Assembly (NCBI GenBank): GCA_001897535.1
Contig: MKTC01000031.1
Location: 202,428-266,427 of the forward strand
DNA: 64,000 bases
Direction: 5' to 3'
Source: Bacteroidetes bacterium 37-13
GTDB lineage: Bacteria; Bacteroidota; Bacteroidia; Chitinophagales; LD1
This document shows positions 1 to 64,000 of this stretch, piece by piece; the first letter of the stretch is position 1; each line of letters begins with the position of its first letter. Made by a program: the position numbers and the translations under genes. The notes beneath the pieces are model-generated. The model did no database searches. It was not told the DNA's origin and saw nothing but the letters and a program-made list of their open reading frames with translations.

Positions 1-2087
1 ATACTGTTTCAGGTATAATTTACAAGCGCGGAAGTTATGTTCCTGCTGTGCTTTTGCCCGCCCCGCAACTTCAGCAAATATTTTCGCTTGGCAACGATTT
101 TAAAATAAGTGATAATCATTTAATCACTACAGAAGCCGCATTGAGTAATAGAGATGTGAACACGCTTTCTACAAAAGATAATAACGATAATATGGGCGCT
201 GCGGCAAAAATAAATTATAGAGGAATAGTGCCAACAAAGCGCGATAGCGCTACAATAAAAGAGCAGTTATTGATAGATGCTTCGTATGAATTTGTGCAAG
301 CAAAATTCAAATATGTAGAGCGATTTAGAGCAATAGAATTTAACCGTGAATGGAATACTACTGCGTATGTGAATCCACGCGATGAACATTATGGCAATTT
401 GTTTTTACAATATCAATTTGCGAAGGCAGGAAACATTAATTATAGATTTAGAAATTATGTTCAGAAAGGAGTTTTTACGGGTTATGAAAATAGCATTGGC
501 GCAATATTACAAGGCAAAGGCTTTTTGTTTACTACGCAAAATTCAATAATGAATAGCAGCGGCTTAGGACAAAAATCTCTATTCGTTAGACCCAAAGCAG
601 ATTTGAGTTATGCAATTGCAAAAGCTCGAAACGTAAGGGTTGGCGTGTATTTAGACCATGAAATAAACTCAATTACACACAGCAGCACAAACCATTTAGA
701 TGCACATTCTTATGTGTGGCAAAACTATGGTGTGTATTTAAAATCGCCCGATAGTATGCGCAATCAATTTGGAATTGAAGCGCGACTGCGCATGGAGCAG
801 CGCCCTGATTCTAACAAGTTTAATTCGCCATATTTTTATGGACAGTCTGTTTCCACTTTTGGAAAAATAACAACGCTAAAAAATCAATCACTAAACTGGA
901 CTGCAACTTATCGTTACGCTTTTAACAGCGATTCCATAAATGCGCAAAACTATAATCAACATTACTATTTAGGACGAATTGATTATACCATTACTACGCT
1001 TAAAGGCTTTTTGCGAAGCACTACTTTGTATGAAATTAGCAGCGGACGTGAGCAGAAAGTGCAACTCTCTTATCAGCGTTCGCCTACAAACACAGGCGAT
1101 TTTGTGTGGAAAGATGCGAATGGTGATGGTATAAAACAGTTAGATGAATTTGTAATTTCTCCTTTTCGTGAAGATTCTTCTTACGTGAAAGTTTTTACAG
1201 TTACACCTGAATCTCTTCCCGTAAATGTGGCAGGTTTTACACAAACTTTAAATATAAATCCGGCTTCATTGCTTGGTAAAAACGCATCGCGTGCGGCAAA
1301 GTTTTTTGCAAAGTTTTCAATGTTTGCAAGCATAGAAGTGCAGCGCAAAAATTTTGCGCTGAAAGGTTCTGGTGCAGCAAATGTTTTTAATCCTTTTCCG
1401 GTTTCATTTAAGAGTCCGCTTTTAGTGAGTATTACACACAATTCCAGAGCTTCAGTTTTTTTTAATCGCTTAGATCCAAAGTATGGCGCTCAGTTCGATT
1501 TTAGCTACTTGCAGAACAAAGTATTGCTTACCAATGGTTATGAAGAAAGGTTATCACAAACGCAAAGTGTAACGCTGCGATACAACTTTATTAAGTCGCT
1601 TACTCTACAAACAAATTATACGAATGGCACACGAGCCAATAGCAGCGATTTTTATTTTGGGCAGCGATACCATTTTTATTTTAACCAAACAAAAACAGAG
1701 TTTTCGTATCAGTACAAAACCGATTTTAGAATTGCGGTAAATTATCTTTTTGCCCGAAAAGTAAATCCAACCGATAGCGTAGGAAAGCAAACGGTAAACA
1801 TTCATGAGGCGGGATTAAATTCTCGATACAATATTTCTGGGAAGGCTGCTGCTGAAGCGAAGTTTTCTTACTCGTATATTAAATACATGGATAAAGATTA
1901 TGTGAATCAACAGCTGGAATATGCCATGATGGAAGGCTTACAGAATGGTAATAATTTGGTGTGGAATGCAACGGTTGAATACCGCTTAACACCAGCAGTT
2001 TTACTCACTTTTGTTTATGATGGAAGAAAGACAGGAACTTCAAAAGTAGTGCATTCCGGCAGAGCAGAATTGAGGGCTATTTTTTAA
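1..2087 (+). CDS. Large outer-membrane beta-barrel-like protein, 3' part only
   Basis: The reading frame is open from base 3, so the gene begins upstream of the window. An internal GTG at 48 is not the real start. About 690 residues are visible. They are rich in alternating polar and aromatic strands such as NYRFRNYV and WTATYRYAF, and the protein ends in phenylalanine after RAELRAIF, as many outer-membrane barrels do. Around residue 355 (counted from the GTG) lies an EF-hand-like loop, DANGDGIKQLDE, with acidic or Asn residues at loop positions 1, 3, 5 and 12. I recognise the general type (large surface or outer-membrane proteins of Bacteroidota) but no named family. The missing N-terminus prevents a firmer call. 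Confidence 0.6.
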   Translation, partial: TVSGIIYKRGSYVPAVLLPAPQLQQIFSLGNDFKISDNHLITTEAALSNRDVNTLSTKDNNDNMGAAAKINYRGIVPTKRDSATIKEQLLIDASYEFVQAKFKYVERFRAIEFNREWNTTAYVNPRDEHYGNLFLQYQFAKAGNINYRFRNYVQKGVFTGYENSIGAILQGKGFLFTTQNSIMNSSGLGQKSLFVRPKADLSYAIAKARNVRVGVYLDHEINSITHSSTNHLDAHSYVWQNYGVYLKSPDSMRNQFGIEARLRMEQRPDSNKFNSPYFYGQSVSTFGKITTLKNQSLNWTATYRYAFNSDSINAQNYNQHYYLGRIDYTITTLKGFLRSTTLYEISSGREQKVQLSYQRSPTNTGDFVWKDANGDGIKQLDEFVISPFREDSSYVKVFTVTPESLPVNVAGFTQTLNINPASLLGKNASRAAKFFAKFSMFASIEVQRKNFALKGSGAANVFNPFPVSFKSPLLVSITHNSRASVFFNRLDPKYGAQFDFSYLQNKVLLTNGYEERLSQTQSVTLRYNFIKSLTLQTNYTNGTRANSSDFYFGQRYHFYFNQTKTEFSYQYKTDFRIAVNYLFARKVNPTDSVGKQTVNIHEAGLNSRYNISGKAAAEAKFSYSYIKYMDKDYVNQQLEYAMMEGLQNGNNLVWNATVEYRLTPAVLLTFVYDGRKTGTSKVVHSGRAELRAIF

Positions 2088-2094
2088 GTTAATT

Positions 2095-2176
2095 GAATTA
2101 TGTTTTTTGAGCAGTTGAAGCAGATATAAAGTAGTATTTTATTGCAGTAAAGAATCTATTGCACAATCTGGGTTAA
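2095..2176 (+). repeat. Dispersed intergenic repeat, copy A
   Basis: This roughly 82-base stretch is the reverse complement, with few mismatches, of 35991-36074. The best block, 2104-2134, is a 31-base exact match to 36034-36064 on the other strand. It lies between the barrel gene and the small secreted protein gene and contains no open frame of note. Confidence 0.8.
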
Positions 2177-2203
2177 AATCAAATTTGGCAGTAAATACTT
2201 GAC

Positions 2204-2221
2204 AACTACTAAAAAGTAGTT
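2204..2221 (+). promoter_or_regulatory. Perfect 7-bp inverted repeat upstream of the small secreted protein gene
   Basis: AACTACT (2204-2210) and AGTAGTT (2215-2221) form a perfect stem with a four-base A loop. It ends 28 bases before the ATG at 2249. No T-run follows, so it is not a standard terminator. It could be an operator or an mRNA hairpin; the role is inferred from position only. Confidence 0.3.
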
Positions 2222-2248
2222 TACTTTACGCTTCAAATAAAATAAAGT

Positions 2249-2704
2249 ATGAAATTAAAGTCTCTAATACTATCGGCAGTTGTTATGTTTTCTGTTTCAA
2301 TTTTTGCTCAAGAAGATGCTTCTGCAATGAGTGCAAAATCTGCTACAACAAGAGAGAACAAAATGGACGATGCCGCAAAATTGCTGCAAATGCGCATTAC
2401 ACGTGTGTTGCAGTTAGACGCTGCCACATCAGCCAAATTATATACTCCCGCTTTAGAATTTTTTAAAGAAAGAAGCTCTGCGCCAACACAAGTAGAAAGC
2501 GCAATAGCATTGTCTGCTTCGCGCAAATTAAACGATGCTGATTTAGCTCGAATGATTGAGAAAAGAGAAACAGCATTTAAAGAAATATTAGGTGCTGAGC
2601 GCTACAATGCTTTACAAAAACATATTGCAGAAGCTAAAGCTAAAGTGATAAGTGGTGAGGCTTTTAGCCAAAATCCTGATGCTATTTTGCTTTTAGATAA
2701 ATAG
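2249..2704 (+). CDS. Small secreted helical protein, function unknown
   Basis: The product has 151 residues. Residues 1-20 form a clean signal peptide ending FAQ. The mature part is charged and predicted helical, with no cysteine. The segments around LQLDAATSAKLY and RMIEKRETAFKEIL recall the LTxxQ helical-hairpin style of Spy/CpxP-like periplasmic proteins and of short Bacteroidota proteins that follow it. That likeness is weak and I do not assign a function. It is transcribed alone and meets the NUDIX gene tail to tail with a 9-base gap. Confidence 0.6.
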   Translation: MKLKSLILSAVVMFSVSIFAQEDASAMSAKSATTRENKMDDAAKLLQMRITRVLQLDAATSAKLYTPALEFFKERSSAPTQVESAIALSASRKLNDADLARMIEKRETAFKEILGAERYNALQKHIAEAKAKVISGEAFSQNPDAILLLDK

Positions 2705-2713
2705 TGCTTTGCG

Positions 2714-3271
2714 CTATTGCTGCTGTTGAATAGTATGTAATTTTAGTATGCTGGCAACAGAAAGCCCATCGCGAATTTTTCCTTGCATAACCATATTTAC
2801 TAACTCCCGAAATGGGAGTTTTTTTATTTGCAGCACTTCATCTTCTTCGGGCTGTGCGCCAATAAATTTTACACCACGTGCCACATAAGTATAAGAAATT
2901 TCATCGGTTACAGAATTAGAAAGTTGCATCTCTAAAATCAACTCAAAATCATTAGAAACCAAACCTGTTTCTTCTAAGAGTTCACGCTTGGCAGTTTCTA
3001 ATGGCGAAGTTGTTTCGGGGCAACCGCCTTCGGGCACTTCCCATTCGTAGCTGTTTAAAGTGTAGCGATATTGCCCAACAATCCAAGTGTTATTTTCTTC
3101 GTCTAAAGGAATAATGGCAACTGCAATATTTTTGAAATGAACCTTGCCATAAATACCCGGATTGCCTGCTGGGTTCAGCACTTGGTGCTCTTCAACCCTT
3201 ATCCATTTATTATCGTATTTTGTTTCTTGCGATAAGGTTTTCCAAGGATTTTCGGCTTCATTCTTTTTCAT
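2714..3271 (-). CDS. NUDIX hydrolase, ADP-sugar pyrophosphatase type
   Basis: The product has 185 residues and probably cleaves a nucleoside diphosphate linked to another moiety, such as ADP-ribose. The Nudix box spans residues 82-104 and contains RELLEETGL, so the metal-binding glutamates of REUxEExGU are present (E97, E100, E101). The first conserved Glu of the 23-residue box is Thr here. The start was chosen at 3271 because that ATG overlaps the stop of the upstream transporter gene as TAATG, which suggests translational coupling. A longer frame up to 3316 would run inside the transporter. The exact substrate cannot be told from sequence. Confidence 0.85.
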   Translation of the reverse strand: MKKNEAENPWKTLSQETKYDNKWIRVEEHQVLNPAGNPGIYGKVHFKNIAVAIIPLDEENNTWIVGQYRYTLNSYEWEVPEGGCPETTSPLETAKRELLEETGLVSNDFELILEMQLSNSVTDEISYTYVARGVKFIGAQPEEDEVLQIKKLPFRELVNMVMQGKIRDGLSVASILKLHTIQQQQ

Positions 3272-4251
3272 TACACTTCGTGTCTTTTGTTTGTTGTAAT
3301 ATTTTTTACTTCCCATTCCACACGCTTTTCAAATGCAAATTTTCGCTCGCTGCATGGATTTATACTACACAATTTGCACGATACAGAAGTGCAAGGATCC
3401 GGGTGAATAAAAACTTCCACACCTTTACCGTATTTAGTATTTAGAAGTTGTTCCACTTCTTTCATTTCACGGTGAACTTTTTCGAGTGTGAAATAGAATG
3501 GGAATGTGATATGGCAATCAATATGCAGCTTACTTCCATATTGTATTACACGCAAATTATGAATATCAATCCACTCATTTTTTCTATTTGCTGAAAGGTA
3601 ACGAACAATTTCTTCCACAAGTTTTATGTCGGCTTCGTCCATAATTCCTGCTAAGGCTTTGCGCACCAATCTGTAACCAATATTGATTATCCAAAAACCC
3701 ATCAACATTGTTACCACATTATCAATAATATGCCAGCCTGTGAGCCAAATTAAACCTAAGCCTGCAATTACTGCAAACGAAGTGTAGGCATCGCTTTTAA
3801 TGTGTTCGCCATCGGCAATTAACGGAAGCGATTGATGCTTTTTCCCTGTAGAAATAAGCCACCACGCGGTAGCAAAATTTACTACTCCTGTGAGTGCAGT
3901 AAGCACTAAACCAAATTGCAGATGCTCAATTTCATTTTCGTTGATAAATCCAACAGCTGCTTTTCCAATCATTAAAATTCCTGCCAGCGCAATCATACCA
4001 CCTTCTATGCCAGAAACAATAAATTCTACTTTGCCGTGTCCGTAAGGATGATCATTGTCGCTTGGCTTGGCTGAAAGTATTACTGCGTATAGCGCAAAAC
4101 CGCCTGCCACCACGTTTATGATTGATTCTAAAGCATCGGTTAATATGGCGTTTGAATGTGTAAAATACCAAGCAACAAACTTTATTATCATCAATAAAAT
4201 ACTAATGATTATTGCTGCGCGCTGTACTTTAACTTCTGCTCTTGTATTCAC
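3271..4251 (-). CDS. Cation diffusion facilitator (CDF) family metal transporter
   Basis: The product has 326 residues with hydrophobic segments in the first 190 and a soluble C-terminal domain. The CDF signature DHPYGHGKVEF lies at residues 67-77. Likely metal ligands are D39 in the second helix and H150/D154 (HxxxD) in the fifth. The family exports Zn, Fe, Mn or similar divalent cations by proton antiport. The C-terminal domain carries four close cysteines (C287, C292, C295, C300), an extra possible metal site. The gene is the first of a two-gene unit with the NUDIX gene, which starts on its stop codon. Confidence 0.9.
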   Translation of the reverse strand: MNTRAEVKVQRAAIIISILLMIIKFVAWYFTHSNAILTDALESIINVVAGGFALYAVILSAKPSDNDHPYGHGKVEFIVSGIEGGMIALAGILMIGKAAVGFINENEIEHLQFGLVLTALTGVVNFATAWWLISTGKKHQSLPLIADGEHIKSDAYTSFAVIAGLGLIWLTGWHIIDNVVTMLMGFWIINIGYRLVRKALAGIMDEADIKLVEEIVRYLSANRKNEWIDIHNLRVIQYGSKLHIDCHITFPFYFTLEKVHREMKEVEQLLNTKYGKGVEVFIHPDPCTSVSCKLCSINPCSERKFAFEKRVEWEVKNITTNKRHEV

Positions 4252-4336
4252 TTTAGTGGTTCAAATCTAATGGCAATTTTTTATCTATTTTCGGTAGGAA
4301 AAATAAAAACTGTGAATAAAGATGTTTTTTCAAAAA

Positions 4337-5092
4337 TCAATCTGTGAATTTCAATTTTAAAAGTACCCAAAAGGCTTTTAATCCGTCAGTCCATTTCATT
4401 TTTTTACCTTCTAGAAAACTACGCGGATAGTAGTGCATTGGTAACTCGAGAATTTTTATTCCTTGCTTAGAAACGCGTGCAGTAACCTCTGGGCAAAATT
4501 CAAAACGATTGTATTCTAACTTTAAATTTTTAATTATTTCTGTTTTGAAAACCTTATAGCAAGCAGCTTCGTCAGTAATGTTTTGATGGTATAAAAAACT
4601 TGCCCACCAAGAAATAAATCTTCCACCTACATCGTAGAGCCATATTCGCTTTTCTTGTGTGTGGTGAATATTTCGAGAGCCATAAACTACTTCTGCTTTG
4701 CCATCAATTATGGGTTGAACCAAATGTAAATAGTCCATAGGTTCGGTTTCCAAATCACCATCTTGAATAATCACCAAGTCGCCTTGAGCATATTGCAACC
4801 CTGTTTTTATAGCTGCGGCTTTTCCTGTGTTTTCTTTATGATGAAAAATATGAATTTCACTCGATGCAAATTTTGAAATAATTGCCGAAGTATTATCGGT
4901 AGAGCCATCATTTACAATAATCAATTCCTTTTCAATAGGCACGTTCAGCACCTTTTGCAGAAGTGTTGCAATTGTTTTTTCTTCATTAAAAACAGGAATA
5001 ATTACAGATAGTTTCACTTGCACAAACAAAGCGAAAGCAAACGATAAATAAAACTGTTTAAAATTCTTAGTTTTTTGCGATTGTACATTCAC
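4337..5092 (-). CDS. Family 2 glycosyltransferase, dolichol-phosphate-mannose-synthase type
   Basis: The frame encodes 251 residues. The GT-A fold begins KLSVIIPVFNEE and continues with NDGSTDNT and the metal-binding DGD of QDGDLETEP. There is no C-terminal membrane anchor, so it resembles the short DPM1-type enzymes that move a sugar from a nucleotide donor to a polyprenyl phosphate. The first 25 residues precede the normal start of the family. A GTG at 5017 (V26) immediately before KLSVII is a likely alternative start, giving about 226 residues. The acceptor is unknown. Confidence 0.85.
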   Translation of the reverse strand: MNVQSQKTKNFKQFYLSFAFALFVQVKLSVIIPVFNEEKTIATLLQKVLNVPIEKELIIVNDGSTDNTSAIISKFASSEIHIFHHKENTGKAAAIKTGLQYAQGDLVIIQDGDLETEPMDYLHLVQPIIDGKAEVVYGSRNIHHTQEKRIWLYDVGGRFISWWASFLYHQNITDEAACYKVFKTEIIKNLKLEYNRFEFCPEVTARVSKQGIKILELPMHYYPRSFLEGKKMKWTDGLKAFWVLLKLKFTD

Positions 5093-5160
5093 AAATTTAG
5101 AGTGGAAAATAAGGCTTAGTTCGCTATGGTTTTCAACTAACTTTATGCCAAATTTTAGTT

Positions 5161-6108
5161 ATGAAAAATACGGTTTGGATTACGTTTGTTATGTTGTTTT
5201 CTTTGTCTTCTTGTTTGGTTTCTAAAAAGAAATTTGATGAGCAACAGGCATTGGCCGCAAAGCATTTGGCAGAGCGAAATAGCTGTAATGAAGATTTAGA
5301 AAAAGCAAAAGCAACTATTGCTTCATTAAGCGACCAAGTGCAAAATTTAGAGGCAGATACTGCAAAACTGCAAGCAGAAATTAGAAGGCTGAAACAACAA
5401 AAAAGCGATGCCGAAAAAGTTTACAACGATTTGAAAAAACGCTATGATGATTTGCTTACCAAAGCTACTGATGAAAAAAGTCGCATGAGCGAAGCGTTGA
5501 AAGAGAAAGAAAGAGAACTAAATATTCGAGCTAAAGAATTAGACGATTTATCGAAAACAATGACACAAAAGCAGCAACGAATTGATGATTTGGAAAGTTT
5601 GATTGCTAAAAAAGATGCAGCAGTAAGTAATTTGAAAAAGAAAATTGCAGATGCGCTCACAGGCTTTAGCAACGATGAACTTACTGTTACGCAGAAAGAT
5701 GGAAAAGTGTATGTGAGTATGAGCGATAAATTGCTGTTTAAAACAGGAAGCTACACCGTAGATGTGCGCGGAAAACAAGCGCTTACAAAACTTGCTGAAG
5801 AACTAAACAAAAATTTAGGAATTGGAATTACTGTTGAGGGACACACAGATAACAAAGCATACAAAAGCCCTGACGGAAACATTAAAAACAACTGGGATTT
5901 AAGTGTGATGCGCGCTTCAACTGTGGCGTTTATTTTGGTTTCGGAAGGCAAGGTAGATGCTAAGCGCGTAACTGCTGCCGGTCATGGAGAGTTTTTTCCA
6001 ATAGAAAGCAACGAAACCGCAGAAGGAAGAAGCAAAAACCGCAGAATAGAAATTGTACTTACACCAGACTTACAAGAAATCTTTAAGATTTTAGACGGAG
6101 CTAAGTAG
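5161..6108 (+). CDS. OmpA-family lipoprotein with long coiled coil
   Basis: The product has 315 residues. A lipoprotein signal ends in LSSC, with C18 the lipidated residue. Residues from about 30 to 175 are almost continuous coiled coil rich in Lys, Glu, Asp and Leu. The OmpA C-terminal peptidoglycan-binding domain covers about 190-305 and shows VEGHTDN, the conserved helix around WDLSVMRA and the SKNRRIEI ending. It likely tethers the outer membrane to peptidoglycan from the periplasm, the coiled coil acting as a spacer. It is transcribed alone, divergent from the glycosyltransferase gene. Confidence 0.9.
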   Translation: MKNTVWITFVMLFSLSSCLVSKKKFDEQQALAAKHLAERNSCNEDLEKAKATIASLSDQVQNLEADTAKLQAEIRRLKQQKSDAEKVYNDLKKRYDDLLTKATDEKSRMSEALKEKERELNIRAKELDDLSKTMTQKQQRIDDLESLIAKKDAAVSNLKKKIADALTGFSNDELTVTQKDGKVYVSMSDKLLFKTGSYTVDVRGKQALTKLAEELNKNLGIGITVEGHTDNKAYKSPDGNIKNNWDLSVMRASTVAFILVSEGKVDAKRVTAAGHGEFFPIESNETAEGRSKNRRIEIVLTPDLQEIFKILDGAK

Positions 6109-6143
6109 CTCTTTACTATTCTCATTTGCTTTAGAATAGAGCT
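6107..6143 (+). terminator. Possible hairpin after the OmpA lipoprotein gene
   Basis: AGCTCT plus ATTCT on the left (with a five-base bulge) pairs with AGAATAGAGCT on the right (6133-6143). The hairpin begins at the stop codon. No T-run follows, so it may act as a 3' mRNA end stabiliser rather than an intrinsic terminator. Confidence 0.3.
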
Positions 6144-6280
6144 ATCATACACACTTGTTTTTAATACCCAAATAGCACTTTTGCTTATTTCACAAACAAG
6201 CAATTTATTCTCTTAGGTAAAATGCTAAAACCTCATTATTATTACGGTCTTAAATTGCAAATTTGTACTGTAAATAAATT

Positions 6281-7657
6281 ATGGGAAAGAAAATATTATT
6301 AGAACATATTGGCGTTCCGGGAATTGAAACTTATGAAGTATATCGCAGCAAAGGTGGTTATGTTGGTGTAGAAAAAGCACTAAAAATGGCGCCTTTAGAT
6401 ATTGTGGAAGAGGTGAAAAAATCAGGCCTTCGCGGTAGAGGAGGAGCGGGTTTCCCAACGGGATTAAAGTGGAGTTTTTTAGATAAAAAAAGTGGTCGTC
6501 CAAGCCATTTGGTTTGCAATGCCGATGAATCGGAGCCCGGCACTTTTAAAGACCGATATTTGATGGAAAAAATCCCTCACTTGCTTATTGAGGGAATGAT
6601 TATTTCAAGTTTTGCATTAGAAGCACATCTTTCTTATATATACATTCGGGGTGAATACATGTGGATTTTCCGCATTTTAGAAAAAGCGATAAAAGAAGCA
6701 TATGCCAACGGTTGGCTTGGTAAAAATATTAAGGGAACGGGCTATGATTTAGAGCTTCATGTTACGTGCGGAGCGGGAGCTTATATTTGTGGCGAAGAAA
6801 CTGCATTGCTTGAATCATTAGAAGGCAAAAGAGGCAATCCGCGCATTAAGCCGCCATTCCCTGCCGTTGTGGGTTTATACAGAAATCCAACAGTGGTAAA
6901 CAATGTAGAAAGTATTGCCACCGTGCCTTGGATTATCAATAATACAGGTGATGAATATGCAAAAATCGGTAATGGGAAATCTACTGGCACAAAACTTATT
7001 TCAGCTTCGGGCAACATTAAAAATCCGGGTGTTTATGAAATTGAATTAGGCTTGCCGGTTGAAGAATTTGTTTTTAGTGATGAATGGTTAGGTGGAATGC
7101 AAACCGAACGCCCGATGAAAGCTTGTGTGCCTGGCGGAAGTTCAGTGCCAATTTTGCCTCCGGAATTATTATTGAAAACAGCAGCCGGAGAGCAACGTTT
7201 AATGACTTACGAAAGCATGAGCGATGGCGGTTTTGCAACCGGTTCTATGATTGGTTCAGGTGGTTTTATTGTGTATGACGATCGCGCTTGTATAGTGCGC
7301 AATACTTGGAATTTTTCGCGCTTTTACCGCCACGAAAGTTGCGGACAATGTTCGCCATGCCGCGAAGGAACACATTGGTTAGATAAAGTAACTTGGCGTA
7401 TAGAACACGGCTACGGCACAGAAGAAGATATTGATTTACTTTGGGATATTCAACGAGGAATTGAAGGAAATACCATTTGCCCACTTGGCGATGCAGCTGC
7501 ATGGCCTGTGGCTGCGGCAATTCGCCATTTCCGCCACGAGTTTGAGTATCATATCCGCTTCCCTGAAAAAGTGAAAGACCGCAAACACTTTGAGTACGAG
7601 CCTTGGGAAAAAGTGAAGCATTTATTAGCAGGACATGCAGCAGAAGCAGCTATGTAA
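6281..7657 (+). CDS. nuoF: NADH-quinone oxidoreductase subunit F (NADH-binding, FMN and 4Fe-4S)
   Basis: The product has 458 residues, full length for the 51-kDa subunit of complex I. GRGGAGFPTG near residues 50-60 is the NADH-binding glycine-rich loop, and the FMN site includes ICGEETALLES. The 4Fe-4S ligands are the CxxCxxC set in SCGQCSPCREG (around 354-360) plus the cysteine in TICPLGD (around 398). The subunit takes hydride from NADH and passes electrons to the iron-sulfur chain. It stands alone here: the neighbours are an OmpA lipoprotein and an SDR, with no nuoE or nuoG nearby. A stand-alone NADH dehydrogenase or hydrogenase-type diaphorase subunit is a less likely alternative. Confidence 0.9.
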   Translation: MGKKILLEHIGVPGIETYEVYRSKGGYVGVEKALKMAPLDIVEEVKKSGLRGRGGAGFPTGLKWSFLDKKSGRPSHLVCNADESEPGTFKDRYLMEKIPHLLIEGMIISSFALEAHLSYIYIRGEYMWIFRILEKAIKEAYANGWLGKNIKGTGYDLELHVTCGAGAYICGEETALLESLEGKRGNPRIKPPFPAVVGLYRNPTVVNNVESIATVPWIINNTGDEYAKIGNGKSTGTKLISASGNIKNPGVYEIELGLPVEEFVFSDEWLGGMQTERPMKACVPGGSSVPILPPELLLKTAAGEQRLMTYESMSDGGFATGSMIGSGGFIVYDDRACIVRNTWNFSRFYRHESCGQCSPCREGTHWLDKVTWRIEHGYGTEEDIDLLWDIQRGIEGNTICPLGDAAAWPVAAAIRHFRHEFEYHIRFPEKVKDRKHFEYEPWEKVKHLLAGHAAEAAM

Positions 7658-7678
7658 AAAAGTAATTTTAAAGCACTG

Positions 7679-7713
7679 AAACGCTCACTCAAAAAGTGGG
7701 CGTTTTCTTTTTT
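7679..7713 (+). terminator. Rho-independent terminator after nuoF
   Basis: ACGCTCACT (7681-7689) pairs with AGTGGGCGT (7695-7703) with a single G-U pair. Flanking A and T bases extend the stem, and a T-rich tract follows. Confidence 0.85.
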
Positions 7714-7729
7714 GTATTCGTTTCAATAA

Positions 7730-7764
7730 TTTGTGAATAGGTTATTTTCAAACACTTAAATTTG
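7730..7764 (+). promoter_or_regulatory. Predicted Bacteroidota promoter for the dienoyl-CoA reductase gene
   Basis: TTTG at 7730-7733 is followed after 23 bases by TAAATTTG at 7757-7764, matching the phylum's -33 TTTG and -7 TAnnTTTG elements. The ATG follows at 7798. Confidence 0.5.
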
Positions 7765-7797
7765 TTGGAATAAAATTTAATTCTAAATATTTTAAAT

Positions 7798-8673
7798 ATG
7801 TATAACCAACCCATGTTGCGCGAAGATGCGCTTAAAGGAAAAACTATAATTGTAACCGGAGGCGGCACAGGCTTAGGAAAATCTATGAGCCGCTATTTTT
7901 CGCAGTTGGGCGCAAATGTTGTTATCACCAGCCGCAGGTTAGAAGTTTTAGAAGCCACAGCAAAAGAATTAGAACAGGAAACGGGAGGGAAGGTGCTTCC
8001 GGTTGCTTGCGATGTGCGCGATTATGAGCAAGTGGAAGCTATGATTGCCAAAGCCACAGAAACATTTGGAGAAGTGCATGTTTTGGTAAATGATGCGGCA
8101 GGGAATTTTATTTCTCCTACAGAAAGGCTTAGTGTAAATGCTTTTAAATCAGTGATAGGAATTGTACTCGAAGGAAGCATCAATTGCACTTTAGCATTAG
8201 GAAAACAATGGATAAAAAATAAGCAAACCAACCGAACCGTATTAAATATTGTAACCACGTATGCTTGGACAGGCAGCGGCTATGTAGTGCCTTCGGCTTG
8301 CGCCAAAGCAGGTGTGCTGGCAATGACACGTTCTTTGGCTGTAGAATGGGCAAAATATGGCATTAGAATGAATGCTATTGCCCCCGGACCATTTCCCACA
8401 AAAGGTGCTTGGGATAGATTAGTGCCGGAGCCTTATCGCGATAAATTTGATTTGAAAAAACAAGTGCCGCTTCGTAGAGTAGGCGAACATCAAGAGTTAG
8501 CAAATTTAGCTGCGTATTTAGTATCTGATTTTTCAGCGTATGTAAATGGAGAAGTAGTAACCATTGATGGCGGTGAATGGCTACAAGGTGCAGGAGAATT
8601 TAATTTGTTTGATGATGTAAGTGGCGAGCAGTGGGATATGATTGAACAACTTACGCGCAAGGCTAAAAGTTAG
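7798..8673 (+). CDS. SDR oxidoreductase, 2,4-dienoyl-CoA reductase type
   Basis: The product has 291 residues with a Rossmann fold. The cofactor loop is GGGTGLG at 21-27 and NDAAGN stands in place of the usual NNAG. The classic YxxxK is absent. Instead Y155 lies 11 residues before S166, with K170 in SACAK. To my recollection this is the Tyr...Ser-x3-Lys arrangement of mitochondrial 2,4-dienoyl-CoA reductase. Segments SGYVVPSA and APGPFPTKGAW also match that family. It would reduce 2,4-dienoyl-CoA with NADPH during beta-oxidation of unsaturated fatty acids. It has its own promoter and its stop abuts the stop of the opposing gene. Confidence 0.8.
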   Translation: MYNQPMLREDALKGKTIIVTGGGTGLGKSMSRYFSQLGANVVITSRRLEVLEATAKELEQETGGKVLPVACDVRDYEQVEAMIAKATETFGEVHVLVNDAAGNFISPTERLSVNAFKSVIGIVLEGSINCTLALGKQWIKNKQTNRTVLNIVTTYAWTGSGYVVPSACAKAGVLAMTRSLAVEWAKYGIRMNAIAPGPFPTKGAWDRLVPEPYRDKFDLKKQVPLRRVGEHQELANLAAYLVSDFSAYVNGEVVTIDGGEWLQGAGEFNLFDDVSGEQWDMIEQLTRKAKS

Positions 8674-10230
8674 TTATTGCTCTATTTTCTCAATTCTTTT
8701 TTGAAGTGAAATTCCTTCATTGGTGTAATTGAAAACTATTACTTTAGCAGAGCGGTGTTTTGCTAATTTCTCTTCTAATACTTTAGTGTTGGGAGCCCAT
8801 TCCATATTGCGTTGTGCATACCAAATTTCTTGTGGTTCCGGTTCTTTCCCTAAAACAAAAATAACCTCATCGGCTTTTGCATTTTGTGCTATAAATTTTC
8901 CTGCTTCCATTGCTGCCGCATAAGAATAACCAAACACAGAAGTTTTTCCAGGTCTGTTGATGAAATAAAATTGTGCCACACATGCAAGTAGAAATACAAA
9001 TATAATTCGGTTAAGTTGAGCGATATTGTAAACGCCAGATTTTTTTAGCTTGTCGTATAAAATTCCTAATAAAACACTAAAGAAAAGTGAAGCATACAGA
9101 ACTGTAAAATCGTGTACACTATAATTTAAAAGAGTAAGGTGTAAAAGCAAAATCGGCAATACAGATAACCAAATAAAGCGGTAGCCGTTTTCACTAAACA
9201 TTATTTTTAGTTTTGTTTTAGTAAAAGCAATCCAAACAAAACCAAGCAGTAAAATATATACTGCTAAATAATTTACAACGTAATTTACCAATACAGTTTT
9301 TACAAGTAAAAGATACGAAAACAAGAATGAAAATAAGCCATGTGAAGTATCGCTTAAGCTGCCGCGCACCAAAATTCGCGCAAGCATTTCGGAGAAGTAC
9401 GACTCTGCTCCGTTTATTTGTGAGTATTGATAGGTAATGGTGCGAAGTGCAAACAAGGTAATAATTACGGTAGTGGCTATTAGCACTCTAAAGCCCTTTA
9501 TTTTACTTACATGCAGCAAGCTATACACAAATACGCCAAAGGCAAAAAACACACCAAGCCAACTGGTGTAAATCATTAAAAACAGTATGAGCGAGAAAAA
9601 GAAAATGTATTTAAATGTGTAAAATTTTTGGCGAATAATCATCTTTAGCGCTATGTAAACACCAATAACAAAAAGTGTGTGAACTGCCATGTCGCTCATA
9701 TACACATTGCCTTGAAACCAAAGTGTAGGCGGCAGAAAAAGATAAATTGTGAATGCAATAACAGATGCTAAATGCGGATAACTTCTGGCTCGGTTAAAGC
9801 TGAGTAAACACACGATAAAGTAAACAAATAACCCACTTAAAAAGTGCAAGCCAATATTGAATAGCTGTAATGGTAATACATCGGGTTTTATATGTAAAAA
9901 TTCAAATAGAAAGAATGGAAAATAATATGCAAATGGCGGGTGCGAAACATAATAATAGTTGCCTTCTGCATCTATCATTTTACCTGAAGTGTTTGCTTTG
10001 TTGTTAATGAACTTATCGGTGGGTTTAGCAAAGTTCATGGCAGGATTAAACCCGAATTTTTCGATGCCGCTATCGCTCCAAATTTTAATTATTCTAAGCG
10101 ATACCGCAGTACGAAATTCGTGATGCTTAGAAAGTGGCCTGTTTAATAGTGGCAATTGAACAAGCACACTAATTGCAAAAATAGCTAAGAGTAAAGGAAA
10201 TGTTCGTGTAGCAAAAATCATGCGCTGCAA
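8674..10230 (-). CDS. GT-C type membrane glycosyltransferase-like protein
   Basis: The product has 518 residues and is very hydrophobic with about ten or more membrane segments. Between the first segments is a large loop with KHHEFR (35-40) and SHPPFAYYF (96-104). The HPP motif and early acidic residue are typical of the GT39/ArnT-like GT-C fold, which uses polyprenyl-phosphate sugars on the periplasmic side. The last 90 residues form a soluble domain. No specific substrate can be named. It is probably monocistronic, with its stop immediately adjoining the convergent SDR gene. Confidence 0.65.
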   Translation of the reverse strand: MQRMIFATRTFPLLLAIFAISVLVQLPLLNRPLSKHHEFRTAVSLRIIKIWSDSGIEKFGFNPAMNFAKPTDKFINNKANTSGKMIDAEGNYYYVSHPPFAYYFPFFLFEFLHIKPDVLPLQLFNIGLHFLSGLFVYFIVCLLSFNRARSYPHLASVIAFTIYLFLPPTLWFQGNVYMSDMAVHTLFVIGVYIALKMIIRQKFYTFKYIFFFSLILFLMIYTSWLGVFFAFGVFVYSLLHVSKIKGFRVLIATTVIITLFALRTITYQYSQINGAESYFSEMLARILVRGSLSDTSHGLFSFLFSYLLLVKTVLVNYVVNYLAVYILLLGFVWIAFTKTKLKIMFSENGYRFIWLSVLPILLLHLTLLNYSVHDFTVLYASLFFSVLLGILYDKLKKSGVYNIAQLNRIIFVFLLACVAQFYFINRPGKTSVFGYSYAAAMEAGKFIAQNAKADEVIFVLGKEPEPQEIWYAQRNMEWAPNTKVLEEKLAKHRSAKVIVFNYTNEGISLQKRIEKIEQ

Positions 10231-10297
10231 AGTAGCAAAGAAAAAACTTTCAAACGATAGTTTTCAATTAAACGTGCAGTGGCAGTTATACAAAGAG

Positions 10298-10951
10298 CTA
10301 TTGTAATTGGAAAGGCACACTGTAATAAATAGCAAAATAGTGTGTAACAGAGCCTCCCAGCACAAATACATGCCATATTGCATGTTGATAGGTTAAACTG
10401 TGCCACACATAAAAAATAATACCGAGCGTGTAGCTTAAACCGCCAATAATTAAAAGCGTAAGAATATCAGACGGAATAACTTTTGCGAGCGGTCCCACAA
10501 TAAATACAGCAATCCAGCCCATGCCGAGATAAAGTAAAATAGAGAATATCTCATAGCGTCCGGTGAAAAATAGTTTCATTATTACACCGAGTGCGGCAAT
10601 TATCCAAAGTGCAGTTAAAAATTTTGTAGCGGTAGCATCATCAGCATATTTTTGAAGAATTGGGGTGTAGCTTCCCGCTATCATAAAAAATATACTCACG
10701 TGATCCCAAATGCGCAATTTAAATTTAGTACCCGGATTTTGAACAACATGATAAAGTGTGGAAGAAAGATAAATCATCAACATGCCAAAACTAAATACAC
10801 TCACGCTCCAAACTGTTCCAGTGCTACCTTTCTCTAAAGCAAAACCAATTAAAAATGGAATGGCAATGAGCGAAAAAATAAAGCCCGCACCATGTGTGAT
10901 GGCATTCGCAACTTCTTCCTTTAAGGTTTGAATTCTATCGTTGGTATTCAT
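10298..10951 (-). CDS. TrhA/hemolysin III-type (PAQR) membrane protein
   Basis: The product has 217 residues from MNTNDRI at 10951; an upstream in-frame ATG at 10960 would add three residues. Seven hydrophobic segments are visible. The PAQR-like residues are present: NAITHGAGF near the start, SSTLYH around residue 64 and the paired histidines of HAIWH and THYFA at the end. Bacterial members affect membrane energy and lipid homeostasis, and some were first named hemolysin III. The mechanism is not settled, and zinc-dependent hydrolase activity is proposed for the superfamily. Confidence 0.88.
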   Translation of the reverse strand: MNTNDRIQTLKEEVANAITHGAGFIFSLIAIPFLIGFALEKGSTGTVWSVSVFSFGMLMIYLSSTLYHVVQNPGTKFKLRIWDHVSIFFMIAGSYTPILQKYADDATATKFLTALWIIAALGVIMKLFFTGRYEIFSILLYLGMGWIAVFIVGPLAKVIPSDILTLLIIGGLSYTLGIIFYVWHSLTYQHAIWHVFVLGGSVTHYFAIYYSVPFQLQ

Positions 10952-11042
10952 TGCACACAATATTTATTTTATACGAAGTTTTAAAATTGATGTTGCTCTT
11001 TCATGCATTAATTATCGCAATTGTTTTGGTATTTTTCAAATT

Positions 11043-12656
11043 CTATATACGATTGCTTTTATGCGGTGGAATTCCCCAGCTGTGCATATCGGCATTGGCA
11101 AAATCTAATTTGTATTTTGCCGGTATGTTTCCGTGTAGCATAGAGCCAATTTCTATAGAAGGAAATATTTCTTCATAAGTAAGCATTTCGTTTAGGGAAA
11201 TACGCCTATAAATATGCGAGCGCGTAATGTTTTTCATTTCGTCTAAACCGGCAGCTCCTAATAGCTCAACAAAACTATTTACAGTAGCTTGTTGGTACTT
11301 GGCAAGGCGCACTTTTTTATCTTCAACCACTAAACCAACAGTTAGTTTTGGGTCTTGCGTAGCAATGCCCGTTGGGCAGCGGTTGGTGTTGCAAAGTAAA
11401 GCTTGAATACAGCCAATTGCCATCATCATGGCGCGGGCGGAGTTGCACATATCTGCACCTAAAGCGATGGCGCGCGCTATATGAAACCCTGTAGTTATTT
11501 TACCCGAAGCTATAATTTTTATATGCTTGCGAATATCTAATCCATTTAAGATGTTATGAACAAAATCTAAGCCGTCAATCATTGGTGCGCCTACATAATT
11601 TGAAAATTCTTGAGGTGCCGCACCTGTGCCGCCTTCGCCACCATCAACTGTAATAAAATCGGGATAAATATCCAATTCTATCATTGCCTGGCATATTGAT
11701 ATAAATTCGTTTTTATGGCCAATGCAAAGTTTAAAACCAACTGGTTTGCCTCCCGATAAATCACGAAGCTTTTGAATAAACTGAACCATTTCTAATGGCG
11801 TATTAAAAGCAGAATGGAACGGTGGTGAAGCAACTTTTGTATGTGGTTTTATATGTCTAATCTTCGCAATTTCTTCCGTGTTTTTTGAAGCAGGTAAAAT
11901 ACCGCCATGCCCGGGTTTTGCGCCTTGCGAAATTTTCAACTCAATCATTTTTACATTAGGAAGCGTTGCTTTTTCAGCAAATAAATTGGGGCTAAAATTT
12001 CCGTGTTCATCGCGGCAACCAAAGTAGCCTGTTCCAATTTGCCATATTAAATCGCCACCGTGTTTTAAATGAAAAGTACTTATGCCACCTTCTCCCGTAT
12101 TGTGTGCAAAGCCTCCAATTTGTGCTCCTGCATTCATAGCTTCTACGGCATTAGAACTTAGAGAGCCATAGCTCATAGCCGAAATATTTAAAATGCTTGC
12201 AGAATAAGGCTGTTTACAATCTTTATTTCCTACTAAAACTCTTGGGTCGTGATCTAATGTATCAAAGGCTTTGGGTGCCATAGAATGGCATATCCATTCA
12301 TAGCCTTCGGCATAAACATCAAACTGTGTTCCAAATGGAATTGTTTCTAATTCATTTTTTGCACGTTGGTAAATGGTAGATCTATCTACACGGTGAATGG
12401 GTCTTCCATCAATATCCGATTCAATAAAATATTGGTACATTTTAGGGCGCAAATCTTCCAGCACATAGCGCAGCCTTCCTGTGAGTGGATAAATTCTTCT
12501 AATAGCATGTTTGGTTTGAAACATGTCTATGTAACCCATTATCGTGAGTATAAAAATGAGTACAAATACTACATACCAGTTGTGGCTTAAATAAATTGAA
12601 AGAAGTAATGATATGGCTAATGAAATGGTAGTTACAACTATAAATTGTTTACGCAT
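11043..12656 (-). CDS. FMN-binding glutamate-synthase-like protein, membrane-anchored
   Basis: The product has 537 residues. Residues 5-50 form two membrane helices, followed by a domain like the FMN-binding synthase part of GltB. Visible marks are NTGEGG, the substrate-loop TVDGGEGGTGAAP and a cysteine-containing LCNTNRCPTGIATQ segment (about residues 415-430) that corresponds to the GltB iron-sulfur region. It lacks the amidotransferase domain, so it is not a full glutamate synthase. The natural reaction of these stand-alone proteins is uncertain. It stands alone, with a 280-base gap to the divergent T9SS protein gene. Confidence 0.85.
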   Translation of the reverse strand: MRKQFIVVTTISLAISLLLSIYLSHNWYVVFVLIFILTIMGYIDMFQTKHAIRRIYPLTGRLRYVLEDLRPKMYQYFIESDIDGRPIHRVDRSTIYQRAKNELETIPFGTQFDVYAEGYEWICHSMAPKAFDTLDHDPRVLVGNKDCKQPYSASILNISAMSYGSLSSNAVEAMNAGAQIGGFAHNTGEGGISTFHLKHGGDLIWQIGTGYFGCRDEHGNFSPNLFAEKATLPNVKMIELKISQGAKPGHGGILPASKNTEEIAKIRHIKPHTKVASPPFHSAFNTPLEMVQFIQKLRDLSGGKPVGFKLCIGHKNEFISICQAMIELDIYPDFITVDGGEGGTGAAPQEFSNYVGAPMIDGLDFVHNILNGLDIRKHIKIIASGKITTGFHIARAIALGADMCNSARAMMMAIGCIQALLCNTNRCPTGIATQDPKLTVGLVVEDKKVRLAKYQQATVNSFVELLGAAGLDEMKNITRSHIYRRISLNEMLTYEEIFPSIEIGSMLHGNIPAKYKLDFANADMHSWGIPPHKSNRI

Positions 12657-12771
12657 AAAACAGTTTTTTTAATATACAATTTTTGCGGGCATTAAAGCAA
12701 TTTTTGGGTGTGTGGCTGTTATTGCCATTTGTAAACAGCAGTTCTTCAACTCAAAAAAATCTTTATTATTT

Positions 12772-12803
12772 TAATAGCATATTATACTATTTGTATGCTA
12801 TTA
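12772..12803 (+). promoter_or_regulatory. Perfect 9-bp inverted repeat in the divergent intergenic region
   Basis: TAATAGCAT (12772-12780) and ATGCTATTA (12795-12803) are exact inverted copies around a 14-base AT-rich spacer. The right arm overlaps TAGTTTTG (12802-12809), a match to the Bacteroidota -7 element. A second such match, TAATTTTG, lies at 12876-12883. It could be an operator for the T9SS gene at 12937 or for the FMN protein gene on the other strand. Confidence 0.35.
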
Positions 12804-12936
12804 GTTTTGTCCGTAGGCAAATGTAAATATTACTTTTCAATACAGCTACATACTGCTAAGCGATTAACCAACTTTTAATTTTGGGGTAATAGATTTTTAA
12901 TCTTCTAATTATGCTGAAAGCAATTACTTTAGGCGA

Positions 12937-13722
12937 ATGAAATTTTTTATTGCTACAATCTTTTTAGCCGCATTTTTTACACAAACATTTTCACAACAAT
13001 ATCCTTTCAAAGAAAGTTTTGAAGGTACATTAAATGGGCAGTTACCTGCCGGTTGGGTAGGCGATATTTCAGTTCAAGGTTATCACGGTGTGGGAGATGG
13101 CAAAGGCTTGGCGGCATCGCTTAGCAGTACTGATATGATGGATTCTGTAATTACACCTCTTATTGGTCCGGTGAATGGCTCAACTTCTTTACTTTTTTTC
13201 TACCGTTGGGTAGCAGAATTTATTTATCCTTCTGATCCTCGAATGCCTAATAGCAAAGACAAATTGGAAATTTTTGCTTCTACTGATAGTACTAATTTTT
13301 CACTTGTTTACACTATTGATTCAAGCAATCACCAGCCTTCGTTACTGTTTAAAAAAGTAGAAGTTCCATTAGGAAGTTTTGTGGGCAATAGTGTGTGGCT
13401 GAAGTTTAAATGCACTTGGGGTGGAGGCAAGTATTTTCAAGATATTGATTCGGTGAAAGTGCAAACAATGGCAACGGCAATAAATGAAGTTGAAACTGCA
13501 GAAAGCAATATTGAATTGTTTCCAAATCCTGCAAGTAAAAATATGGTGGTGAAGTTTAGCAATTGTGCTTCAAAAGATATTTCAGTTTATAGCCTAAGCG
13601 GAAAGCAAGTATTGCAGCAAAAACTCTCTTGCGATGAAAGTATTGATGTTTCTACTTTAGAAAACGGAATGTATTTTTTGCAGGTAGAAGGTAATGCTAA
13701 GAAGTTTGTAGTGCTGAGGTAA
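12937..13722 (+). CDS. T9SS-secreted protein with choice-of-anchor J-like domain
   Basis: The product has 261 residues with a signal peptide ending FSQ at about 19. The middle part opens with PFKESFEG and PAGWVGD, the usual entry of choice-of-anchor J/cleaved-adhesin beta-sandwich modules. The last 75 residues are a T9SS type A sorting domain with LFPNPAS, then ISVYSLSGK and the terminal KKFVVLR. The protein should be exported through the T9SS and attached or released at the surface. No enzymatic motif is seen. Confidence 0.88.
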   Translation: MKFFIATIFLAAFFTQTFSQQYPFKESFEGTLNGQLPAGWVGDISVQGYHGVGDGKGLAASLSSTDMMDSVITPLIGPVNGSTSLLFFYRWVAEFIYPSDPRMPNSKDKLEIFASTDSTNFSLVYTIDSSNHQPSLLFKKVEVPLGSFVGNSVWLKFKCTWGGGKYFQDIDSVKVQTMATAINEVETAESNIELFPNPASKNMVVKFSNCASKDISVYSLSGKQVLQQKLSCDESIDVSTLENGMYFLQVEGNAKKFVVLR

Positions 13723-13731
13723 GTAAAAATT

Positions 13732-13929
13732 CTACCGAATAAAATCTTTTACAGCGCGATAAATAGCAATAATTACAAAAACAAAAGCTCCTGTGGCTTT
13801 TCCGTAAGGCGCAATATTCCAGCGTTGCTCTGCAAGATAGCCCAAGCCAACGCCTAAAGCGATGGTAGCTGCCATTTCAAAAGCCATGGTAGAATATTTT
13901 AAATAACTGTTGATTGGTTTCTTATCCAC
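13732..13929 (-). CDS. AtpZ/AtpI-like small membrane protein
   Basis: The product has 65 residues with two membrane helices and the glycine-rich GVGLGYLAEQRW turn, as in the AtpZ/AtpI family encoded near F0F1 ATP synthase genes and thought to help c-ring assembly or ion supply. It lies 44 bases downstream of gyrB on the same strand. No ATP synthase gene is visible nearby, so if it serves the synthase the rest is outside the window. Confidence 0.7.
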   Translation of the reverse strand: MDKKPINSYLKYSTMAFEMAATIALGVGLGYLAEQRWNIAPYGKATGAFVFVIIAIYRAVKDFIR

Positions 13930-13973
13930 GCTCTAAAAGTAGCATAGATTTTTCAGGTATAAAAACCTAAAAA

Positions 13974-16317
<2,344 letters not shown>

Positions 16318-19300
16318 ATGAAACAACTCTTCGCAGCAACAGTGGCATTACTATTATCCAGTGCCGCTTTTTCACAACAACAACAACCTTGGGCAAACAA
16401 CGGAAAATTAGATGCCTTTGAAGAATTTACCACCAAATATACATTGCCAATGCAATTGCCTGATGGTATTAGGCTTTATACTGACATGTATTTGCCGCGT
16501 TTGCGTGACTCTTTGGTGCAGCCGTTTGATGTAGAAACAACAGTTCCATTCTTAGGATTGGTAAAAGCGAAAGGAATGCCAACCTTTATTGAAAAAGGAG
16601 AGCAGATAATTTTTTATGATAGCATAAATGGGCAGCCGAATCCAAACCCATATCAACTACCAACAATTTTTACCAGAACACCTTATGATAAAGGTGAACC
16701 GGAAAAAACTGATGAAGTAGGCGCTATTCTTGCAATTTTAGGATACAACTATTGCTTACAAGATATGCGCGGTCGCTACCAAAGCGAAGGTGTTTATTTT
16801 CCAATGTATTCTGATAGCTGGAATAAAAATGCTTATCACCCAAATTGGGCACACGTTTTAGATTATACTCCTTTAACCGACCCAAAAAACAGTAATAAGC
16901 ACGAAGATGGTTATGAGAGTATAAAAATTATAGCCAAAATGGATTCTGCGTACTTTGCCGACTTGGGTTTCCCTGAATTAGCAAAGCAACTATATGATGG
17001 TTATCCACACACCAACACAAAAGTAAACAACGGAAGTATTGGTATGTTTGGAGCTTCGGCTTTAGGTAACACACAATTGCAATTGGCACTTGCGCATAGA
17101 ATTACAGACTCTATTCCCGAATTAAAATGTTTAATGCCAATAGTTGCTACTACAGAACACTATGTTTCTACAGGTTACAACAATGGTGTTTTTAGAGATA
17201 GAATTGTTACAGGTTGGTTGAAAGGTCAAATATTTACAGGAACTGATGATGATGCTATTCCTACAGATTTAGACCGCCAAAACAATATTCACTCATCAGT
17301 AGATTACGATTTGCCTAAGCAATTTGAAATTAACGGAGTAGTGCGTCAATACAATCAAAATAAATTTGATGCTGCTACTTTGTGTATTGACCACTTTGCG
17401 GCTAAACGTTACCAGAAATATCCAACCAACGATTTAGATTTTGCAGGTTTTTACCCTGCAAGCGTTGGTAGAGGAGATATGGATGCAAGCGCTGCTCCGG
17501 TTGATGAGTTTGGTGAATCGGTTCAAAAACTTGGAAATGGTGTGGAAATACCTCGACCGGGACTTACGCATAGCAGATATAGCAACTTGCGTACTGCAGT
17601 TTTACACATTACAGGTTGGTGGGATATTTTTACTGAAGGACAAATAAACACAAGAAATTATGCTGCTAAAGCTTTAAAAGAAGCAGGATTAGAGGACTTG
17701 AGAAAAATGCAGAAAATAATTATCGGACCATGGGCGCACCAAACTGTAGCCAGTCGCTCTTCGGGCGATAGAAGAATTGATCCTGTTACAGGAAGAGATT
17801 CGCGCTATCCGATGAACGTAACTGACATTACTAAATTTGATTTGGCAGATGTTAGCTTAACTGAAGTTCCAATAGATCAAATTGTTCAATCTGATATTAT
17901 TACATGGTTTAGATACAACCTAAACTATAATGGAAACGATACTTTGGGAGAACCTAAATTTATTATTAGAGCAGGAAAACGTTGGCAGAAATTAGATTCA
18001 CTTTATATCTTTGGCAAATGGGATACTATTCGCGAAGTGAGAATTCCTGCAAACGATGTGGTTATTCCTTTCCAAACCATGCTTAACTTCTTAGCAGGTA
18101 GCGATAGTTTGAGCAATGTACAAGTTCAAGTTAAAACAGAGCAAGGAGTTTTTAACTTACCAATACCTTCAATTAAACCATCTGGCGCAACTTTGCCGGC
18201 ATTAGCTAATAATAAAGTGCAAAAGATTCCAAAAGTAAATTTCTTAGATAGCATTCCTGCATTTAGGCTTTATATTCCGGGGCCGGATTATGCTGCCGAT
18301 GTAGAAAAAGGAATAAACAATAATGATGTAGGAAACTATTGGGTTGGTTTAGATGAGTTTCCTCCAACCACAGGTGTAGAATGGAAGAAAATGTACTTAC
18401 ACCAAAATGGCGCTTTCGATAATGTAGCTCCAACTACAAACGAAGGGTTTAGAACTTATGTACACGATCCGGACGATCCTATTTTAACTTGCGGTGGAAA
18501 TAATATGATTGTGCGTTCACCTGACGGCACAAGAACATCTCAAAGCCAAATGGATGCTGCTTCTCCTGAAAATGCAGCATATACTATGAATCGTGAAGGT
18601 GTAATTTCTTTTGCAACAGAAGCTCTTACCGACTCCTTTTCAATTTTAGGATTTCCTGTTTGTACACTTTATGCAAAAACAAACCCGGGAGGTGTTTTAG
18701 ATGGGCCAACAGATACCGATTGGTTTGTTCGTTTGTTTGATGAATATCCTGATGGCAGAGTAATGTTTGTACAAGAAGGTTGTGTGAATGCTCGTGCGAG
18801 AGATTGGGCGCGTTCATTAGTTGATTCTATGACTGTAAATCCTGCTGAACCTTCTTACTATAATGGAATTGAAGATCCGGGCGATAGATATATTCCTTAT
18901 ACAAACATCAATATTGGTGAAGTGTATGAATATGTATTTAAGTTTCAACCAATAGGATATTCATTTGGTCGTGGACATAAATTGAGAGTACTAATTAGTA
19001 GTTCTAATTATACACGCTATCAAGTAAATCCAAATCTACCTTTAGAAGAAGGAGATTTTTTCCGTAGAAAACCAGGCGATGGATTAACTTACCGTTTTGA
19101 AGGTGTAGATATGCCTGCAAGGGTTGCCGTTCAACGTATTGCTTTTTCTCCGGAAAATGCTTCAAGCATTGTTTTTCCGGTTTGGAATCCTAAAAACTAT
19201 GTTGGAGTTGAAGAGGTTGCAAATAAAATTTCACCTTTCGATGTGAAATTATTTCCTAATCCTGCATCGGACTTTGTGCAGTTATTTGTAAATAAATTTG

Positions 19301-19473
19301 GCTCATACCAAGTGCAAATTACCGATGTTTCCGGAAGAACAATTTCAACAAATGAGTTTAATGATAATACCATTGTAGAATTAAGTAACTATTCTTCAGG
19401 AATTTATTTTGCTAAAATTTCTGATGCAAAAAATCCTGCTAATTCAGTAGTGAAGAAGTTTACTGTTAGATAA
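16318..19473 (+). CDS. T9SS-exported CocE/NonD-type (X-Pro dipeptidase-like) hydrolase
   Basis: The product has 1051 residues. A signal peptide ends FSQ near residue 20. The S15 alpha/beta-hydrolase domain shows DGIRLYTDMYLP, RTPYDKG and LQDMRGRYQSEG. The nucleophile is S247 in GASALG, equivalent to the GxSYLG of CocE. D436 (GWWDIF) and H474 (GPWAHQT) complete the expected triad. A C-terminal beta domain follows (DTDWFVRLFDEYPDG). The final 80 residues are a T9SS type A sorting domain (LFPNPASD ... KKFTVR). It probably hydrolyses ester or amide bonds outside the cell. At over 1000 residues it is longer than typical family members because of inserts and the sorting tail. Confidence 0.9.
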   Translation: MKQLFAATVALLLSSAAFSQQQQPWANNGKLDAFEEFTTKYTLPMQLPDGIRLYTDMYLPRLRDSLVQPFDVETTVPFLGLVKAKGMPTFIEKGEQIIFYDSINGQPNPNPYQLPTIFTRTPYDKGEPEKTDEVGAILAILGYNYCLQDMRGRYQSEGVYFPMYSDSWNKNAYHPNWAHVLDYTPLTDPKNSNKHEDGYESIKIIAKMDSAYFADLGFPELAKQLYDGYPHTNTKVNNGSIGMFGASALGNTQLQLALAHRITDSIPELKCLMPIVATTEHYVSTGYNNGVFRDRIVTGWLKGQIFTGTDDDAIPTDLDRQNNIHSSVDYDLPKQFEINGVVRQYNQNKFDAATLCIDHFAAKRYQKYPTNDLDFAGFYPASVGRGDMDASAAPVDEFGESVQKLGNGVEIPRPGLTHSRYSNLRTAVLHITGWWDIFTEGQINTRNYAAKALKEAGLEDLRKMQKIIIGPWAHQTVASRSSGDRRIDPVTGRDSRYPMNVTDITKFDLADVSLTEVPIDQIVQSDIITWFRYNLNYNGNDTLGEPKFIIRAGKRWQKLDSLYIFGKWDTIREVRIPANDVVIPFQTMLNFLAGSDSLSNVQVQVKTEQGVFNLPIPSIKPSGATLPALANNKVQKIPKVNFLDSIPAFRLYIPGPDYAADVEKGINNNDVGNYWVGLDEFPPTTGVEWKKMYLHQNGAFDNVAPTTNEGFRTYVHDPDDPILTCGGNNMIVRSPDGTRTSQSQMDAASPENAAYTMNREGVISFATEALTDSFSILGFPVCTLYAKTNPGGVLDGPTDTDWFVRLFDEYPDGRVMFVQEGCVNARARDWARSLVDSMTVNPAEPSYYNGIEDPGDRYIPYTNINIGEVYEYVFKFQPIGYSFGRGHKLRVLISSSNYTRYQVNPNLPLEEGDFFRRKPGDGLTYRFEGVDMPARVAVQRIAFSPENASSIVFPVWNPKNYVGVEEVANKISPFDVKLFPNPASDFVQLFVNKFGSYQVQITDVSGRTISTNEFNDNTIVELSNYSSGIYFAKISDAKNPANSVVKKFTVR

Positions 19474-19497
19474 TTTCTAGTTTTAAAATAATATTCT

Positions 19498-19532
19498 AAA
19501 AGCTACCGCTTCAAAACGGTAGCTTTTTTTAT
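19498..19532 (+). terminator. Rho-independent terminator after the CocE-type gene
   Basis: AGCTACCG (19501-19508) pairs perfectly with CGGTAGCT (19517-19524). The stem is extended by A/T pairs and followed by a long T tract. Confidence 0.92.
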
Positions 19533-19536
19533 TTTT

Positions 19537-19571
19537 TTTGAATAGTACTTTAGCTTATTAGGCTAAGTTTG
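19537..19571 (+). promoter_or_regulatory. Predicted Bacteroidota promoter for the EGF-like lipoprotein gene
   Basis: TTTG (19537-19540), a 23-base spacer and TAAGTTTG (19564-19571) match the -33/-7 consensus. The ATG is at 19592. The promoter lies directly behind the preceding terminator. Confidence 0.55.
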
Positions 19572-19591
19572 TAAGCAAACAAAAATTATCC

Positions 19592-20110
19592 ATGAAACAG
19601 TTTTTTATCTTATTCTTTTTATTTGGAGCAATAGCTACAGGTATTTATTCTTGCAACAAAAAAAGCTGCGATAAAGTTTTCTGTGGAAGCAACCGCCAAT
19701 GTTTTGAAGGCGAATGTTATTGTGCAGATGGCTTAGAAGGCGACAGTTGTAACCAATACGCCAACAAAAAATATGCGCGCGACTATATAGTTTACGAAAC
19801 CCAATGCCAAGGTGGGCAAGGCTATCCGGGCGGTTCGCCATACCAAACTCATATTGATTCTTTTCCAAATTACAGATACCGTTTAAGACTTTCTAATTTT
19901 CTAAATATGGGCATTGAAGTTACGGCTTATATTAGAACAGACAAAGCTAACCGAGGCAATTCAATAGAAATTCCACAACAAAATTTAGGAGGTATTCAGG
20001 TGTATGGAGTTGGAACTTATAGCCCGATGGATAGAAGAATTACCATGAATATTGAATATAGCGTTGGTAGTGTTGGCTATGCATGTACCCATGTTTTTTA
20101 TCCACAATAA
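19592..20110 (+). CDS. Lipoprotein with an EGF-like cysteine module, function unknown
   Basis: The product has 172 residues. The lipobox is GIYSC with C21 lipidated. Directly after it come six cysteines in about 30 residues (CDKVFCGSNRQCFEGECYC ... DSC) with the spacing of an EGF-like module. The remaining 115 residues look like a beta-rich domain with no known motif. It is likely an outer-membrane lipoprotein. The aldehyde dehydrogenase gene begins 11 bases after its stop, so the two may be co-transcribed, though a functional link is not evident. Confidence 0.7.
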   Translation: MKQFFILFFLFGAIATGIYSCNKKSCDKVFCGSNRQCFEGECYCADGLEGDSCNQYANKKYARDYIVYETQCQGGQGYPGGSPYQTHIDSFPNYRYRLRLSNFLNMGIEVTAYIRTDKANRGNSIEIPQQNLGGIQVYGVGTYSPMDRRITMNIEYSVGSVGYACTHVFYPQ

Positions 20111-20121
20111 ATTTTGATACA

Positions 20122-21474
20122 ATGAAATACGAGAGCCGAAACCCGGCAACAAGTGAACTCATTCAATCATTTTATTTTGATAATTTCCCTGATGTTTCTA
20201 TTTCTAAAAACGCATTTAGAAATTGGAAAAAGTTAAGTGTTGAAGAGAGAAATAACAGTTTGCAAAAAGTAGCTAAACTAATAGCAGAAAGGAAAAGGGA
20301 ATTAGCAGCACTTATTACTTTAGAAATGGGCAAGCCGCTTAGCGAAGCTGAACATGAGGTTGAAAAAACACTCACGCTATTTGATTTTTACAGCAAAAAT
20401 GCCGAGCAATTTTTGAGTCCACAATATGTGGAAACAAGCGCTACAAAAAGTTATTTAGCTTACGAACCTTTAGGTATAATTTTTAGCATCATGCCTTGGA
20501 ATTTTCCGCTTTGGCAAGCGCTGCGTTTTGCTGTTCCGGCTTTGTATGCAGGCAATGTAGCAATTTTAAAACATGCGCCATCTGTGCCGCAATGTGCTAA
20601 AGCAATAGAGCAATTGTTTCATGATGCAGGTTTAGAAAATGGTGTTTTTAAAAACTATTTTTTAACCAACGAAGATGCCGCTAAGTTGATGGAAAATGCT
20701 GCCATAGCAGGAGTGAGTTTTACAGGAAGCGATGCCACTGGAAGTATAATTGCTTCGCAAGCAGGAAAAAGTATTAAAAAAGTAGTGATGGAATTGGGCG
20801 GAAACGATCCATTTATTGTGTTGAAAGATGCTGATTTGGAAAGTGCAGTAAATGGTGCTATAAAGTCGCGCAGCATTAACGCAGGACAGGCTTGTAATGG
20901 CGCTAAACGCTTTATTGTGGCAAAAGAAATTTCGGAAGAGTTTACACAAAAGCTAATTAATAAGGTAAACCAATTAAAAGTTGGAAATCCATTAGAAAAC
21001 TCAACCCAAATTGGACCTTTAGCGCGTAAAGATTTACAACAAAAAGTATTAAAGCAAATAAAAACAAGCGTTGAACAAGGCGCTGTTGCACATGTTTCGC
21101 CACAGCAAATTCCGGAAATTGGAAATTATGTTTCGCCAACTGTGCTCACAAATGTGCAGCCAGGTGTTTTAGCATTTGAAGAAGAAGTATTTGGTCCTGT
21201 GTTTTCGATTGTTGAAGCAAACGATGAACAAGATGCAATTAACTTGGCAAACAATTCAAAATATGGATTGAGCGCTTCTATTTGGTCTACCAATGTGGAA
21301 CATGTAAGCACTTTAATTTCAGAAATTGAAGCAGGAAATGTTTTTGTGAATGAAGTAGTAAGAAGCAATGCTCACTTACCTTTTGGCGGAGTGAAACACA
21401 GCGGTTTCGGTCGCGAAATGGGCGAGGCGGGATTGAAAGAGTTTGTGAATATTAAAACGGTGTTCATAAAATAA
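20122..21474 (+). CDS. NAD(P)-dependent aldehyde dehydrogenase, succinate-semialdehyde dehydrogenase type
   Basis: The product has 450 residues from MKYESRNP at 20122; a longer frame from 20083 would overlap the lipoprotein gene. PWNFPLWQ is the cofactor-region motif, FTGSDATG is the Rossmann turn, E224 in MELGGNDP is the general base and C258 in NAGQAC is the catalytic thiol. EEVFGPV and PFGGVKHSGFGRE complete the family pattern. The short N-terminus and MGKPLSEA segment fit the Sad/GabD-like subgroup. It oxidises an aldehyde to an acid; the true substrate is uncertain. Confidence 0.9.
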   Translation: MKYESRNPATSELIQSFYFDNFPDVSISKNAFRNWKKLSVEERNNSLQKVAKLIAERKRELAALITLEMGKPLSEAEHEVEKTLTLFDFYSKNAEQFLSPQYVETSATKSYLAYEPLGIIFSIMPWNFPLWQALRFAVPALYAGNVAILKHAPSVPQCAKAIEQLFHDAGLENGVFKNYFLTNEDAAKLMENAAIAGVSFTGSDATGSIIASQAGKSIKKVVMELGGNDPFIVLKDADLESAVNGAIKSRSINAGQACNGAKRFIVAKEISEEFTQKLINKVNQLKVGNPLENSTQIGPLARKDLQQKVLKQIKTSVEQGAVAHVSPQQIPEIGNYVSPTVLTNVQPGVLAFEEEVFGPVFSIVEANDEQDAINLANNSKYGLSASIWSTNVEHVSTLISEIEAGNVFVNEVVRSNAHLPFGGVKHSGFGREMGEAGLKEFVNIKTVFIK

Positions 21475-21509
21475 AGTTCTATCGTTTATTCCCCTTTTAA
21501 ATTTGTGTT

Positions 21510-21959
21510 GTGAATACATTAGACATTCAAAATCCAGAACAACTATTTCAATCACAAAAAGTTTTTGGCAGCATTGCATTAGACAATACTTTTCAAACGA
21601 AAGTACGCGTGTTGGTATTGCATGAAACCGCAACTGATTTATCTGAAGAAGATAGAGGTTTGGCAGAGAAAATTTTAGGTGCTGCAAAAGTTTCTACTCA
21701 AGAGTTTTTAATACTAAATGTGTTTCAGGAATCACTTTCCGTTCACCAAGCCATACAATTGTATCAACCGGAAGTTATATTGGTTTTTAGTGAATCTAAA
21801 TACACTTTAGGTAAAAATATGAGCCTGCCTTTGTTTGAAATCTTAGAAATTGGAGGAGCAAAAATTTTAAGAAGTGTTCCACTTTCAGTTCTGCCGGCAC
21901 ATAAAAACGAACGTGAAGTTTTGTGGAAGAGATTGCAAACCTTGTTCAATCTTAAATAA
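21510..21959 (+). CDS. Hypothetical protein upstream of a SpoU-type methyltransferase gene
   Basis: The product has 149 residues starting at GTG 21510. There is no signal peptide or membrane segment. It reads like a small alpha/beta domain: LVLHETATDLSEEDRGLAEKI, then EFLILNVFQE, then VILVFSE. This faintly recalls the DNA polymerase III psi-type fold of small Bacteroidota proteins, but I cannot support that name. A TAAATTTG match at 21498-21505 lies just before the start. The next gene begins three bases after the stop, so it is in an operon with the methyltransferase and phosphatase genes. Confidence 0.6.
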   Translation: MNTLDIQNPEQLFQSQKVFGSIALDNTFQTKVRVLVLHETATDLSEEDRGLAEKILGAAKVSTQEFLILNVFQESLSVHQAIQLYQPEVILVFSESKYTLGKNMSLPLFEILEIGGAKILRSVPLSVLPAHKNEREVLWKRLQTLFNLK

Positions 21960-21962
21960 TTT

Positions 21963-22493
21963 ATGCGCAAACTTAGCAACGATGAATTGGGTAGGGTAGA
22001 AGTGAGTGAATTTTCTACTGTGAAGAAAATGCCTGTGGTGGTAGTTTTAGATAATGTTCGCAGCCATTTGAATGTAGGAAGCGTGTTTAGAAGTTGTGAT
22101 GCTTTTCCTGTAGAAGCGCTTTATTTATGCGGTATTACAGGCGTTCCGCCTCATCGAGATATACAAAAAACTGCTTTAGGAGCTACCGAAACTGTGCAGT
22201 GGGAATATTTTGAAAATGCAGAAACTGCTATTGAAAAACTAAAAGCAAACGGATATAAAATTTTATCGGTAGAGCAAGCTGAAGGTAGCACTGCCCTTCA
22301 ATCGCTTGCCGATTTAATGAAACAACCTATTGCATTTGTTTTTGGAAATGAGGTAGATGGTGTGCAACAAAATATAGTTTCTAAGAGTGATTACTGCATT
22401 GAAATTCCACAGTTTGGTAGCAAACATTCTTTAAATATTTCAGTGAGTGCGGGTGTGGTGCTTTGGGAAGCTGCAAGAAATTTTTATATTTAG
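21963..22493 (+). CDS. SpoU/TrmH-family RNA methyltransferase
   Basis: The product has 176 residues. The trefoil-knot SPOUT domain is complete: NVGSVFRSCDAF (motif 1, with the catalytic Arg), FVFGNEVDGV (motif 2) and IPQFGSKHSLNISVSAGV (motif 3). The family 2'-O-methylates tRNA or rRNA using S-adenosylmethionine. The protein is short, without the extra N-terminal RNA-binding domain of TrmB or RlmB types, so the target is uncertain. Confidence 0.9.
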   Translation: MRKLSNDELGRVEVSEFSTVKKMPVVVVLDNVRSHLNVGSVFRSCDAFPVEALYLCGITGVPPHRDIQKTALGATETVQWEYFENAETAIEKLKANGYKILSVEQAEGSTALQSLADLMKQPIAFVFGNEVDGVQQNIVSKSDYCIEIPQFGSKHSLNISVSAGVVLWEAARNFYI

Positions 22494-22499
22494 AAGTAT

Positions 22500-23132
22500 A
22501 TGTTAAAGCAGCCTTTTTCAGATATTAAAAATATTGTTTTCGATATAGGAAACGTGTTGGTGGATATTGATTTTAAAGCAGTAGCAGATGCGTTTAAAAA
22601 GATTGCAATTGCTGATTTTTCTTCAATAGTTTCTTACAATAGGCAAGAAAGTTTTTTCGATTTGTTTGAGAAAGGAAAAATATCGGCAAAAGAATTTAGA
22701 AATACTTTGCGCCAGTTCTTAAAGCCAAACATTTCAGATGAGGAAATTGATGCTGCATGGAACAGTATTTTAATTTCATACCCACCAAAAAAATTTGAAT
22801 TGCTACAAGAGCTAAAATTACATTATAGAGTTTTGGCACTAAGCAATACAAATGAAATTCACGTTGCGGCATTAAACAAAGCGGCAAAGGAAAAATTAGG
22901 GAAAGAAAAATTTGCAGACTTCTTTCATCACGCATATTATTCAAACGAAACAGGTTTTAGAAAACCGGAATTGGAAATTTACGAACTAATGCTACAACAG
23001 CAATTTCTAAACCCACACGAAACACTGTTTATTGATGATAAAGAAGAGAATATTGAAGCGGCAAAAGCCTTGCATATTCAAGTTTTTCACTTAACCGATA
23101 GAGATAAACTTTGTGAATTGTTTTATCTATAA
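22500..23132 (+). CDS. HAD-family phosphatase, YihX-like
   Basis: The product has 210 residues. The nucleophile motif is FDIGNVLVDID with D15; the second position of DxDx is Gly, as in YihX-type sugar phosphatases. SNTNEIH is motif II, FRKPELEIY holds the motif III Lys, and FIDDKEENIEAA is motif IV. It probably dephosphorylates a small sugar phosphate in the cytosol. It is the last gene of the three-gene run from 21510 and overlaps the end of the opposing broken oxidoreductase gene by six bases. Confidence 0.87.
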   Translation: MLKQPFSDIKNIVFDIGNVLVDIDFKAVADAFKKIAIADFSSIVSYNRQESFFDLFEKGKISAKEFRNTLRQFLKPNISDEEIDAAWNSILISYPPKKFELLQELKLHYRVLALSNTNEIHVAALNKAAKEKLGKEKFADFFHHAYYSNETGFRKPELEIYELMLQQQFLNPHETLFIDDKEENIEAAKALHIQVFHLTDRDKLCELFYL

Positions 23133-24438
23133 TTTAGTTGGCATATAGTCTTTTTGATAGTATTTAGCCCAACCGTTGTTAATGGAGAATGTAAGTTGTT
23201 TTCCGATTATTTTTTCTAACCAAAGTGGAACAAAGAAATTTCTATTTGGTCCAAAATAATTGTAGTAGTGATGGTCGTTCATGGAGTTGGTATCAAAGGC
23301 ATGTCGCGCTGCAAAATTTCCACAAAAAGTAGCCCAAGGCAAACCCACGCACCCCAATACAAAGTGCAACCAAGGTGAATCCGGGTCTTTAATTATTGAT
23401 TGCAGTAAATCTCTTGTGCAATCAATTCTACCGGGCCAAAATTGAACAAAGTGTAAATCTTTTAGCTGCGGAAATTTCTCCTTAAAATCTTTAATTACCA
23501 TATCAATAATTATAGCAGAGTTCACATCTTTTTTTGAAAAAGTGGTAAGCATACTTCCTCCTCCAAGCAGTAATCTATTATCGCCCGTGAGCCGGAAATA
23601 ACTATAAACCAAAGTAGAATCCCAGCATTGAAATCTTTCATCAGGAAAAATAGAATTTACCATTTCTTCATTTAGTGGCTCGCTAATAGAAAGAAATGTT
23701 TGTGTATGGTAAATCAATTCTGAATAATCACTAAGCTGCGGGCTTATTTTATCTGCACAAAAATAATTTGGTCGGCAGTTACAGAGCCTAAATGTGTAGT
23801 TGCGCAATGATCTTTTACTGATAACACTTCGGTAGCTTCATAAATTTCAATACCGTTTTCGAGCAGTACTTTTTTCATTCCCTGGCAATAGCGCAAAGCG
23901 TCAATTCCATAGGTTTCTTTATAGCGCACAGCGCCTGAATAAGCTTGTGAGCCAATTATAGATTGAAGTGATTTAGTGTCGTAAAGTGTTTGCTCAAATT
24001 CAAGTAGTTTTCTTGCATTCATTTCTTCTTCAATTGCCTGCCAGCCATCTTTTCCAATGCCTAAAAGTAAACTGTCTTGAATTTGAAAATCGCAACTGAT
24101 TTTATGTTCGGCAACTGCTTATTTCATTATATCAATTCCTTTTACAGGCACACTCCAAATATCTTTTGCGCCTTTTGTTCCAAGTCTTCGTATCAGTTGC
24201 GAAAGTTCTAATTCGCTATCCGGTGTAAGGAAGCCGGCACTTTTACCGGAAGAACTTCCACCGAAAATATTTTTTTCTACTACCGTTACTTTCAATCCTT
24301 TTCCAATAAAGTAATAGGCTGCTGATATACCGGCTGCTCCTGCGCCAACTATTAAAATATCAGTTTTTATTGTTTTGTGAGCGGTGGACAAATTGGTGTA
24401 TTGATGCCAAGTAAAGTTGTGAACCAGCAGTTTTGTAA
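23127..24438 (-). pseudogene. FAD-dependent amine/amino-acid oxidoreductase (DAO type), broken
   Basis: Three reading-frame pieces join into one DAO-like enzyme. The N-terminal piece has the dinucleotide loop IVGAGAAGISAAYY and SGKSAGFLTPD. It stops at TAA (24119-24121), and the same frame continues directly as AVAEHKISCDFQIQ, so this is an in-frame nonsense change. The next break is near 23757, where the frame ends QIIFVQIK. One extra T in the local T run would restore QIIFCADKISPQLS. The last piece (to 23127) carries the substrate-binding half. No ATG precedes the N-terminal piece; the first usable starts are TTG or CTG codons. Two independent lesions argue for a true pseudogene, though the homopolymer lesion alone could be a sequencing error. 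Confidence 0.8.
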
Positions 24439-24638
24439 AATCATGTTAGGTGTTTTTAGTTATTGAATTTTATGCAAGTGAATTTTAATAGTTGGAAATG
24501 AGATTAAGTTTCAACCTGCCTTTCAAACTTAACCTACGTAAAAATTTTGCACAAGAAAATATACTATAATGTAATATAAATTATTGGAATTTAACGTTGC
24601 ATTGCCATTGATTTTGCCTGCTAAAAAGTAAACATTGC

Positions 24639-24667
24639 TTGGTATTTAAACAAGGTGCTTATCTTTG
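24639..24667 (+). promoter_or_regulatory. Predicted Bacteroidota promoter for dusB
   Basis: TTG (24639-24641), an 18-base spacer and TATCTTTG (24660-24667) fit the consensus. The -7 box ends only seven bases before the ATG at 24675, so the mRNA would have almost no leader. Confidence 0.5.
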
Positions 24668-24674
24668 CCATTCA

Positions 24675-25715
24675 ATGATAAAAATCGGGAACTTCACTTT
24701 GCCGGAAAAACCGCTGTTGCTTGCACCAATGGAAGATGTAAGCGATCCGCCTTTTCGCCATTTGTGTAAAAAACATGGAGCGGATATGCTATACACTGAA
24801 TTTATTTCGGCTGATGGCTTGGTACGCGATGCAGAAAAGAGCTTAAAAAAGCTGGATATTTTTGAAGATGAACGCCCGGTTGGAATTCAAATTTTTGGCG
24901 GTGAAGAAGATGCAATGGCACGCAGTGCCGAAATTGTGGAGCGTGCAAACCCTGAAGTTTTAGACATAAATTACGGCTGTCCGGTTAAGAATGTTGTTTG
25001 TAAAAATGCAGGCTCCGGAATTTTACGCGATATTGATAAAATGGTGAAACTCACTGAATTGATTGTGAAATCTACTTCGCTTCCTGTAACGGTAAAAACG
25101 CGCTTAGGCTGGAACGAAAGCTCTATTCGCATTGTGGAAGTGGCTGAAAGATTACAAGATGTCGGCATAAAAGCGCTTTCGCTGCATTGCAGAACACGCC
25201 ACCAAATGTACACCGGCAGAGCCGATTGGACATGGATAAGCAAGGTGAAAGAAAATCCGCGTATTACAATTCCAATTTTTGGAAATGGCGATGTGGACAC
25301 ACCGGAGAGAGCTAAAGAAATGCTGGATAAATATGGCGCTGATGGTGTGATGATTGGTAGAGCTTCTATCGGTTATCCTTGGATTTTTAGAGAAATAAAA
25401 CACTATTTTAATACCGGAAAAAAATTAGCTCCGCCAACTTTAAACGAACGTTTGGAAGCTGCGCACACACATTTGCATCGCTCCATACAGTGGAAAGGAG
25501 AGAAGTTAGGTGTTTTAGAAATGCGCAGGCACTACGGACATTATTTTAGAGGTTTTGAAAATGTAAAAACTTTTAGAAGCCGCTTGGTTACTGCAAGTTC
25601 TTCGAGCGAAATTGAAACTATTTTAGAAGAACTAAAGCATTACTACACTCAAAATCCTGAGTTGATGAAACTTTCAATGCCTTCAAAAAATATTGAATAC
25701 ACCGGAATAGACTAA
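24675..25715 (+). CDS. dusB: tRNA-dihydrouridine synthase
   Basis: The product has 346 residues from MIKIGNFTLP; the frame upstream to 24639 lacks an ATG and overlaps the promoter. FMN-binding TIM-barrel marks are LAPMEDVSDPPFR, QIFGGEED, DINYGCPVKNVVCKNAGSG (the second Cys being the catalytic acid) and GNGDV ... GVMIGRAS. The enzyme reduces uridine to dihydrouridine in tRNA with NADPH and FMN. The assignment to the DusB subfamily rests on general similarity. The ccmB gene starts ten bases after its stop. Confidence 0.93.
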   Translation: MIKIGNFTLPEKPLLLAPMEDVSDPPFRHLCKKHGADMLYTEFISADGLVRDAEKSLKKLDIFEDERPVGIQIFGGEEDAMARSAEIVERANPEVLDINYGCPVKNVVCKNAGSGILRDIDKMVKLTELIVKSTSLPVTVKTRLGWNESSIRIVEVAERLQDVGIKALSLHCRTRHQMYTGRADWTWISKVKENPRITIPIFGNGDVDTPERAKEMLDKYGADGVMIGRASIGYPWIFREIKHYFNTGKKLAPPTLNERLEAAHTHLHRSIQWKGEKLGVLEMRRHYGHYFRGFENVKTFRSRLVTASSSSEIETILEELKHYYTQNPELMKLSMPSKNIEYTGID

Positions 25716-25725
25716 AATTTGAAGT

Positions 25726-26394
25726 GTGAACCCAAAGCTGTTTTCATTACTAAATATTGAGTTGATAAAAGAACTGCGCAACAAATACATTTTGGCAGGT
25801 TTGTTGGTGTATGAACTTTCGTGTGTTCTGTTGGTGAAGTTTTTAGTTCAGTATGCCGAAGTTTCTAAGAACGAAGAAACTACTTTGTTGGCACTGTTTT
25901 GGCTCACCATTTTGTTTAGCATTGTAAACTCTGTTGTAAGTTCATTTCAAAAAGAACCTGAAGGCAGAATGTTTTATTACCGCTGGGCAGTGTCGCCTGA
26001 AATGTTTATTGTTTCAAAACTTATTTTCAATTTTATTTTTGCGGTGTTGCTTGCGCTTATCGGGTTTGTAACTTTCTATACCATGGTTGGTTTTGAAATG
26101 CAAAATATGCCGCTGTTTTTAGCAACAGTAATTTTAAGTTGTGGTGGATACACTATAATTTTTACAACTGTAGGCGCAGTGGCAATGGGAACTCGCAATG
26201 CAGCCACGCTTACTGCTATTCTTGGTTTACCTTTAATAATTCCTATTTTGGCATTTATTGCGAAACTCTCGATGGCAAGTTTGGAACCTGCAATATCAGA
26301 TATTGCGATTAAAAATCTTTTGTTATTATTTGTTTTAGATTGCTTAATTGGGGCTTTTACTTACGTACTGTTCCCATATATTTGGCGCGATTGA
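25726..26394 (+). CDS. ccmB: Haem exporter permease CcmB
   Basis: The product has 222 residues starting at GTG 25726, with six hydrophobic segments. FQKEPEGRMFYYRWAVSPE between helices 2 and 3 is a typical CcmB loop. CcmB is the membrane part of the CcmABCD system that delivers haem for cytochrome c maturation. ccmC starts eight bases later and a ccmD-like gene follows; no ccmA is seen here, so the ATPase must be elsewhere. Confidence 0.9.
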   Translation: MNPKLFSLLNIELIKELRNKYILAGLLVYELSCVLLVKFLVQYAEVSKNEETTLLALFWLTILFSIVNSVVSSFQKEPEGRMFYYRWAVSPEMFIVSKLIFNFIFAVLLALIGFVTFYTMVGFEMQNMPLFLATVILSCGGYTIIFTTVGAVAMGTRNAATLTAILGLPLIIPILAFIAKLSMASLEPAISDIAIKNLLLLFVLDCLIGAFTYVLFPYIWRD

Positions 26395-26401
26395 AATTGT
26401 T

Positions 26402-27469
26402 ATGCTGAACTTCTTAAAAAAAATGTGGTGGAAATGGCTTTGCGCAGCATTGCTCGTTTATATTTTACTCGCAGGAATGTTGATTCCAATGGGTTCTGGT
26501 ATTTCTTCCGTTCAGCCTTATGTGTTTAAAGCCGACACGGTTTTTACCTTTTCGGTGAAAGGAGTAAACACTAATTTTTCTGCACAAAGCAATACACAAG
26601 TTTGGTTTAAGGCAGAGCAAAAATATTTCTGTGCTTCTAAAATTGAAGTGGTTGATGCAGAGCATTTGAACGTTCAATTTGGAATAAGCAAAGCATTGAG
26701 CGAGCCGCTAAAAGATAATAACTACGATATAATTGTAAACAACGATAAAGATGGCACTATTGCTTTGCGCGAAGGTGTTACACTTTTGCCTGGTAGTGTT
26801 GCTGTGGTAGATTCAACTTTGCCAACTACAAATAGCTGCGTGGTGGAAGTTGATAATAATAAATCAGCAGCCTTTGCATTTCCGTTTCGCGAAATTTTGT
26901 ACGAGAGTATTCGCAACACTTTTTACCATGTTCCGATGTGGTTCACCATGTTGTTTTTGATTTTGCTTTCTACTTATTTTAGTGTGCGATATTTGCAAAC
27001 GAATAATCTACAAAACGATTTATTGGCTGCGGCATTTGGCAGTGTAGCATTGGTATTTGGCATTTTAGGAATTGTAACCGGAATGATTTGGGCAACTTAC
27101 ACTTGGGGCGAGCCTTGGCCAAACGACCCAAAGCTGAATGGCGCTGCAATCGGCATTATGATTTACTTGGCATATATTATTTTGCGTGGCTCTGTTGATG
27201 ATGAAATTAAGCGCGCACGAATTGCTTCGGTGTACAGTATTTTTGCTGCGGTAATTTTTATTCTCTTCATTTTTGTGGTGCCGCGTCTGCCGGGTACCGA
27301 TTCATTACATCCCGGAAATGGAGGAAACCCTGCATTCAGCAAATATGATTTGGATAGCCATTTACGCATGGTTTTTTATCCTGCTGTAATTGCTTGGATT
27401 CTACTGGGTCTTTGGGTTTCTGGTATTTTGGTGAGAATAAATTTATTAAAGGAAAAGCATAAAAAATAG
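26402..27469 (+). CDS. ccmC: Haem-handling protein CcmC with large extracytoplasmic insert
   Basis: The product has 355 residues from MLNFLKKMWW; an upstream frame start at 26348 lies inside ccmB. The haem-binding tryptophan-rich segment is present as GMIWATYTWGEPWPNDPKLNGA with its flanking helices, and histidines occur in TFYHVPMW and SHLRMVF. Between helix 1 and helix 2 (about residues 30-170) there is a beta-rich extracytoplasmic region with YVFKADTVFTFSVKG. It is unlike the roughly 240-residue enterobacterial CcmC and may be an OmpA-independent haem-chaperone-like or CcmE-like domain. That identity is an inference. Confidence 0.85.
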   Translation: MLNFLKKMWWKWLCAALLVYILLAGMLIPMGSGISSVQPYVFKADTVFTFSVKGVNTNFSAQSNTQVWFKAEQKYFCASKIEVVDAEHLNVQFGISKALSEPLKDNNYDIIVNNDKDGTIALREGVTLLPGSVAVVDSTLPTTNSCVVEVDNNKSAAFAFPFREILYESIRNTFYHVPMWFTMLFLILLSTYFSVRYLQTNNLQNDLLAAAFGSVALVFGILGIVTGMIWATYTWGEPWPNDPKLNGAAIGIMIYLAYIILRGSVDDEIKRARIASVYSIFAAVIFILFIFVVPRLPGTDSLHPGNGGNPAFSKYDLDSHLRMVFYPAVIAWILLGLWVSGILVRINLLKEKHKK

Positions 27470-27557
27470 TAGTGAAAAACTATAAAGCATTAGAGAGAAA
27501 TAATGTTTTGCAGTTTTTAAGTAATCGTTATTTATAGAAAAACAAAAACCGATAGAA

Positions 27558-27749
27558 ATGAAAAGTATAATCTCAGTTATTGCTTTTTTAGTTGCTTTTA
27601 GCACTGTTTTCGCGCAAGGAAATGAAACAGAATTTATGCGCAGCAATCAAAAAATATACGTGGTAGTTGCCGTATTGTTTGTAATTCTTTTAGGCTTAAT
27701 TGGATACTTGTTTAGTCTTGAAAAACGACTAAAAAAGTTAGAAAAATAG
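27558..27749 (+). CDS. ccmD: CcmD-family small membrane protein
   Basis: The product has 63 residues: a signal-like segment ending FAQ at 20, then EFMRSNQKIYVVVAVLFVILLG, one membrane helix and a basic tail. Its size, topology and position directly behind ccmC fit the CcmD role of holding the haem-loading complex together. Confidence 0.75.
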   Translation: MKSIISVIAFLVAFSTVFAQGNETEFMRSNQKIYVVVAVLFVILLGLIGYLFSLEKRLKKLEK

Positions 27750-27758
27750 AAGCTGTTT

Positions 27759-28265
27759 TTAAAGTGCTTTAAACGATTCTAACATGCCGTTTAAATCGTC
27801 TTTGTAGCGCAGTTTTCTTTCTTCGCCTCTGGTCCACACGCATACTTGGTAGTTGTAACCTTTCCTTCCTTCTAAAGAATAATGCGAATAGAATATTTTC
27901 TCTTTGCCCATGTTTCCCATCACTTCGGAGTGAACGCCTTGCAAGCCGCCCAACTCGGCTGCTGAAGAATCGGCAACTTGTGCTTTTTGCATTACGTTTT
28001 TTAATACAGAAATATTTCTTGCAGCATATTCTGCAAATGGCGGAAGCGTATCTTGTTTGTCTTTAATCACCACAAAATATACACTGCGAAAGCGATTGGA
28101 ATATTGCAGCGGTGCGCCAGGCAATAATTCATCAGTTTTATTCATCCACGATGGCACAGCAGCAGAAAATTCATTGTTTACGCTAACGGTTGTCCACTGT
28201 TTTGAATAATGGCATGCACTTAAAAAAAGTGTAAAGAATATAATTGAGAATGTGGTATGTTTCAT
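27759..28265 (-). CDS. Small lipoprotein, function unknown
   Basis: The product has 168 residues from MKHTTFS at 28265; an ATG at 28280 would add five residues before the signal. The lipobox is LSAC. The mature domain has NEFSAAVPSWMNKTDELLP and later HSEVMGNMGKEKIFYSH, the pattern of small PsbP-like or DUF1795-like beta proteins that hold a single substrate, but no family name is firm. It meets the ccmD gene tail to tail. Confidence 0.65.
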   Translation of the reverse strand: MKHTTFSIIFFTLFLSACHYSKQWTTVSVNNEFSAAVPSWMNKTDELLPGAPLQYSNRFRSVYFVVIKDKQDTLPPFAEYAARNISVLKNVMQKAQVADSSAAELGGLQGVHSEVMGNMGKEKIFYSHYSLEGRKGYNYQVCVWTRGEERKLRYKDDLNGMLESFKAL

Positions 28266-28355
28266 GATAATTCTGTGCAATAGTATTTCAACTTATTTAA
28301 AATAGAAGCCTTTGTTTAGTGAATAAATGTTGTGCAGAAGATTTTGGAGAAAATT

Positions 28356-29084
28356 CTAAAGCAGATTGTGCGCTTTTGCAAAGCGTTCTGCTTTCGCCAA
28401 GTCATCAGGTGTGTCAATAGAAATGGTTTCGTTTTGTGTAATTGCTACCTTAATTTTGTGGCCATTTTGCAGCCAACGCAGTTGCTCTAAGCTTTCAATT
28501 TCTTCTAAGTTGGTAGTGGGTAATTTTACTAATTCTAAAATTGTTTCCTTTTTAAATCCATATAAACCAATGTGCTTGTAAAATCCGAAATTATCTTCGC
28601 TTTGATGAAAAGGAATGGCACTTCGGCTAAAGTACAATGCTTCGTTTTTAAGGTTTAAAACCACTTTTACAATACTTGGAGTTTCAAATAAACTTTCATC
28701 ATCTAAAAATTTTGCAAGCGTTACAATTTGAGTGGAAGGTTCAGTTAAAGTAGCAAGCAATAAATTAATTTGTTCAGGCTCAATAAACGGTTCATCTCCT
28801 TGAATATTTACAATGTAATCTGCCGAAATATTTTGCGCAATTTCTGCAATGCGCTCTGTGCCATTTTTATGTTTGGGTGAAGTGAGCATTGCTTTTCCGC
28901 CAAAGTTTAGAACTGTATTTAAAATACGCTCATCATCAGTGGCAACGATTACTTCACTCAAGTTGCTTTTTAAGCATTGTTCGTATACTCTTTGTATCAT
29001 CGGTTTGCCTGCAATGAGTGCCAAAGGCTTGCCAGGTAAGCGTGATGAACTAAAGCGAGAAGGAATAATGCCGACAGTTTTCAA
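28356..29084 (-). CDS. kdsB: 3-deoxy-manno-octulosonate cytidylyltransferase
   Basis: The product has 242 residues. The nucleotide-binding signature SRFSSSRLPGKPL lies at residues 9-21, followed by IVATDDERI, NIQGDEPFIEPEQI and the later HIGLYGFK. The enzyme activates Kdo as CMP-Kdo for lipopolysaccharide core synthesis in the cytosol, confirming a Gram-negative envelope. Confidence 0.95.
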   Translation of the reverse strand: MKTVGIIPSRFSSSRLPGKPLALIAGKPMIQRVYEQCLKSNLSEVIVATDDERILNTVLNFGGKAMLTSPKHKNGTERIAEIAQNISADYIVNIQGDEPFIEPEQINLLLATLTEPSTQIVTLAKFLDDESLFETPSIVKVVLNLKNEALYFSRSAIPFHQSEDNFGFYKHIGLYGFKKETILELVKLPTTNLEEIESLEQLRWLQNGHKIKVAITQNETISIDTPDDLAKAERFAKAHNLL

Positions 29085-29134
29085 GTGCGCTAATTTCTAT
29101 TAAATAAAATTGAATAAGTATTTTTGGCTAAAAG

Positions 29135-29614
29135 CTACTCCCCAAATTCCATTAAAACCATTCCTTTTTCTACTGCTTCTTTTGGGCTAACTTTAATTTT
29201 CTTCACAGTAACATCAGCAGGTGCTTTTATTACGTTTTCCATTTTCATGGCTTCTAAAACAATAAGTGGTTCGCCTTTTTTGATGTGCTCACCTTCTTGC
29301 GCAGCAATATTTATGATTAAGCCCGGCATTGGTGCTTTCAGGTTGTTTATTTTTTGTTGGCTGCTACTGTTCATTCCTAATTTTTCAAGTAGCAAATCGG
29401 TATCATTTTTCAACGTAACTTCATAGTCGTTTCCGTTTATGCGAACGGTGATTTTTTTCTCTTCTTTATTAAAACTTACAAGCGTGGCATTGTAGCTTTT
29501 GTAATTGTGAATGATATGCAGATGATGTTCATCTAATATTTTAATATCAATATCAGAATTTTCATCAGTATCATTAAAGATAAATTGTTTTCCTGCTATG
29601 GTAGCTTGTATCAT
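29135..29614 (-). CDS. Biotin/lipoyl-attachment carrier protein
   Basis: The product has 159 residues. The C-terminal biotinyl domain holds APMPGLIINI and EAMKMENV with K124 as the attachment lysine. The N-terminal 85 residues form a beta region like that of acyl-CoA carboxylase carrier chains. Ending at VLMEFGE is normal for propionyl-CoA or methylmalonyl-CoA carboxylase/decarboxylase gamma-type carriers. No carboxylase catalytic subunit adjoins it. BirA encoded at 36149 is the likely enzyme that biotinylates it. Confidence 0.85.
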   Translation of the reverse strand: MIQATIAGKQFIFNDTDENSDIDIKILDEHHLHIIHNYKSYNATLVSFNKEEKKITVRINGNDYEVTLKNDTDLLLEKLGMNSSSQQKINNLKAPMPGLIINIAAQEGEHIKKGEPLIVLEAMKMENVIKAPADVTVKKIKVSPKEAVEKGMVLMEFGE

Positions 29615-29696
29615 TACTAAACTGCTTGTTTTTAAATGAACTAAAATGGCGAGAAAAACGAGTATTTGTATTGCTGTTTTGTCGCGCTATGTTGCG

Positions 29697-30815
29697 TTAC
29701 GCATTTATCATTACCGGCATCACCAGCATCAATAAATCTTCGCCTTCTACTTTTTCAACCGGACGCAAAATTCCTGCACGTGTTGGCACAGAAAGTTCAA
29801 TTTCTACATCTCCGCTATCTAACACGCCAAGCATTTCAATTAAAAAACGTGCGTTGAAAGCAATGTCCATATCTGTTCCTTCGTAGCTGCAAGTTAAGCG
29901 CTCGTTTGCTTCGTTGCTAAAGTCAATATCTTGTGCAGAAATTTTCAACTCGCTACCGGCAATACTCAACACCACTTGGTAAGTAGTTTGGTTCGAGAAA
30001 ATTGAAATTCTTCTTAGTGCATTTTGAAATTCTAAGCGGTTAAGCGTAAGTTTATTTGGGTTGTTTAAAGGAATTACAGCATTGTAATCCGGGTAATTTG
30101 CTTCAATTAAACGGCAAATAAGTTTGGTGTTTTCAAACGAGAAAAATGCGTTTGATTTGTTGTAGCTCACATTCACTACCGAAGCATTGTTTGGCACTGC
30201 ACTTTTCATTAAGTTTAGTGCTTTCCTTGGCACAATAAACTGTGTTTCTTTTGATGCGCGAACATCGCTGCGGTTAAGTTTTACCAACTTGTGCGCATCG
30301 GTAGAAACAAAAGTTAAACCTTCAGGATTTACTTGAAAAAGCACACCTGTCATGGCTGGTCTTAATTCATCGGTACTCACTGCAAAGAAAGTTTTAGAAA
30401 TTGCGCTGCTAAGCACAGATCCTTGCATATTTATTTCAGTTACAGAATCTGCTTCAGGTATTTTAGGGAAATCTTCAGGGTTTTCTCCGCTCAATTTATA
30501 TCTACCTGTTTGGCTGCTAATTTCTATACCGTAGTTATTTTGGTCAATAGAAAAAGTAAGCGGCTGTTCTGGCAAAGTTTTCAATGTATCAATCAAAATT
30601 TTAGCCGGAATTGCCACCTTGCCGGTATCTTTAGATTCAATATTCACTTCGGTGCTCATAGAAGTTTCTAAATCGGTAGCAAAAATTACAAGTTGATTAC
30701 CTTTGATGTCGAAAAGAAAATCTTCTAAAATTGGTAATACAGTGTTGGAGTTAATTACACCGCCAATAGTTTGCAAACCTTTAAGCAGCGAAGTAGTTGA
30801 TATAATAAACTTCAT
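29697..30815 (-). CDS. dnaN: DNA polymerase III beta sliding clamp
   Basis: The product has 372 residues, full length for the three-domain clamp. Family marks are LKGLQTIGGVINSNTVLPIL at the start, GEN/PEDFP in the first linker, FVSTDAHKL in domain 2 and the terminal MLVMPVMIN. The clamp encircles DNA and tethers polymerase. It stands apart from dnaA and gyrB in this window. Confidence 0.96.
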   Translation of the reverse strand: MKFIISTTSLLKGLQTIGGVINSNTVLPILEDFLFDIKGNQLVIFATDLETSMSTEVNIESKDTGKVAIPAKILIDTLKTLPEQPLTFSIDQNNYGIEISSQTGRYKLSGENPEDFPKIPEADSVTEINMQGSVLSSAISKTFFAVSTDELRPAMTGVLFQVNPEGLTFVSTDAHKLVKLNRSDVRASKETQFIVPRKALNLMKSAVPNNASVVNVSYNKSNAFFSFENTKLICRLIEANYPDYNAVIPLNNPNKLTLNRLEFQNALRRISIFSNQTTYQVVLSIAGSELKISAQDIDFSNEANERLTCSYEGTDMDIAFNARFLIEMLGVLDSGDVEIELSVPTRAGILRPVEKVEGEDLLMLVMPVMINA

Positions 30816-30961
30816 ATCGTTTTTTATTATTTTATTGTTCTAAACCGCGAATGTAAAAATTAACACCACAAACAAATATCGTTTTTCGGGCTTTTTTGCA
30901 ATATACTTAAAAATGTTGGTAAGCTGTGTATATCAATTATTAGCAGCGCACAAAGTGTTTT

Positions 30962-31098
30962 TTGGGCGTTCCCCGAAACATTTGCTTGGCTAAATGCTCT
31001 GCTAATGTTTCGGGTCGTGCTTTACGCTCCAATCTTTTGCTCGTTCCTCACAAAAGGATTTCTGCTGCAATCACTAACGCAAAATACAGCAGCAGCGC
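30962..31098 (+). repeat. Structured repeat with three nested stems, flanked by short direct repeats
   Basis: An outer pair GCGTT (30966-30970) / AACGC (31076-31080) encloses two hairpins. The first is an exact 11-bp stem, CCCGAAACATT (30972-30982) with AATGTTTCGGG (31004-31014). The second is AATCTTTT (31031-31038) with AAAGGATT (31053-31060), one G-U pair. AGCAGCGC occurs on both sides, at 30942-30949 and 31091-31098. From memory, elements of this pattern ending CTAACGC are scattered in Bacteroidota genomes; I cannot verify that here. An ORF across it (30962-31174) is probably not a gene. Confidence 0.7.
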
Positions 31099-31124
31099 TT
31101 GTGTAATATTTTTACCTTCGTGCA

Positions 31125-31496
31125 GTGAGTTTAGAAAGTCGTTATCGCTATTCAAACGAGATTGTTTACAATAATTTTCTATGGCCAGAAAACATTAGTG
31201 AGAAACAAGTGTCTGCAATTGAGAAAGCAATCGAAAAAGTTTTATCTGTAAGAAAAAGTATAACAAATTGTCCTATCGGCAAAATGTATGAAAACGGTAA
31301 AATGCCACCAGCATTAGTAAAAGCACATATTGAATTAGATAAAGCAGTAGATAGCTCATATAAAAAAGCTACTTTTACAAGTGATACCAATCGTATGGAA
31401 TTTTTATTTGAACTTTACGAAAAATATACAGCAGAACTTTTTTCGAAAGAAATACCCAAAAAAATAAATCATGATTTATATTTCTCAAATTATTGA
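31125..31496 (+). pseudogene. C-terminal fragment of an MmeI-type (type IIL) DNA methyltransferase/restriction enzyme
   Basis: The 123 residues resemble only the last part of large MmeI-like class I SAM-dependent DNA methyltransferases. Recognisable stretches are YSNEIVYNNFLWPENISEKQ, MPPALVKAHIELDKAVD and NRMEFLFELYEKYTAELF. The methyltransferase and nuclease domains that should precede (several hundred residues) are absent. The homology begins immediately next to the structured repeat. The visible start is GTG 31125, part of the homology rather than a real start. It is most likely a non-functional remnant of a restriction-modification gene. Confidence 0.75.
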
Positions 31497-31723
31497 TGAC
31501 AAGCCACCATTGATTATTGGAGAGAGCCCACAAAGGAAGAAATTAAGTTTGGGCACGGTGCAATTCACTTCTGTTCTTTCAATTTTGATAAGTGCTTTGA
31601 TGAAAATGGAAATCTAAAACTTAAAGTTCGAGCAATGGATGATGGCTTAATATATCATTGTACTCATTCAGATTGGCACGTTACAAGGAAAGCAAAACTA
31701 ACCCAAATAGCTCCTAAAATATA
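31494..31723 (+). pseudogene. Fragment of a small hypothetical protein gene
   Basis: In the same frame as the preceding remnant, after two stop codons, about 70 codons read ATIDYWREPTKEEIKFGHGA, then a segment with FDKCFDENGNLKLKV, DDGLIYHCTHSD and ending APKI before TAG. No start codon precedes the recognisable part. I recall similar short YWREPTKEE-type hypothetical proteins in Bacteroidota but no function. Confidence 0.45.
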
Positions 31724-31731
31724 GATAATAG

Positions 31732-31824
31732 CCCAACAGAATGGTGTTTCTATTTGAACTCTACGAAAGATACACAGCAGATCTTTTTACAAAAGAGAAA
31801 GTGAAGAAAAAAGAGAAGAAATAG
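31732..31824 (+). pseudogene. Second, shorter MmeI-type C-terminal remnant
   Basis: The frame after the TAG at 31729 reads PNRMVFLFELYERYTADLFTKE and ends in a lysine-rich tail at TAG 31822. It parallels NRMEFLFELYEKYTAELFSKE of the remnant about 340 bases upstream but differs in DNA and protein, so it is a diverged second copy. A shifted frame continues (EEIVEIYLRES ... DILVK, to about 31901), suggesting further decay. Confidence 0.6.
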
Positions 31825-31906
31825 TTGAAATATATTTACGGGAATCCTTGCACGAAGCATTTGACAATATAAATCTAAATGAAGATATTCTTGTAAAATA
31901 GATTGA

Positions 31907-31938
31907 GGCACTTAATAAATTAAGTGTGTTTATTTTTT
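31907..31938 (+). terminator. Possible terminator at the end of the remnant region
   Basis: CACTTAAT (31909-31916) pairs exactly with ATTAAGTG (31919-31926) across two A bases, followed by TTTATTTTTT. The stem is AT-rich but the T tract is good. It overlaps the stop of the convergent membrane protein gene. Confidence 0.5.
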
Positions 31939-32301
31939 AAAAAAATTGGTGTAAAACAAAGCTCCTGTTAGAGTAGCCATTCCACTAACCAAGCCGCCAA
32001 TTATTCCTGTAATTAAAAATAAGTTTAAGGTTGAACCGGAAGTGAGTGGTGCAAAAAGTTCTGCAAGCTTGGGCGAAAGTATTGCTCCGCCTTGTTTATC
32101 TAACCAATAAGAATATGCAAACCAAAGAATGAAAACTGAAAGTGTGCCAAGCAAAAAGGAAAGTCGCGGTTTTAATTTACATAAATAGCCAATGCCTAAG
32201 CCGGTAATTGCGATGTACCACCAAGGCAACCATTCTGCAAAAAGTATTCCCAGCCCAAAGTTTAAACTTAGTAAAATAATAAACCACACTGTAAATTTCA
32301 T
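31930..32301 (-). CDS. Small membrane protein, function unknown
   Basis: The product has 123 residues with four hydrophobic segments (about 5-20, 26-43, 47-66 and 92-118) and short loops, one with WLDKQGGAILSPKLAELF. I recognise no family. It is transcribed alone and divergently from the small lipoprotein gene. Confidence 0.6.
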   Translation of the reverse strand: MKFTVWFIILLSLNFGLGILFAEWLPWWYIAITGLGIGYLCKLKPRLSFLLGTLSVFILWFAYSYWLDKQGGAILSPKLAELFAPLTSGSTLNLFLITGIIGGLVSGMATLTGALFYTNFFKK

Positions 32302-32445
32302 AAGCTGCTTTTAATACAATGATAAACGCTAATTTCGGCAATTAAAATATTAGTTTTTGTGAATTGCACAAAGCAATTGGTATTTGTTGCTAAGTTTGCA
32401 ATGTTTCTATGTATTTTCAAATTTAATTTGCGTTTAAGAATAAAA

Positions 32446-32574
32446 ATGAAGCAGTTTAAGTTGTTTGTGTTGGCATTATTAGCAGTTGGTTTTATGGCTG
32501 CTACATTTAGCAGTTGCAAGGGAAGCAAATGCGATTGTCCACATGGCACGTTTAATGGGAAAAGACACAGATAA
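32446..32574 (+). CDS. Tiny lipoprotein of 42 residues
   Basis: The likely start is MKQFKLFV at 32446, although the frame is open from 32359. A lipoprotein signal ends TFSSC, so only about 18 residues remain after processing, with KGSKCDCPHGTF and a basic tail. Such very short lipoproteins are common in Bacteroidota and are often missed by gene callers. Function is unknown. Confidence 0.6.
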   Translation: MKQFKLFVLALLAVGFMAATFSSCKGSKCDCPHGTFNGKRHR

Positions 32575-32633
32575 AATTCAGTTAAATCATTTTATTCGCA
32601 GCAAAATTCTACTACAAATAATAGCAATTACGC

Positions 32634-33248
32634 ATGGCAAATATTCATACACCTAAAATTCGCGATTACGGTAAAAAATTAGTTGTAATTACTTCGCCTT
32701 CAGGTGCAGGAAAAACTTCTATCGTGAAGAAATTATTGGTTCACCATAAAGATTATGCTTTTTCTGTTTCTGCTACCACGCGCGAAAAAAGAAGCACCGA
32801 AGTTGATGGAAAAGATTACTTTTTTATTTCGCAGAGCGACTTTAACCAAAAACTTTCTGCCGGTGAATTTTTAGAGCATGAAGAAGTTTATCCCGGAATT
32901 ACTTATGGCACTTTAAAGTCAGAAGTGGAGCGACTTTGGAGCCAAAGAAAAGTTGTAATTTTTGATATTGATATAAAAGGTGCTGCAAACTTGAAAAAGC
33001 AATTCGGTAAAGATTGTTTCGTGATTTTTGTAAAGCCACCATCGCTAAAAGTTTTAGAAAATAGATTGAAAGCCCGCGACACCGAAGATGCAAAATCTCT
33101 TAAAGCGCGCTTAAAAAGAGCAGAAGAAGAATTGAAGTTTGAACCACAAGCAGATTACGCTTTAGAAAATAATGATTTTGATACAGCTTATATGCGTACC
33201 AAAAATGCCATTCTTCGTTTTCTGAATCCAACTCCGGTTTATCATTAA
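32634..33248 (+). CDS. gmk: Guanylate kinase
   Basis: The product has 204 residues. The P-loop is SPSGAGKTS, followed by SVSATTREKRSTEVDGKDY (GMP-binding), FLEHEEVYPGITYGTLKSEV and FDIDIKGAANLKK. It phosphorylates GMP to GDP. The flippase gene begins 12 bases after its stop. Confidence 0.95.
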   Translation: MANIHTPKIRDYGKKLVVITSPSGAGKTSIVKKLLVHHKDYAFSVSATTREKRSTEVDGKDYFFISQSDFNQKLSAGEFLEHEEVYPGITYGTLKSEVERLWSQRKVVIFDIDIKGAANLKKQFGKDCFVIFVKPPSLKVLENRLKARDTEDAKSLKARLKRAEEELKFEPQADYALENNDFDTAYMRTKNAILRFLNPTPVYH

Positions 33249-33260
33249 ACCAACTTTTTA

Positions 33261-34745
33261 ATGGGAATTATTCAGCGGCAAGGCATTATCAATAGTATAA
33301 TTTCATACTTAGGTATTTTGCTTGGCGCGTTGAATACCATCGTGTTTCTGCCTGCATTTCTCACCGAAGAAGAAATTGGTTTAACGCGTGTTCTGTTCTC
33401 GTTTTCTGCGCTCATTGCCACATTTGTTCCGCTTGGTGTAAACAGTATTTTGCTTAAATATTTTCCAATATTCAGGAATAAAGAAAAAAGACATTACGGC
33501 ATTTTTGGTTTTGCAGTAGCACTAACTTTAGTGGGTTTTGCAATAGCATCTATTAGTTTACTCACCTTTAAATCGTTTATCACATCGCAGTACAACGAGC
33601 AGTCGCCATTGCTGAATGAATATTTTAATTACATCTTTCCGCTCACGTTTTTTCTGGCTTTCAGCAATGTGTTTTTTACTTATAGTTCTTCGCTTTTTAA
33701 AACAAATGTGCCGGCATTTTTAAATGATGTTTTTACGCGAGTTTTAAGTATTGCATTGTTGGCGGTTTACTTTATGAAATGGATTACACTGTCGCAGTTT
33801 GTGCTTTTGTATGTAGGCGTTTTTGCAGTTATTGCTCTGAGCCATCTTGCTTATATTTTAAAAATTGACCGCCCATCGTTGAAATTAGATTTTAAATTTT
33901 TTACCAAACAAAATCCAAGAGAAATTGTGATGTATGGCTTACTACTTTCGTTTACATCGCTTTCGAGTTTAGGTTTAAAATATATTGATATTGTGATGTT
34001 AGGAAAATATCTTCCGCTAAACTTGGTAGGCATTTATGCTGTTGTAGTGTTTATTCCCACAGTAATTGAAGCACCTTTGGGCGCTTTAGATAAAATTGGT
34101 GTAGCATCTATTTCCGAAGCTTGGAAACGCAACGACATGGCAGAAGTTCGCAAGATTTATTTCCGCTCTGCGCGTTATTTATTACTTGCCGGTGGTTTTT
34201 TGTTTTTATGTGTAAATCTTAATACGCATGCGCTGTTTCAACTTTTTCCGGGCAAAGATTATTCGCTTGGCGAAAGTGTGGTATTGATTATCAGCATCGG
34301 TACAGTAATCAATATGGCAACAGGCATAAACGATTCCATTATTTACACTTCTGATAAATACATTTATGGAGCTTACATGTTGATGTGCCTTTTTGTGATT
34401 GCCATCGTGAATAATTTAATTTTTATACCGCTTTGGGGTATGAATGGCGCTGCTTTTGCCACTGCTTTTTCTGCTACTATTTTTAATGTGATGAAGTATA
34501 TTTTCTTGTGGAAGAAATATCAGCTTCAACCTTTCGATAAAAAGACCTTGCTCACTTTACTTTCCATTGTTTTGTGTTTTGCAATCGTTTATTTTATACC
34601 GCAGTTCGGGCATCCGATTTTTCAAATTATTTTTCGTGGTATTGTTATTTCTTTTCTGTTTCTTTCAATGGTAAAAATCTTCAACATTGTACCGGAATTG
34701 GAGCTTGAGTTGAAACAATTTCTTGCAAAGAAATTGTCGCGCTAA
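33261..34745 (+). CDS. Polysaccharide flippase-like membrane protein (MATE/MOP superfamily)
   Basis: The product has 494 residues with about 14 membrane segments. The start IIQRQGIINSIISYLGILLG and the internal GIYAVVVFIPTVIEAPLG and WGMNGAAFATAF segments are characteristic of the oligosaccharide flippase (RfbX/Wzx-like) group. It would flip lipid-linked sugar units across the inner membrane. It follows gmk closely; no sugar gene cluster lies around it, so the substrate is unknown. Confidence 0.82.
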   Translation: MGIIQRQGIINSIISYLGILLGALNTIVFLPAFLTEEEIGLTRVLFSFSALIATFVPLGVNSILLKYFPIFRNKEKRHYGIFGFAVALTLVGFAIASISLLTFKSFITSQYNEQSPLLNEYFNYIFPLTFFLAFSNVFFTYSSSLFKTNVPAFLNDVFTRVLSIALLAVYFMKWITLSQFVLLYVGVFAVIALSHLAYILKIDRPSLKLDFKFFTKQNPREIVMYGLLLSFTSLSSLGLKYIDIVMLGKYLPLNLVGIYAVVVFIPTVIEAPLGALDKIGVASISEAWKRNDMAEVRKIYFRSARYLLLAGGFLFLCVNLNTHALFQLFPGKDYSLGESVVLIISIGTVINMATGINDSIIYTSDKYIYGAYMLMCLFVIAIVNNLIFIPLWGMNGAAFATAFSATIFNVMKYIFLWKKYQLQPFDKKTLLTLLSIVLCFAIVYFIPQFGHPIFQIIFRGIVISFLFLSMVKIFNIVPELELELKQFLAKKLSR

Positions 34746-34752
34746 GGTTTTT

Positions 34753-34770
34753 TACTTTCACTCGAAAGTA
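34753..34770 (+). other. Short hairpin after the flippase gene
   Basis: TACTTTC (34753-34759) and GAAAGTA (34764-34770) form a 7-bp stem with a four-base loop. The T-run precedes instead of following it, so it does not look like a terminator for the flippase gene. Confidence 0.3.
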
Positions 34771-34850
34771 TAGATAAATCACTTGTTTGAGCCTATTCAA
34801 CTTCTGAAATATTTTTTATTTCTTTTGTTCCCGAAAATTCAACTTTAGTT

Positions 34851-35975
34851 ATGCATAAAATAGGAATTGTTGGCGGTGGACAATTAGGAAGAATGATGCT
34901 TCAGCAAGCGGCAAATTATCCGATAGAAACTTATGTTTTAGAGAATGATGCAAACGCTCCGGCTGCGCATCTCTGTCATCATTTTCATTTAGGTAAAATT
35001 ACCGATTACGAAACAGTTTTAGCATTTGGCAGAAAAGTAGATGTGATAACAATAGAGATTGAAAATGTGAGTGTTGAAGCGCTTTTTCAGTTGGAGAAAG
35101 AAGGCGTAACTGTGATACCGAAACCTTCGGTTTTGCAGACCATAAAAGATAAAGGATTGCAAAAACAATTTTATGAAAGCAACCAGATTGCATCACCGGA
35201 GTTTTTGCTATTAAACAATAAAGAGGAAGTAACAGCAAACGAAAGTTTTTTTCCTGCCGCACAAAAGTTGCGCACCGGAGGTTACGATGGCAAAGGCGTT
35301 CATTTATTATGGAATAGCGAAGATTTAGTTGAAGCATTTGATGCGCCATCTGTTTTGGAAAAGTTGGTAGATATTGAAAAAGAAATTGCGGTGATAGTTG
35401 CTAAGAACGAAAGTGGCGATACTGCTGTTTATCCGCCAACGGAAATGGTTTTTGACCCCGATTTGAATTTGGTTGATTATCTATTAGCGCCTGCAAATAT
35501 TTCTACAGAGCTAACAGAAACAGCAAAGCAACTTGCTCTTAAAGTTTGTAACGCATTCAACAGTCCCGGAATTTTTGCAGTAGAAATGTTTTTAAATAAG
35601 CAAGGCGAGCTACTGGTAAATGAAACTGCACCGCGCGTTCACAACAGCGGCCATCAAAGCATTGAAGGCAATTATGTTTCGCAATTTGATATGCTGCTGC
35701 GCGTGTTGCAAAATTTACCTTTGGGCAGCACAGAAACTATAAAGCCAGCTTTAATGCTAAATATTTTGGGTGAAAAAAATCATAGCGGAAATGCGGTTTA
35801 TGAAGGTTTGGAAAATATTCTTCAGTTAGAAGGTGTTTCAATTCATTTGTATGGCAAAGCGCAAACCAAACCCGGCAGAAAAATGGGACACGTTACCGTA
35901 ATTGGCGATAATTATCGCGAGTTGCTTTCAAAAGCTGCGATAGTTAAAACCACATTGAAGGTTGTTGCAAAGTAG
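34851..35975 (+). CDS. purK: 5-(carboxyamino)imidazole ribonucleotide synthase
   Basis: The product has 374 residues with an ATP-grasp fold. It begins IGIVGGGQLGRMMLQQA, then IEIENVSVEAL, KLRTGGYDGKGVHLL and the metal-binding NETAPRVHNSGHQSIEG. It makes N5-CAIR from AIR, bicarbonate and ATP in purine synthesis. The usual partner purE is not in the window. Confidence 0.95.
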   Translation: MHKIGIVGGGQLGRMMLQQAANYPIETYVLENDANAPAAHLCHHFHLGKITDYETVLAFGRKVDVITIEIENVSVEALFQLEKEGVTVIPKPSVLQTIKDKGLQKQFYESNQIASPEFLLLNNKEEVTANESFFPAAQKLRTGGYDGKGVHLLWNSEDLVEAFDAPSVLEKLVDIEKEIAVIVAKNESGDTAVYPPTEMVFDPDLNLVDYLLAPANISTELTETAKQLALKVCNAFNSPGIFAVEMFLNKQGELLVNETAPRVHNSGHQSIEGNYVSQFDMLLRVLQNLPLGSTETIKPALMLNILGEKNHSGNAVYEGLENILQLEGVSIHLYGKAQTKPGRKMGHVTVIGDNYRELLSKAAIVKTTLKVVAK

Positions 35976-35990
35976 AAAAAATAGCAGTAG

Positions 35991-36074
35991 TTAAACCCAT
36001 ATTACGCAATAGATTCTTTGCTACGATAAAATGCTACTTTATATCTGCTTCAACTGCTCAAAAATCATAATTCA
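35991..36074 (-). repeat. Dispersed intergenic repeat, copy B
   Basis: This stretch matches 2095-2176 in opposite orientation, with 36034-36064 an exact 31-base match to 2104-2134. It fills the space between the convergent purK and birA genes and forms the left part of a larger inverted repeat. Confidence 0.8.
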
Positions 36075-36150
36075 TTATGCTTTTATCGCATTTTCGTAGC
36101 TATTTTGCATTATTTCATCTCGCTTAAATTTCTATTGTGTAATTTGGGTT
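35994..36150. repeat. Large imperfect inverted repeat between convergent purK and birA
   Basis: The outer arms 35994-36013 and 36131-36150 pair at 18 of 20 positions. The inner arms 36020-36034 and 36088-36100 pair except for two extra bases. The right side carries about 30 unpaired bases between the arms. The whole could fold into a long cruciform or RNA hairpin that might end transcription from both sides. The right arm reaches the birA stop codon. Confidence 0.65.
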
Positions 36151-36904
36151 AAATCACAAATTTCACTTCTTGCATATTAAAGCGCATTTCTTTTCCACCA
36201 CTTTCAATTATCAATTTGCCATCGCGGGCAATGCCTGTAATTTCACCTTTAAAAGTTTGTTCTCCCTTTTTAAAATAAGCAGTTTGGTTATAGCGAAAAA
36301 GGGCTTCGGTATAGGCTCTTTGCAAAAAATGGAAATGCTGCTGGCGCAGTTGTAAATAGTATTTTTCTAAATAGATGTTTAAGTCTTGTTGAATTTTTTG
36401 AAGCAAAACATCGTGCCCCGTAAACTGCTTTAGTGAGCCGGCATTTTGCAATTCGGTATCAAACTCTGTTTGGTTCACATTTAACCCAATACCCACAACC
36501 GAAGTAATTACGGTTGCTCCGCTAATTGAATTTTCAATTAAAATGCCCGCAATTTTTTTGTTGCCGTAATAAACATCGTTTGGCCATTTTACTTTTACTT
36601 CGTCTTCTAAAACTACTTCGCAGGCTTCTTTCACGGCTAAACTCACCACCATGTTTAAGTAAAAATGCTTATCAGCTCCCAAAAAAACCGGATACAAAAT
36701 GTAACTGCACGTTAAGTTTTGCCCGGCTTCGGTTTGCCATGAATTTCCTTGCTGTCCCTTGCCTTTGGTTTGTTTGTTGGCAATTATCACAGTGCCTTCC
36801 AAAGGCTTTTCTTTTTCAATGAGCAATTTGGCTTCGGTGTTGGTAGAAGTGGTTTCTTCTAATTCAATAACATTTATTCCGATAAAGAGTGGCGAACTAT
36901 CCAT
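36149..36904 (-). CDS. birA: Biotin--[acetyl-CoA-carboxylase] ligase
   Basis: The product has 251 residues, catalytic domain only, with no N-terminal helix-turn-helix, so it is a class I ligase without repressor function. The biotin/ATP loop is KGKGQQGNSWQ, followed by VKWPNDVYYGNKKIAGIL and VGIGLNVNQ. It activates biotin as biotinyl-AMP and attaches it to carrier lysines such as that of the protein encoded at 29135. Confidence 0.94.
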   Translation of the reverse strand: MDSSPLFIGINVIELEETTSTNTEAKLLIEKEKPLEGTVIIANKQTKGKGQQGNSWQTEAGQNLTCSYILYPVFLGADKHFYLNMVVSLAVKEACEVVLEDEVKVKWPNDVYYGNKKIAGILIENSISGATVITSVVGIGLNVNQTEFDTELQNAGSLKQFTGHDVLLQKIQQDLNIYLEKYYLQLRQQHFHFLQRAYTEALFRYNQTAYFKKGEQTFKGEITGIARDGKLIIESGGKEMRFNMQEVKFVI

Positions 36905-36922
36905 AGAAGTGTGCTGTTTTTA

Positions 36923-36930
36923 TATCTTTG
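36923..36930 (+). promoter_or_regulatory. Possible -7 promoter element for rsfS
   Basis: TATCTTTG matches TAnnTTTG 36 bases before the rsfS start. No convincing -33 element is seen. Confidence 0.3.
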
Positions 36931-36965
36931 GCGTTTAATATTTAATAAAATAAAATCATAATTGT

Positions 36966-37352
36966 TTGACGAAGCAAGTTATTCCGAGTACCGCAAAGTT
37001 GCGCACAATAATAGTAGAAGCATTATTAGATAAAAAAGGCTGCGAAGTTATTACGTTAGATTTGAAAAAATTGAACGAACGTCCAACTGATTATTTCATT
37101 ATTGCACATGGTGAATCTACAACACAGGTAAAGGCTTTAGCCGATAATGTAGAAAAAGAAGCTGTTGAAAACGGAATGAAACCGCTGCATGTAGAAGGTG
37201 TTAAAAATTCGGAATGGATAATTATGGATTTTGCTGATGTGATGGTGCATATTTTCCACCGCGAGAAGCGCGATTTCTATCAGTTAGAAGAACTTTGGAA
37301 TGATGCGAAAGTTGCAGAACACAGCGACAAACCTAAAAAGGTGAAAAAATAA
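36966..37352 (+). CDS. rsfS: Ribosomal silencing factor RsfS
   Basis: The product has 128 residues, start TTG at 36966. Family marks are the central DYFIIAHGESTTQVKALAD, HVEGVKNSEWIIMDFADV and the HIFHREKRDFYQLEELW ending. RsfS binds L14 of the large ribosomal subunit and blocks subunit joining in starvation. The C-terminal lysine-rich tail is variable. ftsH follows on the same strand. Confidence 0.93.
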   Translation: MTKQVIPSTAKLRTIIVEALLDKKGCEVITLDLKKLNERPTDYFIIAHGESTTQVKALADNVEKEAVENGMKPLHVEGVKNSEWIIMDFADVMVHIFHREKRDFYQLEELWNDAKVAEHSDKPKKVKK

Positions 37353-37419
37353 ATTGGCGACATGCTCGTCAGATACTCTTCAAATAAAATTTAGAAAAGA
37401 CTTTTGTTAGAATTTAAAG

Positions 37420-39432
37420 ATGGAAAATAAAGATAAAAAACAGGATAAGAGAGAACCGATAAGAATGCCTAAAAGCAAACGTCCGGAAGGTCCTCAATTC
37501 AATTATTTGTGGGTTTACATTTTGCTTGGCGTATTTATTTTGTTTTCGCTCAACATGAATTATTTCCAAGGGCAAACCACAGAAACTTCGCAGCTAAAGC
37601 TAAAGCAAATGCTGGAAAAAAATGAAGTGGATAAAATAATTGTGGTGAACAAAGAAGTGGCAGAAATCTATTTGCGCGATACTGTTTTATCGAAACCTGA
37701 GTTTCAAGAAATCGCACGCACGCGCTTCGGCATGATAAACAAAGGGCCACACTTCTTTTTGTCGGTAGCCTCAAACGATGCATTCGATAGATTTGTTTCA
37801 GATTTTTACAAAGAACATACAGAACTTGCACCTGTAAATTTGCAATATCAAACTCGAAACGATTGGGTGGCAAGCCTTTTAGGCTGGATAATTCCGGTGA
37901 TACTTTTTATCGGAATTTGGATTTTTATTATGCGCAGGGTTTCCGGTGGTATGGGCGGTGGCGGACAAATATTCAACATCGGCCGTTCCAAAGCAGTGCT
38001 TTTTGATAAAGACGAAAAAATAAACTTAACCTTTGATGACGTAGCCGGATTAGATGAAGCAAAAGTTGAAGTTCAGGAAATAGTTAGCTTTTTGAAGAAC
38101 CCGCAAAAATATGCCGCACTTGGAGGTAAAATTCCGAAAGGTGCATTGTTGGTAGGTCCTCCGGGAACGGGAAAAACTTTAATTGCAAAGGCAATGGCTG
38201 GCGAAGCCAAAGTACCATTCTTTTCAATAAGCGGTTCCGATTTCGTAGAAATGTTTGTAGGTGTTGGTGCTTCGCGTGTGCGTGATTTGTTCCGCCAAGC
38301 AAGAGAAAAAGCTCCGTGCATAATTTTTATTGATGAAATTGATGCCATCGGTAGAGCAAGAGGTAAAAACCTAATGAACAGTAATGATGAGCGCGAAAAT
38401 ACACTTAACCAGTTGTTGGTTGAAATGGACGGTTTCAGTAGTGAAAAAGGCGTTATTATTATTGCTGCAACAAACCGCCAAGATGTATTAGATTCTGCTT
38501 TATTGCGCCCGGGTCGTTTCGATAGAGTAATTAGTATTGATAAACCCGATTTAGTTGGCAGAGAACAAATTTTTAAAGTTCATTTAAAGAATATAAAAAT
38601 TGACCCAACAGTTGATGCGCACAAATTAGCAGCACAAACACCCGGTTTTGCAGGTGCTGATATTGCTAATATTTGTAATGAAGCAGCTTTAATTGCTGCC
38701 AGAAAGGATAAAACACAAGTTGAAATGGAAGATTTCAACGATGCAATTGATAGAACAATCGGTGGCTTGGAGAAGAAGAATAAATTGATTTCTCCGGATG
38801 AGAAAAAGATAATTGCTTACCACGAAGCAGGACACGCCATTTGCGGTTGGTTTTTGGAGTACGCGCATCCATTGGTGAAAGTTTCTATTGTGCCGCGCGG
38901 TGTGGCAGCATTAGGTTATGCACAATATTTGCCTAAAGAAAAATATTTGGAAACTACCGAAGAAATGCTGGATAGAATGTGTATGTCGCTTGGTGGCAGA
39001 GCTGCGGAAAGAATTGTGTTTGGACAAATTTCTACCGGTGCGCAAAACGATTTAGACCAAGTAACCAAAACCGCTTATGCTATGATTAGTATTTTCGGTA
39101 TGAATGATAAAGTTGGAAACATTAGCTTCTATGATATGATGCAGCAAAGCGGAGGATTTACTAAGCCTTACTCCGATGAAACTGCTAAATTGATTGATGA
39201 TGAAGTGCGCGGAGTAATTGAATCGCAATACGAGCGTGCGCAGAAATTGCTTTCTGATAAACGCCACGAAATGGAGTTGCTTGCGCAGGAATTACTTTCA
39301 AAAGAAGTATTGTTTAAAGACGATTTGGAACGCTTAATCGGTAAGCGTCCTTTCGATAGGCAAGATACAGAAACTACTGTGGTAAACAACGATGCGCAAG
39401 AGGCAACAATTCCTGATGCTCCAGTTGCTTAG
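37420..39432 (+). CDS. ftsH: ATP-dependent zinc metalloprotease FtsH
   Basis: The product has 670 residues. Two membrane helices (about 28-47 and 148-170) flank a periplasmic domain. The AAA domain has GPPGTGKT near 245-252, [11 protein letters not shown] and the second region of homology [19 protein letters not shown]. The metalloprotease site HEAGH is near 468. It degrades membrane and short-lived cytosolic proteins. The C-terminal tail is acidic and low complexity. Confidence 0.96.
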
Positions 39433-39448
39433 TTGATTGATTTAAGTA

Positions 39449-39868
39449 ATGCAAATGGGTAGAATTTTGGCAATAGATTATGGGAGAAAACGAACAGGAT
39501 TAGCTGTTACCGATTCTCTAAAAATAATTGCCAATGCGCTGCAAACGGTTGATACTGCCACGCTAAAAGAATTTTTACAAAAGTATTTTTTGCAAGAAGA
39601 TGTAGAGGCAATAGTGGTAGGAAAACCTTATACTAAAAACTTTGAAACTAACGATATTGAAAAGGATATTGAGCAATTTATTGTTTGGCTAAATGAAAAA
39701 TTTCCTACAAAAAGTATTCATAGAATTGATGAACGCTTTACTTCAAAGATGGCAACACAAGCTATTTTAGCAAGTGGTGTGAACAAAAAAACACGACAAC
39801 AAAAAGAGATTGTAGATAGAGTAAGCGCTACAATTATTCTGCAAACTTACTTAGAAATGCAGCCTTGA
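39449..39868 (+). CDS. RuvX/YqgF-family Holliday junction resolvase-like protein
   Basis: The product has 139 residues (or 137 from the second ATG at 39455). RNase H-like fold marks are ILAIDYGRKRTGLAVTD at the start, VVGKPYT, and RIDERFTSKMAT with acidic residues. In other bacteria the family is linked to pre-16S rRNA 5' processing. It lies 16 bases after ftsH and its stop is three bases from the opposing T9SS gene. Confidence 0.9.
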   Translation: MQMGRILAIDYGRKRTGLAVTDSLKIIANALQTVDTATLKEFLQKYFLQEDVEAIVVGKPYTKNFETNDIEKDIEQFIVWLNEKFPTKSIHRIDERFTSKMATQAILASGVNKKTRQQKEIVDRVSATIILQTYLEMQP

Positions 39869-39871
39869 AAA

Positions 39872-41851
39872 TTAGCGAAGTAAAGTAACACTGCCTTTTA
39901 GCAGCTTGCGTGTATTGGTGTTTAAAGTGATGTATTCAAGCATATAAGTAAATACTCCGTTTGGCAATTCTGTTCCATCAATTTGGTTGTTTCCATTCCA
40001 TTTAAAGTTTGCATCAAAGGCTTCAAACACTTTGTTTCCCCAACGGTCGTAAATAGAAATATTGAAGTTTTTTACAGCTTTTGCAGATACATAAAAATTA
40101 TCGTTCACACCATCTCCATTTGGAGTGAAAATATTTGGCACAATCACTTCTGCATTTTCGTTTATCACCATCACAGTGATTGAATCGGAAAGTTGGCAGC
40201 CATTGTTTCCATATTTCACTAATACAGAAAAAGTAGTGGTAGAATCTGGCTTTGCATAAGCTATCAAACTATTTTCTGCGGATTGTATAAATGGCTTCCA
40301 ATATACATTTGTAACAGGAAGAGAAGTACTCAATTTAAGTTCTGCAATGGTGCCTTTTAAAATAGTTGTATCATTTCCTAAATCTATTGTTGGGTTGCCA
40401 AAGGCAGTAATGGTAACACTTGCTGTTGCGGTGCAATTTCCTGCATCGGTAACGGTTGCGGCATACATTCCTGGCGATAAATGATTGGCTGTAGAAGCTG
40501 TAAGCAAACTATCGTGAGACCATTTATAGTTGTATGGCGATTGACCACCGCTAGCTTTTAATTTTAAAATGCCATTATTGGCATTTGGGCATAGCGAATC
40601 AAACGGTAAAAATGCTAAATGAGGAGCGGCAACATCGCTCACAAAAATACTATCGGTAATGGCACAGCCTAAAGCATCAGTTGCAGTAACGGAATAACTG
40701 CTATTTCCTAATAAATTAGTTGCAGTACTTCCTGTGCTTCCATTATTCCAAATATAGCTGTATGGCGGAGTTCCTAACTTTGACAATGCGGTTGCGCTTC
40801 CGCTTGCTTTGCTGCAATTATCGTTAGTGGCAGAGAGCGAAATAGCTAATGTAGAATCTGGTCCAAGAATTGTTACGGAAGTATCGAAGGGAGTGCAAAC
40901 GCCATCGCTCACCGTTACGCGATAGCTGCCTTTGGGCAAATTCGCAACTGTGTTTCCTATAGCAGTTGTGGAATGGCTCCACTTAAAAGTGTAATTTCCG
41001 CTGCCGCCCGTTACGGTTAATTTTGCAGTTCCTTGTCCACGCAAGCAGCTATCAGGCGTGGTTTCTAATGCAGCGAGCGAGGCATAAGTTGTGTTATCAG
41101 CCAAGATAATATTCTTCATAGTATCGCTACAACCGGTTACGCCATCGTAAATAATAAAAGTATAATTTCCCGCTTTTAGGTTGTTTAAAATAGAAGCATT
41201 TGTACCGAATGGCAATCCATCTTTAAACCAAGTAAAGGTAGCTTTGAAAGCAGAGCCCGCACCCGTAATTGAACCGTTTGCCAAACCGCAAGTTGGTTGT
41301 GAAATGCCCGCTAACTGCGCCTTCACAGGGCTTGAAACAATTTTTATGGTAGTGCTGCCGGGGCAAGCAGGATTGTTGTAGTTAAGCGTGTAAACTTGAC
41401 CGGTTGTAGGTTGAACATGAATAGAATCTTTGCTTCGTGGAGAACCTAAATCGCCACCGCTCCATGTGAAACTTCCGCCTTGAGGCATAGCAGTTGCCTC
41501 TAAAATTGCAGTTGTGCCTACACAGATGGTATCTTTAGGAAATGTAGCTATAGTAATAGTTGCCGCGCTATCAACCGTAAAGTTTTTAGTTGAAGAATCT
41601 GTTTTAGCAGAGTTGAAAACAGTAACAGAATAACTCCCTGCCGATAAATTAGAAATTGAATCTATTGCGCTGCCGTTGCTCCATTTAAAAATGAAATTTT
41701 GAGGTTGTAATCCGCTGCTTAAAACAACTTTAGCACTGCCACCGTTTGCTACACAATTTGTGTTGGAAATTTTCAGTTTAAAGTTTACTTGTGCAGAAAG
41801 TATTCCGCAACAAAAAACGAAAAACAACAACTGTATAATTTTCATTTGCAA
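39872..41851 (-). CDS. SprB-repeat protein with T9SS type B (gliding motility-associated) C-terminus
   Basis: The product has 659 residues with a signal peptide ending LSAQ at about 20. Several SprB-like or PKD-like beta repeats follow, each with patterns such as YSYIWNNGSTG, YNYKWSHDS and TFKWSHSTT plus SYRVTVSDG or SYSVTATDA. The last 90 residues are a gliding-motility C-terminal domain: VPNIFTPNGDGVNDNF, ISIYDRWGNKVF and NGVFTYMLEY. It is probably displayed on the cell surface through the T9SS with a type B signal and may act in adhesion. No enzyme motif is seen. Confidence 0.92.
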   Translation of the reverse strand: MQMKIIQLLFFVFCCGILSAQVNFKLKISNTNCVANGGSAKVVLSSGLQPQNFIFKWSNGSAIDSISNLSAGSYSVTVFNSAKTDSSTKNFTVDSAATITIATFPKDTICVGTTAILEATAMPQGGSFTWSGGDLGSPRSKDSIHVQPTTGQVYTLNYNNPACPGSTTIKIVSSPVKAQLAGISQPTCGLANGSITGAGSAFKATFTWFKDGLPFGTNASILNNLKAGNYTFIIYDGVTGCSDTMKNIILADNTTYASLAALETTPDSCLRGQGTAKLTVTGGSGNYTFKWSHSTTAIGNTVANLPKGSYRVTVSDGVCTPFDTSVTILGPDSTLAISLSATNDNCSKASGSATALSKLGTPPYSYIWNNGSTGSTATNLLGNSSYSVTATDALGCAITDSIFVSDVAAPHLAFLPFDSLCPNANNGILKLKASGGQSPYNYKWSHDSLLTASTANHLSPGMYAATVTDAGNCTATASVTITAFGNPTIDLGNDTTILKGTIAELKLSTSLPVTNVYWKPFIQSAENSLIAYAKPDSTTTFSVLVKYGNNGCQLSDSITVMVINENAEVIVPNIFTPNGDGVNDNFYVSAKAVKNFNISIYDRWGNKVFEAFDANFKWNGNNQIDGTELPNGVFTYMLEYITLNTNTRKLLKGSVTLLR

Positions 41852-41968
41852 TAAAAAGAGGTGCGAAAGAAATAGAAGGTTTTCAATTCCAGAAATAAAA
41901 ATTTAGGTTGTTAAAATGCACGCAATCATATAACCGGAAAATTAAAATGAATTGAAGGTTGATAACGG

Positions 41969-42502
41969 CTAATCGTATTGAATCATAGAGAAAACATTGC
42001 TGAAATTTTCACTCAGTATTTTTCTGCCGTTTAGAGCATTTAACTCAATTAAAAAAGAAAATCCTGAAACAATTCCGCCTTCCATTGCAATTAAATTTGC
42101 GGCAGCCGAAGCAGTTCCTCCGGTGGCAAGCACATCATCGTGAATTAACACTTTATCACCATTTTTTACAAAACCTTTGTGTATTTCAATGGTTGCAGAA
42201 CCATATTCTAAATTGTAAGTGTATTGAACGGTTTCACCCGGTAGTTTCCCTTTTTTTCGTATTAAGTGAAATGGAACATTTAATTTTTGTGCCAATAAAA
42301 TTCCAAACAAAAAGCCTCTGCTCTCAACGCCTGCAACTGCGTCAATTTTTTCGTGCTGTGTGGCTTGCTTTGCAAGAAATTCAGCTATTTCATTACAAAT
42401 ATCAGGGTATAAAAAAATTGGAGTAATGTCTTTAAACAAAATACCTTCAATTGGGAAGTTAGGTACATTTCTTACAATTTCATTTATTCGTTGCTGAAGC
42501 AT
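41969..42502 (-). CDS. apt: Adenine phosphoribosyltransferase
   Basis: The product has 177 residues. Family marks are PNFPIEGILFKDITPIF, GVESRGFLFG, RKKGKLPGETVQY and the PRPP loop VLIHDDVLATGGTA. It salvages adenine to AMP. It lies divergently from the TPR gene, separated by 40 bases that must hold both promoters. Confidence 0.95.
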   Translation of the reverse strand: MLQQRINEIVRNVPNFPIEGILFKDITPIFLYPDICNEIAEFLAKQATQHEKIDAVAGVESRGFLFGILLAQKLNVPFHLIRKKGKLPGETVQYTYNLEYGSATIEIHKGFVKNGDKVLIHDDVLATGGTASAAANLIAMEGGIVSGFSFLIELNALNGRKILSENFSNVFSMIQYD

Positions 42503-42542
42503 TACTTTATATTTATTGTGTTTGAAAAAAATGATTTTTTAG

Positions 42543-43451
42543 ATGAAAGATTTTGATTTGTGGTGCGAAGCTTTAGAAAATAAAACGCCTGTTTCTTACT
42601 CACTAATTTTTAAAACTCCACTTCGGCAAATAAACGAAACTTGGAATAACTGGAACGAACAAACTTTTACCAACATTAAATTGGTATTGGCGCTTTTGAA
42701 TGCGCATAACCATCATGATTTGGTTGTGAAATTTATTGATATTGTTTTTCCTATTGCCGAAAAGTATAGCGATACAAGATTGTTGCTCGATTTGCTTGTG
42801 AATGCAGGTGTGGCGAATGATAAATTGGGAGAGAAAACATTTGCGCTGAAAGCATTTTTGCGAGCTGAAAAAATTGTTGAAAGTATTCATCACACTTTTG
42901 ACAAAGAAACTTACAATGTGGTTGGAAGTATGTACTACAACCATGCTAAACTTCTTATTGCAGATGACAGTATTGCTGCAATTCAACATTTGTATATGGC
43001 AATAGAGTATTTTGAAAAAGGTAGTTTTAGAGGCGGTATTGCTCGTTGTATGAATATGCAAGCATTTATTATGCCGAAAGAGGAAAACGAAGCGCGAATT
43101 GCCCTATTTTTAAGAGCTGCAAAAATTTTTGAAGAAGAAAAGGATATAAACAGCCATGCAATGGCTTATGCCAATGTGGGCGAAAGGCTTATTGAAAATG
43201 GCAATACTGAACATGGTTTGCAATATTTGCAAAGAGCTTTGGAGTTGAATCTTCAAAATAAAAATCCTTTCTATTTAGGATATAATTATATGATGCTGGC
43301 ATCTGCAAGCACAAAAGTTGGAAGTTGGAAAATGGCTAAAAATTATGCCGATTTAGCACAACTTGAGTTTGAAAAATCTAAGGTATTAACCTACATGGAG
43401 CAGCTAAGTCAAATTAAATTTGCAATAGAAAATGAACAAGAAGTAAATTGA
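42543..43451 (+). CDS. TPR-like helical protein, function unknown
   Basis: The product has 302 residues with no signal peptide and no membrane segment. From about 65 to 290 it is made of helical pairs with TPR spacing, for example NTEHGLQYLQRALELNLQNKN and SYEL-like KMAKNYADLAQLEFEKS. It is probably a cytosolic scaffold. The partner is unknown and the neighbours give no hint. Confidence 0.65.
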   Translation: MKDFDLWCEALENKTPVSYSLIFKTPLRQINETWNNWNEQTFTNIKLVLALLNAHNHHDLVVKFIDIVFPIAEKYSDTRLLLDLLVNAGVANDKLGEKTFALKAFLRAEKIVESIHHTFDKETYNVVGSMYYNHAKLLIADDSIAAIQHLYMAIEYFEKGSFRGGIARCMNMQAFIMPKEENEARIALFLRAAKIFEEEKDINSHAMAYANVGERLIENGNTEHGLQYLQRALELNLQNKNPFYLGYNYMMLASASTKVGSWKMAKNYADLAQLEFEKSKVLTYMEQLSQIKFAIENEQEVN

Positions 43452-43490
43452 GTTTTCCTGTTTCTTTTAGTGTTTTCAGTATGTATAAAC

Positions 43491-45092
43491 TTACTGCATC
43501 ACTAACTTAAAAGTCGAAGTTGCTCTGGCTGCATTCTGGAATTGCAAAATCAAAATTCCATTTTCTAAATTTGAAATATCTATTTGGTTCAAGCCGTTAT
43601 TTATCGCTGCCTCTAGCAATATTTTACCTTGGATATTTAAAATGGTAAGTGTTGAATTTTCACTTGAATTGATATACAAAACATCATTTGCAGGATTAGG
43701 ATAAAATTGAATTTTCTCTTGTTCAAAATTCTGAATAGAAACCAAGTGTGGGAAATCGTAAGCAGTAATAAAAATATTAAAGAAATCAGCATAAGGCAAT
43801 GCGTAATTTCCAAATTTGCACTTGTATAAATAGTAGCCTGTAAGATAGGTTTTTTCTGCATTTACAGAAACGCCTAAGGCAGCATCTGTTTGCACATCGC
43901 CTGCACCTTGCGCAAATCTAATATTGCCATTGCTATCGTAACTCACCAACGCCACACCGCGGTCAGCATCGTTTATTGTTTTGCCCGAAAAGGTTGCAGT
44001 TTTTTCAAACATTCCGGCTACATACACATTGTTTAAATTATCTAAAGCAATTGATGTTCCTAAATCTAACTTGCTGCCTCCACCTTGCCGCGCCCATAAA
44101 AAATCTCCATTGGTATTAACCTTAGCTGTAAAAATATCATTCCAGCCGCTGTATGCTAAAGTATCATTCCCAAATTTTATTGAACCTCCGGTGTAGCCTG
44201 TAATATAGGAATTGCCCATCTGGTCGCAGGTTACAGCCATTGCTTGGTCTTCGGCAGCGCTGCCAATTTGTTTTAACCATTGTAAATTTCCATCTAAATC
44301 AAAACTTGAAACAAAAGCATCGTAGCTACTTGTTTGCGAACTTATTTGAGTAGAGTCGAAAGTGAATTGCTGCCCTAAAAATCCACAAACTGAAATAGCA
44401 TTGTTTTTATTCCATGCAATTCCAAATGCAGAGTTATTGTTGTTTCCTTTTGAAGTTTTTGCCCAACGCAAATTGCTGTTTTTATCAAAACTAAGAATAA
44501 AACTTTCGTTAAAAGGATTGGTGGTGGTAAGTTCTGTTCCGCCAATATTTATTTTGCTTTTGTATGTGCCGCACAAATACACATTTTCTGCGGCATCTGC
44601 TGCAATTCCATAAGCTACATCATCATTTATGCCACCTGCTTGCTTAGTCCAAATTTCATTTCCGTTTAAATCTGTTTTCATTACAAAAACATCGGTTTCA
44701 CCTTTTGAAATTAGAGTTGTGTTGCCAAATGTAGCAGTATCTTCAAAATAGCCACATAGGTAAATAGCGTTATTGGTAAGTGCTAATGAAAATGCCTTTT
44801 CATTTTTTAAGCCGCCATAGCTTTTTGCCCAAAGCGCATTTCCATTTGCATCATATTTTGCCAAAAAAACTTCAAATACTGTTCCGCTCACGTAATTGCT
44901 TCCAAAATAGCCCCCACCCGAAATATTTCCTGTTATGTACGAATTGCCGTTTGCATCGGTTGCTATCGAAGTTCCTACATCATTTCCAACGCCACCGGCA
45001 GCATAAGCCCAATCGAAATTTTGTGCAAATAGGAATGGAGAAAACAAGACGCAAACAATTCCTGAAATAATGTAGTGTAATTTTGTTTGCAT
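43491..45092 (-). CDS. SBBP-type beta-propeller protein with T9SS type A tail
   Basis: The product has 533 residues with a signal peptide ending FAQ at about 24. Repeats of about 50 residues contain the recurring GNSYITG, NAIYLCGYF, NVYLCGTY and NVYVAGMF motif with surrounding FGN and WAK(Q/S) strands, typical of SBBP or beta-propeller repeats. The last 75 residues are a T9SS sorting domain: FYPNPANDVLY, LTILNIQGK and FKLVMQ. It is an exported surface protein, probably structural. Confidence 0.88.
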   Translation of the reverse strand: MQTKLHYIISGIVCVLFSPFLFAQNFDWAYAAGGVGNDVGTSIATDANGNSYITGNISGGGYFGSNYVSGTVFEVFLAKYDANGNALWAKSYGGLKNEKAFSLALTNNAIYLCGYFEDTATFGNTTLISKGETDVFVMKTDLNGNEIWTKQAGGINDDVAYGIAADAAENVYLCGTYKSKINIGGTELTTTNPFNESFILSFDKNSNLRWAKTSKGNNNNSAFGIAWNKNNAISVCGFLGQQFTFDSTQISSQTSSYDAFVSSFDLDGNLQWLKQIGSAAEDQAMAVTCDQMGNSYITGYTGGSIKFGNDTLAYSGWNDIFTAKVNTNGDFLWARQGGGSKLDLGTSIALDNLNNVYVAGMFEKTATFSGKTINDADRGVALVSYDSNGNIRFAQGAGDVQTDAALGVSVNAEKTYLTGYYLYKCKFGNYALPYADFFNIFITAYDFPHLVSIQNFEQEKIQFYPNPANDVLYINSSENSTLTILNIQGKILLEAAINNGLNQIDISNLENGILILQFQNAARATSTFKLVMQ

Positions 45093-45140
45093 AAACTTTT
45101 GAGTAAAAAGTAAAGTTTAGTGGGAGGGCAAAGATAGTAA

Positions 45141-46874
<1,734 letters not shown>

Positions 46875-46901
46875 TTTTTCTTGAAATTGTAATAACAAAC
46901 T

Positions 46902-47426
46902 ATGGCTAAAAAATTAGTAATTATTTTTAGTGCAATAGTCTTACTAAACCTTATAGTTTGCGCATTTCTGCCCAATACATTTTCATTTCAGCGAAGCATA
47001 GAAATAAAAGCAAATAAAGAAACAGTATTTGGCCAAGTTGCAAGTTTTAGAAATTGGCGCAATTGGAGCCCGTGGAGCGATTCTACTTTGCAAATTACAT
47101 TTGCCGGACCGGAAACACATGTTGGTGCAGAAATGCTATGGAGCAACGATGGAAAAGAAAATGATGGTTCAAACAAAATAGTAGAATTTAAACCATACAA
47201 TTATTTAAAAATAGAAACGCAGATAAGCAAAAATACACAAGCACTTTTCATGGAATTTTATTTTGAAGAAATGCCGGCAAATACTTGCAAAGTTGTTTGG
47301 AAACAGTCAGGCAATCTCACCTTTTTTGAGCGCCCATTCGGCTTGTTTATGGAGAAAATTATGGGAAGTGATTTAGAACTCGGACTTCAAAAATTAAAAA
47401 TAAATTCCGAAGCATTGGTAAAGTAA
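46902..47426 (+). CDS. SRPBCC-family protein (START/Bet v1-like)
   Basis: The product has 174 residues. An N-terminal hydrophobic helix (1-24) is followed by a polyketide-cyclase-like lipid-binding domain beginning FQRSIEIKANKETVFGQVA and containing FRNWRNWSPWSDS. The family binds hydrophobic ligands in a deep pocket; the ligand is unknown. It sits between pyrG and leuS. Confidence 0.78.
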   Translation: MAKKLVIIFSAIVLLNLIVCAFLPNTFSFQRSIEIKANKETVFGQVASFRNWRNWSPWSDSTLQITFAGPETHVGAEMLWSNDGKENDGSNKIVEFKPYNYLKIETQISKNTQALFMEFYFEEMPANTCKVVWKQSGNLTFFERPFGLFMEKIMGSDLELGLQKLKINSEALVK

Positions 47427-47548
47427 ATTCCTTTATCGGTTATCTAATTTCTTTTGTACTTTACATCTAAGAATAGAATTGGTATATTTTTTATTCCTTT
47501 TTAAACCGCATTACTGCGCTCAAAAGCCTAATATTGCAACAGAAAATT

Positions 47549-50362
47549 ATGGAATACCGTTTTACAGAAATTGAAGAAAAGTGGAAACAGAATTGGGAGA
47601 AAACAAATCTCTACAAAGTAGTTGAAGATAAGAACAAACCTAAGTTTTATGCTTTAAGCATGTTTCCTTATCCGAGTGGCGCAGGCTTGCATGTTGGGCA
47701 TCCGCTTGGCTATGTGGCTTGCGATATTTTTGCACGTTACAAAAGACTGCAAGGCTTTAATGTGCTTCACCCAATGGGTTATGATGCCTTTGGTTTGCCG
47801 GCTGAGCAATATGCCATAGAAACAGGAACGCACCCCGAAGAAACAACCGATAAAGCAATTAAGCGCTATCGCGAACAATTAGATAAAATTGGTTTTAGTT
47901 TCGATTGGAGCCGCGAAGTAAAAACTTGCGAACCGGAATATTACAAGTGGACACAGTGGATTTTTCTACAACTTTTTAATAGTTGGTATAATCGCGAGGC
48001 GGACAAAGCAGAACCAATACAAACACTCGTAGAAATATTTGAAAGAAAAGGTTGCATTACCGATTGGAAACAATTTAACCCAAACTTACACGAAACATTT
48101 TCAGGCGCAGATTGGAGTAAGTTCTCAAGCTATAAAAAGGAACGTATTTTACAATATTACCGCTTAGCTTATCGCTCTTATACAGAAGTGAATTGGTGCG
48201 AAGCATTAGGTTGCGTTTTAGCCAACGATGAGGTGAAAGATGGCAAAAGTGAGCGCGGTGGTTTTCCTGTTGTGAGGAAAAAAATGAAACAGTGGAGCTT
48301 GCGCATTACAGAATATGCCGATAGGCTTTTAGATGGCTTAAACCAAATTGAGTGGAGTGAAAGTATTAAAGAACAACAGCGCAATTGGATAGGAAGAAGC
48401 GAAGGTTGCCTGCTTGATTTTAATGCAGAACTCTTACCGCTTTCACTTACTGTTTTTACTACAAGAATTGATACTGTTTTTGGTGTTTCGTTTGTAGTAA
48501 TTGCACCGGAACATGAAGCACTGAATAAGTTAGTAACACAAGAGCAAAAACAAGCAGTAAGCGAATATTTAGCCTATGTAAAAAGCCGTACTGAAATTGA
48601 AAGACAGCAAGAAAAAAAGGTTACAGGCTGCTTTACAGGCTCTTATGTAATTCACCCTTTTAGCGGAGAAAAAATTCCGGTTTGGACAGCCGAATACGTA
48701 CTTTCGGGCTACGGAACCGGAGTGGTGATGGGCGTTCCTGCCGATGACGAACGCGATAAAAAATTTGCAGAAAAATTCAATTTGCCGATAGTTGAGATTA
48801 TTGATAAATCAATGTATCCAAATGCTACTATTGAAGATAAACTTGGCAAAATGATAAATAGCGATTTTCTAAACGGAATGGAAGTGCAAAATGCTATTGA
48901 TGTGATGCTTGAAAAAGTGGAGGAAATGGAAATTGGCAAACGCAAAGTAAACTACAAACTGCGCGATGCAAGTTTTAGCCGCCAACGCTATTGGGGTGAG
49001 CCATTTCCTATTCGCTACGAGGTGAAAGGTAAAACCGATTTACCTTTTGCAAATGGAAAAGATGATGATTATGCAGATGTTCCTGTTGCTCTTAGTGAAA
49101 ATGAACTGCCATTAACACTCCCACAAGTAGAAAGTTTTAAACCAACGGGAGACGGGCGTTCGCCTTTGGCAAGCAATAAAACTTGGTTAGAAAATAACTA
49201 CGAAACAGATACAATGCCTGGCTATGCAGGAAGTAGTTGGTATTTTTTGCGTTACATGGATCCGCATAATTCAACCGCTTTTGCTTCTAAAGAAAAATTA
49301 GATTATTGGCAGCAAGTTGATTTGTATGTTGGAGGAAGTGAACACGCTGTTGGGCATTTGCTTTATGCGCGTTTCTTTACTAAAATTCTTTTCGATTTGG
49401 GTTTTCTAAAAGCAGATGAACCATTTAAAAGAATGGTGAATCAAGGCATGATTCAAGGTAAAAGTGCATTTGTGTTTCAAAACTTGGAACAGAAAAAATT
49501 TGTTTCTACCAACATGGTAAAAGAAGGTGATGAAGGTAGATTTATACATTGCGATATACAGTTTTTGAATGATGATAAATTAGATATTGAAGCATTTAAA
49601 AAATGGAGAAGTGAGTTTGCAAGTTTTCAATTCGTATTAGACAGTAAAGGCGAATTTTTAGTTCAAAGAGAAGTTGAAAAAATGTCGAAGTCGAAGTATA
49701 ATGTTGTAAATCCTGATGATGTGATTGCAAAGTACGGAGCCGATACTTTCCGTTTGTTTGAAATGTTTTTAGGCCCAATAGAGCTAAGCAAACCTTGGGA
49801 CGATAAAGGCATTAGCGGTTGCTACAACTTTTTGCGTAAGCTGTGGCGCTTGTTTTTTGATGCCGATGGGAAACTTTTAGTTACAGAAGATGAAGCTGGA
49901 AACGATAGTTTAAAATCACTTCACAAATTGCTAAAGAAAATAACTTACGATGTGGAACAGTTGAGTTTTAATACTTCTGTTGCAGCATTTATGATTTGTG
50001 TGAATGAGCTTACAGATTTAAAGTGCCACAATAAAAATGTATTGCAAAACTTGGTGATTGCTTTAGCGCCATTTGCTCCTTTTATTACTGAAGAACTGTA
50101 TGAAAAACTCGGTAATAAAGAAAGTGTACACACCGCAATATTTCCAGCATACAACGAAAACTATTTGCGCGAAAATTCTTTTGTTTATCCGATTAGCATA
50201 AATGGTAAACTTCGCACCACTCTTGAACTTCCGCTCGATATGGAGCAAGCACAAGTACAAGAAAAAGTATTGGCATTAGAGCAAGTACAAAAATGGGTAG
50301 AAGGCAAACCGATTAAAAAATTCATTTTCGTGAAAGGTAAAATTGCCAATGTGGTAATTTAA
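47549..50362 (+). CDS. leuS: Leucyl-tRNA synthetase
   Basis: The product has 937 residues from MEYRFTEIEEKW; a TTG at 47534 would add five residues. The HIGH-type motif is AGLHVGHPLGY near 45-55, and the KMSKS-type motif is MSKSKYN near 711. The editing domain (about 225-420) shows TRIDTVFG and GVPADDERD. It charges tRNA-Leu. An SMR gene follows after 24 bases. Confidence 0.97.
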   Translation: MEYRFTEIEEKWKQNWEKTNLYKVVEDKNKPKFYALSMFPYPSGAGLHVGHPLGYVACDIFARYKRLQGFNVLHPMGYDAFGLPAEQYAIETGTHPEETTDKAIKRYREQLDKIGFSFDWSREVKTCEPEYYKWTQWIFLQLFNSWYNREADKAEPIQTLVEIFERKGCITDWKQFNPNLHETFSGADWSKFSSYKKERILQYYRLAYRSYTEVNWCEALGCVLANDEVKDGKSERGGFPVVRKKMKQWSLRITEYADRLLDGLNQIEWSESIKEQQRNWIGRSEGCLLDFNAELLPLSLTVFTTRIDTVFGVSFVVIAPEHEALNKLVTQEQKQAVSEYLAYVKSRTEIERQQEKKVTGCFTGSYVIHPFSGEKIPVWTAEYVLSGYGTGVVMGVPADDERDKKFAEKFNLPIVEIIDKSMYPNATIEDKLGKMINSDFLNGMEVQNAIDVMLEKVEEMEIGKRKVNYKLRDASFSRQRYWGEPFPIRYEVKGKTDLPFANGKDDDYADVPVALSENELPLTLPQVESFKPTGDGRSPLASNKTWLENNYETDTMPGYAGSSWYFLRYMDPHNSTAFASKEKLDYWQQVDLYVGGSEHAVGHLLYARFFTKILFDLGFLKADEPFKRMVNQGMIQGKSAFVFQNLEQKKFVSTNMVKEGDEGRFIHCDIQFLNDDKLDIEAFKKWRSEFASFQFVLDSKGEFLVQREVEKMSKSKYNVVNPDDVIAKYGADTFRLFEMFLGPIELSKPWDDKGISGCYNFLRKLWRLFFDADGKLLVTEDEAGNDSLKSLHKLLKKITYDVEQLSFNTSVAAFMICVNELTDLKCHNKNVLQNLVIALAPFAPFITEELYEKLGNKESVHTAIFPAYNENYLRENSFVYPISINGKLRTTLELPLDMEQAQVQEKVLALEQVQKWVEGKPIKKFIFVKGKIANVVI

Positions 50363-50386
50363 TTTCGACTAAGTATTTTAAATAAA

Positions 50387-50713
50387 ATGAACTGGATTTT
50401 ACTTGTAATTGCCGGGCTTTTTGAAGCCGGATTTGCTGCTTGCCTTGGCAAAGCACGAACCGCTACAGGAACGGCAGTTTATTATTGGTATGCTGCCTTT
50501 TTTGTGTGCCTTGCCATAAGTATGCTACTCTTGATAAAAGTGAGCAGGCAAATGCCAATTGGTACAGCTTATGCAGTGTGGACAGGAATTGGCGCAGTAG
50601 GAGCAGTACTCTTGGGAATATTTGTGTTTAAAGAGCCTGCGGATTTTTGGCGTATTTTTTTCTTGTGTACATTAGTAGCATCAGTGGTTGGGTTAAAAGT
50701 GGTTTCAAGTTAA
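50387..50713 (+). CDS. Small multidrug resistance (SMR) transporter, Gdx/SugE-like
   Basis: The product has 108 residues with four membrane helices. E13 in AGLFEAGF is the ion-coupling glutamate. PIGTAYAVWTGIGAVGA is diagnostic, and the lack of many polar changes in helix 1 fits the guanidinium exporter subgroup. No guanidine riboswitch is possible in the 24-base gap to leuS, so it is probably read through from leuS. Confidence 0.88.
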   Translation: MNWILLVIAGLFEAGFAACLGKARTATGTAVYYWYAAFFVCLAISMLLLIKVSRQMPIGTAYAVWTGIGAVGAVLLGIFVFKEPADFWRIFFLCTLVASVVGLKVVSS

Positions 50714-50767
50714 TTTTTAAGGAAAAATATTTTTTTTGTAGTATTGGAAAAACTAAAATATAACAGT

Positions 50768-51181
50768 ATGAAAAAAATGTATGTCGTGTTAGGTTGCTTT
50801 ATCACCTTCCTTTGTTTTAGTGCTTTCACAAGTATTGATAAGCCCGAAAAACATGAAGATTTTAAACCGGCAAACTTAAAAGTGTTGCCTAAAAATATTA
50901 GCTCTGATGAGTTAGAGGCGATAATGAAATCTTTTAATAAATCGTTGGGTGTAAAGTGTAGCTATTGCCACGCACCTAAGCAAAATGGCGAAAAGGGTTT
51001 AGACTTTGCAAGTGATGAAAATCCTAAAAAACATATTTCAAGAAACATGCTGAAAATGACGGCTGCTATCAATAAAAAGTATTTCAAAAATCATATAGAA
51101 AATGGTGTGCTTACACAAGTAGGTTGTGCCACTTGCCACAATGGAAACACGCATCCTGAAATGCGCAAAGTTCATAAGTAA
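50768..51181 (+). CDS. Di-haem c-type cytochrome-like protein
   Basis: The product has 137 residues from MKKMYVV; an upstream GTG/TTG-type extension to 50744 adds a non-signal segment. A signal peptide or membrane anchor covers about 1-22. Two haem-binding motifs are present, CSYCH and CATCH, about 60 residues apart. The segment KNISSDELEAIMKSFNKSLG before the first motif recalls photosynthetic-reaction-centre-type cytochrome c subunits seen widely in Bacteroidota. It would need the Ccm system, whose genes lie at 25.7-27.7 kb. Confidence 0.85.
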   Translation: MKKMYVVLGCFITFLCFSAFTSIDKPEKHEDFKPANLKVLPKNISSDELEAIMKSFNKSLGVKCSYCHAPKQNGEKGLDFASDENPKKHISRNMLKMTAAINKKYFKNHIENGVLTQVGCATCHNGNTHPEMRKVHK

Positions 51182-51189
51182 ATTATTGC

Positions 51190-51237
51190 TTAATTGCTGC
51201 GGTATTAGTATTTATATCGCAGCAGTTAAATTTTTTT
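51190..51237 (+). terminator. Rho-independent terminator after the cytochrome gene
   Basis: A 12-bp stem (51190-51201 with 51218-51229, one G-U pair) around a 16-base loop is followed by seven T bases. It ends next to the stop of the convergent BtrH-like gene. Confidence 0.85.
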
Positions 51238-52249
51238 AGTCGTATTTTGTTTTCAATAATTTTTGAAAAGCAGTGTGTTCTTTACCTGCAATTTCCAAGA
51301 GCATTTCGCTCATAATTTTAAAATCTGCTTTCTCGGTAGTTCTTCCTCTGTAAATGCCAGCTGCGTGTACTGCGGCAGTTCGCCATAAATCTCCAATAAC
51401 AGAAAAATCGGTAGAAGTTTCTAATAAAATTTGGTTGGGAAGATATTGATATGCTTGCTCTAAAAATGCAGCATAAACGAAGCGAAAGCCACCACCACCG
51501 GTTCCTATTTCTTCCTGCATGCGCACTAATTGTGCTAAATATATTCCGGTAGTTTTTGTGCCTAATTTTTCATGCCATTTTACTATGCGCTTGGCAGTAA
51601 ATTTAATTCCATTTGTTCCTAAAATTGGCACAGGCGTTTCGGTCATAAACCACGAAGCATGTTTTATTCCTTTTACAATGGCTTTCCTAATTACTTCGCT
51701 ATTTATTTGCTTTTTTTCTTTAGGGAAATAAATGTGCCCATTTGGCGCTAATGCTCCTTTTGCAAAGCGAACGCGCTCTAAATCGTAGCTGCTTAGCGTA
51801 GTTACGGTTTCCATCACAGGGTCGCTTATTAAATAATTATCAGCTTCTTTTCCGTAAACAACCAAGTTGTGTGCGTTAAAATGAAAGCGGTATTCTTTTG
51901 GGAAATATGTAAGAAAATAAACGCCTACTTGGCAACCAACAGGTTGGTTTTGCTCTAAACAATTTTCTAAAAATGAACTTGCTTTTTCTTTAGTTCGAAA
52001 AGTTTTGTGTTCAGTTTTTATGCCTAAGAGTTTGCAGGTTCTGCGAAAAATAGTGCCGGGTGCTGTTCTAAATGAAATCGCAGGTCCGTCATTCACTTTC
52101 ATAAATGGAATATGGATATAAAATATACCTGCACCAATTCCAAATGCTAAAGGTTCGGTGATTTGATGTACGCCTGCATGTTGCAACAAATTAGTGGTTA
52201 CGCCATTTTCGCAGTGTGCAGATTGTATATGTTTAAAATCAATTTTCAC
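51236..52249 (-). CDS. BtrH-like acyltransferase (BtrH N-terminal and DUF4872-type domains)
   Basis: The product has 337 residues. BtrH of butirosin synthesis moves an acyl group from an acyl carrier protein to an amine, and the fold is papain-like. The likely nucleophile is C13 in SAHCENG, the histidine lies in HFNAHNLVVYG and the acid in LISDPVM. The C-terminal half matches the helical DUF4872-type region with RTAAVHAAGIYRG. It is the last gene of a tight three-gene minus-strand run and its start overlaps the preceding gene by 11 bases. The natural substrate is unknown; a role in a lipid or polyketide product is inferred from its neighbour. Confidence 0.78.
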   Translation of the reverse strand: MKIDFKHIQSAHCENGVTTNLLQHAGVHQITEPLAFGIGAGIFYIHIPFMKVNDGPAISFRTAPGTIFRRTCKLLGIKTEHKTFRTKEKASSFLENCLEQNQPVGCQVGVYFLTYFPKEYRFHFNAHNLVVYGKEADNYLISDPVMETVTTLSSYDLERVRFAKGALAPNGHIYFPKEKKQINSEVIRKAIVKGIKHASWFMTETPVPILGTNGIKFTAKRIVKWHEKLGTKTTGIYLAQLVRMQEEIGTGGGGFRFVYAAFLEQAYQYLPNQILLETSTDFSVIGDLWRTAAVHAAGIYRGRTTEKADFKIMSEMLLEIAGKEHTAFQKLLKTKYD

Positions 52250-52646
52250 TTGCCTCGCAGTTTTTTAATTGTTCAATAGTTACGCCAAAAACATCAGCAT
52301 AAATTTGGAGCTTTTTGTTGCTTAGTTTTGCAAAAACTGATGGTTTTAAATGCCTTTTAATATTGAATTGCCAAAAGCCTGTGTAATCAGAAAGTATTGA
52401 AAGTTCCATCAAATTCAATTCCATGAAAAAAAGAATTGGGCTTGCTTCTTTGTTTAATACTTTTTGCTTGGCGGTATTTATTTTTTCTAATGCTGCTTGC
52501 CACGAAATACCGAGTGCATCAGCTTTTACTTTCCAGCCAGAGCTAAGTTGTGTGGTGTATTTCCCGTTCTCGTCAGTTACGTATAAAACTTCTTTTGTAA
52601 ATTTTTCTAAAGAAGTATGGTCTTGCGGTGCTTCGGTATTTTTCAT
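52239..52646 (-). CDS. Small hypothetical protein between ketosynthase and BtrH-like genes
   Basis: The product has 135 residues, soluble, with no signal peptide. The last 30 residues, PSVFAKLSNKKLQIYADVFG then VTIEQLKN, read like the final helices of an XRE-type DNA-binding domain, but the usual recognition region is unclear. The first part (KYTTQLSSGWKVKADALG ... ALEKINTAKQKV) has no known match. It overlaps the BtrH-like gene by 11 bases and starts 13 bases after the ketosynthase gene, so co-translation is likely. It may be an adaptor for the two enzymes; this is an inference. Confidence 0.65.
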   Translation of the reverse strand: MKNTEAPQDHTSLEKFTKEVLYVTDENGKYTTQLSSGWKVKADALGISWQAALEKINTAKQKVLNKEASPILFFMELNLMELSILSDYTGFWQFNIKRHLKPSVFAKLSNKKLQIYADVFGVTIEQLKNCEASEN

Positions 52647-52659
52647 AAGCTATGCAAGT

Positions 52660-53805
52660 TTAGCAAACAGTAAGCAGTGCATACACATAAGAAAATCGAG
52701 AACTTTCAGGAACCATCATTAGTATTTTTTCTCCAGGTTTTAGTTTGCCACTTTTTAATAATTCATCTATCATTAAATAAGCAGATGCAGCGCCAACATT
52801 TCCAACTTCTGTAAGGTTTGAAAACCATTTGTGTTGCGGTATTCCCATTCCTTTTTCTTCTAACTTATCGGCAATTTTTTTTCTAAAGAATTCACTGGAA
52901 AGATGTGGAAGAAAATAGTCTATTTCTTTAACGTCTAAATTCTTTTTCTCGCAAATGGAATATAGTTTTTCGTAGCCTAATTCAACGATGTGTTTGTCAA
53001 GTAATTTCACATCTTGTTTCATGCTTAAAATGGAATGTTGGGCAATTTCTTCCGGTGAAAATTCCATGTAGCTTTTTAGTTTTCCATCGCTATTTTTATC
53101 AGAGCCTTGATACATACAAGTTTCTACTTTGTATGCAAAAGAAGCGCTTTCAATCCATTCAATTTTTAAACTTATTCCATCGCTATTTTTTTTGTTTGAA
53201 AGTAGAAAAGCTCCAGCTCCATCAGAAAGCATCCATCGCAAAAAATCTTTCTCGAAAGCTAAGTATGGATTTTCTTCTAATTCATTTAAGTGTTTGGCTT
53301 CTTCTTCAAATCCTGTGGCTCTTAAAATGCCTGAAGTGCGCTCTGAGCCTGTTGCAATGGCAGTTGTAGCTTCGCCAGTTTTTATTGCCAAGTAGGCAAA
53401 TTTGAGTGCGTGCATTCCTGAGCAGCAATTCCCTGAAGGAGAAACAACTTCTATCGCACCTGTTTCGGGTAAAAGCCCGTGAACCATTACTGCGTGCGAA
53501 GGCATAATTTGGTCGGGTGAAGAAGTGCCGCATGCCAATAAACCTACTTGCTCCAATTCGGAGTTTTGTACAAAAAGGTTGCGCACTGCCAATGCGGTTA
53601 ATTCGGCATTGTTGTGTGTGGTTTTTCCGCCTTTTTCTAAGGCGTAAAATCGTCTTTTTATTCCATTGTTTCTTAGCACAATTCTGCGTGAGCGCGAAGG
53701 CTTATCGTTTATTAAGCCCAAGTAAGCCTCAATATCATCGTTTGAAACCGGAGCGTTCGGCAGAAAGTGTGCAGTTCTTGTAATATAAACTTGGCTAAAT
53801 GTCAT
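52660..53805 (-). CDS. Beta-ketoacyl-ACP synthase III-like enzyme
   Basis: The product has 381 residues, longer than FabH (about 320). The thiolase fold is complete: catalytic C128 in GNCCSGMHA, H301 in FLPHLSSEF and N336 in EVGNVGAAS. The family condenses an acyl starter with malonyl-ACP or forms esters. The length and the BtrH-like neighbour recall DarB-like synthases and flexirubin or dialkylresorcinol loci, but no acyl carrier protein or DarA lies here. It heads the three-gene unit. Confidence 0.85.
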   Translation of the reverse strand: MTFSQVYITRTAHFLPNAPVSNDDIEAYLGLINDKPSRSRRIVLRNNGIKRRFYALEKGGKTTHNNAELTALAVRNLFVQNSELEQVGLLACGTSSPDQIMPSHAVMVHGLLPETGAIEVVSPSGNCCSGMHALKFAYLAIKTGEATTAIATGSERTSGILRATGFEEEAKHLNELEENPYLAFEKDFLRWMLSDGAGAFLLSNKKNSDGISLKIEWIESASFAYKVETCMYQGSDKNSDGKLKSYMEFSPEEIAQHSILSMKQDVKLLDKHIVELGYEKLYSICEKKNLDVKEIDYFLPHLSSEFFRKKIADKLEEKGMGIPQHKWFSNLTEVGNVGAASAYLMIDELLKSGKLKPGEKILMMVPESSRFSYVYALLTVC

Positions 53806-53935
53806 AATCAGTACCTACAAACAAAAAGTCGTATTATTTATTTAAAAAAAACGAAAATAATAATAGCTTTTAGGTTTACTAAAAAACCTTGTGCTATTAT
53901 GTTGAATTTCTTACTCTCGGATATCTTTGTATTGA

Positions 53936-54610
53936 TTAAAAATTTAAAGCATAGCCAACTCCTGTTGGTGTTAGCGATAAATTCATAGACGTATTTTGTC
54001 GGTTATTCATTTCAAACTTTTTTGAGCGTTTTATTTTTTTTGCTCCAATGGCAACCATTGCAACAGAACCGCCCAGCACAGCAACTCCTGCAATCATAGA
54101 TAGTGCGCCTATCGGCCCCATTGGTTCCATATCTTTTTGATGCCCCGAATGTCTGCTGGCACTGTAAACCATCATGCTTCCTGCGGCAAACAATGGTAAC
54201 GAAACTGTAGGAATTAAAATACTGCCAGCTGTTACCAATGCTGTTCCTACTACTCTATCTTTTACAAAATTGTAGTTTCTAAATTTATCGTTATTAGGAT
54301 TTGGTTGTGAAGGAGGTGGAGGAAGTTGCTCACGCGGAGGAAGCATTCTGGTGTTGTTCATTGGTTTTTCTACTGGGAAAACATCTTTTGTTCCGTTCTC
54401 GTATTTCACCATAAAAACTTCTGCTTTTCTTGTGCTGTATAATGGTCCGCTTATGTTATCGGCTCTTATATATTTAATGCTTGTTTCTGTTACTTCTTTT
54501 ACAATAGAAGGAATTTCTTCTCCATTTTTTAGGAATATTACATCTTGTGATTTTGCAGCAATGGCAAGTGTTGCAAGAGCAATTAAAATTGCGTATTTTG
54601 TATTAAGCAT
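53936..54610 (-). CDS. Membrane-associated hypothetical protein
   Basis: The product has 224 residues. A signal peptide ends AAKSQ at about 22. The next 65 residues, DVIFLKNGEEIPSIVKEV then IKYIRAD and VFMVKYENG, form a recurring Bacteroidota module. A proline-rich linker (LPPREQLPPPPSQPNPNN) leads to two hydrophobic segments with VLGGSVAMVAIGAKKIKRSKK, and the protein ends GVGYALNF. It is probably an inner- or outer-membrane envelope protein of unknown role. Confidence 0.6.
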   Translation of the reverse strand: MLNTKYAILIALATLAIAAKSQDVIFLKNGEEIPSIVKEVTETSIKYIRADNISGPLYSTRKAEVFMVKYENGTKDVFPVEKPMNNTRMLPPREQLPPPPSQPNPNNDKFRNYNFVKDRVVGTALVTAGSILIPTVSLPLFAAGSMMVYSASRHSGHQKDMEPMGPIGALSMIAGVAVLGGSVAMVAIGAKKIKRSKKFEMNNRQNTSMNLSLTPTGVGYALNF

Positions 54611-54691
54611 ATCTTGTTCAGTTTACTATTACAAATTTGTTTTATTTCTTTTAAGTCTCAAAAGTTTATATTTGAAATTACAATTTTTGTT

Positions 54692-55093
54692 ATGAAAAAA
54701 AATGCGAATTTATTTTTAATACTTATACTTTTAATTGCAGCTTGTAAGGAAAAGGATATTGATAAAACTTCAGTTTTTGAAGGAACTTATGTTGCTCCTG
54801 TGGCGCATAGTAAATTCGATAATGCGATAGTTACCAAAGTGAGCAATTCTACTTTTTCGCTTCAATATGTTTTGGGGAAATCGGCTCCGTTTTTAATAAT
54901 TCCAACAGTTACCTTGCAGAGTGATTCTACTTTTGAGTTTGATTTAGTTGCGGCATTAGCACCTGATACAATTAAGTACAATGTAAAAGGTGATGGAAAA
55001 ATTTTTCCGAATAGAATTGTAATTAGTGGCGAGGCAATAAATAGAAGCAATAGCTTAGATTTTTACAACTTGAATTTTGAAGGCTACAGATAG
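54692..55093 (+). CDS. Small lipoprotein, function unknown
   Basis: The product has 133 residues from MKKNANLFL; the longer frame from 54614 lacks a signal. The lipobox is LIAAC. The mature domain is beta-rich with FEGTYVAPV near the start, reminiscent of small ligand-free lipocalin-like folds, but no family is clear. It meets the DUF4249 gene tail to tail. Confidence 0.62.
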   Translation: MKKNANLFLILILLIAACKEKDIDKTSVFEGTYVAPVAHSKFDNAIVTKVSNSTFSLQYVLGKSAPFLIIPTVTLQSDSTFEFDLVAALAPDTIKYNVKGDGKIFPNRIVISGEAINRSNSLDFYNLNFEGYR

Positions 55094-55096
55094 GTT

Positions 55097-56095
55097 TTAT
55101 TTTGGAACAATAATGGTGTAATATTTTGCACCAAAGCCTGCCCAAACACCTAATCCATCACCAATAATATTGCTCTTTACTTTCACCGGATTTGAGAATG
55201 GACTGCCGCTTCCATCATTTTCTAAAGTGTAATAAAAATCGTAAGTTTTACTATCAATATTTGCCCATTTTAGGGTTACGGTATCGCCTTTTAAAAAGTA
55301 AGAATAGTTTTTCATATCTACTTTTTGTCCTTTAGGATAGCCGCGTTCCATTGGTAGAGAAATATTTAAGCCTACAAAAAGTCTATCGTCCCAAACAGAT
55401 TGGCTGGCTGGCAAATAGAAAGGTTCTTTGTTTCTTTTAGTCCAGTAGCGAACAAAATTTCCAAAGGTATCGGGCACTGTGATGTTTACAAATACAGAAA
55501 CGAAACTATCGTTTGGAATTGAGTCGGGTCGTGGTCTTACTTCTAAATAATTTGCACCTCTCGGTGTAGGAATTGTGGTTGTTGAAGTGAGTGTTTTGCC
55601 TTCGGCTTCTATTTTTAAATCGTAAGTGGTATTTGCTTTACCAAACATGGAGCAGTTGCCGTTAAGTATGCAACTAAATAAGTCCGGAATGGAATAAATA
55701 CAAACGTTTGGAAGCGGTACAGAATCGTCCATATCAAAGCCGTAGCTGCTTAAAAGTTCTTTCTTCTGTTCATCGCTTAGTGGTAAATTATTTAAGCAAA
55801 ACTCAACCAATTGCACACTGTCGCTGCCTGATTTTACAGTTATTTTAGCATCATGAACGTAATAAGAAGAAAGATTATTGATGTTGATATTCCCAAAGAA
55901 ATTTTGCGATTTTGAAAGTAAAACTACTGGCGGTTTATCTATTTCAATATTACCTTCTACCACTAATTGTTGAGCGGTTTCGGGTATGTTGATATCAATC
56001 TTTTTGGTACAACTTACCGAAGCCAAACATACGGCAAGTATAAATACCGATAAATGAAGCATTGATTGCACTTTTCTATATTTTGAGTTACTCAT
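55097..56095 (-). CDS. DUF4249-family lipoprotein
   Basis: The product has 332 residues. The lipobox SVSC gives C29. The family core begins LVVEGNIEIDKPPVVLLSKS and continues with beta-strands and RYWTKRNKEPFY. DUF4249 proteins are nearly always encoded next to TonB receptors. Its start overlaps the receptor gene's stop by eight bases, so the pair is one operon. It is probably the receptor's surface or periplasmic partner in importing an unknown nutrient. Confidence 0.85.
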   Translation of the reverse strand: MSNSKYRKVQSMLHLSVFILAVCLASVSCTKKIDINIPETAQQLVVEGNIEIDKPPVVLLSKSQNFFGNININNLSSYYVHDAKITVKSGSDSVQLVEFCLNNLPLSDEQKKELLSSYGFDMDDSVPLPNVCIYSIPDLFSCILNGNCSMFGKANTTYDLKIEAEGKTLTSTTTIPTPRGANYLEVRPRPDSIPNDSFVSVFVNITVPDTFGNFVRYWTKRNKEPFYLPASQSVWDDRLFVGLNISLPMERGYPKGQKVDMKNYSYFLKGDTVTLKWANIDSKTYDFYYTLENDGSGSPFSNPVKVKSNIIGDGLGVWAGFGAKYYTIIVPK

Positions 56096-58577
56096 TTATC
56101 TTTTTCGGTTTTTTCTTTAAGTCAATACCAAATTTAAAGTTCCAAGTGAGCGAAGGTAAAACAGGGAAAATAGAAACTTGCTTTGCTGAAAATTGGAAGT
56201 TGGCATTTTTTTCTTTGCCATTGCTTTCTTTCTCTGAGCTAAAATCGCCTTTTGGGTCAAGATAAATAAAATAAGGATTGGCGCGGTTGTAAACATTGTA
56301 AACACTCACTGTAATATCGGAATACCAATTTCTTTTTGTAGGAATAATGTAGGTGAAACCTAAATCCATTCTGTGGTATGGTGGAAGTTGATACCAATTT
56401 CGTTTTCCATAAACAAAGTGCGGATTGCCTTCAATTAAATAGTAGGAAATTGGCATGGTAGTTCTTTGCCCTGATGAGAAAACAAACGTACCACTCACGC
56501 GCCAGCTTTTGCTAATGTTATACATTAACACAATGCTCAAATCGTGTCTGCGATCGTAGCGAGCTAAAAATGGTTCGCCATTGTTTATTTCCGGAAATTT
56601 GCGCCATGTCCAAGCTAAAGTGTAGCCAATCCAACCGGTGAATTTTCCAAGTGCTTTTTTTACAAAAAATTCTGCGCCCGTGCTGTAGCCTCTTCCGAAA
56701 GTAAATAAATCTTCCACATCGGCACTAATACTTCCAATGGCACTTTCACTATATTCAATTTGGTTGCGCATATCTTTAAAATATACTTCAACAGAAGTTT
56801 CAAACATATCGTCTTTAAAGTTGTGGAAATAACCGAGTGCGTATTGAATTCCTATTTGTGGTTTCACGGTTAAGCTGCTTGGAACCCACAAATCAATGGG
56901 CAAAGTAGTGGTAGATTGCGATACTAAATGCACGTATTGCTGATTCCATGTAATGCCTAATTTTATACTGTTGTTTTTACCTAATTTAAAGCGAGCGCTC
57001 AATCGAGGTTCTAATCCCCAATAAGTTTTTATGTTTTTATTTTTAGCAAAGTTAAGTGTATCTACTGCTTGCCCGGAGCTATTGAAAACTGTTTTTTCAA
57101 ATGGACCAACAAAGTTGAACATAGAGCCACGTAAGCCGATGTTTATTTTTAACCAACGAAAAGCATCAAAATCATCTTGAAAATATACTGCGGTTTCGTG
57201 TGCGTATTTAGGCGATTTGTTAGCGTTGTTAAAGGTTACATCGCCCGAACTTCCACTTGCTTGGTAAGGCGTGAAAATGTGATAATTATACTGTGCACCA
57301 AACTGCATAAAATGACCGATGATAGGAGAGTAGTCAAAATCTATTTTGCCAGTATATTCCCGCACGCTACTTCTTACACCAAATTTTACACCTTGAAATT
57401 GCGTGTTGGCATTAAACTCAAAATCGTTGTAACAAAATGTGGCATTGCTAAAAAGTTTGTGGCTGTAAAGGTGATTCCAGCGCGCAGTGGCAGTGCGGTT
57501 TCCCCATGGGAAATTAAAGCCGAAACCTCCGCCCGGAGCCGTAAAGTTTAGCACATCTTTCCCCAAGTAGGTGCTAATGTATATTCTGTCTTTATCGCTT
57601 ATTTTATAATTAAACTTTGCGTTTAAATCGTAAAAGTAGTAGCTGTTTCCTGCCCATTGTCCACCATCTAAATTTTTTAGCATTGGTTTTAGCAAAGCAT
57701 CAATATAAGTTCTTCTACCTGAAACGATGAAGGACATTTTATCTTTCCATAAAGGGCCTTGAACAGTTAAACGCGAAGCAATAATTCCCAAGCCGCCTTC
57801 TACTTCAAACTTTTTCATGTTGCCGTCTTTCATTCCAATATCAACAACCGATGAAATTCTTCCTCCGTATTTAGCGGGCATTCCGCCTTTAATAATGGTG
57901 GTATTTTTGATTGCATCACCATTAAAAACAGAGAAGAAGCCAAATAAATGTCCCGTGTTGTAAACCACTGCTTCATCAAGTAAAACCAAATTTTGGTCGG
58001 GTCCGCCACCGCGAACATAAAAGCCGCTATTGCCTTCTCCTGCTCCTGCAATACCGGGCAAAAGTTGTAAAGTTTTTAAAACATCTACTTCACCTAAAAG
58101 TGCTGGAATTGACTTTGCTTGCTCAATGGTAATTTCTTGTTTTCCCATTTGGCTGCTTTCTACATTGGCTTTTCTTTCGGCAGAAATTACTACTTCTTTT
58201 GTTTCAATAAAGTTGGGTTGGAAAGCAATATTTAGGCGTTGATCTTTAGTAAGGTCTATTTCTTTTATTTGAGTTTGATAGCCGATATAAGCAGCTTTTA
58301 AGGTATATTTTCCTGCCGGAAGTGTGATGCTGTAAAAGCCGTATTCGTTGCTTGCTACGCCTTTGCTGAGTTCTGTAATTAAGATAGTTGCACCTAAAAG
58401 AGATTCACCGCTTGTGGAATCTTTCATAAAGCCGGAAAGCGTATATTTTGTTTCTCCCTTTTGTGCAAATAGGCTATTGGAGCATAAGCAAGAGAAAAGA
58501 GTAAAAAATATTGGTAATGCCCAAGGTTTTAGTTGCATAGTACGAATAACAGAATTATATGATGCCTTAAATTTCAA
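56088..58577 (-). CDS. TonB-dependent receptor with carboxypeptidase-regulatory-like N-domain
   Basis: The product has 829 residues, or 816 from MQLKPWALP at 58538, which fits the signal peptide better. After the signal comes a CarboxypepD_reg-like domain (GFMKDSTSGESLLGATI), then the plug with VLKTLQLLPGIAGAGEGNSG and IRGG-like YVRGGGPDQN, and a barrel to the C-terminus. Unlike SusC proteins it ends in KKPKKINE, not in Phe. It is likely to import a bound compound with energy from TonB. Confidence 0.92.
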   Translation of the reverse strand: MKFKASYNSVIRTMQLKPWALPIFFTLFSCLCSNSLFAQKGETKYTLSGFMKDSTSGESLLGATILITELSKGVASNEYGFYSITLPAGKYTLKAAYIGYQTQIKEIDLTKDQRLNIAFQPNFIETKEVVISAERKANVESSQMGKQEITIEQAKSIPALLGEVDVLKTLQLLPGIAGAGEGNSGFYVRGGGPDQNLVLLDEAVVYNTGHLFGFFSVFNGDAIKNTTIIKGGMPAKYGGRISSVVDIGMKDGNMKKFEVEGGLGIIASRLTVQGPLWKDKMSFIVSGRRTYIDALLKPMLKNLDGGQWAGNSYYFYDLNAKFNYKISDKDRIYISTYLGKDVLNFTAPGGGFGFNFPWGNRTATARWNHLYSHKLFSNATFCYNDFEFNANTQFQGVKFGVRSSVREYTGKIDFDYSPIIGHFMQFGAQYNYHIFTPYQASGSSGDVTFNNANKSPKYAHETAVYFQDDFDAFRWLKINIGLRGSMFNFVGPFEKTVFNSSGQAVDTLNFAKNKNIKTYWGLEPRLSARFKLGKNNSIKLGITWNQQYVHLVSQSTTTLPIDLWVPSSLTVKPQIGIQYALGYFHNFKDDMFETSVEVYFKDMRNQIEYSESAIGSISADVEDLFTFGRGYSTGAEFFVKKALGKFTGWIGYTLAWTWRKFPEINNGEPFLARYDRRHDLSIVLMYNISKSWRVSGTFVFSSGQRTTMPISYYLIEGNPHFVYGKRNWYQLPPYHRMDLGFTYIIPTKRNWYSDITVSVYNVYNRANPYFIYLDPKGDFSSEKESNGKEKNANFQFSAKQVSIFPVLPSLTWNFKFGIDLKKKPKKINE

Positions 58578-58667
58578 TTTAATGCGCGAAGATATTTTTC
58601 TGTAGCTTAATTAGCTTGTATTGTAGAAGTTTTTTTAGTTAAAACTGCTTTGCTGCTTTTGAATAGC

Positions 58668-58703
58668 TAAAAAAAATAAAGCCACCGTTTCCGATGGCTT
58701 TTT
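58668..58703 (-). terminator. Rho-independent terminator after the TPR gene
   Basis: On the minus strand GCCATCG, loop GAAA and CGGTGGC form a stem with one G-U pair (58681-58698), followed by TTTATTTTTTTT. Confidence 0.88.
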
Positions 58704-58722
58704 GAGATATAGTAATTTGTGC

Positions 58723-59865
58723 TTATTGAGCAGAATACAATTCAATTTGTTTTAATGCTTTTAGTGTTAAAGCATCATCAGGATTTAGCTCTTTACATTT
58801 ATCAAAATAAGGTTTTGCCGATTTGAAAATATCAGCGCGTTTCTTTTTCAACTCTTCAAATTTAAGTTGGTCTGCTTTGCTGTAACCGAGTTTGTTCATT
58901 TCATCGTTTAAAGCACCTGCTTGGTTAAAGTAGTAAGCGCCCATATTGTAAGTAGCACCAAAGTTTTTTGGATTTATTTGTGTCGCTTTTTCATAAGCAG
59001 CTTTTGCTTCATCGCCTTTGCCAAGTTTTTCGTAAGCAGTTCCTAAAGCGTAGTAAAGTTGGTCGTTGTTTGGGTCGAGCGCAATCGCTTTATTCAGCAT
59101 GTCCATTGCTTGCTCGTGTTTATTGTCTCCAATAAAAATATTAAGCTTATCAATGAGCAAATCTATGCTTTGCGGAAACTTTGCAATACCGGCATCTAAG
59201 GTTGCAATGGCAGCATCTTTGTTGCCATCTTTCTTTTCTAAGCGCGAAAGCAATAAGAAGTATTTTGCATCAGGATATTTCTCGGTTAATTTTTTGTAGG
59301 CATCAATGGCAGCCTTTGTATCTCCTGCATTTTCTGCACTTAAAGCGGCATTGCCAAGCGCTTTATCTAATTCAATATTAGGCTTTTCGTTTTGTGCTTC
59401 CAACATGCTGTTAATGTCGCTTATTGAAGCAAAATATTTATAGGATTGCTCGTAGTTTTTACGCTCAAATTGGGTGATGGCAGCATTGAAACTTCCGGGT
59501 CCTAAGGCTAAAAGATAGCGTGTGTAATCTTTCCATTGTTTAAACTTTGGGTCGTTAATTTCTAACACTTTTTTGTAGCTTTTTACAGCTTCGGCTTGTG
59601 CCATATCGTGCTGTGGAATTAAAGTGCTATCAGAAAAAATGAGTTGGTAAACCTGACCTCTGTAAAACCAAGTTTTTGCAAGTGGAGCAGTTTTTTCATC
59701 TACAGCAGCTTGGTCTATCGCATTTTTTGCTTTTTCTAAATTTTGAACACCATCGCCATTGTTGTAATAGTTCATGTAGTTCCAAGCAGCGGTAACATTG
59801 CTGCTTTGGCTAAAAGAGGCAGCGGTAATTGCTGCGCCAATAAAAGTGAATAAGATTTTTTTCAT
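58723..59865 (-). CDS. Secreted TPR-repeat protein
   Basis: The product has 380 residues with a signal peptide ending SFSQ at about 20. From about 30 onward it holds many TPR repeats, the clearest being AMDMLNKAIALDPNNDQLYYALGTAYEKLGKGDEA and the following repeat. It is a periplasmic scaffold of unknown partner. Terminators lie on both sides, so it is monocistronic. Confidence 0.82.
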   Translation of the reverse strand: MKKILFTFIGAAITAASFSQSSNVTAAWNYMNYYNNGDGVQNLEKAKNAIDQAAVDEKTAPLAKTWFYRGQVYQLIFSDSTLIPQHDMAQAEAVKSYKKVLEINDPKFKQWKDYTRYLLALGPGSFNAAITQFERKNYEQSYKYFASISDINSMLEAQNEKPNIELDKALGNAALSAENAGDTKAAIDAYKKLTEKYPDAKYFLLLSRLEKKDGNKDAAIATLDAGIAKFPQSIDLLIDKLNIFIGDNKHEQAMDMLNKAIALDPNNDQLYYALGTAYEKLGKGDEAKAAYEKATQINPKNFGATYNMGAYYFNQAGALNDEMNKLGYSKADQLKFEELKKKRADIFKSAKPYFDKCKELNPDDALTLKALKQIELYSAQ

Positions 59866-59951
59866 TGTTGAATTTAATTCTGTTGCTAAAAGACAAAACT
59901 TTTTTGAATTTACAAGAAGACAATTGCTCCTTCACAAAAGTTTAAATGAAT

Positions 59952-59990
59952 AAAAAAAGCCACTGTTTGTTATTGCAGTGGCTTTTTTAT
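59952..59990 (-). terminator. Rho-independent terminator after the peptide-binding lipoprotein gene
   Basis: GCCACTG (59959-59965) and CAGTGGC (59976-59982) form the stem. A/T tracts lie on both sides, so it may work in both directions; the gene at 60002 is the likely user. Confidence 0.85.
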
Positions 59991-60001
59991 TAAATGATAT
60001 T

Positions 60002-61798
60002 TTATTTCCCGAAATCAGGATTTAATTTGAATTCTTTTGCAAGATAACCCGGACGGCAAACTCTTGCTCTTGCATTTTCAAAACGTTTGTGCAATGCAAT
60101 TTTATTTAAAGGCGAAGACATGAAAATATAAGGCTGCGCATCGTAAACCAATTGCTGGAATTCTTTGTACAATTCGTTGCGTTTTGCTTCGTCTAGTTCG
60201 TAGCGAAGTTCATCAATTACTTTATCACTCTTTTGGTCGCCAAAGCCTACATAATTGCTTCCTCCATTGTATGATGAAGTATGCCAAATTTGTTTAGGGT
60301 CATCGCTAAGCGGATGCGAAACCCAGCTTCCTAAATAAGCGTCAAAATCGTGAACTTTAATTTCATCTAAGAATACAGTCCATTCTTTTTGTGCAATTGA
60401 AATTTCTACACCTGCTTTTTTGCAATTTTCTTGGTATAGCAATAAAATTCTTTCAGAAGTTTCGTTGCCGCTTGGAATTTTAATGGTGAGAGAAAGCTTT
60501 TCTTTTTTACCGTTAATTACTTTGTCGCGCACGCCATCGCCATCGGTATCTTTCCAGCCGGCTTCATCTAAAAGTTTGTTGCCTTCTGCAATATCAAAAT
60601 TGATAAGTTTTAAGTCTGAATTGTAGTATGGGCGCTGTGGGCTTGTTGGCCCAACTACACGTGTAGCCATTCCGTACGAAATTTTCTTAATAATTTGGTC
60701 AATATCAATTAAGTGAGCCAATGCTCTGCGCACTTTTACATCACTTGTTTTTGGGTTGCGCATATTCAAGCCAATGTAAGAATATACCAACTGAGTAGGT
60801 GTTTCAAGCTTGTATTTAGAAGTGATTTTTTCGTCTTTCTGCAACTCAATAAAATCTTTTGATTTGAAAGAAGAAGATACATCTAAGTTTTCACCTTTTA
60901 CGGCAGCTAAAGCAGCGCTTTCATCGTTAATGATTTCAAAAATCAATTTATCGGGAAGATTAGCAAATTCAGGGTCTTCGCTCACATATTTTTCACCCCA
61001 GTAGTTTTGTTTTTTCTTTAAAATAATTCTTTGTCCGGTAATCCATTTTTCTAAAGTGTAAGGACCTGCACCTGAAACACCTTCCGGTTCACGGGCGTGT
61101 TTTTCTGCATTAAACTGTTTTGCAAAATTTATTATATCTGCATTTCCCCTTAATTTCTCTACGTTTTTTGGGTCGTTGAAGTCTGTAACTTTAAATTTAC
61201 GCATTATTTTATCGGGGTCGTAAATATATTCCGGAAACGGTGTAATAGCGCTCCACACTTCGCTTTGGAAGTATTGACCTTTACACAAGAAAGTGAATTT
61301 TTTATTGTTATCAGGATATGTTACTACATCTTGAATAAAATCGTAGTATGGGCGAAGGTGTTCGCAATCTACTTTTGGGTTTTTAATGGCTTTTAAGGTA
61401 AATAGCACATCATCAACTGTAATGGGTGAGCCGTTGTCCCAAGCGGCAGCATCGCGAATTTCGTAAGTAATTTTTAATCCGCCTTTAAGTACTCCTTCTG
61501 TAATTTCTTCAACAAGTGGTCTTGCTTTTGCTAAGCCCGGAATAATGGCGAAAGGAGAATCTAATTGGTTATCCAAAAAAGAGCCGAAAATATTTCTTTC
61601 AACTTCGCTGGCATTGCTGGAAGTTGAAGTGATTCCGTTTAGTTTATCAGGATCGGCAGAAATGTGAATCACTACTTCGTTTATTCCTGCGCGTTTGCTT
61701 TTTACGCCTTCGCTTTTTTTGCCGCCACCACCGCAAGAAGCTAAGATTGCAGCAAAAATTGTGATTGCTGCTAAGAGTTTGGTTGATTTAAAATTCAT
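60002..61798 (-). CDS. ABC-transporter oligopeptide-type binding lipoprotein (SBP family 5)
   Basis: The product has 598 residues. The lipobox LASC gives C22. The domain pattern of DppA/OppA is clear: DAAAWDNGSPITVDDVLFTLKAI, VRRALAHLIDID, LLDEAGWKDTDGDGVRD and IWHTSSYNGGSNYVGF. It would capture peptides or nickel-type ligands in the periplasm. No permease or ATPase gene is adjacent. A -7-like TATATTTG lies upstream on the minus strand (61828-61821). Confidence 0.9.
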   Translation of the reverse strand: MNFKSTKLLAAITIFAAILASCGGGGKKSEGVKSKRAGINEVVIHISADPDKLNGITSTSSNASEVERNIFGSFLDNQLDSPFAIIPGLAKARPLVEEITEGVLKGGLKITYEIRDAAAWDNGSPITVDDVLFTLKAIKNPKVDCEHLRPYYDFIQDVVTYPDNNKKFTFLCKGQYFQSEVWSAITPFPEYIYDPDKIMRKFKVTDFNDPKNVEKLRGNADIINFAKQFNAEKHAREPEGVSGAGPYTLEKWITGQRIILKKKQNYWGEKYVSEDPEFANLPDKLIFEIINDESAALAAVKGENLDVSSSFKSKDFIELQKDEKITSKYKLETPTQLVYSYIGLNMRNPKTSDVKVRRALAHLIDIDQIIKKISYGMATRVVGPTSPQRPYYNSDLKLINFDIAEGNKLLDEAGWKDTDGDGVRDKVINGKKEKLSLTIKIPSGNETSERILLLYQENCKKAGVEISIAQKEWTVFLDEIKVHDFDAYLGSWVSHPLSDDPKQIWHTSSYNGGSNYVGFGDQKSDKVIDELRYELDEAKRNELYKEFQQLVYDAQPYIFMSSPLNKIALHKRFENARARVCRPGYLAKEFKLNPDFGK

Positions 61799-61909
61799 TG
61801 TTGTTTAAATTTTTCGGTGTCAAATATAGAAGTTTCAGCAAATTCTTAGTTGAACTTGTTTATATGTGCATTCTTATGTTGAAACTGAATTTTATTATTC
61901 AGCCAAGAA

Positions 61910-63187
61910 CTACTTTAAATAGTCTTTTTGCAATGTTTCAAAAGTTGGTAAATGGTTGTAATGCCACTTGCCTTTTACTACTCCATTTTTCAACAAAACT
62001 AAGCCGGGATTGGAGCGGATAATTGTTTTAAGCGGAGTTTCATCAGCAGTATAAAAAGGATATGCCGTTTGGTTCTTCGTTCTAAAATTTTCGATACTAA
62101 TATCGCCACTGGTTACGCAATATACTTTTAAGTTTTTAGCTTGTGCTTTTTCAGCAAGTGCATTAAGTTCTTTAAATGCCGACTCGTTTGTTTTTGCCAA
62201 TTTGTAGGCAACAATCATGAGCGAATAATTTGGGTCGCTGAAAAGTTCATCAGTAATATCTTCGTTGTGTTCGTTGCTAATGTATAAGTTGTTTATTACA
62301 GCAGGAATACCCGGATCTAACACTTTATCTTTTCTATCTTTAAACTCCCATTCATCATAATTCAGGTTGTTTAAATCGCTCATGCTAAACTCTTTTTCTT
62401 CGCCTGTACTTTTGTTTTTGTAGGTGAAAATCATTTCGGTTTTTGCGGGTACTTTTTCTTTTCTTAATTCAGTAATGTTGTTGCCAATTTTGTATGGTCT
62501 AAAATCAACAACAGGCAGATTCCAAACATAGTTTAAGAAACAAAAAGCCCAAGTGCAAACAATGCTTAGCCCAACAATTGCATTACGGCTGAACCCCGAA
62601 AAGAGCGGTTGAATTTTATTTTTTCCAAGTATTAAAAGTACAATGAGAATATCTAAGAAAATATCTTTGTAGAACGAAGTCCAGGGTTTTAGTTTTACAA
62701 AATCGCCAAAGCAGCCGCAGTCGGTTACTTTCATGTTTTTTTCATCAAAAATCAATTTTCCACTACTAAAAAATTGTTTCCAATCGTAGCCATTTAGGAA
62801 AGTGAAGCCTGTGAGTAAAGTAAAGAAAATGAGCATTGCAAAGCTAAGCCAAAGTGTGAGTTTAGTTTGCCAACCCAGCAGAAGCGCAATGCCGAGTACA
62901 ATTTCAAATACAATCATAAACACGGCTAATGGTGTACTCCAATCGCTCATAGCCGCCCAAAAATTGCTTAGCCCAATTTGCCCGAAAGCAGAGAAATAAT
63001 CGTGCATTTTGTAGGAAGTTCCAAGAGGATCAATAGCTTTTACCGCACCTGAAAAAACAAACAATGTGCCTACAAAAAATTGCATGTAAGTAAAGAGCAA
63101 ATGCTTCGGTTTTCTAACATAAAAACGAACAGCATACAACCCTAAAGCGATAGTGGCAATTAAGCCGAGAAGCGTGTAAATGTTCAT
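61910..63187 (-). CDS. BT_3928-type membrane protein (DoxX/MauE-like plus thioredoxin-like)
   Basis: The product has 425 residues. Residues 1-200 hold five to six membrane helices with FSGAVKAIDPLGTSYKMHDY, the DoxX/MauE-like pattern, and later DCGCFGDFVKLKPWTSFYKD with a CxC. The C-terminal 200 residues are a thioredoxin-like domain without a CxxC (LKTIIRSNPGLVLLKNGVVKG). The family is common in Bacteroidota. A role in redox or envelope protein folding is suggested but unproven. The DUF1599 gene lies upstream on the same strand. Confidence 0.8.
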   Translation of the reverse strand: MNIYTLLGLIATIALGLYAVRFYVRKPKHLLFTYMQFFVGTLFVFSGAVKAIDPLGTSYKMHDYFSAFGQIGLSNFWAAMSDWSTPLAVFMIVFEIVLGIALLLGWQTKLTLWLSFAMLIFFTLLTGFTFLNGYDWKQFFSSGKLIFDEKNMKVTDCGCFGDFVKLKPWTSFYKDIFLDILIVLLILGKNKIQPLFSGFSRNAIVGLSIVCTWAFCFLNYVWNLPVVDFRPYKIGNNITELRKEKVPAKTEMIFTYKNKSTGEEKEFSMSDLNNLNYDEWEFKDRKDKVLDPGIPAVINNLYISNEHNEDITDELFSDPNYSLMIVAYKLAKTNESAFKELNALAEKAQAKNLKVYCVTSGDISIENFRTKNQTAYPFYTADETPLKTIIRSNPGLVLLKNGVVKGKWHYNHLPTFETLQKDYLK

Positions 63188-63228
63188 GTATATTGAGATT
63201 TTATTTTAGGTAGATAAGTTTTAAAATA

Positions 63229-63774
63229 CTAAGAATTATTTTTTTGAGCTAACTGGATAAGTGCAAAAACAGCATAGTTTACAATATCTGAATAGCCGGC
63301 ATCAATACCTTCGCTAATAATTGTTTTGCCTTTGTTGGCTTCAATCTGTTTTATGCGCAGCAATTTCATTAAAATTAAATCGGTAAAAGAGCTGGTTCGC
63401 ATATTGCGCCAAGCTTCACCGTAATCATGGTTTTTTGCCATCATCAGCGATTTAATATTGGCAACTTCAATATCGTAAAGTTTCATTACTTCTTCTGCGG
63501 GAATTTCGGTGCGTTTATCGCTCAGCATTTTAAGTTGAATTAAGCCAATAACTGCATAGTTTACTAAGCCGATAAATTCAGGTTCTACGCCTTCGTTTAC
63601 CAATTTTTGTTGTGCCTCCTCAATGGTTTGAATGCGTTGTGCTTTAATAAACAGTTGATCGGTAATACTTTTTGGGCGCATCACACGCCAAGAAGTGCTG
63701 TAATCCAAAGTTTTTTTATGAAAAATATCGCGGCAAATAGCAATTTGCTCATCAAATTGTTGAGATGTATTCAT
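63229..63774 (-). CDS. DUF1599 protein with an internal duplication
   Basis: The product has 181 residues built of two copies of one module. ICRDIFHKKTLDYSTSWRVMR, then KAQRIQTIE and FIGLVNYAVIGLIQL pairs with IKSLMMAKNHDYGEAWRNMR, then KLLRIKQIE and YSDIVNYAVFALIQL. The Kx(D)YG/S-W motif with acidic helices resembles metal-dependent nucleotide-modifying or pyrophosphatase-type helical bundles. No reaction is established to my knowledge. It is followed by the BT_3928-type gene 41 bases on. Confidence 0.82.
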   Translation of the reverse strand: MNTSQQFDEQIAICRDIFHKKTLDYSTSWRVMRPKSITDQLFIKAQRIQTIEEAQQKLVNEGVEPEFIGLVNYAVIGLIQLKMLSDKRTEIPAEEVMKLYDIEVANIKSLMMAKNHDYGEAWRNMRTSSFTDLILMKLLRIKQIEANKGKTIISEGIDAGYSDIVNYAVFALIQLAQKNNS

Positions 63775-63855
63775 GCGTTGCGCTCAAAGTTAAACCTTAC
63801 TTTGATTGAAAAAACTGTTTTATGTTTTTTAAAGAAGCAGCAAGAACGAAAAACG

Positions 63856-64000
<145 letters not shown>

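Follow-up and report, generated by a model that had tools for sequence, protein, structure and literature searches.

The repeat element in the window, i.e. the whole 64,000-nucleotide stretch of DNA analysed, can be assigned by sequence and structure to the Rfam family Flavo-1. With moderate confidence, the family is regarded here as a mobile repeat that is not autonomous and in which a closed three-way junction of single-stranded DNA is the form under selection. The evidence consists of a covarying Watson-Crick fold closed by a helix termed P1, of dispersed copies without preferred orientation, and of discrete ends in plasmid copies. A mobile element structured as single-stranded DNA is favoured over an RNA because of the near absence of G-U pairs, random orientation, the range of copy numbers, presence/absence differences between genomes, and the lack of target-site duplication.

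The element would fold when its strand is exposed, as on the lagging strand, during conjugative transfer or in repair, and a protein acting in trans would recognize the fold as DNA. This protein is probably a HuH-type or similar endonuclease or recombinase with specificity for single strands, and it would cut and join the element at a flush left end and at a right end made of P1 plus CC. Plasmids would carry it between phyla. If Flavo-1 is DNA, many annotations are mislabelled, and a class of mobile elements that fold as single strands and extend across phyla is added to those of the Bacteroidota; the enzyme, and a possible role in plasmid entry, are then open to direct testing with a minimal unit that extends from P1 to P1 plus CC.

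Structure of the element

In the window, the family model corresponds to the minus strand, and the parts of the element are given on that strand unless stated otherwise. Positions 31009–31085 match Flavo-1 (RF01705) over its full length (model positions 1–76; 50.7 bits, E = 1e-9), above the Rfam gathering threshold of 42 bits. The full element, at 30964–31080, comprises the Flavo-1 core, hairpin 1 and the closure P1, and its right end reads ...AACGCCC. The P1 5′ arm GCGTT (31076–31080) covaries across copies with the 3′ arm AACGC (30966–30970), which is followed by the conserved right end CC and an A-rich stretch; read on the plus strand, the closure is GCGTT at 30966–30970 and AACGC at 31076–31080. 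Inside it lies P2, with the 5′ arm GTG (31072–31074) and the 3′ arm CAC (31017–31019), which among copies covaries as GGG/CCC, GCG/CGC, GTG/CAC and CCG/CGG. Core strand A, ATTGCAGCAGAAA (31059–31071; from the descriptor scan and the Rfam consensus structure), runs antiparallel to core strand B, GATTGGAGCGTAAAG (31020–31034; Rfam consensus structure), leaving two GNA/GNA 3x3 loops. Hairpin 2, CTTTTG.../...CAAAAG with a variable loop, occupies 31035–31058. Hairpin 1 (30971–31015) has an exact 11-bp stem in this copy, in which, read on the plus strand, CCCGAAACATT (30972–30982) pairs with AATGTTTCGGG (31004–31014).

Folded as single-stranded DNA, the stretch reaches -30.4 kcal/mol (z = -3.4), a value attained by none of 200 shuffled sequences. 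The GCGTT/AACGC structure with an 11-bp and a second hairpin, proposed in an earlier note made from the sequence, is thus present. That note overlooked the P2 helix and the two core strands of ATTGNARYGNAAA type that pair with each other, as well as the identity of the element with a known Rfam family.

A descriptor scan of homologous copies shows that the family unit exceeds the Rfam model. Along the minus strand it begins with the P1 5′ arm GCGTT, an A, the P2 5′ arm, core strand A and hairpin 2; these are followed by core strand B, the P2 3′ arm, G(A), hairpin 1 (0 to ~110 nt across copies), the P1 3′ arm AACGC, CC and the A-rich flank. The antiparallel core strands form two pseudo-symmetric GNA/GNA 3x3 internal loops around an RY/RY pair step. 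P2, the two internal loops, the RY/RY central pairs, a bulge and hairpin 2 are shared with the Flavo-1 RNA of RF01705, whereas the Rfam model ends inside the unit and has no P1, hairpin 1 or CC right end. These three parts are new here; the core pairs are already in the Rfam consensus.

In a gap-free alignment of 38 copies, 96.9% of pair cells are standard, and 114 double compensatory changes were counted versus 28.6 in shuffled alignments and at most 24 in slid controls. With 72 distinct copies, including those from plasmids and other phyla, the count is 253 versus 66.8 shuffled, in an alignment that was fitted to the model. The test of P1 involved no choice of arms: in each of 65 copies the pentamer just before P2 was taken and its complement sought in the next 120 nt downstream, where it is present in 54 copies. 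The pentamers of other copies give an expectation of 5.7 (permutation 0/5000), and a complement followed by C occurs in 52 copies versus 2.0 expected. RNAalifold applied to the Paraclostridium copies independently recovers P1, P2 and hairpin 1. Compensatory change among homologues is strong, and Flavo-1 is conserved in structure more than in sequence. Some copies have another Bacteroidota repeat, of the CATTGCGAGG...GAAGCAATCCCC type, inside hairpin 2 with the stem kept (loops of L025 and L026).

A single-strand fold with variable terminal hairpins, and an GCGTTAGG end that by eye resembles an R box, call to mind the attC sites of integrons, where a folded single strand is likewise the probable working form and is acted upon by a tyrosine recombinase. 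The attC core triplet is invariant. The P1 end of Flavo-1, however, varies among copies (GCGTT, GCGTG, GCCTG, GGGGC, GAGTT and others), with no constant GTT/AAC core site, and neighbouring copies alternate in orientation and form no cassette arrays. An attC-like site is scarcely credible.

DNA fold or RNA

Flavo-1 RNA was described as a motif predicted by computation, its function unknown (Weinberg et al., 2010; PMC2864571), and is counted among the most abundant Rfam sRNA families, with no known function (PMC9029176). Rfam types it as a Bacteroidetes sRNA, whereas in the present analysis it behaves like DNA and also occurs in Bacillota, Gammaproteobacteria and Spirochaete MAGs. A structured RNA, either a small RNA or a cis-regulatory RNA, would agree with the Rfam entry and its consensus structure, and the geometry of the core helix should be stable in RNA too. 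In the Flavobacterium psychrophilum transcriptome some 5′ transcribed regions coincide with Flavo-1, but matches occur in sense and antisense indistinctly, and many are untranscribed (PMC9723704).

The pairs of Flavo-1 switch among G-C, C-G, A-T and T-A and almost never involve G-U, which makes up 5 of the 626 standard cells in the 38 gap-free copies and 13 of 1076 in the 72 distinct copies. In RNA helices G-U is the usual intermediate of pair changes, so that its near absence is as predicted for a DNA fold. As 6S-Flavo, sought as a wobble control in these genomes, was not found, tRNAs were taken instead; at the same loci they show 32 G-U pairs in 391 (8.2%), versus about 1% in Flavo-1. It should be pointed out that the descriptor gave G-U half weight, but in P2 and hairpin 2 only, and the core pairs are therefore a fair sample.

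Orientation relative to genes is random: the element lies on the same strand as the downstream gene in 32 of 71 cases and as the upstream gene in 38 of 66. A leader RNA or terminator was rejected on account of this lack of bias. The scarcity of wobble pairs despite plentiful double changes, unbiased position and orientation with respect to genes, extreme variation in copy number, and occurrence in sense and antisense make a structured RNA improbable. The conservation pattern and copy number of Flavo-1, together with its unoriented placement and its occurrence on transferable plasmids in three phyla, suit a mobile piece of DNA that acts in single-stranded form better than an RNA.

Distribution, ends and mobilization

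Of 120 relatives, 57 carry Flavo-1, and scored copies per genome range from none to at least 36. Extrapolation from additional copies within fetched stretches of up to 20 kb around known ones gives ~1 copy per 25 kb, or ~150–240 per genome, in G004 and G030. The earlier note mentioned similar elements in other Bacteroidota, where they prove widespread; copies are also carried by Treponema/Spirochaetales MAGs, the spirochaete copies all being from MAGs. No match was found in 50,697 phage records, or with a first GTDB pattern and one IMG/VR pattern. The element is not single-copy in its own genome, which has two copies, while two congeners have none. The second copy (L292:1501–1569) is directly upstream of a 451-aa open reading frame (1613–2968), for which there is no significant Pfam match.

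The sister species G002, in which dnaN (29697–30815, minus strand), the left neighbour in the window, is syntenic, keeps the neighbours of the element but has no accessory patch. There the interval is ~170 bp, versus ~1.1 kb here, where it carries the element and a C-terminal fragment of MmeI, a type IIL restriction-modification remnant (31125–31496, plus strand; PF20467, E = 3e-24). The accessory setting pointed out in the earlier note is borne out by this comparison. A homologue of the MmeI fragment is present elsewhere in the sister species (C4:279818).

At further orthologous sites, too, some species have the element and others do not. The only clean empty site (G070) is also without ~120 nt upstream and so does not show the exact insertion event, a point against the mobile-repeat reading. 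When conserved flanks were used to look in G007 for empty sites of the G004 copies, no match spanned such a site, and an apparent empty site in Moraxella catarrhalis turned out to be a deletion derivative with both ends of the element. Three copies in Algibacter miyuki (L202, L207, L215) share ~1.4–2.2 kb of upstream sequence without long open reading frames, and homology between them ends at the right end of the element. Judged by size, lack of reading frames and repetition, the shared sequence appears to be from an rRNA operon, and the three copies were therefore counted as one locus type.

Over 49 copies, flanking direct repeats were as frequent as in shuffled sequences, and no target-site duplication was seen. 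The 8-bp direct repeats AGCAGCGC at 30942–30949 and 31091–31098 (plus strand), between which the earlier note placed the element, are no feature of the family and probably incidental. Pyrimidines prevail directly to the left of the element, and at its right end CC is followed by A-rich sequence. Moraxella plasmid copies, ~157 bp in length and ~97% identical, lie at different sites with sharp borders.

Copies less than 3 kb apart are inverted in 13 of 14 pairs, mostly with the right ends outward. This is what a MITE of a DDE transposase might show if paired copies acted as inverted termini, and in Paraclostridium two inverted copies surround an amidase region. Yet there is no target-site duplication in the 49 copies, single copies are sharp-ended too, and a conserved internal single-strand fold is unexpected in a MITE; this origin is very improbable. 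On Paraclostridium plasmids, a conserved and structured noncoding unit of ~515 nt, with a covarying long helix of its own, has Flavo-1 as its 3′ end (L171:3080–3612, plus strand, and 690–1250, minus strand; also L110, L169, L170 and L172), often as the two inverted copies mentioned. This unit has no other Rfam match and was not found in the phage records.

Insertion into single-stranded DNA would be expected to give a replication-strand bias. The split derived from local GC skew is 41:25, a weak bias that tells slightly against the mobile-repeat reading. Also against it, no transposase or recombinase gene accompanies Flavo-1 in general: among ~50 RAYT/IS200-type loci, the element lies within a few hundred base pairs in one genus only (g40). 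The interpretation in the earlier note, a mobile or recombination-related repeat that folds as a single strand, is partly sustained: a single-strand-folding element of mobile type and without accepted function is supported, and a part in recombination is possible, but no such gene is generally found alongside.

The association in genus g40 raises the question of whether Flavo-1 is a REP of RAYT subclass 2.6. Flavo-1 lies 5′ of all four close RAYT genes there, in three cases bordering a shared unit; one gene is adjoined by a half copy only, with a full copy ~850 bp further, and one has a half copy on the opposite side as well. REPs of subclass 2.6 (group 5 in Bacteroidetes) are described as being without a GT[AG]G foot (PMC6006769). 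Like REPs mobilized by TnpA_REP/RAYT, Flavo-1 is a dispersed, multicopy intergenic palindrome that often occurs in inverted pairs, but its three-way fold is larger, and neither a GT[AG]G nor a CGTC foot is found at its stem, in the borders or in the flank composition. In addition, none of ~45 other YIHxNP-type RAYT loci has Flavo-1 within 1.5–2 kb, at least one RAYT locus outside g40 has another palindrome on both sides, and a Y1_Tnp search gave no match in three genomes that have Flavo-1 (G057, with 13 copies, G051 and G102). Membership in subclass 2.6 is unlikely. RAYT as the general mobilizer, at first the leading candidate and a good one in g40, fails at the ~45 other loci and in the genomes without a Y1 match, some of them multicopy. 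The g40 RAYT units (NHMH...YIHNNP; L086:1640–2780, L040, L147, L148), with Flavo-1 at the 5′ border, have GTTCTGCTCGATTTGCAATCGAGC hairpins on both sides.

Plasmid copies and conjugation

Plasmids with Flavo-1 occur in Paraclostridium, Moraxella, Chryseobacterium, Phocaeicola, Bacteroides, Parabacteroides and Butyricimonas. Four conjugative or mobilizable types, Moraxella MOBF, Chryseobacterium MOBB, Bacteroides MOBP and p5482 MOBB, show one polarity, with the element beyond oriT relative to the mob genes, where oriT was placed from gene order. In the Moraxella MOBF plasmids, the family strand is the plus strand in all seven copies, whether full or partial, with mobF/T4CP on minus to the left. 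In the other three types the family strand reads away from the mob/oriT side, and the element is upstream of ArdC, which is on the opposite strand. The positions of plasmid copies near ArdC/JAB genes are conserved, which hints at a resident function and weighs against the mobile-repeat reading.

The strongest rival to that reading is a signal on the conjugating strand, i.e. a single-stranded DNA promoter or priming site of conjugative elements of the Frpo or ssi kind, with the chromosomal copies as relics or secondary spread. The incoming T-strand would fold and recruit RNA polymerase or primase, leading to early anti-restriction expression or a second-strand start. Frpo sites are known upstream of leading-region anti-defence genes, and the main text of the Frpo study names neither Bacteroidota nor Rfam families (PMC11541004). 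With Frpo, ssi and sso sites and the STAXI motif, Flavo-1 shares a single-strand fold, and on conjugative plasmids it shares a location near ArdC/JAB genes in one polarity. It differs in having no recognized promoter boxes, since by inspection neither -33/-7 (TTG/TAnnTTTG) nor sigma70 boxes are conserved in the core, and in its very high chromosomal copy number in some genomes. Moreover, oriT was placed by gene order rather than located, the polarity of pMMCAT does not fit when its MobC is used, ArdC modules may be common to plasmids so that the cases are not fully independent, and the chromosomal copies, the large majority, have no such arrangement. Such a signal is possible but doubtful.

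A broader version holds that Flavo-1 is not an RNA but a single-stranded DNA conjugation device in Bacteroidota and beyond, a T-strand promoter or priming fold that also spreads chromosomally as a mobile repeat; it would be the Frpo/ssi counterpart not described in Bacteroidota, and this proposal as a whole seems rather unlikely. The polarity on plasmids would follow equally from insertion into single strands during transfer and from a strand-specific signal such as Frpo, and does not decide between the two.

In the Bacteroides MOBP plasmids (L240, L246, L245), a short recombinase-family gene directly adjoins the element with its 3′ end. Such a gene is also present, at other positions, on several other plasmids with Flavo-1.
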